Positions 1 through 33,660 of a stretch of DNA of 33,660 bases are shown in pieces. This DNA comes from Flavobacteriales bacterium. Lineage in GTDB: Bacteria; Bacteroidota; Bacteroidia; Flavobacteriales; UBA7430. How positions within the stretch are numbered: position 1 is the stretch's first letter; each line of letters starts with the position of its first letter. Under the pieces are notes generated by a model. That model was not told where the DNA came from. It saw only the letters and a list, made by a program, of their open reading frames with translations, and did not search any database. Where the stretch lies: contig JAQWKY010000095.1 in the NCBI GenBank assembly GCA_029247585.1, forward strand, positions 1-33,660. The letters are read 5' to 3'. The position numbers and the translations under genes are program-made.

Positions 1-1110
1 GACTATATAGATAATGATGGCTATTATGACTCCCCGACTACTGCTATTTACACGGTCAATAACCATTCAGATGGTATTGATATTTATTTATTTGATGATT
101 CTTCTCAACAAGGTGGGAGAGCTAACGGAGTGGGAGAATCTTCTGAATTTTGGGTTTCTGGAAGTTATTGGGATAGCCCTTATGGTTCTTTAGTCAAATC
201 CCATGTAATATCTCATGAAATGGGTCATGTGTTTTTTCTTTGGCACACATTTCATGGCACATATAACGAGGGAGGAGATTCCAATCAGTGCTCTGAATTA
301 GTAGATGGTTCAAATTCTAGTTTTTGTGGAGATTATGTTACAGATACACCTGCTGATCCACATCTTCAATTCAATGTAAATTATCCTAGTTGTACGTGGA
401 ATAGTAGTGGCAATGATTCAAATGGAGATAATTATGATCCCGATGAAGCTTTAATTATGACCTATACGCATCCGGATTGTATGAGTTATTTTTCAATCGG
501 TCAGGGACAGCGTATGAGAAACGCAATTGCAACTCTTCCCCATCTAATTAATTCTGTTGTTGATTGTGGTACAGATTGTCCATCTGTTTTGACAATTACT
601 GAAAATTTAACTTCTGGAGGTACAGATATTCAAAGAGCTTCTGAATATATTATAGCAAGTAATATTATTGAAAATTATGCTACAGCGACATATAAAGCTG
701 GTCAAAGTATAGATCTCATTCCAGGTTTTCAAACAAAAAGCAGTTCCTTTTTTTCAGCATTTATTGAGTCGTGTGATGACTCACAAAATCGAGTAAATGC
801 AAGAATGATTGGAAAATCTGAAGTAAATAATGACCAAGAGGGAATAACTAGTACATTTGGTCAACATAATGATTTTTCAATTTATCCAAATCCCTCTAAT
901 GGTCAATTTAATATCGTTTACAGTTTTGAAAATAATAAGAAATACGAAGTTCACATTTACAACAATTTAGGGAAAATTGTTAAAGCTGAAAATATTAATT
1001 TGGAAAGTCCGGTTATAAATTTTTATCCTCTTTATAATGGGGTATATTACTTGAAATTGTTTAATGATAATGTGTTAGTTGGAGTCTCAAAAATGATTAT
1101 TCATAATTAA
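1..1110 (+). CDS. M43 (pappalysin-like) secreted metalloprotease with T9SS sorting domain, 5' truncated
   Basis: The frame is open from the first base, so the gene begins upstream of the window. The zinc site HEMGHVFFLWH (about bases 211-243) matches the M43 HExxHxxGxxH pattern, except that Phe stands where the family usually has Gly. The family-typical GDYVTDTPAD block and a Met-turn region (ALIMTYTHPDCMSYFSIGQG) follow. After the protease comes a segment (about bases 595-770) resembling the '3-coathanger stack' domain of Bacteroidota secreted proteins. The last ~75 residues are a type A T9SS sorting domain with the FSIYPNPSNGQF start and a C-terminal beta-strand ending IIHN. The protein should be exported, delivered through the T9SS and released or anchored at the cell surface. 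The lipoprotein gene starts 11 bases downstream, so the two may share a transcript. Family assignment is firm; the substrate is unknown. Confidence 0.85.
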   Translation, partial: DYIDNDGYYDSPTTAIYTVNNHSDGIDIYLFDDSSQQGGRANGVGESSEFWVSGSYWDSPYGSLVKSHVISHEMGHVFFLWHTFHGTYNEGGDSNQCSELVDGSNSSFCGDYVTDTPADPHLQFNVNYPSCTWNSSGNDSNGDNYDPDEALIMTYTHPDCMSYFSIGQGQRMRNAIATLPHLINSVVDCGTDCPSVLTITENLTSGGTDIQRASEYIIASNIIENYATATYKAGQSIDLIPGFQTKSSSFFSAFIESCDDSQNRVNARMIGKSEVNNDQEGITSTFGQHNDFSIYPNPSNGQFNIVYSFENNKKYEVHIYNNLGKIVKAENINLESPVINFYPLYNGVYYLKLFNDNVLVGVSKMIIHN

Positions 1111-1121
1111 AATCAATAAAT

Positions 1122-1505
1122 ATGAAAAACATTCTATTTGTAATATTGTTGGCATTTTCTTCTTGTGGGGAGAATGACGAAATAGACCAAAGTAATCAAA
1201 TTATTGGAAAGTGGAGTCTTGTAAATGTAATGGCCGGTTTTTCTCCCGAAGAAATTTATGATAGTGGTATAATTTTATGGGAGTTTACTTCTGAAAATCA
1301 GATTTTAGTTGAAATCAATACAGAGTTAAACGAATCAAGTAATGTCCCATTAAATAATAATGGGACATATAATTTTGAGTTGATAGAAAATAAAATAAAT
1401 ATTGAGGATATAGAGTATGAATATCACTTAGATAATGGTCATTTAATTTTGTCTCATCAGGTAGCGTCTGATGGCCCAAGATTAGAATTTATTATAGCTG
1501 ATTAA
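1122..1505 (+). CDS. Small lipocalin-like lipoprotein
   Basis: This is a 127-residue protein with a short lipoprotein signal (MKNILFVILLAFSSC; Cys15 would be lipidated). After an acidic linker it carries a GKWSLVNV segment and alternating short strands ending in a DNGHLILSH motif. That is the general look of the small Bacteroidota lipocalin-like/DUF-type lipoproteins, which form a one-domain beta-barrel in the periplasm or on the outer membrane. It starts 11 bases after the M43 protease stop and probably depends on that gene's promoter. A role as a partner or inhibitor of the protease is possible but is pure inference from position. No catalytic residues are recognisable. Confidence 0.6.
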   Translation: MKNILFVILLAFSSCGENDEIDQSNQIIGKWSLVNVMAGFSPEEIYDSGIILWEFTSENQILVEINTELNESSNVPLNNNGTYNFELIENKINIEDIEYEYHLDNGHLILSHQVASDGPRLEFIIAD

Positions 1506-1535
1506 AGGTTCATTTCAAGAATAGAAAGTCCATAA

Positions 1536-1709
1536 TTTATAAGCTACCCTAACCCAACCAAGGGTCAATTTAACTTACGAATTGATGGCCATGTTGAACA
1601 ATTAGTAGCATTGGAATTAACAGACTTATTAGGGACGGTTATCCTAAAAGAGACAGGAAATAAAAGCAATTACATCTTTGATCTTTCAAAATATCCTAAA
1701 GGAAATTAA
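1536..1709 (+). pseudogene. Stranded T9SS C-terminal sorting-domain remnant
   Basis: In frame 3 this stretch encodes SYPNPTKGQFNL, then a segment centred on LELTDLLGTVILKETG, and ends DLSKYPKGN before a stop at 1707-1709. That is the body of a type A T9SS sorting domain, starting at its YPNP motif and stopping just before the usual final strand (normally Y-hydrophobic-Lys...). A stop codon (1533-1535) lies directly upstream in the same frame, and there is no start codon or passenger domain. It is therefore the tail of a lost secreted-protein gene. It differs clearly from the sorting domain of the M43 protease upstream, so it is not a local duplicate. Confidence 0.75.
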
Positions 1710-1929
1710 TGTTTTTTCAAATAATGTAAATGACCTGGTTAAAGCTGGCGAATCGGCTACTTATAACTTCTGTTGGGATTCGAATGAAGATGACCCAATC
1801 ATTTCGTTTAAAATTGAGGAAGATTTTTTTCTAATGTACATAGTTACAGACACATCAAAATGTATAAATAATATATTTATCGATAGTGTAAATATCGAAT
1901 TGAATGCAGTATTTCTGCGAATTGAATAA
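1678..1929 (+). pseudogene. Unrecognised gene fragment fused to the sorting-domain remnant
   Basis: An open frame of 83 codons begins at a TTG that lies inside the sorting-domain remnant but in another frame, so the first ~10 residues are a by-product of that sequence. From about base 1711 the translation looks protein-like (VFSNNVNDLVKAGESATYNF, then a beta-rich acidic segment with two Cys). It has no plausible initiation site and I recognise no family. I read it as the 3' end of another gene brought next to the remnant by recombination or deletion. A short expressed protein cannot be excluded. Confidence 0.35.
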
Positions 1930-1989
1930 GGTCAAAACAATAGATGAAATAAGTACGCTCACTTTTTTCGGACTAATTGAGTTAGCAAT

Positions 1990-2017
1990 ACTTTTTGAAT
2001 GCACTTTTTCAAAAAGT
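1990..2017 (+). repeat. 10-bp perfect inverted repeat (AT-rich hairpin)
   Basis: ACTTTTTGAA at 1990-1999 and TTCAAAAAGT at 2008-2017 are exact reverse complements around an 8-base loop, followed by three T residues. It could act as a weak terminator after the upstream fragment. The stem is nearly all A/T, so stability is low. Confidence 0.4.
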
Positions 2018-2140
2018 TTTCGTTAGGTTTGAAATACAGCATACATTGATGGTTATGTCATCTCTCTTCTTTTATCTGCGAAGTCTATTAAATAGTTTCA
2101 TCTATCAATGTGGGTGATGGATTAAAAGTTTGAAATACAT

Positions 2141-2165
2141 ACCCATAGAATTTATTTTTATGGGT
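2141..2165 (+). repeat. 7-bp inverted repeat at the expected -33 position of the META-like gene
   Basis: ACCCATA (2141-2147) and TATGGGT (2159-2165) are reverse complements with an 11-base spacer. The right arm falls about 20 bases before the -7 element at 2187-2194, where RNA polymerase would contact the -33 region. It may be an operator, but it is short enough to be chance. Confidence 0.3.
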
Positions 2166-2186
2166 GCTATCAGTTCTGTATTTGTT

Positions 2187-2194
2187 TATTTTTG
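2187..2194 (+). promoter_or_regulatory. Bacteroidota -7 element for the META-like gene
   Basis: TATTTTTG matches TAnnTTTG exactly. It ends 23 bases before the ATG at 2218, which supports that start over the in-frame ATG at 2164 lying upstream of the promoter. No clear TTG -33 element is seen. Confidence 0.45.
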
Positions 2195-2217
2195 TTTCAA
2201 ATGATGACATAAAAGCT

Positions 2218-2670
2218 ATGAAAGGGATTGCTACTTTGTTTATTGTTCTAATTACAACGATTTATACTCAAAACTTTGAAAAACAAAATTTAACAGGTCA
2301 CTGGACCTTAATTTGTCATGAAAATCTAGATACAAATCAAAGGGATTGCAGACCGCAAGAAGAGCGGCATAATGGGCGCTTGACCTTTGAATTTAGCGAT
2401 GACGGAAAGCAGGGAGAAATCAGGGGCAGGACGACTTCAAACAGCGTCTTTGGGACTTACGAACTGGGTGAAAATCAGGCCATCGAGGTAAAGAAATTTG
2501 GGGGGACTAAAGTATTGGAGCGAGGCTGGGGTAAGGATTTCTCGAGAAAAATAAAACAAGTTTCGTCCTACGAACATTATAGTGACACGCTAAGGCTATT
2601 TTACGATTCGAGTAAATGCATGACTTTCGTTCCCCACCATGCAGACAAGGGCATGAAAAACCCAGAATGA
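2218..2670 (+). CDS. META/HslJ-like exported protein
   Basis: The start at 2218 (MKGIATLFIVLITTIYTQ) gives 150 residues with a short signal peptide. An earlier in-frame ATG at 2164 is less likely because a promoter element lies between the two. The mature part begins LTGHWTL, then has GRLTFEFSDDGKQGEIRG, NSVFGTYEL and a Tyr-x-x-x-x-DTLRLFYDSSKCMTFVP ending. This layout follows the META (HslJ) fold: a W-x-L strand, a TFxxxGxxxG strand, a FGxYEL strand and a final DTLxL strand. The two Cys near the N-terminus of the domain and the one near its end could form disulfides in the periplasm. Function is unknown; META proteins in other bacteria are linked to stress or novobiocin resistance. The gene stands alone between decayed sequence and the frameshifted lipoprotein. 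Confidence 0.55.
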   Translation: MKGIATLFIVLITTIYTQNFEKQNLTGHWTLICHENLDTNQRDCRPQEERHNGRLTFEFSDDGKQGEIRGRTTSNSVFGTYELGENQAIEVKKFGGTKVLERGWGKDFSRKIKQVSSYEHYSDTLRLFYDSSKCMTFVPHHADKGMKNPE

Positions 2671-2726
2671 TTCCTATTTGGTAGAAACCAAAAAACCCAA
2701 TTAGGATTTTCATAAAATGAATTTCT

Positions 2727-2734
2727 TAAATTTG
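2727..2734 (+). promoter_or_regulatory. -7 element ahead of the frameshifted lipoprotein
   Basis: TAAATTTG matches TAnnTTTG exactly, 83 bases before the ATG at 2818, giving a leader of roughly 75-80 bases. No convincing -33 TTG is present at the expected distance, so the call is tentative. Confidence 0.3.
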
Positions 2735-2817
2735 AGGTTTTGCTTTAATAGAATATTTATTTACTCAGAAAGTTAATTTAAAGAATAGAAGGGTAACTGT
2801 CATTTACTTAAATCATT

Positions 2818-5264
2818 ATGAAAATACTTTTAGCAATAGTTATTTCAGTTTTATTTTTATCATGTTCTTCTAATAAAGAAGATGAAGGATTTAAATTTTC
2901 AACAAACATAGAAGATTTACGGAATAAAAAAATGAGGATGAAAATCGTATTAAATGGTTTAATAAACACACCTTTTTTAATGATTCAAGTAGTAATTTTT
3001 GCTCGAAGATCAATAACAGCAATCTGTATGGAATAGGTGCTGAAATAAAGGTTCCTAAAGAATTATGGAACACTAACTTTATTTTGAGTATAAAATCTAA
3101 GTTGAAAAAGGAAAGTGACAACCCAAATTTTTCAATGGTTATTCAAATGAGTTTGAATGACTCATTAATTTTCTGGGAACAAAGAAAATTAAACAATCAG
3201 ATTCATGAAAATAATCAATGGTATTCAATTTTAGAGGAAATAAAATTCCCGGGGAATTTTTCAACGAATAACTCTATTGTTAAGATGTATTTTATGAATA
3301 ATGATTCAGTCAATACTTATATTGATGATTTGAGTATTCAATTGTCATCTTTTGATATCCCAACTTTTATCCCAAAACTTGCTGAGGATATGGGTTTTTG
3401 TTCACACGAAGTTCAAAAAACAATAAAAAACAATAACTACAGCATCAATATTTGTGAAAATGGAGAAATACAAATTTTAGATTGTAATGGAGCATTTATA
3501 TTTGAAGGTTTAACACATATAACCGAAATACTACACCACCACCCTGATTCTGGGATTGTAACTAATTTAACATCATCGTTTGCAATAAGGAATATTGAAA
3601 CAGAAAGCATAACGTTAAGCGCATCAAATTCTGTATGTGAAATCCGCATCAAAATAAATACAACAGATACTGAAGATAAGATGCAATTCTCCACAGAAAC
3701 AGTTTTTTTTGATTCAACCAGATTGTATAGGGAAGCTCTGGTTTTTAATTATGTTGGTGAATTAAAAGAGGTTTATAAGAAAAACAGAAAAGTTGATGTT
3801 GGAAATTTTGAAGATGAATACTGGTTAGAAAAGCAAGGATGTAAAATAGGCTCGAATGAAAACACCTTTTATATGTATAATCAACAAAACATATCTTCCT
3901 TACAGTTAGACACAAAACAGAAATACTTAATAGTAAATTTAGATTACTCTAAGGATCACCCATTATTGCATTTTCCATTAATGGATAAAGCGAATAATAT
4001 TTATGAAGATATTTCATTCCGGGATTATTATAAGAATGAAATAAGAGAAAATGAGTTTACTTTTTCCATAGGTCTGGACAACGATTTTTTTGCCAGAATT
4101 TTACGAAATCCTCATGGATTTATAGCAACATATGTCTTCACAGAACATGCCGATTATACGGATATTAAAACACATAGAGCGACCTATTTTGGGGATTCAG
4201 AGATAACAAACCCTGAAGATGCTACAGGAGGGTTTATCAAGTATAAAGTTCCTGTTACCAAAAGTGTTTTTTATAGCAATTATGATAAAGAAATGAATGA
4301 TGATGAAAGAAATGGAACTTCATTTAACACTCCGATTACGTCCATCAGGCATACTCCGGAATTTTTTGATTTCTTATCAGGTATTCAAAAATATAACATA
4401 GACATATGTCTTCACACGCCGGAACAACATACAACTACAAGAAAAAATTTAATTGCAGCCGCACAGTTTGCGAAAGAAAACTTTAATTCACCTTGTTGGA
4501 TTGATCATGGGTATGATAATGGGAATTCTAACAATAGAGAAGATATCGTGTGTGATGGATTAATTAAAGACAGCGAATTTTACAGTTTGGATATTCTAAA
4601 GCAAAATAACATTAAATACTTGTGGAATTGTTATTATGAAGATGCCAGACCATTCAGTAAATTTAACTTTTATTCTTTTATTGGCTCTCCTTATATCGGT
4701 TTTGGAAATGCTTTTCCTACGCCTTATTACTGGCAACATCAGTCCGAAGCGCCAGGGGTTTATTTTTGGCCAACACATTCGGTTTTAGAGCCGGGGAATA
4801 ATTGGGATTATTATTTTAACGCGCAAAGAATAAATGATTTTATTCAGAACTATACTGTTGAATTTAATCATTGTTATCCGGCTTGGATAAATCCGTCAAA
4901 AGGATTCTGGGATTACTCAGGAGAAGATAAATTGGTTATTAATCCCTCTTTTGATAAAATGCTCAAAACTATAAGTGATTATAGAGATAAAGGACTTGTC
5001 AATTTAAGTACAATAAAAGATGTGTTGAACTATTGGACACAACTTGAAGGTGTTATGATTGAGAATGTTGGAAAGAATAAATTTATTATAACGAATAATA
5101 ACGATAAGTCCGTTGATGGGTTTTCAATTGCAGTTCAGGCAAATATGGTTTATGTTAATAATGAAATTCCAAATCACAAGTTCTATTTAAACGATTTAAT
5201 TTGTTGGTTTGATTTACAACCATACGAGAGAAAGGTACTTACCTTGATTCCACAAAAAGAATAA
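2818..5264 (+). pseudogene. Frameshifted ~815-residue lipoprotein with deacetylase-like C-terminal half
   Basis: The gene starts at 2818 with a lipoprotein signal (MKILLAIVISVLFLSC, Cys16). The frame runs to 3036, but protein-like coding moves to another frame at the seven-A run 2926-2932. That second frame is open from 2928 to 5264 with no good start codon. Adding one A restores a continuous protein passing ...LRNKKNEDENRIKWFNK... The N-terminal ~100 residues look like a beta-sandwich. The C-terminal half (from about base 4250) has an HTPEQH site (4413-4430) resembling the HS/T-x-H metal motif of polysaccharide deacetylases. It also has a CWIDHGYDNG segment and a helix plus FDKMLKTISDYRDKGLVNLS end typical of that fold, followed by a small beta domain. 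It may act on surface glycans. The frameshift may be a real mutation, a phase-variable run or a sequencing error. Confidence 0.6.
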
Positions 5265-5719
5265 CCTATATAATATAGTTCGAACACCTATGTAATTAGT
5301 ATCACTAGGCTCCCATAAACAATGAAAACTTATATGACACCAATTGAACCTTGACTCTAAGGTTAGCATATGTTATTTATGATTATGACAAAAAACTATC
5401 TATACGTTTTGATAATAACTTATGGTTCAACGGATAAGTTAATATTGCATAATTATTAATGTTTGACGCAAAAACATGTCGGTTTTGCTCTCATAGGGTT
5501 TTAAATCGACCCAACGTATCAATTAAATATGTTTTTGAATTAGGCAGATACTTTATGATTGTATCACGATTTGAGCAAGTGCATGGTTTTTGTTCCCTAC
5601 CAATCGGTCAAGGAAGGGGAAATCACAAAATGATTTCCATTTGTGGGATGCCAAATGTATGCCCACATTTTCTTTTCTTTGTACTTGTTATATATAGTAT
5701 TAAAATAAAAAATATTTAA
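5265..5719. other. Gene-poor spacer between the accessory and core segments
   Basis: These 455 bases hold no convincing gene. One open frame on the plus strand (5459-5719) has no recognisable protein features, no homologous motif and many Cys/His scattered without pattern, so I treat it as chance. The spacer contains one 8-bp inverted repeat (5416-5441). The strong AT bias ends where the S46 peptidase gene begins. I see no tRNA, terminator or insertion-sequence end here. Confidence 0.5.
5416..5441 (+). repeat. 8-bp perfect inverted repeat
   Basis: TAACTTAT (5416-5423) and ATAAGTTA (5434-5441) are exact reverse complements around the 10-base spacer GGTTCAACGG. It lies about 280 bases ahead of the S46 peptidase gene. 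There is no T-run behind it, so it is not a terminator; an operator is possible. Confidence 0.35.
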
Positions 5720-7903
5720 ATGTTAAAGAAATTTTTAGTTGTTGCCCTAGCTATTTTTATGGCAATCCCTACGATTGTTAAAGCGGATGAGGGCATGTGG
5801 TTGCCCATGTTCATCAAGCGGTTGAATGAAGTAGATATGCAAGCAGCAGGCCTACAATTAACCGCAGAGGAGTTGTACAGCATCAATCAATCGAGTTTAA
5901 AAGATGCTATAGCAGTATTTGGTGGTTTTTGTACTGCAGAAGTGATTTCTGCAGAAGGCTTATTATTGACAAATCACCACTGTGCTTACGACGCGATTCA
6001 AAGTCACTCGTCCCTAGAAAATGATTATTTAACCGATGGTTTTTGGGCTATGAATCGAACTGATGAATTGGCGAACCCAGATTTGTATGTCGATTTTTTA
6101 ATCCGCATGGAGGATGTGACCGATAGAGTATTGAAAGAAGTCAGTGACGAATTGTCTGAGGCAGACAGAAAAAAAGCCATTCAAGAAGCTATAAATTCCA
6201 TAAAGAATGAGGCTGGCGAAGAGAACGATTACATCGTACAAGTCAAATCCTTTTATGAGGGGAATGAGTTTTACATGTTCCTTTATGAACGATTTCAAGA
6301 CATACGATTGGTGGGTGCGCCACCATCCTCTGTTGGGAAATATGGGGGAGACACAGACAACTGGATGTGGCCGCGTCATACAGGTGATTTTTCCATGTTT
6401 CGTATCTACTGTGCTCCCGATGGAACGCCTGCCACTTACACAGAAGAAAACGTTCCTCTAACGAAAGAGCTGAGAGAGAAAAACAATGCCTTTTACCACC
6501 ATTTACCCATTTCTTTAGAAGGGGTATCAAACGAAGACTTCACCATGGTGTGGGGCTATCCGGGTTCTACCGACCGCTACCTGACCTCATGGGGGGTTCG
6601 GCAACTGTTAGACATCAAAGCACCTACCATTGTGGACATCCGTGATTTGAAGTTAAACATCATGAAAAAACATATGGATGCCAATCCGAAAGTCCGCATA
6701 CAATATGCATCCAAACACGCTCGAACGGCAAACTATTGGAAATACTTTATCGGACAGTCTAAAGGACTCAAGCGTTTAGGAGTTTATGAGAAAAAACAGG
6801 ATATAGAGGCTGAATTTGAGGTTTTCGCAAATACTTCTGAGGAACATCAATCAAAATACGGTGAGGCACTAGGTCTTATTGAAGAGGCTTATTCTGAGAC
6901 TAATGAAACAGAAAAGGGAGCAACATTCCTTTCTGAGGTAGGGGTAAGAGGTACTGATGTGGTGTTGTTTACCTATCGAGCCAATCACATGATTACAAAG
7001 CTCATGGGCACGGAAGATGCTGAGGCAAAATTGGCACTATTGGATGAGCTAAAAAGTTTTGCAGAAGCGCATTTTAAGAACTACAATGCTGCCTTAGACG
7101 AAGAACAGTTTGCTCGACTGTTTGCCAAATATCAGGCAGAAGTTACCCCGGCACAACACCCTAGTTTCTTTGCCTATGTTGATAAAAAGTTCAAGGGTGA
7201 TTTTCAAAAGTATGCGGCTAAAATGTATGCCAAATCGTTCTTTACCGATGAGGATCGCTTCAATGCATTTATAACTTCTCCTAATGCAAAGAAATTAGCA
7301 AAATACTTGGCTTATATTGCATCTAATTCAGTGATTCAAAGTTATTTTGGTTTGGGATCTTTAAACGCTGAGGCCACCGAGAAGTTGGCTACAGGGAATC
7401 GACTTTTTGTAGATGGTTTACGAAAGATGAATCCAGAAAAGACCTATTATCCGAACGCTAATTTTTCCATGAGAACCACTTACGGTACGGTAGGTGATTA
7501 TATTCCAGCTGACGCCGTACATTACGACTACGAGACGACTTTGGACGGTCTCATGGAGAAATTTGTACCTGGAGACCATGAGTTTGATTTACCCGAAAGA
7601 TTGATCGATTTACACAAGGCACAAGATTATGGCCCTTATGCGGATGAAAATGGGGATTTGATTGTCAATTTCATTCACAACACCGACATTACGGGAGGGA
7701 ACTCTGGATCGCCTGTAATCAATGCAAAAGGACATCTTATAGGAACGGCTTTTGACGGTAATTGGGAGGCCATGAGTGGCGATATTGCCTTTGAATCTGA
7801 ACTGCAAAGAACCATCTCCTGCGATATACGTTATGTGTTATTTATCGTTGATAAATATGCCGGTGCTACCCATCTGATCGAAGAAATGGATCTGGTGTAT
7901 TGA
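5720..7903 (+). CDS. S46 family dipeptidyl peptidase (DPP7-like)
   Basis: This 727-residue protein has a clear signal peptide (MLKKFLVVALAIFMAIPTIVKA) and should be periplasmic. It is the usual length for S46 enzymes. These are chymotrypsin-fold serine peptidases that remove dipeptides from the free N-terminus of oligopeptides, feeding amino acids to the cell. The catalytic blocks are visible: TNHHCAYDAI (His86/87), NWMWPRHTGDF (Asp223) and GGNSGSPV (Ser662). Eighteen residues after the catalytic Ser the sequence is FDGNWE, with Gly680. In the family, Gly at this place goes with DPP7 (hydrophobic P1) and Arg with DPP11 (Asp/Glu P1), so a DPP7-like preference is expected. It converges on the glutaminyl cyclase-like gene over a shared terminator. 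Confidence 0.93.
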   Translation: MLKKFLVVALAIFMAIPTIVKADEGMWLPMFIKRLNEVDMQAAGLQLTAEELYSINQSSLKDAIAVFGGFCTAEVISAEGLLLTNHHCAYDAIQSHSSLENDYLTDGFWAMNRTDELANPDLYVDFLIRMEDVTDRVLKEVSDELSEADRKKAIQEAINSIKNEAGEENDYIVQVKSFYEGNEFYMFLYERFQDIRLVGAPPSSVGKYGGDTDNWMWPRHTGDFSMFRIYCAPDGTPATYTEENVPLTKELREKNNAFYHHLPISLEGVSNEDFTMVWGYPGSTDRYLTSWGVRQLLDIKAPTIVDIRDLKLNIMKKHMDANPKVRIQYASKHARTANYWKYFIGQSKGLKRLGVYEKKQDIEAEFEVFANTSEEHQSKYGEALGLIEEAYSETNETEKGATFLSEVGVRGTDVVLFTYRANHMITKLMGTEDAEAKLALLDELKSFAEAHFKNYNAALDEEQFARLFAKYQAEVTPAQHPSFFAYVDKKFKGDFQKYAAKMYAKSFFTDEDRFNAFITSPNAKKLAKYLAYIASNSVIQSYFGLGSLNAEATEKLATGNRLFVDGLRKMNPEKTYYPNANFSMRTTYGTVGDYIPADAVHYDYETTLDGLMEKFVPGDHEFDLPERLIDLHKAQDYGPYADENGDLIVNFIHNTDITGGNSGSPVINAKGHLIGTAFDGNWEAMSGDIAFESELQRTISCDIRYVLFIVDKYAGATHLIEEMDLVY

Positions 7904-7923
7904 TATCCGTATTTGAAGAAAGT

Positions 7924-7953
7924 AAAAGCCCTTGCACAGCGAGGGCTTTTTTT
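7924..7953 (+). terminator. Rho-independent terminator between convergent genes
   Basis: AAAAGCCCT (7924-7932) pairs with AGGGCTTTT (7942-7950) around a 9-base loop, and the T-run continues to 7953. It lies 20 bases after the S46 peptidase stop. Because four A residues precede the stem, the opposite strand also ends in TTTT, so it may work both ways. The T-run reaches into the stop codon of the minus-strand M28 gene. Confidence 0.85.
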
Positions 7954-8932
7954 ATTCGTTATAAACGACGTGCATCACGGTTTGCCCTACCACTTTAAGT
8001 GTGTTTTTGTCAATGTGTTCCAGCTTGTCTTCGTGGGTATGCCAATGTTTGTAGAATTTATTTTTCGAGGCGTGGTTGTATTCGATAATATCTATAGTGG
8101 GAACTCTGCCCTGAGCCAAAATATTGATGTAGAGGTGATCATCGGTAATCGGGTGTGTTTTCTCGTAGGAGAATTGGTTTCCATAGCCTAGTTCAGAAGC
8201 CGTGTTCCAAACTTTTTTGAGCACTTGCGGAGCATATGCTACCGACACCTGCTCTTGAGTGAACACGGCATCTTTTCCGCCTACCATATCAAGCAAAATC
8301 CCGTATTTCGCAAAATAATTGGGTTTGTGTAAGTTCTGCGCCCAATATTGAGAGCCTAGGCAATAGGAATGTTCCATTCTCGGGTATTCGCTGTCTTCTG
8401 GCTGACCATAATCTTCCGCATCAAAAAGAATGATATCTACGCCTACATCCGGTTTGTTCACAGAGAATTGCCGTGCGATTTCGAGTAAAACGCCAACTCC
8501 ACTGCCGCCATCATTTGCTCCGTCAATGGGTTTGTTTTTATCTTGTTCATCTTGATCTGCGAAAGGGCGAGTGTCCCAGTGGGCACATAACATCACGCGT
8601 TTTGCTCGTTTGGGCTTGAAGGACGCGATGATGTTTTTGGCTTTTAAAACCTTTCCATCAAAGGCAGTCAATTCAGTCTCTTGTACGATAAGTGTATCAC
8701 TGAAGCTTTTTAATGTTTCAATTAAATAATGCCCACAAGCTTCATGCGCTTCTGAATTGGGTACCCTAGGCCCAAAAGCCACTTGCTTTTCGATGTAATT
8801 GTATGCGCTATCTTCGTTGAAAGAGGGAACTTTAACTACCTTTTTTGTTGGCTCAGCTTGCTTTTTTATTTTCGATTTGTTTCCACAACTCCAGATTAAG
8901 CAAACTAAGATGATTGGGAAAAGCTTTCTCAT
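7952..8932 (-). CDS. M28 family zinc lipoprotein, glutaminyl-peptide cyclotransferase-like
   Basis: A 326-residue lipoprotein: MRKLFPIILVCLIWSC with Cys16 as the lipidation site. The M28 fold is shown by CAHWDTRPF (116-123), DGANDGGSG with Asp141 as a zinc ligand, DAEDYG with Glu173, and ITDDHLY with His266. The DTRPFAD and DAEDYGQPE blocks and the single-zinc ligand set are typical of bacterial animal-type glutaminyl cyclases. These convert N-terminal Gln to pyroglutamate on exported proteins. In Porphyromonas gingivalis and relatives, signal peptidase cleavage often leaves such a Gln and the cyclase blocks it. It follows cysS by 12 bases on the same strand and is probably co-transcribed. 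An M28 aminopeptidase is the main alternative, but aminopeptidases usually keep a two-zinc ligand set. Confidence 0.8.
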   Translation of the reverse strand: MRKLFPIILVCLIWSCGNKSKIKKQAEPTKKVVKVPSFNEDSAYNYIEKQVAFGPRVPNSEAHEACGHYLIETLKSFSDTLIVQETELTAFDGKVLKAKNIIASFKPKRAKRVMLCAHWDTRPFADQDEQDKNKPIDGANDGGSGVGVLLEIARQFSVNKPDVGVDIILFDAEDYGQPEDSEYPRMEHSYCLGSQYWAQNLHKPNYFAKYGILLDMVGGKDAVFTQEQVSVAYAPQVLKKVWNTASELGYGNQFSYEKTHPITDDHLYINILAQGRVPTIDIIEYNHASKNKFYKHWHTHEDKLEHIDKNTLKVVGQTVMHVVYNE

Positions 8933-8944
8933 AATACGGTAAAA

Positions 8945-10408
8945 TTATTTTTTAGACCAGTTAGCTCCATCTTTGGAGTCAGTCACGGTAATATCTAGTT
9001 TGGCTAATTCATCACGAATGAAATCAGCAGCGGTCCAATCTTTGTTTTCTTTTGCAAGTTTTCTTAAACCCAAAACTACTGCCATCACATCGTCTGTGAT
9101 ACCGTTCTGTGAAGCGGCCTCTATTTTTTTCAAACCTAAAATGTCAAAACAAAAGTCAGACATCAATTGCGTCAAGCTCTTTTTTGAGGCTTCGTTTAAG
9201 CTACCGTTGCCTGTGGCTATGGAGTTGATTTGTTTTACAACATCAAACAGATGTGCTATCAAGATTGGTGTGTTGAAATCATCATTGATGGCTTCGTAGA
9301 ATTTTGTCTTGTAAGACGCTACATTTATACTTGACTCATTTGAAGTTTCAATGCTTTCCAATGTGTCAATAGCATTCATCAATTTAGTCATTCCTTTTTC
9401 TGCACCTTTAAGGGCTTCATTCGAGAAGTCTACCGTAGACCGGTAATGTGCTTGAAGAATAAAGAAGCGAATAGTCATAGGGTTATATGCTTGCTCTAAA
9501 CTTTTGTGGGAACCCTCAAAGAACTCACTCAAGGTGATAAAGTTGCCTAGAGATTTACCCATTTTTTGACCGTTGATGGTAATCATGTTATTATGCATCC
9601 AGTAATTTACGGCCTCATGTCCGTCGCTGGCACAAGATTGTGCAATTTCAGCTTCGTGGTGAGGGAAAACTAAGTCCATTCCTCCTCCGTGAATGTCAAA
9701 TCGTTCTCCAAGGTATTTTGTACTCATTGCTGAGCACTCTAGGTGCCATCCGGGGAAACCCTCAGACCATGGAGAAGGCCATCTCATGATGTGCTCTGGT
9801 GACGCCTTTTTCCAAAGTGCAAAATCTACAGAATTTCTTTTTTCGGATTGACCATCCAGATCTCGAGTGTTTGAAATCATATCCTCTATGTTCCTTCCCG
9901 AAAGCTTTCCGTATGCATGGTCTTTGTTGTACTTAACAACATCAAAGTAAACATTACCATCAACCTCATAAGCATAACCGTTATTGAGAATTTTTTCAAT
10001 CATTTGAATTTGCTCAATGATGTGTCCTGTGGCGGTAGGTTCAATGCTTGGAGGTAAGGTGTTTAATAAATGCATATCACGATGGTAGTTGCGTGTATAA
10101 TGTGCAACCACTTCCATAGGTTCTAATTCTTCCAAACGCGCTTTTTTAGCAATTTTGTCCTCGCCAGCGTCTGCATCATTTACCAAATGACCCACGTCGG
10201 TAATGTTTCGAACATATCGAGTTTTATACCCTAGATGTTGTAAGTATCTGAATACGACATCAAAGGTAATTCCTGGCCGTGCGTGCCCCAAGTGTGCATC
10301 TCCATATACGGTGGGTCCACAGACGTACATTCCTACCCGGTCTTGTGTTAGCGGCTCAAAAACCTCTTTCTTTCTGCTTAAGGAGTTGTATAGTTTTAGA
10401 TCTTGCAT
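8945..10408 (-). CDS. cysS: Cysteinyl-tRNA synthetase
   Basis: This 487-residue cytoplasmic class I synthetase charges tRNA-Cys with cysteine using ATP. The N-terminal catalytic core shows the HIGH-type motif HLGH (39-42) inside [18 protein letters not shown]. The zinc ligands of CysRS fit as Cys30, Cys225 (HLECSAMS), His250 and Glu254 (PHHEAE). The second signature is KMGKS (282-286), with Gly in place of the commoner Ser. The C-terminal helical anticodon-binding domain is present, and length matches the family. It starts 19 bases after the threonine dehydrogenase stop and leads 12 bases into the M28 gene, which suggests one transcript. Confidence 0.97.
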
Positions 10409-10427
10409 GGTTTGGGGGCGTTTTGTT

Positions 10428-11381
10428 TTAATTGTATTGGTTTTTTAAGTTGAGAAGCATGTCTTTCGTTAATGCATCCAGGTCGTATTGATGTTTCCAG
10501 CCCCAGTCTTCATGAGCTTCGGAATCGTCTATAGATTTTGGCCAAGTATTCGCAATTTCTTGACGTTCATCGGTTTTGTAAGTAATTTTAAATTCGGGGA
10601 TGTAAGTCTTTATAGCCTCAGAAACTTCTTTGGGATTGAAACTTATTCCTGCTACATTGTATGAAGATCGGATCTTCACGTTTTCTGATGGGGCTTCCAT
10701 GAGCTCTATGGTTGCTCGAACAGCATCTGGCATGTACATCATGGGCAGTGTGGTATCTTCAGCTAGAAAAGACTCATATTTTCCATTTTTTAGTGCTTCG
10801 TGGAATACATGAATGGCGTAATCTGTAGTACCACCTCCGGGTTTTGTTTTCCAGCTTATTAGGCCCGGATAACGCAAGCTACGGACGTCTACACCAAATT
10901 TCTGATGGTAGTATTCACACCAGCGTTCTCCGGCTTGTTTTGTGATACCATAAACGGTATTAGGTTCCATGATGGTGTGTTGTGAGGTATTTATCTGGGG
11001 TGTCGTAGAACCAAAAACGGCTATTGAGCTTGGCCAGTAAACCTTTTTGACGTTTCCAAAACGAGCTTGATCCAAAACATGAGATAAGGAGCGCATATTT
11101 AAAGCCCAGCCCAGCTCAATATTTTTCTCTGCAGTCGCTGATAATAGTGCTGCCAATAGGTATATCTGCGTGATGTTGTGCTTCTTCACAACTTCTTGCA
11201 AACGATACATATTCATGACGTCAAGAACCTCATAGGGCCCTGATTTCATCACTTCATCTGTTGCGTTTTTCACATCAGACGCTATTACATTTGCATTTCC
11301 ATACATGGATCTTAAATTTATGACCAACTCGGTCCCAATTTGCCCTGAAGCTCCTATTACTAGAATTCTATCTTTTATCAT
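10428..11381 (-). CDS. Short-chain (SDR/epimerase-type) L-threonine 3-dehydrogenase
   Basis: The protein has 317 residues with an extended-SDR Rossmann fold: GASGQIG (10-16) for NAD binding, a PSSIAVFG segment, and the catalytic Tyr144-x-x-x-Lys148 pair in [10 protein letters not shown]. The RYPGLIS and [11 protein letters not shown] blocks and the overall length fit the epimerase-like L-threonine dehydrogenases known from Flavobacterium and Cupriavidus rather than sugar epimerases. These enzymes oxidise L-threonine to 2-amino-3-oxobutyrate, which is split to glycine and acetyl-CoA by 2-amino-3-ketobutyrate CoA ligase. That ligase is not in this window. Two -7 elements sit directly upstream. 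It appears to lead an operon with cysS and the M28 gene. A related NAD-dependent epimerase of other specificity is the alternative. Confidence 0.85.
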
Positions 11382-11402
11382 TTATTATATTAATTTTAAT
11401 AT

Positions 11403-11418
11403 CAAAGCTACAAATATA
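11403..11418 (-). promoter_or_regulatory. Two adjacent -7 elements for the threonine dehydrogenase operon
   Basis: Read on the minus strand, TATATTTG (11418-11411) and TAGCTTTG (11410-11403) lie back to back, and both match TAnnTTTG exactly. The nearer one ends 22 bases before the ATG at 11381. No clear -33 TTG is seen for either. They may give two start sites 8 bases apart, or only one may be used. Confidence 0.5.
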
Positions 11419-11524
11419 CAAATTTGGACCACTTGTAGTAGAGCTATTCAATGCTCTTAACAGGCTTAAATGTGCTTTCTCAAACATCTCGAAAGTAATT
11501 CATCCAATCAGATAAGAAAGGATA

Positions 11525-11557
11525 TTGTTATCATGTAATTGAAATCCTTTATATTTG
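11525..11557 (+). promoter_or_regulatory. Promoter of hmgA-hppD
   Basis: TTG (11525-11527) and TATATTTG (11550-11557) are 22 bases apart, within the range reported for flavobacterial promoters, and the -7 element is an exact TAnnTTTG match. The expected transcript would have a leader of about 40 bases before the ATG at 11603. Confidence 0.6.
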
Positions 11558-11602
11558 GATTGAATTTACTATCGCCCCTTAGGATTGCATAAAACACGAA
11601 TT

Positions 11603-12757
11603 ATGCCATTCTATTCTAAGTTGGGGCGCATTCCCCACAAGCGACATACGGTTTTTAAGAAAGATGACGGAAGACATCATTACGAGCAACTATTCGGCAC
11701 AGAAGGTTTTTCGGGCTTATCTTCTTTGTTGTACCACGTTAATCGTCCTACTCAGATCAAAGAGGCCCTTGACTCTATTGATGTGAAACCCGAAATGGTT
11801 TCGGAAAAGAATTTAAAGTCTCAACGATTAAATGGATTTGAGTTCCCCACAGTTAACGATTATTTAGAAAGTCGAATTCCCGTTTTGCTCAATGAGGACT
11901 GTACCATTTCTTTGGCGTCACCAAGGGAATCATTTCGTTCTTATTTTTATAAAAATGCAACAGCTGATGAAGTAATCTTTATTCATCAGGGCACAGGAAC
12001 TCTTCGAAGTATGATGGGAAACCTCCGTTTTTCCTACGGAGATTATGTGGTAATTCCTAGAGGAGTCATCTACCAAATTGACTTTGATACTGAGGAGAAT
12101 CGCTTGTTGATTGTAGAGTCATCTGAACCTATTTACACACCGAATCGATATAGAAATACGTTCGGACAATTGCTCGAACATTCGCCTTTTTGTGAGAGAG
12201 ATATCAGGACACCAAACCATCTTGAGAGTTACGATGAAGCGGGAGATTTTTTGATGAAGATAAAAACTCAACATACGATTCATCAATTTATTTATGCCAC
12301 CCATCCCTTTAATGTGGTAGGATGGGATGGGTATAATTTTCCATACATTTTTTCTATTCATGATTTTGAGCCGATAACAGGTCGTGTACACATGCCTCCA
12401 CCGATACATCAAACCTTTCAATCCAGTGGTTTTGTCATTTGTTCTTTTTGTCCTCGGATTTACGACTATCACCCCGAAGCTGTCCCGGCACCTTACCACC
12501 ATAGTAATCTTAACTCTGATGAGGTCTTGTATTATGTGGCAGGGGATTTTATGAGTAGAAATAACATTCAAGCGGGTGATTTGACTTTGCACCCTGCAGG
12601 GATTCCTCATGGGCCACATCCGGGCGCCATGGAGCGAAGTATTGGCCAAAAGGAAACCCATGAATTGGCGGTGATGGTGGATACTTTTAAGCCTTTAAAA
12701 ATGACTCGTATTGCTGCTGATTTGTGTGATGAGCGCTATTACAAGTCTTGGGTTTAA
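11603..12757 (+). CDS. hmgA: Homogentisate 1,2-dioxygenase
   Basis: Starting at the ATG at 11603 (MPFYSKLGRIPHKRH) gives 384 residues; a TTG 18 bases upstream is a less likely start. The enzyme opens the ring of homogentisate with O2 and Fe(II) to give maleylacetoacetate in tyrosine degradation. The cupin core shows the iron site at YHHSNLNSDEVLYY (His300, Glu307) and the following LHPAGIPHGPHPG block. The PPIHQTFQSSGFVICSFCPR segment is also typical. It belongs to the short bacterial branch, some 50 residues shorter than the animal and proteobacterial enzymes. It is followed after 43 bases by hppD, which makes its substrate, so the pair forms a compact catabolic operon. Fumarylacetoacetase is not in this window. 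Confidence 0.95.
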   Translation: MPFYSKLGRIPHKRHTVFKKDDGRHHYEQLFGTEGFSGLSSLLYHVNRPTQIKEALDSIDVKPEMVSEKNLKSQRLNGFEFPTVNDYLESRIPVLLNEDCTISLASPRESFRSYFYKNATADEVIFIHQGTGTLRSMMGNLRFSYGDYVVIPRGVIYQIDFDTEENRLLIVESSEPIYTPNRYRNTFGQLLEHSPFCERDIRTPNHLESYDEAGDFLMKIKTQHTIHQFIYATHPFNVVGWDGYNFPYIFSIHDFEPITGRVHMPPPIHQTFQSSGFVICSFCPRIYDYHPEAVPAPYHHSNLNSDEVLYYVAGDFMSRNNIQAGDLTLHPAGIPHGPHPGAMERSIGQKETHELAVMVDTFKPLKMTRIAADLCDERYYKSWV

Positions 12758-12800
12758 GTATAAAATTGCAAATAATTTAAAATTAGAAGAGATCATAAAT

Positions 12801-13925
12801 ATGAATAATGAATTGAAAAAAATAGTTTCAGAAGCTGAAGATTTTCTTCCTCTTTTGGGGACTGATTATATTGAATTGTATGTAGGCAACGCCAAGCAGG
12901 CCGTTATTTATTACAAGAATTGTTTTGGTTTTCAAACCATAGCTTATCAAGGATTGGAGACAGGAGTCAAGGATAGAACTTCCTATGTGCTTCAACAAGG
13001 CAAAATCCGTTTGGTTTTGACAAGCCCCATGAGTCCTGAAGGAGAAATATCGGAGCATATAAAACAGCATGGTGATGGTGTAAAGGTCATCGCATTATGG
13101 GTAGATGATGCTACTAAATCTTTTGAAGAAACAACACAAAGAGGAGCGAAGCCCTATTTAAAACCCACTTTGGAAAAAGACGAGTTTGGAGAAGTGGTTC
13201 GTTCGGGGATTCATACTTATGGAGACACCGTGCATATTTTTGTGGAGCGCAAAAAGTATAATGGTGTTTTTCTTCCCGGGTTTATTTCTCAGACATCTGC
13301 ATTTAATCCTGATGCAATCGGGTTAAAACACATCGATCATTTGGTGGCAAATGTGGGTTGGGAAGAGATGGACGTATGGGCCGGTTTTTATCGGAAAACG
13401 ATGGGGTTTGCCAACCTCATTACATTTGATGATAAGGATATCTCTACCCATTACACAGCTTTGATGAGTAAGGTGATGAGCAATGGGAATGGACGGGTAA
13501 AATTTCCAATTAACGAGCCAGCACATGGAGCAAAGCGATCTCAAATTGAGGAGTACATTGATTTTTATGGCGGAGCTGGTTGTCAACATATTGCCGTTGC
13601 TACGGATGATATTATCGAAACGGTTAGTGAAATGATGGCTCGTGGTGTTGAGTTCTTGCATGTACCTAGCGATTACTACGATAGTGTTTTGGATCGATGC
13701 GGAGAAATTGATGAAAATATTTTAATCTTAAAGGAATTGGGAATTTTAGTGGATAGAGATGAGGAAGGTTATTTGCTTCAGATATTTACAAAGCCGGTGT
13801 TGGACCGACCTACGATGTTCTTTGAGATCATTCAGCGAAAAGGAGCACAGTCTTTTGGAAAGGGAAATTTCAAAGCTTTGTTTGAGTCTATTGAAGCTGA
13901 GCAAGCCCGAAGAGGAACGTTATGA
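12801..13925 (+). CDS. hppD: 4-Hydroxyphenylpyruvate dioxygenase
   Basis: The ATG at 12801 gives 374 residues (MNNELKKIVSEAEDFLPLLG). Possible starts further upstream overlap hmgA and add a sequence unlike the family. The enzyme converts 4-hydroxyphenylpyruvate to homogentisate, the step before HmgA. Two vicinal-oxygen-chelate domains are visible. The first begins DYIELYVGNAKQAVIYYKNCFGF. The second holds the iron ligands His180 (IDHLVANV), His263 (CQHIAVATDD) and Glu342 (MFFEIIQR). The spacing and the C-terminal QRKGAQSFGKGNFKALFESIE stretch agree with HPPD rather than hydroxymandelate synthase. It converges on the 2-hydroxyacid dehydrogenase gene 44 bases away, with no clear terminator between. 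Confidence 0.97.
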   Translation: MNNELKKIVSEAEDFLPLLGTDYIELYVGNAKQAVIYYKNCFGFQTIAYQGLETGVKDRTSYVLQQGKIRLVLTSPMSPEGEISEHIKQHGDGVKVIALWVDDATKSFEETTQRGAKPYLKPTLEKDEFGEVVRSGIHTYGDTVHIFVERKKYNGVFLPGFISQTSAFNPDAIGLKHIDHLVANVGWEEMDVWAGFYRKTMGFANLITFDDKDISTHYTALMSKVMSNGNGRVKFPINEPAHGAKRSQIEEYIDFYGGAGCQHIAVATDDIIETVSEMMARGVEFLHVPSDYYDSVLDRCGEIDENILILKELGILVDRDEEGYLLQIFTKPVLDRPTMFFEIIQRKGAQSFGKGNFKALFESIEAEQARRGTL

Positions 13926-13969
13926 CCTGAGTGGTTTTTTGAATTTCTCTTGTAAGATGTTGCTGACGA

Positions 13970-14905
13970 TTAACATGAATACATTTTTTCAATTTTATCT
14001 GCCAAAACGGAAGACAATTTTTCATAGGATTCGTGGGTCCAGCCTGCTACATGAGGGCTTAAAAGAACTTTTGGGGAATTAATGAGATAGTTAAAGTCTT
14101 CAGGTATTTCGTTTTCGAATAGGTTTTCGAAGCTGGCTTTTTCATACTCCAACACGTCCAAACAGGCGCCGAGTATTTGGTTTGACTTTAATCCTTCAAC
14201 TAAGGCCTTCGTTTTGATTACCTTACCACGAGCGGTATTGATGACATAGAAAGGATGCTTCATTTTCTGAACAAAAGATTCATCGAGATAATGATGCGTA
14301 CTATCATCGTAAGGGGTATGAAAGCTGATGATTTGCGCTTTATTTTGGATGCTTTCTAGTGAAGATTTTTTGGCGTAGTCATCTGAGGTATCCGATAAAT
14401 GGTATGTTAAAACCTCACAATCGAATCCTGAGAGGCATTTCGCAAAAGCTTTTCCCATATTTCCGTAACCTATAATTCCAATCGTTTTCCCTGATAGTTC
14501 GAATCCTCTGTTCGCTTCTCTTTGCCATTTCCCGGAACGGATCTCTTGATCGGCTAGCGAAAGTCGATTGAAAAGAGAAAGAATCATACCCAAGGAGTGC
14601 TCGCCTACGGCTTGTCGGTTTCCCTCTGGTGCTGAAAACAAATGGATGCCTCTTTTTTTAGCCGCATCTAGGTCAATGTTTTCGAGTCCTGCTCCTGAAC
14701 GCGCAATAAATTTCAATTGCTTTGCCGATGATAAAAATGCCCCATCAACCTTTATTCTTGATCGAATTACGATACCCTCAAAGTCGGGTAGTTTTTTAAT
14801 GATGGTCTCTCTGTTTGATGTGTAATCGTGCTCGCAGGCAAATCCCATCATTTTGAGACGATCCTCCAGAATAGGGTGAACACTATCAATAAATAATACC
14901 TTCAT
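13970..14905 (-). CDS. D-2-hydroxyacid dehydrogenase (SerA/phosphoglycerate dehydrogenase-like)
   Basis: A 311-residue NAD-dependent D-isomer 2-hydroxyacid dehydrogenase. The Rossmann motif is GYGNMG (146-151) followed by a substrate-side GAGLENID segment. The catalytic trio is in place: Arg226 (NTARGKV), Glu255 in the DVLEYE block, and His285 (LSPHVAGWT). It lacks the C-terminal ACT regulatory domain of long phosphoglycerate dehydrogenases. It could catalyse the first step of serine synthesis or reduce another 2-oxoacid; sequence alone does not decide. It lies 52 bases after mgtE on the same strand and may be the last gene of the serS-to-mgtE cluster. Confidence 0.85.
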   Translation of the reverse strand: MKVLFIDSVHPILEDRLKMMGFACEHDYTSNRETIIKKLPDFEGIVIRSRIKVDGAFLSSAKQLKFIARSGAGLENIDLDAAKKRGIHLFSAPEGNRQAVGEHSLGMILSLFNRLSLADQEIRSGKWQREANRGFELSGKTIGIIGYGNMGKAFAKCLSGFDCEVLTYHLSDTSDDYAKKSSLESIQNKAQIISFHTPYDDSTHHYLDESFVQKMKHPFYVINTARGKVIKTKALVEGLKSNQILGACLDVLEYEKASFENLFENEIPEDFNYLINSPKVLLSPHVAGWTHESYEKLSSVLADKIEKMYSC

Positions 14906-14957
14906 ACATCTTTGTTTTCACTTCTGTTTTAGCTAAGCATATTGGATTTAGAAGACC

Positions 14958-16307
14958 CTAAAGATCCAAAAACAGTTTACCAATCATGAAGTAGATAAAT
15001 AGGCCTAAGACGTCGTTTACGGTTGTGATAAAAGGCCCAGTAGCTAATGCGGGGTCAATTTTATATCTGTCTAAAATCAGGGGAACAAAGGTTCCAAAGA
15101 GTGCCGCGAAAATAATGACGGCCATCAAAGAGATGCTTACTGTAAACGAAATAGAGCTTGGATAACCGATGAGGAATGTGATGAGCATGATAAGCCCGGA
15201 ACAGATGAGCCCATTCAAAAGAGCCACCCCCAATTCTTTCAATAATCGTTGGCTGATGGTGTCCATACCCAAACTATTACTCGCCAAACCTTGAACGATG
15301 ATGGCGGCAGATTGCACACCAACATTACCGCCCATAGCTGCGATTAAAGGAATGAAGAAGGCCAATTCAATGTGACTTTCGATGTCAAAAATACCCATCA
15401 CCTGAGCACCTAAAATACCACCTACAAGGCCGATGAGCAACCAAGGTAATCGAGCTCGAGTGAGTGTAGCAATATTATCCGATGAATCTACTTGTTCACT
15501 AATCCCAGAAGCTTTATTGTAATCTTCCATAGCTTCCTCTTTCATCACATCCACCACGTCGTCAATGGTAATTCTTCCGATGAGTCGATTTAGGTCATCG
15601 ACTACAGGAAGTACGACCAGATCGTATTTGTCCATGATGTTGGCAACCACCTCATCGTCGTAATTGGCTTTTACAGAGATCACTTTTTCATTATAAACCT
15701 TCTTGATGAGGTTTTTTTCTGGAGTCAAGAGTAATTTCTTGAGTGATAAGGTTCCGAGTAAAACATCATGGTCATCCACGACATAAATGGCGTAAACCTT
15801 ATCTACTTCCTCAGCTTGTTTTCGCATTTCACGGACGCATCGTAAAACCGACCATTTTTCATTCACTCTAATTAACTCTTTAGCCATTAAACCTCCAGCG
15901 GTGTTCTCAGGATAGGCCAAAAGATCGACAATGTCACTTGCATGATCGATGTCTTCGATGTGTGAAAGGACTTCTACTTTTTTCTGAGAGGGTAAGTCGG
16001 CAATGATATCAGCAGCATCGTCTGAATCTAAATTTTCGATGAGGTCTTCTGCAATCTCTTGAGAGGATAGGTCTTCTAAGACCGTCTCACGACTTTCTTC
16101 ATCGAGTTCAATAAGGATTTCTGCAGAGTCTTCGTCTTCAAAAAGTTCAAATAAAATCTTTCCGTAGTCATCATCGAGTTCATCAATCAACTCAGCGATA
16201 TCTACATTGTGTAATTCTGACAGCTCCTTTTTTACCAGATTGTATTCTTGGCGGTCGAGCTTTTCTGTGATTTCACGGAGAAATTCTTTGGTTAAATCAA
16301 ACTTCAT
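14958..16307 (-). CDS. mgtE: Magnesium transporter MgtE
   Basis: The 449-residue protein has the standard MgtE layout. An acidic, Leu-rich N-terminal superhelical domain runs to about residue 130 (ELIDELDDDYGKILFELFEDED and repeats). Two CBS domains (about 135-260) follow, holding PENTAGGLMAKE and YDLVVLPVVDD. Then comes a five-helix membrane domain (about 285-449) with the pore-lining GGNVGVQSAAIIVQGLA segment and LATGPFITTVNDVLG. It imports Mg2+ through the inner membrane; the acidic cytosolic part senses Mg2+ and closes the channel. Its ATG overlaps the rsmA stop by four bases (ATGA), so translation is probably coupled. Confidence 0.96.
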   Translation of the reverse strand: MKFDLTKEFLREITEKLDRQEYNLVKKELSELHNVDIAELIDELDDDYGKILFELFEDEDSAEILIELDEESRETVLEDLSSQEIAEDLIENLDSDDAADIIADLPSQKKVEVLSHIEDIDHASDIVDLLAYPENTAGGLMAKELIRVNEKWSVLRCVREMRKQAEEVDKVYAIYVVDDHDVLLGTLSLKKLLLTPEKNLIKKVYNEKVISVKANYDDEVVANIMDKYDLVVLPVVDDLNRLIGRITIDDVVDVMKEEAMEDYNKASGISEQVDSSDNIATLTRARLPWLLIGLVGGILGAQVMGIFDIESHIELAFFIPLIAAMGGNVGVQSAAIIVQGLASNSLGMDTISQRLLKELGVALLNGLICSGLIMLITFLIGYPSSISFTVSISLMAVIIFAALFGTFVPLILDRYKIDPALATGPFITTVNDVLGLFIYFMIGKLFLDL

Positions 16308-17077
16308 GGCTGTATGCTTTCAAGCTGGTTGGTAAGGTACACAAAATCTTCAACTGATAATCGCTCAGCGCGAAGTGTGAGAAGCGGGTCCTCGAAACCA
16401 CTTTTTCCAATAAGGGGTTTAAGTGAGTTTCTGAGTGTTTTTCTCCGTTGACTGAAGGATTGTTTTACGACTTGTTTGAAGAACTTTTCGTTACAATCAA
16501 GTTTCTTTTTGTGGTTTCTCCTCAATCGAATGACACCTGATTTTACTTTTGGTGGAGGATCAAAGACGTCTTCATGAACGGTAAAAAGGTATTCAATGTC
16601 GTAATAGGCTTGTAGTAAAACGGAGATGATTCCGTATTTTTTGTTTCCAGGTCCACTGGCGACACGTTCTGCAACTTCTTTTTGGAACATACCTACTACT
16701 TCAGGAATTTGATCTTTGTAGTCTAGCGCCTTAAATAGAATTTGTGATGATATGTTGTAAGGGAAGTTCCCGATGAGTGCAAAACTTTCAGGGGTTACTT
16801 TTTTTAGGTCAAGGCGTAAAAAATCCGTGGCGTGTATTCTTGGGCTTAACTCTGGGTATTCCGCCTGGAGGTACAAAACGGATTCATGATCGAGTTCAAT
16901 AACGTGCGTTGTAAAGTCTTTGGGCAAAAGGAATTGGGTCAACACACCCATACCAGGGCCTACTTCGATTACATTTTCATAGCCCACACCACTTAGTCCA
17001 TCGGCAATAGCTCTGGCTATGGAAAGGTCTTTTAAAAAATGCTGACCCAGATGTTTTTTTGCTCGAACTTTTTTCAT
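16304..17077 (-). CDS. rsmA: 16S rRNA dimethyladenosine transferase
   Basis: The 257-residue protein starts MKKVRAKKHLGQHFLKD, the usual KsgA/RsmA opening. The SAM-binding motif is EVGPGMG (38-44) and the adenine-binding catalytic motif is NFPY (104-107). The C-terminal helical domain includes SFSQRRKTLRNSLKPL, which contacts 16S rRNA. The enzyme dimethylates two adjacent adenosines near the 3' end of 16S rRNA (A1518 and A1519 in E. coli numbering) late in 30S assembly. Its ATG follows the stop of the DUF4286 gene with no gap, and its own stop overlaps mgtE. Confidence 0.97.
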   Translation of the reverse strand: MKKVRAKKHLGQHFLKDLSIARAIADGLSGVGYENVIEVGPGMGVLTQFLLPKDFTTHVIELDHESVLYLQAEYPELSPRIHATDFLRLDLKKVTPESFALIGNFPYNISSQILFKALDYKDQIPEVVGMFQKEVAERVASGPGNKKYGIISVLLQAYYDIEYLFTVHEDVFDPPPKVKSGVIRLRRNHKKKLDCNEKFFKQVVKQSFSQRRKTLRNSLKPLIGKSGFEDPLLTLRAERLSVEDFVYLTNQLESIQP

Positions 17078-17389
17078 TTAAAACTCTTGTATTACTTCCA
17101 ATAAGGTTCGAAATGCAACAAATTTCCCCCGATACTTTTTTTCGTATTCACTTTTTAATTCTGGGGCAAACTTTTCTTGATATTCATCCAGTTTCGCTTT
17201 GCTTTCACAAGTGTATTGCACGGAATAAGTGCTGCCTCCCATTTCTTCTTTAACCAATACTTTGGTCATTTTTGCAGAAACAAACATATGGGTTTTCATC
17301 ACCTCAGGAATGTGTGTTTCTTTCATCCAATTCAGCCATTCTTGCTCAATAGACTCATCGATGTTTGACGTAACGTTGTAGATAATCAT
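17078..17389 (-). CDS. DUF4286 family protein
   Basis: A 103-residue cytoplasmic protein with the family's opening MIIYNVTSNID, the WLNWMKETHIPEVM block and the SVQYTCESKAKLDEYQ block. The pattern of strands and helices suggests a ferredoxin-like alpha/beta dimer of the kind seen in stress-responsive barrel proteins. No catalytic residues are evident and the function is unknown. It is wedged between the TPR protein (2 bases upstream) and rsmA (no gap downstream). A link with ribosome maturation or the envelope would rest on position only. Confidence 0.8.
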   Translation of the reverse strand: MIIYNVTSNIDESIEQEWLNWMKETHIPEVMKTHMFVSAKMTKVLVKEEMGGSTYSVQYTCESKAKLDEYQEKFAPELKSEYEKKYRGKFVAFRTLLEVIQEF

Positions 17390-17391
17390 AG

Positions 17392-19209
17392 TTATTCTCC
17401 TCTTAAAATTCGATAGCGTTTTCGGGATTCTGATACGTAAAAACTATCTGGGTGCTTGCTTATAATTTCTTGATACAGATTAGAAGCTTGTTCTTTATTT
17501 TCAAAATAGTTTTCTTGCAACTGAGCTTGGGCAAATTTAGCGTCATCTGCTAAAATATCGAAGGAATAGAAGGTAATTATCTGATCTAATAACTCACTTG
17601 CATCTTCAAGCTTTCCTTGTTTTATTTTGATTTCGTATTGTCGAAATAAAGCTTCATCGACTAGGCTGTGTCCTTGGTAATCAATCACAATGGTGTCTAG
17701 TGTGTTGTATGCTTCATTGAGTTTGTTCTGGTAAATTAATAGGTCCGCTCTTGAGAAAATTTCCATAGTCGTGGTGGTGGTATCTAAATTCAGGTTGTCT
17801 TGAATTAAAAGTGACAACTCCATCGCATTATTGGCGATTAACTTAGCGGTTGATTTTTTGAGAACGTCTAATTGAGCTTGCGCCCAATCAAAATCACCTT
17901 GGAAGTATGAAATTTTCGCCCTTCGGTATTTTGCCTCGTGTCCTAGGACGTCATTTTTGTAGGCTTTAACGACTTGGGAATAAGATAGGATTGCCTCCCA
18001 TATTTCATTTTTCAGCAACTGAATGTCTGCCTGAAGTAGTTTGCATTCAGCCAGATCTTCCGCGCGTGCCGCTGAGATTGTTTGAATATCTTCTATGGTG
18101 TTTGAAGCTTGTTCTATGTTGTGTAGTCTGAATGCTTGAATCTCTGCCAAATCTCGAATAAGAAGAAGTGTCTGACTGGTTTTCCCGATTTCATTCAACA
18201 GTTCGACGTAGTTTTTCTCTAAGTCTAGCCAAGCCTCTTGCGTAACAGCTACAGAGTTTTCTAACAGGTCTTTTTTGACAGTAATGGCTGCCAATTGAGC
18301 ATCTAGATAGTAGACGGAGTTCGGACCTATTTTTATAATGTGTTCATAGCAATCGATAGCGACTTCAAAGGCCTTATTTTTTCTGCAGATTGAAGCTAAT
18401 TCAAAGATTTTCTTTTGGTCGAGTTTGAATCTTTGATCGATTGATTTTTCTTGGTCAAAGGCAGCCTCAAAGTTTTTTTCTTGAATAAATAGCCAAATCA
18501 GTAATTCACCCACACTTGCTTCGTTGGACTTTTGTACTCTTTGAATAAGAATCTCTTTTAAAAGCTGATTGTTGTCGTTTTCAGGATCCTTACTAATGGT
18601 TCTACCGATAATGTTTTTTACGTTTTGAAGGTACGCTTTGTTATTGATGACGAGGTCAAGATACGTTTCGTACATCATTTGAAGGTCATTCAGTTGTCCG
18701 TAAATGCGCGCTAAGGAGAACCTATATGTATTTTTTGAAGGGTTCTGTAGGCCTATTTCATAGGCTTTGATGGCATGTTCTAAATAGCCATACTTGGTAA
18801 ATTTTTTAGCTACAACACCCACATATTGATCCTTTAATTTTAGCCTCTCAAAGACTTCATCGAATTTTTTCTTTGCTTTTTTTTCCTCTTCAAGGACTGA
18901 GAAAAGATGGGCAAAATCGATCTGTACGGTAATATTGTTTGTGTATTTTTTACTGTGTTTTTTTATCAATTTTTCGGCTGCCTTCATTTCATCAAGGGCA
19001 AAGTAGCAGTCGAGTAATTTATGGTAATAATTAGCCGATTTATATTTGTTGTAAAGTTTGTTATAGATTTGGCTAGACTTCAGATAATCCCCAGAACTGA
19101 ACAATTGATTTGCTAATTGGACATCGGTACTTGTTTGTCCAATCAGGGTTGTCGAGATGCTAACGCATACGATGATGAGGAGGAATTTATTTTTTAGCAG
19201 ATTCTTCAT
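17392..19209 (-). CDS. Exported tetratricopeptide-repeat protein
   Basis: The 605-residue protein begins with a signal peptide (MKNLLKNKFLLIIVCVSISTTLIGQ) and then consists almost wholly of paired helices with TPR spacing. Examples are ANQLFSSGDYLKSSQIYNKL, the segment around AIKAYEIGLQNPS, and YRRAKISYFQGDFDWAQAQL. The last repeats (ADLLIYQNKLNEAYNTL onward) resemble the BamD/YbgF/CpoB type of envelope TPR. It should lie in the periplasm and act as a scaffold. Its first 23 bases overlap the end of the lipoprotein gene, so the two are probably translated together and may work as partners. I know no assigned function for this family. Confidence 0.8.
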   Translation of the reverse strand: MKNLLKNKFLLIIVCVSISTTLIGQTSTDVQLANQLFSSGDYLKSSQIYNKLYNKYKSANYYHKLLDCYFALDEMKAAEKLIKKHSKKYTNNITVQIDFAHLFSVLEEEKKAKKKFDEVFERLKLKDQYVGVVAKKFTKYGYLEHAIKAYEIGLQNPSKNTYRFSLARIYGQLNDLQMMYETYLDLVINNKAYLQNVKNIIGRTISKDPENDNNQLLKEILIQRVQKSNEASVGELLIWLFIQEKNFEAAFDQEKSIDQRFKLDQKKIFELASICRKNKAFEVAIDCYEHIIKIGPNSVYYLDAQLAAITVKKDLLENSVAVTQEAWLDLEKNYVELLNEIGKTSQTLLLIRDLAEIQAFRLHNIEQASNTIEDIQTISAARAEDLAECKLLQADIQLLKNEIWEAILSYSQVVKAYKNDVLGHEAKYRRAKISYFQGDFDWAQAQLDVLKKSTAKLIANNAMELSLLIQDNLNLDTTTTTMEIFSRADLLIYQNKLNEAYNTLDTIVIDYQGHSLVDEALFRQYEIKIKQGKLEDASELLDQIITFYSFDILADDAKFAQAQLQENYFENKEQASNLYQEIISKHPDSFYVSESRKRYRILRGE

Positions 19210-19759
19210 CGCGACTTTCTATAGCATCTAATTGTGTGAGAATACCTTGCAGTTTGAATTCTAACGAATCAAGTTTGTATAAGCATTTGGAGTACGTTTC
19301 GTTCAGATTATCGGATAGTGTCTTTAGTCCAGCAAGTGCTTTTTGCTCATCTGTGAAATATACTTTGAATTCTTTTTTATTGAGATGCCTGTGTAATAAG
19401 TCATCTTTTAAAGCCTGTATTTGGTGTTTGGAATATTCGTAAGCTTGATGAACAGAGTCTACTTTTTCACTGAAACTATTTAGGGATAAATAAATTTTTT
19501 CGTAAGCGACTTTGTCATGGTGCAACCATTGCTTTTGAAAACGATTCAGATTTTTACTTTCAAACAAATGCATTCTATGTTTTGCTTTTTGAACATAGGA
19601 ATCGACTTTGTTGTTGTCTATAGAGTCAATTTGAGCTTGTTGCAGAACAAGCATAGAATCGAGAAGATCTGTATTTCTTAATTCATTATTAATGTTAATT
19701 TCTCGGCATGAAGAAAGTAGAATTGTGATGACAGATATGTAAAAAATATATTTAATCAT
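19187..19759 (-). CDS. Coiled-coil lipoprotein of unknown function
   Basis: A 190-residue protein with a lipoprotein signal (MIKYIFYISVITILLSSC, Cys18). The mature part is highly charged and almost entirely helical, with heptad-like stretches (SMLVLQQAQIDSIDNNKV, QAYEYSKHQIQALKDDLL and the final KLDSLEFKLQGILTQLDAIE). It should be tethered to a membrane facing the periplasm. It starts 33 bases after serS ends and overlaps the TPR gene by 23 bases. The lipoprotein-plus-TPR pair inside a translation gene cluster suggests a shared envelope role. No domain is recognised. Confidence 0.7.
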   Translation of the reverse strand: MIKYIFYISVITILLSSCREININNELRNTDLLDSMLVLQQAQIDSIDNNKVDSYVQKAKHRMHLFESKNLNRFQKQWLHHDKVAYEKIYLSLNSFSEKVDSVHQAYEYSKHQIQALKDDLLHRHLNKKEFKVYFTDEQKALAGLKTLSDNLNETYSKCLYKLDSLEFKLQGILTQLDAIESRDEESAKK

Positions 19760-19792
19760 GATAAGAACCCCGAGATGTTTACCCCGGTTAAG

Positions 19793-21064
19793 TTATTCGA
19801 TTTTATCGAAACCGCAATACGGAATTAGTACTTCAGGAATATGGATTCCATCTGCGCCTTGATAATTTTCAATGATGGCAGCTAAGACTCTAGGGAGCGC
19901 CAGAGAAGAACCATTTAAACTATGACAAAGTTTGGTTTTTTTGTCTTCGTCTCGGTAGCGTAATTTCAGCCTGTTGGTTTGATAGCTTTCAAAATTTGAA
20001 ACCGAACTTACTTCCAACCACTTCTCTTGTGCGGCAGAATAAACCTCGAAATCATATGTTAAAGAAGAGGTGAAACTTATATCCCCTCCACACAATTGTA
20101 GAATTCGGAAGGGCAGTTTGAGCTCACGTAAAATAGATGCAACGTGAGCGACCATTTCGTCCAGAGTTTTATAGGATTCATCCGGATGTTGAATTTGTAC
20201 AATTTCAATTTTATCAAATTGATGCAACCTATTTAAACCTCTAACATCTTTACCATAAGACCCAGCTTCTCTTCGAAAACAAGGAGTATAAGCAGTACAC
20301 TTTATTGGTAAATCTTCTTTTTTGAGGATTACATTTCTGAAGATGTTGGTAACAGGAACTTCAGCGGTAGGAATCAAATATAAGTTGTCTTCCGTAACGT
20401 GATACATTTGCCCTTCTTTGTCAGGTAATTGCCCGGTGCCGAAACCTGAAGCTTCGTTAACCATATGGGGCGGCATGACTTCTTCGTAGCCAGCGTCTAT
20501 ATTTTTGTCTAGGAAATAGTTGATTAAGGCACGCTGAAGTTTTGCTCCTTTCCCTCTGTATACTGGGAATCCAGCGCCTGTAATTTTTACTCCCAACTCA
20601 AAATCGATGATGTTCTTTTCAGCAACGAGCTCCCAATGAGGTTTTGCATGGTTACCTAAATCAGGAAATTCACCTTCTTGACTGATGACTTTGTTATCTT
20701 CGTCTGAGTTGCCTGCAGGAACAGAATCATGAGGAATGTTTGGAATTTGAACAAGTTTTTCATGCAGTGAGTCTTGAGTGTCGGATAGCAACTGATTCAG
20801 TTGTTTTGACTTTTCTTTTAACTCGGCAGTTAGTGCTTTTTTTGCATTAGCCTCTTCAGAATTTCCTGATTTGTATAACATCCCGATTTCTTTCGAAAGT
20901 TTGTTGGATTCTGCCAGGGTATCGTCATGCTCCGCTTGTGTTTGACGTCTTTTTTCGTCCAACAAAATGAGCTCTTCTATGATGCTCTTTGCATCGAAGT
21001 TTTTTACAGCCAATCTTGCAATGACGTCTTCTTTATGTTCTCTGAGGTAAGCAACTTGTAACAT
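19793..21064 (-). CDS. serS: Seryl-tRNA synthetase
   Basis: The 423-residue class II synthetase charges tRNA-Ser (and tRNA-Sec where present). An N-terminal antiparallel coiled coil (about 25-105, rich in Glu/Lys/Leu) grips the long variable arm. Motif 2 is visible as CFRREAGSYGKDVRGLNRLHQF, and motif 3 as LNGSSLALPRVLAAIIENYQ. The IPTAEVPVTN segment belongs to the serine pocket. Its length is normal. A -7 element lies 19 bases upstream, so it appears to head the minus-strand cluster running towards mgtE. Confidence 0.97.
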   Translation of the reverse strand: MLQVAYLREHKEDVIARLAVKNFDAKSIIEELILLDEKRRQTQAEHDDTLAESNKLSKEIGMLYKSGNSEEANAKKALTAELKEKSKQLNQLLSDTQDSLHEKLVQIPNIPHDSVPAGNSDEDNKVISQEGEFPDLGNHAKPHWELVAEKNIIDFELGVKITGAGFPVYRGKGAKLQRALINYFLDKNIDAGYEEVMPPHMVNEASGFGTGQLPDKEGQMYHVTEDNLYLIPTAEVPVTNIFRNVILKKEDLPIKCTAYTPCFRREAGSYGKDVRGLNRLHQFDKIEIVQIQHPDESYKTLDEMVAHVASILRELKLPFRILQLCGGDISFTSSLTYDFEVYSAAQEKWLEVSSVSNFESYQTNRLKLRYRDEDKKTKLCHSLNGSSLALPRVLAAIIENYQGADGIHIPEVLIPYCGFDKIE

Positions 21065-21083
21065 ATTCTAAACTTTAAGAAAA

Positions 21084-21091
21084 CAAAAGTA
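21084..21091 (-). promoter_or_regulatory. -7 element for serS
   Basis: On the minus strand TACTTTTG matches TAnnTTTG exactly and ends 19 bases before the serS ATG at 21064. There is no obvious -33 TTG. Confidence 0.45.
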
Positions 21092-21131
21092 AGATATTAC
21101 ACGGAAACAGGTTGTAAGCTACTGTGAAACT

Positions 21132-21722
21132 TTACGGATTAATGGTGGTTTCAGTTCTTATTCGTTTGTAAAACAACTTCCCATTCCAAAGTAAGGCAAA
21201 TAAGAAATACACAATTTCGAATACACCATAACTAGGGAAAGGTAACAGTAACAAAGAGCTAAGTAACATGCAGCAACCAATAATCATAGAAAACATTCCT
21301 TTTCGGATGTATTTTTTAGATCGAAGAACGCCAAAATAAAAAATAAACAAGTTGTAGCTTAAAAAGAAACAGGTTGCTGATATTCTGTGGATTAAGGTCT
21401 TGTCCATAGGGAATATGGCGGTAATAATAAGTCCTAAAAATGAAATGATCAATAGGAAATCTAGGATTTGTTTGCCAGATGAAGCTCCAAAGTAATTTGG
21501 AATAGATTTTTTGGCATTCAAATACAGGGCAAAGGAAATGACAATTAGGGATGCATTCCAATACCATGCTGTTAACTCCGAAACACCAAAATAGGATAGG
21601 GGCTTGATTATTGGATTAAATTCAGGAATCAGATACCAACATACGAATGGGGAAGTAACTCCGAGAGCTAAAGAAAATATCAAATAAATTCTTCTCCAAA
21701 ATCGTGCTTTTCTAATACTCAA
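21132..21722 (-). CDS. DUF998-like integral membrane protein
   Basis: The 196-residue protein is made mostly of hydrophobic segments, about six transmembrane helices. These include LIFSLALGVTSPFVCWYLIP, LIVISFALYLNA, FLLIISFLGLIITAIFP, ISATCFFLSYNLFIFYFGVL, MIIGCCMLLSSLLLLPF and YFLFALLWNG. The PLSYFGVSE and IFPMDK...IHRISA motifs match the DUF998 type of seven- or six-helix membrane proteins, whose function is unknown. It stands 67 bases after the serS start on the same strand, with its own possible transcript. Confidence 0.65.
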   Translation of the reverse strand: MSIRKARFWRRIYLIFSLALGVTSPFVCWYLIPEFNPIIKPLSYFGVSELTAWYWNASLIVISFALYLNAKKSIPNYFGASSGKQILDFLLIISFLGLIITAIFPMDKTLIHRISATCFFLSYNLFIFYFGVLRSKKYIRKGMFSMIIGCCMLLSSLLLLPFPSYGVFEIVYFLFALLWNGKLFYKRIRTETTINP

Positions 21723-21811
21723 ATCTGATGGTTTTTAGTAAACATTAAGATAAGTAAAAAATGGAGAAGGTAACAGAGACCATGAAAAATTAATCGACAA
21801 AAACTTTGAGT

Positions 21812-22498
21812 TTAGCTATTTATATTCAATTTAAAACCTACCCCTCTAATATTTTCAATATCAATATTTTCATCTTTTTTGAGATACTTTCGCAGTCTAG
21901 ATATGAATACATCCAAACTCCGACCCAAGAAGTAGTCATTTTTACCCCATAAATTGAGTAAAATATTTTCGCGTTTGATGATCGTATTTTCCTTTTGAGA
22001 TAGAAGTGACAAAAGTTTTGTTTCTTTCAGAGTAAGTTGTCTTTCATCTTTTCCAAAACTCAATTTTTGTTCTCTTACATCCAACTGGTATGAACCAATG
22101 GTATAAAAGTCGTTAGGCTCTTTTCGAACATCTTTTCTTCTTAAAAATATTTCTATTTTGAGACAAAGCTCTTCTATATTGAAAGGCTTAGTCATGTAAT
22201 CGTCACCACCCAACTTTAAGCCTTCTAATTTATCCTCTTGCATGGACCGTGCTGTGAGGAAAATGATAGGAATTTGTTTGTTTTCAAGTCTTATTTTTTT
22301 TGCCAATTCGAACCCATCCATTTCGGGAAGCATGACATCAAAAACGCAGATGTCAAAAAGATCTGTTTTAAAAGTTTCGAAAGCCTTTTTACCTGTCTCG
22401 CAAAAGAGAACTTCATAGCCTCTTTTTTCAAGTTGATCACGTGTAACAAAACTTAAACTTAGGTCATCTTCTACGTATAAGATTTTAGCCATTTTCAC
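21812..22498 (-). CDS. OmpR/PhoB-family response regulator (RprY-like)
   Basis: The 228-residue protein has an N-terminal receiver domain. It holds the acidic pair in YVEDD (10-12 region), phosphoacceptor Asp54 in VFDVMLPEMDGFEL, the conserved Thr in FLTARS and Lys in MTKPFN. A winged-helix DNA-binding domain follows (from about 130), ending DVFISRLRKYLKKDENIDIENIRGVGFKLN. The coordinates use a GTG start whose last two bases form the TGA of the sensor gene; an ATG two codons on (22492) is equally possible. It is the DNA-binding partner of the histidine kinase just upstream. The pair resembles RprXY of Bacteroides in layout. Confidence 0.92.
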   Translation of the reverse strand: MKMAKILYVEDDLSLSFVTRDQLEKRGYEVLFCETGKKAFETFKTDLFDICVFDVMLPEMDGFELAKKIRLENKQIPIIFLTARSMQEDKLEGLKLGGDDYMTKPFNIEELCLKIEIFLRRKDVRKEPNDFYTIGSYQLDVREQKLSFGKDERQLTLKETKLLSLLSQKENTIIKRENILLNLWGKNDYFLGRSLDVFISRLRKYLKKDENIDIENIRGVGFKLNINS

Positions 22499-23757
22499 TT
22501 CTTTATTTTGAAAATAATACTTGTTCCTTCTCCTACTGTACTTTCAATTTCCCAATGCCAGTCATGAGCTTTACAGACTTGATTAACGTAATACAAGCCT
22601 AAACCAAAACCTTTTACATTGTGAACCTTGCCTGTGGGAACTCTGTAAAACTTTTTTTTCACTTCAGCAATATGTTCGTCAGCAATACCAATTCCGTTAT
22701 CTGTGATACTCAAGTGCAAAAACCTTTCCATTTGTCTCGTTTCTATCCTGATTTTTGGTTTTTCGTTGGAATACTTCAGTGCATTGTCAATAACGTTATA
22801 GATGATATTGGTCAGGTGAAGTTTATCACAGCAAACTATATCGTCATCCACAGCTAAACTTGTCGTAAGTTCTCCGTGTTGTTTGGTCAATTTAATTTCA
22901 ACACTGCTAGCGATTGACTTTATAGATTCATGTAGGCTAATTTTTTCTTTTTTCAGTTCAATGTCAGCACGTTCCATCTCGGTAATTTGTAGTACTTTTT
23001 CAACTTGCCTGTTGAGTCTTTCGTTCTGCTCCTTAATGATTTGAGAATAGTTCGATAACTCTTTTTTATTTTTTACAACTTCATCATCGAGCAAGGCATC
23101 AGAAGCGATAAGAATGGTGGAAATAGGCGTTTTGAACTCATGAGTCATGTTGTTTATAAACTCTTTTTGGAGTTCTGACAAACGTTTTTGTTTAAGGATG
23201 ATATTTAGAGCATGGACAAAGAATATAACGGTTAAAAAGAGTAAGCCAGAAAAGAAGATCCAGAGTTGATTACCAGCAATTAAGTAGGAGGTTTGCTTCG
23301 GGAAATTTATTCCGAAATAGTAAATGAACTCATCGTATTTTGGGAGATTACCAGCACGAATTTTTGTTTCTTTTTCTTGGAATGAAACATATGCTCCGTA
23401 AACCATTTTTTCACTAGCACAATCATAGATGGCATATTCATAGTCGGTTTGAATATTCATTTTGTCAAATTCGTCGCGCAAGTACAATTCCAAAATGTTT
23501 GCATCTATAGCTTCCCTAATATTTACGATGTAGTAGTCAGAAGAGATTTGCTTAACCGTTTTGGTTGCTGGAGAATCCATTAGATTGTATTCAGAAATTC
23601 GCTCAGCAACTCTTTTTAAGGAAATAAAGACCCCTTCTTGAAACTGTTTTTGTTGCAAATTTAACGCTTGATTGATCCAATATATTTGCACACTAATCAC
23701 TCCCGCAATTGCGACGCTTCCCAATATGGCAATATTACGAATGGCTCGGTTTTTCAA
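22495..23757 (-). CDS. Membrane sensor histidine kinase (RprX-like)
   Basis: The 420-residue protein has two transmembrane segments (about 8-28 and 166-187) enclosing a ~135-residue periplasmic sensor region. The cytoplasmic part has the HisKA dimerisation box with His206 (NNMTHEFKTPIST). The ATPase domain has an N box (NIIYNVIDNALKYS), a G1 box (ITDNGIGIA) and a G2 box (GFGLGLYYV). It autophosphorylates on His206 and passes the phosphate to the regulator encoded directly downstream. The stop and the regulator's GTG start overlap. The signal is not apparent from the sequence. The GHKL and HisKA motifs look intact, so the kinase should be active. Confidence 0.93.
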   Translation of the reverse strand: MKNRAIRNIAILGSVAIAGVISVQIYWINQALNLQQKQFQEGVFISLKRVAERISEYNLMDSPATKTVKQISSDYYIVNIREAIDANILELYLRDEFDKMNIQTDYEYAIYDCASEKMVYGAYVSFQEKETKIRAGNLPKYDEFIYYFGINFPKQTSYLIAGNQLWIFFSGLLFLTVIFFVHALNIILKQKRLSELQKEFINNMTHEFKTPISTILIASDALLDDEVVKNKKELSNYSQIIKEQNERLNRQVEKVLQITEMERADIELKKEKISLHESIKSIASSVEIKLTKQHGELTTSLAVDDDIVCCDKLHLTNIIYNVIDNALKYSNEKPKIRIETRQMERFLHLSITDNGIGIADEHIAEVKKKFYRVPTGKVHNVKGFGLGLYYVNQVCKAHDWHWEIESTVGEGTSIIFKIKK

Positions 23758-23822
23758 GGTATGGTTTTAAATAGTGGCTCGTCTGTATGAAAACGATAGT
23801 ACTGATTTTTTTATTGTACGGA

Positions 23823-25001
23823 TTATTTGAAAGCATTTAGGCCCGTAATGTCTAGTCCTGTAATTAATAAGTGAATATCGTGTGTTCCCTCATAGGTAAT
23901 TACCGACTCTAAGTTCATCATATGACGCATGATTGGATATTCTCCTGTGATGCCCATTGCTCCTAACACCTGACGGGCCTCTCTGGCAATTGTCATTGCC
24001 ATGTCTACATTGTTTCTTTTGGCCATGGAAATTTGTGCTGAAGTAGCTTGGTTTTGATTGCGAAGTTGCCCCAAACGATAAGTTAGCAATTGTGCTTTTG
24101 TGATTTCGGTAATCATTTCTGCTAGTTTTTTTTGTTGCATTTGGAAGGCGCCAATAGGTTTGTCAAATTGTATGCGTTCTTTCGCATACCTCAAGGCAGT
24201 ATCGTAACAATCCATAGCTGCTCCTATAGCTCCCCATGCAATCCCAAATCGGGCAGAATCTAAGCACCCTAGGGGAGCTCCCAAACCACTTTTGTTGGGA
24301 AGTAGATTTTCTTTGGGAACCTTTACATTGTCAAAGACCAATTCACCCGTGGATGATGCTCTAAGAGACCATTTGTTGTGTGTTTCAGGCGTGCTGAATC
24401 CTTCCATCCCACGCTCCACAATTAAACCGTGTATTCGACCCTCCTCATTTTTCGCCCAAACAATCGCTATATCCGCAAAGGGAGCGTTAGATATCCACAT
24501 TTTAGATCCATTTAAAAGAAAGTGGTCGTCCATTTCTTTAAAATGAGTTTCCATGCCATTGGGGTTTGATCCGTAATTGGGTTCTGTGAGACCGAAACAG
24601 CCAATGAGATCCCCTTTAGCGAGTTTTGGAAGGTATTTTTTTCTTTGTATTTCGTCACCGTATTTGTAAATCGGGTACATAACTAGGGAAGATTGAACCG
24701 AGGCAGTAGATCGAATTCCAGAGTCGCCTCTTTCTAGTTCCTGCATAATGAGCCCGTAGGAGATTTGGTCCAATCCGGCTCCGCCATATTCTGCTGGGAT
24801 GTAGGGACCAAAAGCACCAATTTCTCCAAGCTCTGGAATAATTTGTTTCGGGAATTTTGCTCTTTGGCAACATTCCTCGATGATTGGTGATATGGAACGT
24901 TTTACCCATTCTCGGGCTGCATCACGAACCAAGATGTGTTCTTCAGTCAGTAAGTCATCTAAATGGTAATAATCTGGCGCTTGAAACAAATCTGTTATCA
25001 T
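23823..25001 (-). CDS. Acyl-CoA dehydrogenase, glutaryl-CoA dehydrogenase-like
   Basis: The 392-residue flavoprotein has the full acyl-CoA dehydrogenase fold. The FAD/substrate signatures are FGLTEPNYGSNP, KMWISNAPFADIAIVWAK and RIQFDKPIGAFQMQQKKLAEM. The catalytic base is Glu371 in TYEGTHDIH. The SVQSSLVMYPIYKYG and NKWSLRASSTGEL segments are those of glutaryl-CoA dehydrogenases, which oxidise and decarboxylate glutaryl-CoA to crotonyl-CoA in lysine/tryptophan breakdown. In Bacteroidota, paralogues with this look may act on other acyl-CoAs, so the substrate is not certain. It stands alone, separated from the divergent DUF4271 gene by 218 bases with inverted repeats. Confidence 0.88.
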   Translation of the reverse strand: MITDLFQAPDYYHLDDLLTEEHILVRDAAREWVKRSISPIIEECCQRAKFPKQIIPELGEIGAFGPYIPAEYGGAGLDQISYGLIMQELERGDSGIRSTASVQSSLVMYPIYKYGDEIQRKKYLPKLAKGDLIGCFGLTEPNYGSNPNGMETHFKEMDDHFLLNGSKMWISNAPFADIAIVWAKNEEGRIHGLIVERGMEGFSTPETHNKWSLRASSTGELVFDNVKVPKENLLPNKSGLGAPLGCLDSARFGIAWGAIGAAMDCYDTALRYAKERIQFDKPIGAFQMQQKKLAEMITEITKAQLLTYRLGQLRNQNQATSAQISMAKRNNVDMAMTIAREARQVLGAMGITGEYPIMRHMMNLESVITYEGTHDIHLLITGLDITGLNAFK

Positions 25002-25069
25002 AGGTTTATGTTAGATAGTTAAATTGAATGAATTTATTATAATTGGATACTAATTTAGTGATTTGATTT

Positions 25070-25100
25070 TTTGTTTCCGCGCATACGACCAGGAAACAAA
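25070..25100 (+). repeat. 9-bp perfect inverted repeat in a divergent intergenic region
   Basis: TTTGTTTCC (25070-25078) and GGAAACAAA (25092-25100) are exact reverse complements around a 13-base spacer. It lies 68 bases upstream of the acyl-CoA dehydrogenase start. No T-run follows on either strand, so it is more likely a protein-binding site than a terminator. A second short palindrome, CCAATAATTGG, lies at 25112-25122. Confidence 0.45.
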
Positions 25101-25206
25101 TGAATATTAATCCAATAATTGGTCCACAATTCATTAACGATTTCTGAATTAAAATAAACCCGGTTTAATAATTACAAATAGATTAAGTTTTTTTAGCCTC
25201 TTTTTT

Positions 25207-25214
25207 TAGATTTG
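25207..25214 (+). promoter_or_regulatory. -7 element directly ahead of the DUF4271 gene
   Basis: TAGATTTG matches TAnnTTTG exactly and ends only 5 bases before the first ATG (25220). Transcription would start at or just before that ATG. The mRNA may therefore be leaderless, or translation may begin at the second in-frame ATG (25229). Confidence 0.45.
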
Positions 25215-25219
25215 TTCAA

Positions 25220-25879
25220 ATGCATGGAATGATTGAAGTGATAAGAGAACCGTCCCAGTCCAATTTGGCACTACTCCTTTTTTTAGGGATTATTTTCATA
25301 TATATATTTTTGCATAATAGCGATTCTAGGCGTTTTGTGTATTTTTTTCGTTCTCTCTACAACAAACAATATCAAATAAGTTACGGTAGATACAATAAAG
25401 TTTTAGATCTCTTTAATGTTCTTTTTTCTTTGTCGTCGATACTCTCTGCGTCCTTTTTGCTCAGTTTTTACATGGAGAACTGCTCAAGGACTCCCTATTT
25501 TGATTATTTGTACATAGATTCAGTAATTGTTATATTGTCTTACATAGGAATAAAATGGATTACACTTTTTCTCTTTTCTTTTTTAATTAAGCAACAAAAA
25601 ATATTTATTGAATTTAGCTCATTATCTGTGCACTATGCTAATTTATTTTTTTCACCCATTGCTGTTGCTTCGATGTACCTTTATCTTGTTGATTTGTACA
25701 CTTACGAATATTTAAGTGTTTTAATGTCAATGGCTTTAACCCTTTTAGTGGTGTCAAGAGTAAAAGTATTTGTTCGAATTACGGGGGGCAATTCTTTTGA
25801 GTTTTTCCATATTATTTTATACCTTTGCGTTTTCGAATTAGCGCCATTTTTGTGGTTGCTTTTTGGTTTAAATTGTTGA
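25220..25879 (+). CDS. DUF4271 integral membrane protein
   Basis: The 219-residue protein has about six hydrophobic segments, including LALLLFLGIIFIYIFLH, the LFNVLFSLSSILSASFLLSF block, SVIVILSYIGIKWITLFLF and the last FFHIILYLCVFELAPFLWLL. The RVKVFVRITGGNSFEFFHIILYLCVFE region is typical of DUF4271, a Bacteroidota-specific family of unknown function that commonly neighbours hemD. Here hemD follows after 60 bases. The true start may be the second Met (25229) because of the promoter position. It presumably lies in the inner membrane. No enzymatic motif is visible. Confidence 0.8.
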   Translation: MHGMIEVIREPSQSNLALLLFLGIIFIYIFLHNSDSRRFVYFFRSLYNKQYQISYGRYNKVLDLFNVLFSLSSILSASFLLSFYMENCSRTPYFDYLYIDSVIVILSYIGIKWITLFLFSFLIKQQKIFIEFSSLSVHYANLFFSPIAVASMYLYLVDLYTYEYLSVLMSMALTLLVVSRVKVFVRITGGNSFEFFHIILYLCVFELAPFLWLLFGLNC

Positions 25880-25939
25880 TTAGCAGACCCCAATTTAGCT
25901 GCTATATTTTGTAAAAAGAATACTTAAACGACAGAAGAT

Positions 25940-26686
25940 TTGAAAGTTAAAACGATTCTTGTTTCGCAGCCAGAACCTAAGAGTGATGCCTCTCCGTATC
26001 ATGATTTGGCCAGAAAGCAAAAGGTGAGTGTAGATTTCCGACCTTTCATACACGTTGAAGGAGTATCTGCTGCTGATGTTAGACAGCAGAAAGTCTCCTT
26101 TACCGAGCACACTGCTGTCATATTGACCAGTAGAAATGCTGTTGATCATTATTTCCGAGTGTGTGAAGAGATGAGATTTGATGTGCCTACTTCGATGAAG
26201 TATTTTTGTATGTCAGAGGCTATTGCGTTTTATTTGCAGAAGTACATTACCTACCGAAAGAGAAAAATATACTATGGGAAACAATTATTTGTTGACCTTA
26301 TTGACACCATAAAAAAGCATAAATCGGAGAACTTTTTGTTGCCTTCTTCAGATTTATTGAAACCGGTTATCCCTAAGCTTTTAGAAGATAACAAGATTAA
26401 TTACACCCGTGCTATTTTGTATAAAACAGTATGTAGCGATCTTTCCGATTTGGAAGACGTTTTTTATGATATTTTGGTGTTTTTCAGTCCTTCTGGGATT
26501 AAATCTTTGTTTCAGAATTTCCCAAATTTTGTTCAAAACAATACCCGTATCGCAGCTTTTGGACAAACAACGGTTAAGGCAGTTGCCGAGGCGGGTCTGA
26601 AAGTAAATATAGAAGCCCCTTCTGTAAAGGCTCCATCGATGACGATGGCACTTGAACAGTACATTAAGGATGTGAATAAAAAATAG
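25940..26686 (+). CDS. hemD: Uroporphyrinogen-III synthase
   Basis: The 248-residue cytoplasmic enzyme closes and inverts hydroxymethylbilane to uroporphyrinogen III, the branch point of haem and sirohaem synthesis. The start is a TTG: the frame is open only from 25928 and no ATG precedes the conserved MKVKTILVSQPEP opening. The two-domain fold is shown by FRPFIHVEGVSAADVR, the ILTSRNAVDHYFRV block, the linker IYYGKQLFVDLID, ILYKTVCSDL, and VFFSPSGIKSLFQNF with IAAFGQTTVKAVAEAG at the end. HemD is poorly conserved in general, but this is the usual Bacteroidota form. It ends just before a strong terminator. Confidence 0.88.
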   Translation: MKVKTILVSQPEPKSDASPYHDLARKQKVSVDFRPFIHVEGVSAADVRQQKVSFTEHTAVILTSRNAVDHYFRVCEEMRFDVPTSMKYFCMSEAIAFYLQKYITYRKRKIYYGKQLFVDLIDTIKKHKSENFLLPSSDLLKPVIPKLLEDNKINYTRAILYKTVCSDLSDLEDVFYDILVFFSPSGIKSLFQNFPNFVQNNTRIAAFGQTTVKAVAEAGLKVNIEAPSVKAPSMTMALEQYIKDVNKK

Positions 26687-26705
26687 TTTCTAAATCATTT
26701 CATTC

Positions 26706-26731
26706 AAAGGGCGATAAAATCGCCCTTTTTT
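26706..26731 (+). terminator. Rho-independent terminator after hemD
   Basis: AAAGGGCGAT (26706-26715) pairs perfectly with ATCGCCCTTT (26719-26728) around a 3-base AAA loop, and the T-run extends to 26731. It lies 20 bases after the hemD stop and separates DUF4271-hemD from rnpA. Confidence 0.9.
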
Positions 26732-26758
26732 ATTGTTTTTTTCTACATTTACAAAGCT

Positions 26759-27130
26759 ATGCGTCAAACCTTTCACAAGAACGAAAGATTAAGGAGTAAA
26801 GTTGTCTTAGAAGAATTAGTTACTCAAGGCAATTCTGTGAAAAAATACCCCTTTGTTTTGGTTTGGAAAAAGCTTGATGTAAAGCAAGAGTTTCCGATAA
26901 AAATTGCTTTTTCTGTTTCTAAAAAAAGATTTCCTTTAGCAGTAGACAGGAATGTAATGAAGCGGAGAATTACTGAAGTGTATCGGACAAACAAAGCAGA
27001 TTGGTACGATAAGCTCCCTAGCAATTATGCTTTATTACTCATTTACACTTCAAACAAAAAAATGAATACCATTGATCTTGAATCTAAACTAATATCGGTT
27101 TTTAATCGTTTTATAGTTGATGTTGAATAA
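26759..27130 (+). CDS. rnpA: Ribonuclease P protein component
   Basis: This 123-residue basic protein binds the RNase P RNA and helps it remove 5' leaders from pre-tRNA. The opening [16 protein letters not shown] and the Lys/Arg-rich [13 protein letters not shown] block (the RNR motif of the family) are visible, with [18 protein letters not shown] before it. It follows the hemD terminator and overlaps yidD by 11 bases. In many bacteria rnpA sits with rpmH near the origin; here rpmH is absent and hemD precedes it. Confidence 0.94.
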
Positions 27131-27344
27131 GTTACTTAAACAAGGCCTTATCTTTTTGATCAAGGTATATCAAAAAGCCATTTCTCCTTGGACGCCAGTA
27201 GCATGTAGGTACGTGCCAAGTTGTTCTACCTATTCTATTGAGGCTTTTCAAAAACATGGCTTGTTGAAAGGTTTTACGCTAACAATTAAAAGAATCAGTT
27301 CCTGCCACCCTTGGGGTGGGAGTGGATATGATCCGGTTCCCTAA
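27120..27344 (+). CDS. yidD: Membrane protein insertion efficiency factor YidD
   Basis: The 74-residue protein, counted from the ATG at 27120 (a TTG directly before it is an alternative), overlaps the last 11 bases of rnpA. It has the YidD signature: an amphipathic start ([20 protein letters not shown]), then [19 protein letters not shown], and the final [15 protein letters not shown]. The three-Cys pattern and the PSCSxYxxEA motif are diagnostic. It is a peripheral inner-membrane protein that assists YidC-dependent insertion. The rnpA-yidD overlap is conserved widely, though yidC is not next to it here. Confidence 0.95.
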
Positions 27345-27355
27345 ATATTTTGAGG

Positions 27356-29014
27356 ATGAAGAAAGTAGTTAAAAAATTAGCTTTTTGGTTTGGCGTGGGA
27401 TTGATTTCTATCTCTTCATTTGCCTTTGTTTCGGGCTATTTTGAAGTCAGTAAGAATCTAGACATTTTCACCTCCTTGTTCAGAGAAGTAAACATCTATT
27501 ACGTTGATGAAACAAAGCCTGGAGAAATGATTGAAAAGGCAATTGATTCCATGCTCAAAGACCTAGACCCTTATACAACGTATATACCAGAGTCAGAGAT
27601 TGAAGATTTTCGTTTTCAAACGACGGGTCAATATGGAGGTATTGGTGCAACGATTCGAAAACGAGAAGACTATGTTATTATTTCTGAGCCCTATAAGGGT
27701 TTTCCAGCCGACAAGGCTGGACTAAAAGCAGGAGATAAATTACTAGAAATTGATGGGAAATCGGTAAAAGGGAAATCCACCCAGGATGTGAGTTCTGTAC
27801 TCAAGGGTCAACCAGGCGTTGAGGTAAACCTTCTCATCGAAAGACCCGGGACCAAAAAACACATTGAGAAAATATTCACGAGAGAAGAGGTAAAGGTAAA
27901 ATCTATACCCTACAAGGGAGTCGTTGCTGATGGGATTGGATATGTTCGCTTGAGAAGTTTTACCAGAAATTGCTCCAATGAAGTTAAAGAAGCAATTCTT
28001 GAACTCAAAGATGAAAACGAGTTGAAAGGCTTGGTTCTTGACCTTCGAAGTAACCCAGGGGGACTGTTGAACGAATCGGTAAACCTTTGCAATCTATTCA
28101 TAGACAAAGGGCAAGAAGTAGTTTCTACAAAAGGAAAGATTAAAGATTGGGAAAAATCATACAAGACCTCAAAAGATCCTTTGGACAGGGATTTGCCCTT
28201 GGTGGTACTCATAAATCAGAGCTCAGCGTCCGCTTCAGAAATTGTGTCGGGGACTATGCAGGATTTAGATCGTGGCGTTATCATAGGAAAAAAGAGCTTC
28301 GGGAAAGGTCTCGTTCAACAGACGCGTAAGTTGAGTTACAACTCACAACTAAAAGTTACGGTAGCAAAATATTACACGCCTAGTGGCAGATGTATTCAAG
28401 CACTTGATTATGCACACAGAAATGAGGATGGTAGTGTGGGGAAGGTTCCTGATTCCCTTAAAACATCCTTTCAAACTAAAAATGGCCGACTGGTATATGA
28501 TGGAGGGGGGGTAGACCCCGACATTGTGGTAGAAAAAGAGCTCTATGCTGAAATCTTGGGTAGCTTGGTTTCAAAACAATTGATATTTGATTATGCCACA
28601 AAATTTGTTCTAGAAAATGACACGATCGGTGCTCCAGGAGTCTATGAAATAGATGATGCTTTGTATGAAGATTTTGTATCCTTTTTATCCGACAAAGATT
28701 ATGAGTACGAGACGAGTACGGAGAAGGAATTGGCCGAATTGATTGAGCTAGCTGATGATGAGTATGCCGATTTTAAAGTTGATTTAGAAGACTTGCAGAA
28801 AAAGTTGTTGAGTTATAAGGAAGATGACATCCACAAGTATCAATCCGAAATTTCCGAGTTGATATTGAGTGAATTGATGACGCGTTACCATTACCAAGAA
28901 GGAAGGGTGATAGCATCCTTGGCAAACGACCCTGTGTTAGATGAGGCGATCTCGGTATTGAATGATAAGAGTCGTTATGAGAATATTTTAGTTAGAGGAG
29001 CAAAAAGTGAATAA
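27356..29014 (+). CDS. S41 family C-terminal processing peptidase (CtpA/Prc-like)
   Basis: Starting at the ATG at 27356 gives 552 residues; a TTG two codons earlier is possible. A signal anchor or signal peptide (FWFGVGLISISSFAFVSG) leads to the periplasm. A helical cap includes LDPYTTYIPESE. A PDZ domain (about 93-180) shows GGIGATI and KAGLKAGDKLLEIDGKSV. The S41 core has GYVRLRSF, DLRSNPGGLL and the Ser/Lys dyad at Ser292 (NQSSASASEIV) and Lys317 (KKSFGKGLVQQ), 25 residues apart as in CtpA. It trims exported proteins at their C-termini. A ~130-residue C-terminal helical extension is typical of the Bacteroidota members. The stop overlaps the next gene by 8 bases. Confidence 0.93.
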   Translation: MKKVVKKLAFWFGVGLISISSFAFVSGYFEVSKNLDIFTSLFREVNIYYVDETKPGEMIEKAIDSMLKDLDPYTTYIPESEIEDFRFQTTGQYGGIGATIRKREDYVIISEPYKGFPADKAGLKAGDKLLEIDGKSVKGKSTQDVSSVLKGQPGVEVNLLIERPGTKKHIEKIFTREEVKVKSIPYKGVVADGIGYVRLRSFTRNCSNEVKEAILELKDENELKGLVLDLRSNPGGLLNESVNLCNLFIDKGQEVVSTKGKIKDWEKSYKTSKDPLDRDLPLVVLINQSSASASEIVSGTMQDLDRGVIIGKKSFGKGLVQQTRKLSYNSQLKVTVAKYYTPSGRCIQALDYAHRNEDGSVGKVPDSLKTSFQTKNGRLVYDGGGVDPDIVVEKELYAEILGSLVSKQLIFDYATKFVLENDTIGAPGVYEIDDALYEDFVSFLSDKDYEYETSTEKELAELIELADDEYADFKVDLEDLQKKLLSYKEDDIHKYQSEISELILSELMTRYHYQEGRVIASLANDPVLDEAISVLNDKSRYENILVRGAKSE

Positions 29015-30221
29015 AGAAAAGAATAACTACACCCAATATTATTTTTATGCGAGTATAAGTTTAGTCATAGGACTACTTACTCAGGATTTTTTTAAGATTC
29101 CATTAACGGGGGGGCTTATTGCCATTGGGTTAACTTGGATCTTTAGCTTTTCATACAAGGAAAAACTTAAGAATATACTTAAAGATCCTTTAGCTATATC
29201 TCTCATGCTTTATTATCTTCTTCATTTGTTCAGCATGACTTATACTGACAATATCGCTGAAGGGTGGAACGATGTTCTCTTAAAGATTTCTATTTTTTTA
29301 CTTCCCTTATTTATGATGAGTACCTCTTTTATTTCTGGTCAAAAACGATTTCAGATATTGAAGATTTTTGCATTGTTAATGATGCTGATGGCTGCCTCTG
29401 ATCTAATTTTATCTTTTCTAGATTATAATGAAAGCGGAAGTTCAAAAGTCTTTTTTTATGTAGGCCTTACTCATTTTTTGCCTAGGCAACCTCATTACGT
29501 TTCCTGGTATTATTCCATGGCACTATTCATTTCTTTGTATCAGATCTTAAGGGGTAGTAATAAAAAGCTTTTATGGGCTCTTGGTGCAGGTTTACTTTTA
29601 GTTTCTCTGATACTCTTAACAAGTCGGGCTTTTTACATTGCCTTCACATTTGTCTTTATAGTAAGTGTTGTAAAAGCTTTTAGGTCGTCTATTTTGTCAA
29701 AACAAACTTTACGAGTGGTAATTTTAGCTTTGGGATTATTTATCATTGGGATAATTTCTATACCGAATACAAGTTCACGTATTATTGATGCTAAAAATGA
29801 GGTAAAAAGTCTCATGGGGACCTCATCTAAGTACACGAATCCGAGAGTACATTTGTGGGAGCATGGGGTTCAATTAATTGTTGAAAACCCCCTTTTGGGT
29901 CTTGGTGTAGGAGATGCTCGAGAAGCATTAACAAAAACTTTTGAAGAAATTAGACCTAATTTCTTCAGATACAATTTCAATTTCCATAACCAATACCTTC
30001 AGTCCTGGGCAGAGGTGGGAATATTGGGCGTTTTACTTCTGATTTTCTTGATGATCAGGCCTTTTTCCCAAAAAGATCAGCATCCCTTATTTTTGATTTT
30101 TTTGGGATTAACTCTGATTGGATTTTTGACGGAGAGTATGCTTGAAAGGCAAGCCGGTGTTCTGTTTTTTGCTTTTATGTACCCCTTGTTGTCTGGCTTA
30201 AAGCCAAAAAAGGTAGAGTAA
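29007..30221 (+). CDS. O-antigen ligase/polymerase-family membrane protein
   Basis: The 404-residue protein starts with a GTG lying inside the end of the S41 gene, so translation is probably coupled. It has about ten or eleven hydrophobic segments. The large loop before the last helices holds PRVHLWEHGVQLIVENPLLGLGVGD and NFHNQYLQSWAEVGILGVLL, the hallmark block of the Wzy_C/O-antigen ligase family, with its conserved His in FHNQYL. Family members join or polymerise lipid-linked glycans at the periplasmic face of the inner membrane. No other polysaccharide gene is nearby, so the glycan is unknown, and WaaL versus Wzy cannot be told apart by sequence. Confidence 0.85.
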   Translation: MNKEKNNYTQYYFYASISLVIGLLTQDFFKIPLTGGLIAIGLTWIFSFSYKEKLKNILKDPLAISLMLYYLLHLFSMTYTDNIAEGWNDVLLKISIFLLPLFMMSTSFISGQKRFQILKIFALLMMLMAASDLILSFLDYNESGSSKVFFYVGLTHFLPRQPHYVSWYYSMALFISLYQILRGSNKKLLWALGAGLLLVSLILLTSRAFYIAFTFVFIVSVVKAFRSSILSKQTLRVVILALGLFIIGIISIPNTSSRIIDAKNEVKSLMGTSSKYTNPRVHLWEHGVQLIVENPLLGLGVGDAREALTKTFEEIRPNFFRYNFNFHNQYLQSWAEVGILGVLLLIFLMIRPFSQKDQHPLFLIFLGLTLIGFLTESMLERQAGVLFFAFMYPLLSGLKPKKVE

Positions 30222-30251
30222 CTTGAAATTTTTTGTGGATTTAATAGAGTC

Positions 30252-32708
30252 TTATTCCTGTAGGAAGACTCGTTTAACCCTTTGGGATACATTCGTTAGT
30301 ATTTCATAGGGAATCGTGTTGAGTGTATTTGCCATATCATGAATATGATTTTGCGTATTCCATATGGTGACTTCATCACCTTCTTTTGCATCTATATTCC
30401 TTAGATCAATCATGCACATATCCATACATACATTCCCTATAATAGCGGCTTTTTCATCTTGTATAAAAACGTGCCCCTTACCATTACTTAAGCCTCTATT
30501 TAAGCCATCTGCATAACCGATTGGAATTATTCCAATGCGAATGTTTTTGTCGGCATAGTAAGCCCGGTTGTAACCAATACTTTCACCTTTAGGGACTTCT
30601 TTAATTTGTGAGATTACAGATTTTAGGGCGCTACAGTTTTGAAGTTTTTCAGAGCCAATTCCATACAATCCAATGCCCAATCGTACCATATCGAATTGAG
30701 CTTCTGGATAATTAAGGATTCCTGAAGAATTCAAAATGTGTTTGAGGAAAGGAGTTTTTATATAAGACGCTATTTCTTCGCACATGGAAGAAAACAGACT
30801 AATTTGAGCTTTCGTAAAGCTTCTGTCCTTTGGGTTCTCACTACTTGCCAAATGACTGAATGCGGATGCAAGAGAGAGCTCTTTTTGTTTTACCCACCAG
30901 GAACAGACATCTTTAATTTCTGATTTTTCGAAGCCTAATCTCCACATCCCAGTATCTAACTTTAGGTGTACAGGATAGTTTTTTAGGTTTCTTTTTTCCA
31001 ATTCACCCTGCAATAATTTTAGTTGTTTGAAACTGTATATTTCAGGTTCTAAGCAATGTTCGATGAGTTGTGTAAACTGAGAGCTGTCTGGATTGAGAAC
31101 CATTATACGGGTTCGGATCCCTTTTTTTCTCAGAGCAATACCTTCGTCTACATAAGCAACTGCTAAGTAGTCGGCATTGTGGTATTCCAAATGATGTGCG
31201 ATTTCATAGGTTCCGTTTCCGTAGGAAAAGGCTTTTACAATCACCATCACTTTGGTTTCTTTTTTCAGTAAACTCTTGAAATAATGATAGTTTTCTGATA
31301 GGGCATTTAAGTTAACCTCTAAAACCGTTTCATGATTTTTATGCTCTAAAACCTTAGCAATTTTTTCAAATTGAAACCTCCTAGCCCCTTTGAGCAAGAT
31401 GGCAGATTTCTCGAGGTTTATGCTTGGTAGGTTTGCGATGAATTCTTCTGTGTCTTTATAGCAGTAACAGCCTGAAAATAGACTCGAAAATTCTAAAAAG
31501 TTCGTTCCAACACCTATGACTTGTTCAATTCCATAACTCTGCAATAGCTTTGATAATTTGGAAAAAAGTTCAGTATTGGGTATTCCTGTTTCATCAAGAT
31601 CAGATAAGATGGCAATTTTTTTAGCATTTCCACTTTGTTGTTGTAAAAAATCGAGCGCAATAATTAGCGAATCAAGGTCTGAGCTGTAAGCATCATTAAT
31701 CAGCAGACTATTGCCTTTAGCTTCTTTGAGTTCCAAACGCATCGCTAAAGACTGAAGTTTCATAAGTCCATTTTGTATTTCCAGTTCATCAAGGTTTAAG
31801 ATGAGTAGGGTACAAATAAGATGTAGGCAGTTCTCAATGGAAGCCTCATCTTTAAACGGAATGAAAAATACGTTTTCAGTATTCTTATGAATGACCTTGA
31901 GAATGGATTGATTACCATCTTGCTTGATGTCTTTAACGAAAAGAAAAGCCGAAGCATCTTTTCTTGACCAAGCAATCAGATTAGGAATGTTTCCTGATGA
32001 AATGACGTCGTGAATCACGCGGTGATCCTTGCAGTAAATTAGTGTTTCGGTTTCAGAAAAAAGTTTCATTTTTTCTCTGACCTTTTCTTCTAGTGAGGTG
32101 AAATTTTCTGAATGCGCTTGTCCAATATTGGTGAAAACCCCTAGGCTTGGCTGAATGATTTTTTGAAGATTTCCCATTTCTCCCTTTTGAGAAATTCCTG
32201 CTTCAAAAAGCCCGATTTCATCTCCTTCTTTGAATCCTAGGACGGATATACATACGCCTACTTGAGAGTTGTAACTTTTTGGGTTTTTACAAATTTTATA
32301 TCGGTTTTGTAGACAGCTGTTCAGCCATTCTTTGACGATCGTTTTTCCGTTGCTTCCCGTAATTCCTATGGTAGGAATTTGAAACGCTAATCGATGATTT
32401 TGACTGATGTTTTGGAAGGCTGTGAGGGTGTCATTAACAATTAAGAAATTTCCCTCTGGGAAATCAGTGGTTTTAAATTCAGCACGACTGATTAAAAAGT
32501 TTCGAAAACCTTTTTGATAGAGCTCATGAATAAACTGATGGCCGTCGTGATGAGGCCCTTGAAGGGCAACAAACAGATGATTTTTGTGATGTTTTGCTTT
32601 TCTGCTATCAATAACTAACTGAAGAATAGTTTCTTCAGAATTGACACCTTTAAATTGCGCATTGCAAAAAAGTGCTAATTGTTTTATCGTGTAGGAAAAA
32701 CCAGTCAT
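30252..32708 (-). CDS. MurF-alanine racemase fusion (UDP-MurNAc-tripeptide:D-Ala-D-Ala ligase / Alr)
   Basis: The 818-residue bifunctional enzyme joins two steps of peptidoglycan precursor synthesis. Residues 1 to about 455 are a MurF-type Mur ligase: P-loop GITGSNGKT (114-122), KNPKSYNSQVG, the GLFEAGISQKGEM segment and NIGQAH. Residues from about 463 are a fold-type III alanine racemase. The PLP lysine is Lys492 (VKAFSYGNG), DTGMWRLGF follows, and the catalytic Tyr is in IGYNRAYY (Tyr713), before IPIGYADG. Alanine racemase makes D-alanine, which Ddl joins to D-Ala-D-Ala, the MurF substrate. The fusion is well known in Bacteroidota. It starts 3 bases after the tdk stop, so both are probably one transcript. 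Confidence 0.96.
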   Translation of the reverse strand: MTGFSYTIKQLALFCNAQFKGVNSEETILQLVIDSRKAKHHKNHLFVALQGPHHDGHQFIHELYQKGFRNFLISRAEFKTTDFPEGNFLIVNDTLTAFQNISQNHRLAFQIPTIGITGSNGKTIVKEWLNSCLQNRYKICKNPKSYNSQVGVCISVLGFKEGDEIGLFEAGISQKGEMGNLQKIIQPSLGVFTNIGQAHSENFTSLEEKVREKMKLFSETETLIYCKDHRVIHDVISSGNIPNLIAWSRKDASAFLFVKDIKQDGNQSILKVIHKNTENVFFIPFKDEASIENCLHLICTLLILNLDELEIQNGLMKLQSLAMRLELKEAKGNSLLINDAYSSDLDSLIIALDFLQQQSGNAKKIAILSDLDETGIPNTELFSKLSKLLQSYGIEQVIGVGTNFLEFSSLFSGCYCYKDTEEFIANLPSINLEKSAILLKGARRFQFEKIAKVLEHKNHETVLEVNLNALSENYHYFKSLLKKETKVMVIVKAFSYGNGTYEIAHHLEYHNADYLAVAYVDEGIALRKKGIRTRIMVLNPDSSQFTQLIEHCLEPEIYSFKQLKLLQGELEKRNLKNYPVHLKLDTGMWRLGFEKSEIKDVCSWWVKQKELSLASAFSHLASSENPKDRSFTKAQISLFSSMCEEIASYIKTPFLKHILNSSGILNYPEAQFDMVRLGIGLYGIGSEKLQNCSALKSVISQIKEVPKGESIGYNRAYYADKNIRIGIIPIGYADGLNRGLSNGKGHVFIQDEKAAIIGNVCMDMCMIDLRNIDAKEGDEVTIWNTQNHIHDMANTLNTIPYEILTNVSQRVKRVFLQE

Positions 32709-32711
32709 TAA

Positions 32712-33287
32712 CTATGAATTCTTCTTTAAAAAGCAAGATCGGCATAGCGCTTCATATCCTTCTTGTTCCCCTAAATGTACTAAATCTTTTGAAGCTACAA
32801 TTCGGTTAGAATGAATGGCCAGATCACCACAATCAACACAAATCGCATGAATCTTAGATACGTATTCAGCTGTAGCCATTAAATGAGGTATAGGACCAAA
32901 AGGATTCCCAAGATAATCCATATCAAGTCCTGCAACGATGACGCGAATACCTCTGTTTGCAAGTGCTGAGCAAACGGCAGGAAGTTCATCATCAAAAAAT
33001 TGAGCTTCATCGATTCCAATAACATCTACATCATTAGCTAAAAGCAAAATGTTGGCTGACGAAGGTACGGGTGTAGAATTTACTTCATTCGCATCGTGAG
33101 AGATGACTTTTTCTTCGTCATAGCGAGTGTCTACAGCAGGTTTAAATATTTCTACCTTCTGCTTGGCATATTGTGCTCTTTTTAGCCGACGAATGAGTTC
33201 TTCTGTTTTACCCGAAAACATAGAACCGCAAATGACTTCTACCCAGCCTTTACTTTGTTTATTACTATCGGGAGTTTCCAGAAACAT
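32712..33287 (-). CDS. tdk: Thymidine kinase
   Basis: The 191-residue type II thymidine kinase phosphorylates thymidine with ATP in the salvage pathway. The P-loop is GSMFSGKT (21-28), the catalytic Glu94 lies in IGIDEAQFF, and FKPAVDTRY contributes to nucleotide binding. Four cysteines (150, 153, 182, 185) in CVDCG and CRSC form the structural zinc site, so the enzyme looks intact. A -7 element lies 19 bases upstream. The murF-alr gene follows after 3 bases. Confidence 0.96.
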
Positions 33288-33306
33288 TTCGTTGTTGTTG
33301 TTTAAA

Positions 33307-33314
33307 CAAATCTA
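33307..33314 (-). promoter_or_regulatory. -7 element for tdk/murF-alr
   Basis: On the minus strand TAGATTTG matches TAnnTTTG exactly and ends 19 bases before the tdk ATG at 33287. A -33 TTG is not obvious. The region also lies ahead of the divergent rsmI. Confidence 0.5.
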
Positions 33315-33372
33315 ATAAAATCAATGCGTTCCACGCTATTTTTACTTAATTTGTTTGGGTAAAGTAAAGGCT

Positions 33373-33660
33373 ATGTCAAAACTGTATTTGGTTCCAACAC
33401 CGATTGGGAACCTAGAAGATATTACACTGCGTGCGATTCGTATTCTTGAGGAATCTGATTTGATTTTGGCTGAAGACACACGTACTTCCGGAAAACTATT
33501 AAAGCATCTTGACGTAAGTACAAACATGCAGTCTTTTCACTTGCACCATGAGCATAAAGTGCTCGATAGAATCATTGTGAAGTTGAAAATGGGAAGTCAA
33601 ATAGCCCTCCTTTCAGATGCAGGACCGCCTGGTATATCTGACCCTGGTTTTTTGTGGGTT
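33373..33660 (+). CDS. rsmI: 16S rRNA (cytidine-1402-2'-O)-methyltransferase RsmI, 3' truncated
   Basis: The ATG at 33373 opens a frame that runs to the end of the window (96 codons seen; the full protein is usually 220-290). The opening MSKLYLVPTPIGNLEDITLRA and the ILEESDLILAEDTRTSGKLL block are the signature of RsmI. A LLSDAGPPGISDPG segment follows. All belong to the tetrapyrrole methylase fold that binds SAM. The enzyme methylates the ribose of C1402 in the 16S rRNA decoding centre. It is divergent from tdk across 85 bases. Confidence 0.93.
   Translation, partial: MSKLYLVPTPIGNLEDITLRAIRILEESDLILAEDTRTSGKLLKHLDVSTNMQSFHLHHEHKVLDRIIVKLKMGSQIALLSDAGPPGISDPGFLWV

Follow-up and report, generated by a model that had tools for sequence, protein, structure and literature searches.

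The window, by which we mean the whole 33,660-nucleotide stretch of Flavobacteriales DNA that was analysed, carries on its minus strand a tight run of genes in the order serS, lipoprotein, TPR protein, DUF4286, rsmA and mgtE. The TPR protein gene (17392..19209, minus strand) is an open reading frame of 605 amino acids whose product, based on generic TPR models and an AF2 model, is predicted to be an exported TPR solenoid. Its partner gene (19187..19759, minus strand) encodes a small lipoprotein of 190 amino acids, recognised from the reading frame and its lipobox and predicted by AF2 to be helical, and the two reading frames share 23 nt (19187..19209, minus strand). Upstream lies serS (19793..21064, minus strand; TIGR00414, 447.8 bits, cut-off 301.65), while downstream on the same strand are the DUF4286 gene (17078..17389; PF14114, 135.1 bits, over the Pfam cut-off), rsmA, also called ksgA (16304..17077; TIGR00755, 239.2 bits, cut-off 171), and mgtE (14958..16307; TIGR00400, 336.1 bits, cut-off 232.75). 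Open reading frame coordinates and family models bore out the first-pass annotation of this locus with respect to both reading frames, their overlap and their place between serS and DUF4286-rsmA-mgtE.

The gaps along the run are 33 nt between serS and the lipoprotein gene, -23 nt between the lipoprotein and TPR genes, 2 nt from there to DUF4286, 0 nt between DUF4286 and rsmA, -4 nt between rsmA and mgtE and 52 nt from mgtE to the next gene. Since the rsmA and mgtE reading frames overlap too, the overlap of the lipoprotein and TPR genes is not special. Spacing between the two genes ranged from -67 to +109 nt in 57 distinct pairs collected from other genomes, although start codons for this set were assigned by script and the extreme values may represent mis-called starts; 29 of the 57 overlapped and an overlap of exactly 23 nt was common to five. 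In loci lacking the lipoprotein gene, 18 of the 40 serS-TPR gaps listed measured between -4 and +1 nt. Close packing is a general habit of the serS-rsmA operon which permits translational coupling and does not establish a fixed ratio. The fixed ratio which had been read from the overlap was therefore not upheld, because spacing varies from pair to pair and tight packing extends through the operon. A Bacteroidota-type promoter pattern was not found near the pair, and the single match on the whole minus strand was at 7234, with 0.68 matches expected from shuffled sequences.

Sequence and predicted structure of the two proteins

The TPR protein exceeded Pfam cut-offs for generic models alone (TPR_14, 34.5 bits, cut-off 23.5; TPR_19, 30.5 bits, cut-off 25), and these profile matches together with an all-helical model place it within the TPR superfamily fold. 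Neither this protein nor the lipoprotein matched a specific curated family over cut-off in Pfam or NCBIfam, in agreement with the earlier description of both as uncharacterised, and the lipoprotein family has no name in PADLOC either. A defence system was also considered for the locus and was rejected as there was no PADLOC match.

Residues 1-24 of the TPR protein (19138..19209, minus strand) form a signal peptide followed by Gln25, which was invariant in 22 of 22 members; the exact cleavage position is a prediction. The looser pattern of a small residue plus Gln was present in 119 of 120 class-level members. The N-terminus of the TPR protein has no lipobox ([GAS]C) and carries instead a signal-peptidase-I pattern with Gln25. 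This pattern agrees with the Q-rule described for signal peptidase I in Bacteroidetes (PMC5837995). Export signals were present in each of the two proteins, and the proposal that both are exported stands.

An AF2 model of the TPR protein made with eight sequences was an all-helical solenoid (mean pLDDT 89.7, pTM 0.72). Comparison of the model with the PDB by Foldseek returned generic TPR superhelices alone (best E 3.1e-10, TM-score by query 0.35) and the BFVD matches were generic repeats. The best VIA-align match had a Z of 14.3, with the best 50 rows listed falling between Z 12.0 and 14.3, a range which the tool deems common for repeats; within this crowd were PpiD-YfgM (8zht, Z 13.7 over 146 residues at 395-605) and BamA-BamD (5efr, Z 13.2). 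Block conservation was highest at residues 396-500 (17710..18024, minus strand), and this stretch remained the most conserved whether the lipoprotein was present or absent in the lineage. Members from other classes retained a core at approximately residues 410-495 with an ANDAL-like motif, visible in most of those aligned, while the remainder was much diverged. The C-terminal repeats, residues 484-597 (17419..17760, minus strand), are weakly similar to YbgF/CpoB TPRs (TIGR02795, 37.5 bits, cut-off 90.1). When conservation was contrasted between lineages with and without the lipoprotein, the top window was residues 186-200 (18610..18654, minus strand), a candidate lipoprotein-linked surface which is offered as a lead; the contrast did not reveal a significant lipoprotein-specific face, as 33 of 252 relabellings reached the value of this stretch.

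The lipoprotein has a lipobox (..LLSSC) in which Cys18, the cysteine that follows a short hydrophobic signal as in bacterial lipoproteins, was invariant in 31 of 31 aligned relatives. In the same 31-row alignment Glu138 was invariant and Gln113 and Leu117 were nearly so. Most members are only 12-20% identical to the window protein and their scattered Pfam matches were coiled-coil-type noise; judged from the alignment, the family is real but fast-evolving. The AF2 model was helical and hairpin-like, at low confidence (pLDDT 66.9). Surface-exposed lipoproteins of Bacteroidota carry an acidic/lysine export signal right after the cysteine. Inspection by eye found no such run after Cys18 in the window lipoprotein, while several relatives were unreadable in this respect as the script had taken an earlier cysteine.

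Distribution and co-conservation of the pair

With a 22-row profile at E<=1e-20 the TPR family was found in 84 of 156 genomes of the order, 183 of 197 genomes of the class and 101 of 148 genomes of the phylum. A single-sequence scan of 84,980 genomes, which detects close relatives only, returned 7 loci, all in Bacteroidota-titled records. The lipoprotein, searched with a 31-row profile at E<=1e-6, was found in 40 of the 156 order genomes, one of these (G047) being a spurious partial match with two stops, and in 78 of the 197 class genomes.

Both genes were present in 34 of the order genomes and were adjacent in all 34, from tables read by eye. Of the 80 lipoprotein matches examined across the class, 58 lay directly before the TPR gene and 19 were not adjacent, the remaining three coming from genomes without a TPR row among the matches listed. 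The order serS-lipoprotein-TPR-DUF4286-rsmA was seen in many class loci (e.g., L219, L224, L225, L227, L228, L233, L235 and L236), the pair also occurred without serS alongside (L137/L138), and in one genome (G430) it was present twice with serS beside neither copy. The lipoprotein was found in none of 14 TPR-less class genomes and in 76 of 183 TPR-bearing ones (Fisher p 0.001, uncorrected for kinship and after two doubtful lipoprotein matches were dropped). The arrangement is beyond chance, as both families recur in many genomes in the same order.

The partners are nevertheless separable. No lipoprotein was detectable in 50 of the 84 TPR-bearing order genomes, and Flavobacteriaceae-like genomes keep the TPR gene alone. 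The reverse was seen in one genus (g125), where five genomes have the lipoprotein and no TPR match at E<=1e-20, the loose matches reaching 1.5e-6 at best, and at four further loci (L202, L205, L209 and L210) the lipoprotein gene lies behind serS with the TPR gene elsewhere. On a 120-row TPR tree built by a fast method, adjacency was gained or lost in at least 6 changes. Co-conservation of the pair is strong, not obligate, because the TPR gene occurs alone in the Flavobacteriaceae-like genomes and the lipoprotein alone in one genus. The conservation originally proposed for the pair thus holds well beyond the genus, but the two genes are not locked together as had been claimed, given these separations and the variable spacing. 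The arrangement seems to be an old one within the class, and to have been lost or split several times.

A number of individual loci deserve description. At the one locus of genus g125 which was read (L136:1139-3284, genome G240), serS, the lipoprotein gene and DUF4286 are consecutive and the TPR gene is missing between the latter two. Another genome (G323), which is fragmented and possibly a mixed bin, has two TPR genes, one in the full serS-lipoprotein-TPR-DUF4286-rsmA-mgtE order and the other before DUF4286-rsmA without a lipoprotein (L219/L220). Genome G430, which may also be a mixed bin, carries its two pairs on different contigs; a third lipoprotein match there is weaker and lacks a TPR gene (L221-L223). 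In several families, many loci have the DUF4286 gene immediately after the TPR gene; it may be a more faithful neighbour than the lipoprotein, because it is kept there also where the lipoprotein is absent.

Outside the class, the lipoprotein was beside the TPR gene in none of 20 fetched loci (L089-L108). In 13 of these 20 loci an unclassified, exported-looking protein of approximately 418 amino acids was encoded near the TPR gene, which it follows; it had no Pfam match (one scanned) and no NCBIfam match (two scanned), and a search of the window's genome, run without a positive control, returned no match. Ten of the 20 loci contained genes which we take to be dxr-like and rseP-like. At a separate locus (L072, genome G117) the TPR gene comes after small genes which resemble gcvH, vanZ and tonB. 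A gcvH/vanZ/tonB-like group of small genes is often found behind sprA.

Possible role of the pair and rival explanations

The lipoprotein and TPR protein probably act together in the cell envelope, because their genes have stayed adjacent across much of a major bacterial group. The reading we favour, held tentatively and at slightly short of an even chance, is that the pair is an undescribed tethered scaffold or adaptor: a TPR scaffold in the periplasm which a small lipoprotein of its own anchors at the outer membrane, with the second half of the scaffold (residues 396-500) holding a client. The TPR protein would leave the cytoplasm through Sec, be cleaved ahead of Gln25 by signal peptidase I and form a predicted long TPR superhelix in the periplasm. 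The lipoprotein would be lipidated on Cys18 with its helical coiled region just beneath the outer membrane, a periplasm-facing location which we infer because there is no obvious surface-export signal. It could then dock the superhelix to the outer membrane while the conserved residues 396-500 bind a client, for which a cell-wall enzyme, a protease or an outer-membrane assembly factor are candidates. The lipoprotein probably serves as an accessory anchor and not as the core component, because lineages which have lost or moved it keep the same conserved client region. Counting against the pair model are that the two structures were predicted apart, that the lipoprotein model is weak and that 19 of the 80 class matches are non-adjacent.

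It is also conceivable, if somewhat doubtful in our estimation, that two unrelated envelope genes are simply riding in an old and tightly packed translation-gene operon, and that their adjacency reflects conservation of the operon. Several orders share the complete arrangement from serS to rsmA, loci lacking the lipoprotein can have serS abutting the TPR gene, and genus g125 retains the lipoprotein without a TPR match; the loci where the lipoprotein stays with serS while the TPR gene is elsewhere could likewise be accounted for by a shared old operon without any partnership. This explanation is harder to reconcile with the persistence of the pair in places where serS is not alongside (L137/L138 and both copies in G430), and with the absence of the lipoprotein from 14 of 14 TPR-less class genomes. 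A more ambitious version of the partnership we regard as unlikely: here the pair would form the core of an envelope machine, so far undescribed, that predates the class Bacteroidia, and an invariant groove (residues 396-500) in the lipoprotein-tethered TPR superhelix would load a client onto the outer membrane at its inner face.

Two further explanations would assign the pair to a known system. It is improbable that the pair is an accessory, so far unrecognised, to the BAM or type 9 secretion machinery. Both machines commonly include lipoprotein and TPR parts, and the window TPR protein does have BamD-type TPR similarity (TIGR03302, 34 bits) and a weak PorW/SprE match (NF052312, 14.4 bits, E 0.011), the latter also obtained with 5 of 22 members (best E 1.1e-13), but these scores fall below the respective cut-offs of 81.4 and 250, and a six-frame search found a separate BamD in the same genome at 89.9 bits, over the cut-off, where the window TPR protein reached 27.7. 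The BAM complex purified from F. johnsoniae is reported to contain six named proteins (PMC12611786). BAM core subunits are universal in the phylum whereas the TPR family is absent from 14 of 197 class genomes, an argument from distribution. Less probable still is a diverged CpoB/YbgF split in two, with the lipoprotein as the coiled coil and the TPR protein as the TPR domain, which would coordinate the synthesis of the cell wall with constriction of the outer membrane. Each of the 22 TPR members scanned matched TIGR02795 in its C-terminal part (best E 7.5e-22) and the TPR profile matched 6g5s, a CpoB structure, over residues 482-594 (E 7.9e-11). Set against this, the window protein scored 31.5 bits with TIGR02795 when all six frames were searched, a score bettered by at least three other proteins encoded in its genome, none of 13 related genomes had a match over the cut-off, and consensus and OGT-type TPRs matched the TPR profile better than 6g5s. 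A CpoB/YbgF gene is typically found beside tol-pal genes, but no Tol-Pal genes are among the neighbours here (serS, the lipoprotein gene, DUF4286, rsmA and mgtE). Membership of both CpoB and BamD was rejected on the curated cut-offs and the better-scoring proteins in the same genome, and the resemblance of the TPR tail to CpoB/BamD-type scaffolds, suggested in the first-pass annotation, reduces to generic TPR similarity.

Returning to the tethered scaffold, no published description of the pair was recognised in a literature search which covers few preprints or subscription papers. Although the fold is known, family, partner and function are unnamed in the libraries used and the partnership itself is a proposal. 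The Bacteroidota envelope differs strongly from that of E. coli, and a TPR protein found across nearly the whole class without a specific family name represents a gap in its parts list. Cultured Flavobacteriales would allow a direct test of function, given the strong conservation of residues 396-500 and the natural lineages that either have or lack the lipoprotein.

Comparison with known envelope proteins

Among solved structures the best sequence-profile matches to the TPR protein were the consensus and OGT-type TPR superhelices (PDB 9qhb and 1w3b), which have the same repeat fold; the likeness is one of generic repeats, and neither partner nor compartment is shared. With CpoB/YbgF the window protein shares a similar C-terminal TPR profile and the character of an exported periplasmic protein, but it is predicted to be a TPR solenoid throughout, whereas CpoB/YbgF is a coiled coil plus a short TPR. 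BamD is likewise an envelope TPR protein, although, unlike BamD, the window TPR protein is not a lipoprotein. PG0449, which is listed as a 441-aa TPR protein (PMC1887533), differs in length from the window TPR protein, the two being compared by length alone.

The nearest working analogy for the pair may be offered by tethered TPR adaptors, of which LbcA, acting with CtpA, is one. Adaptors of the LbcA kind bind a carboxyl-terminal processing protease. As well as being a TPR protein, LbcA is itself the lipoprotein, whereas in the window pair anchor and scaffold would be two proteins, with no protease gene alongside. The Pseudomonas LbcA-CtpA system offers an adaptor tethered to the outer membrane (PMC12569750). 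LbcA is thus a one-protein adaptor, to which the pair, if read as an envelope machine, would be a two-protein counterpart.
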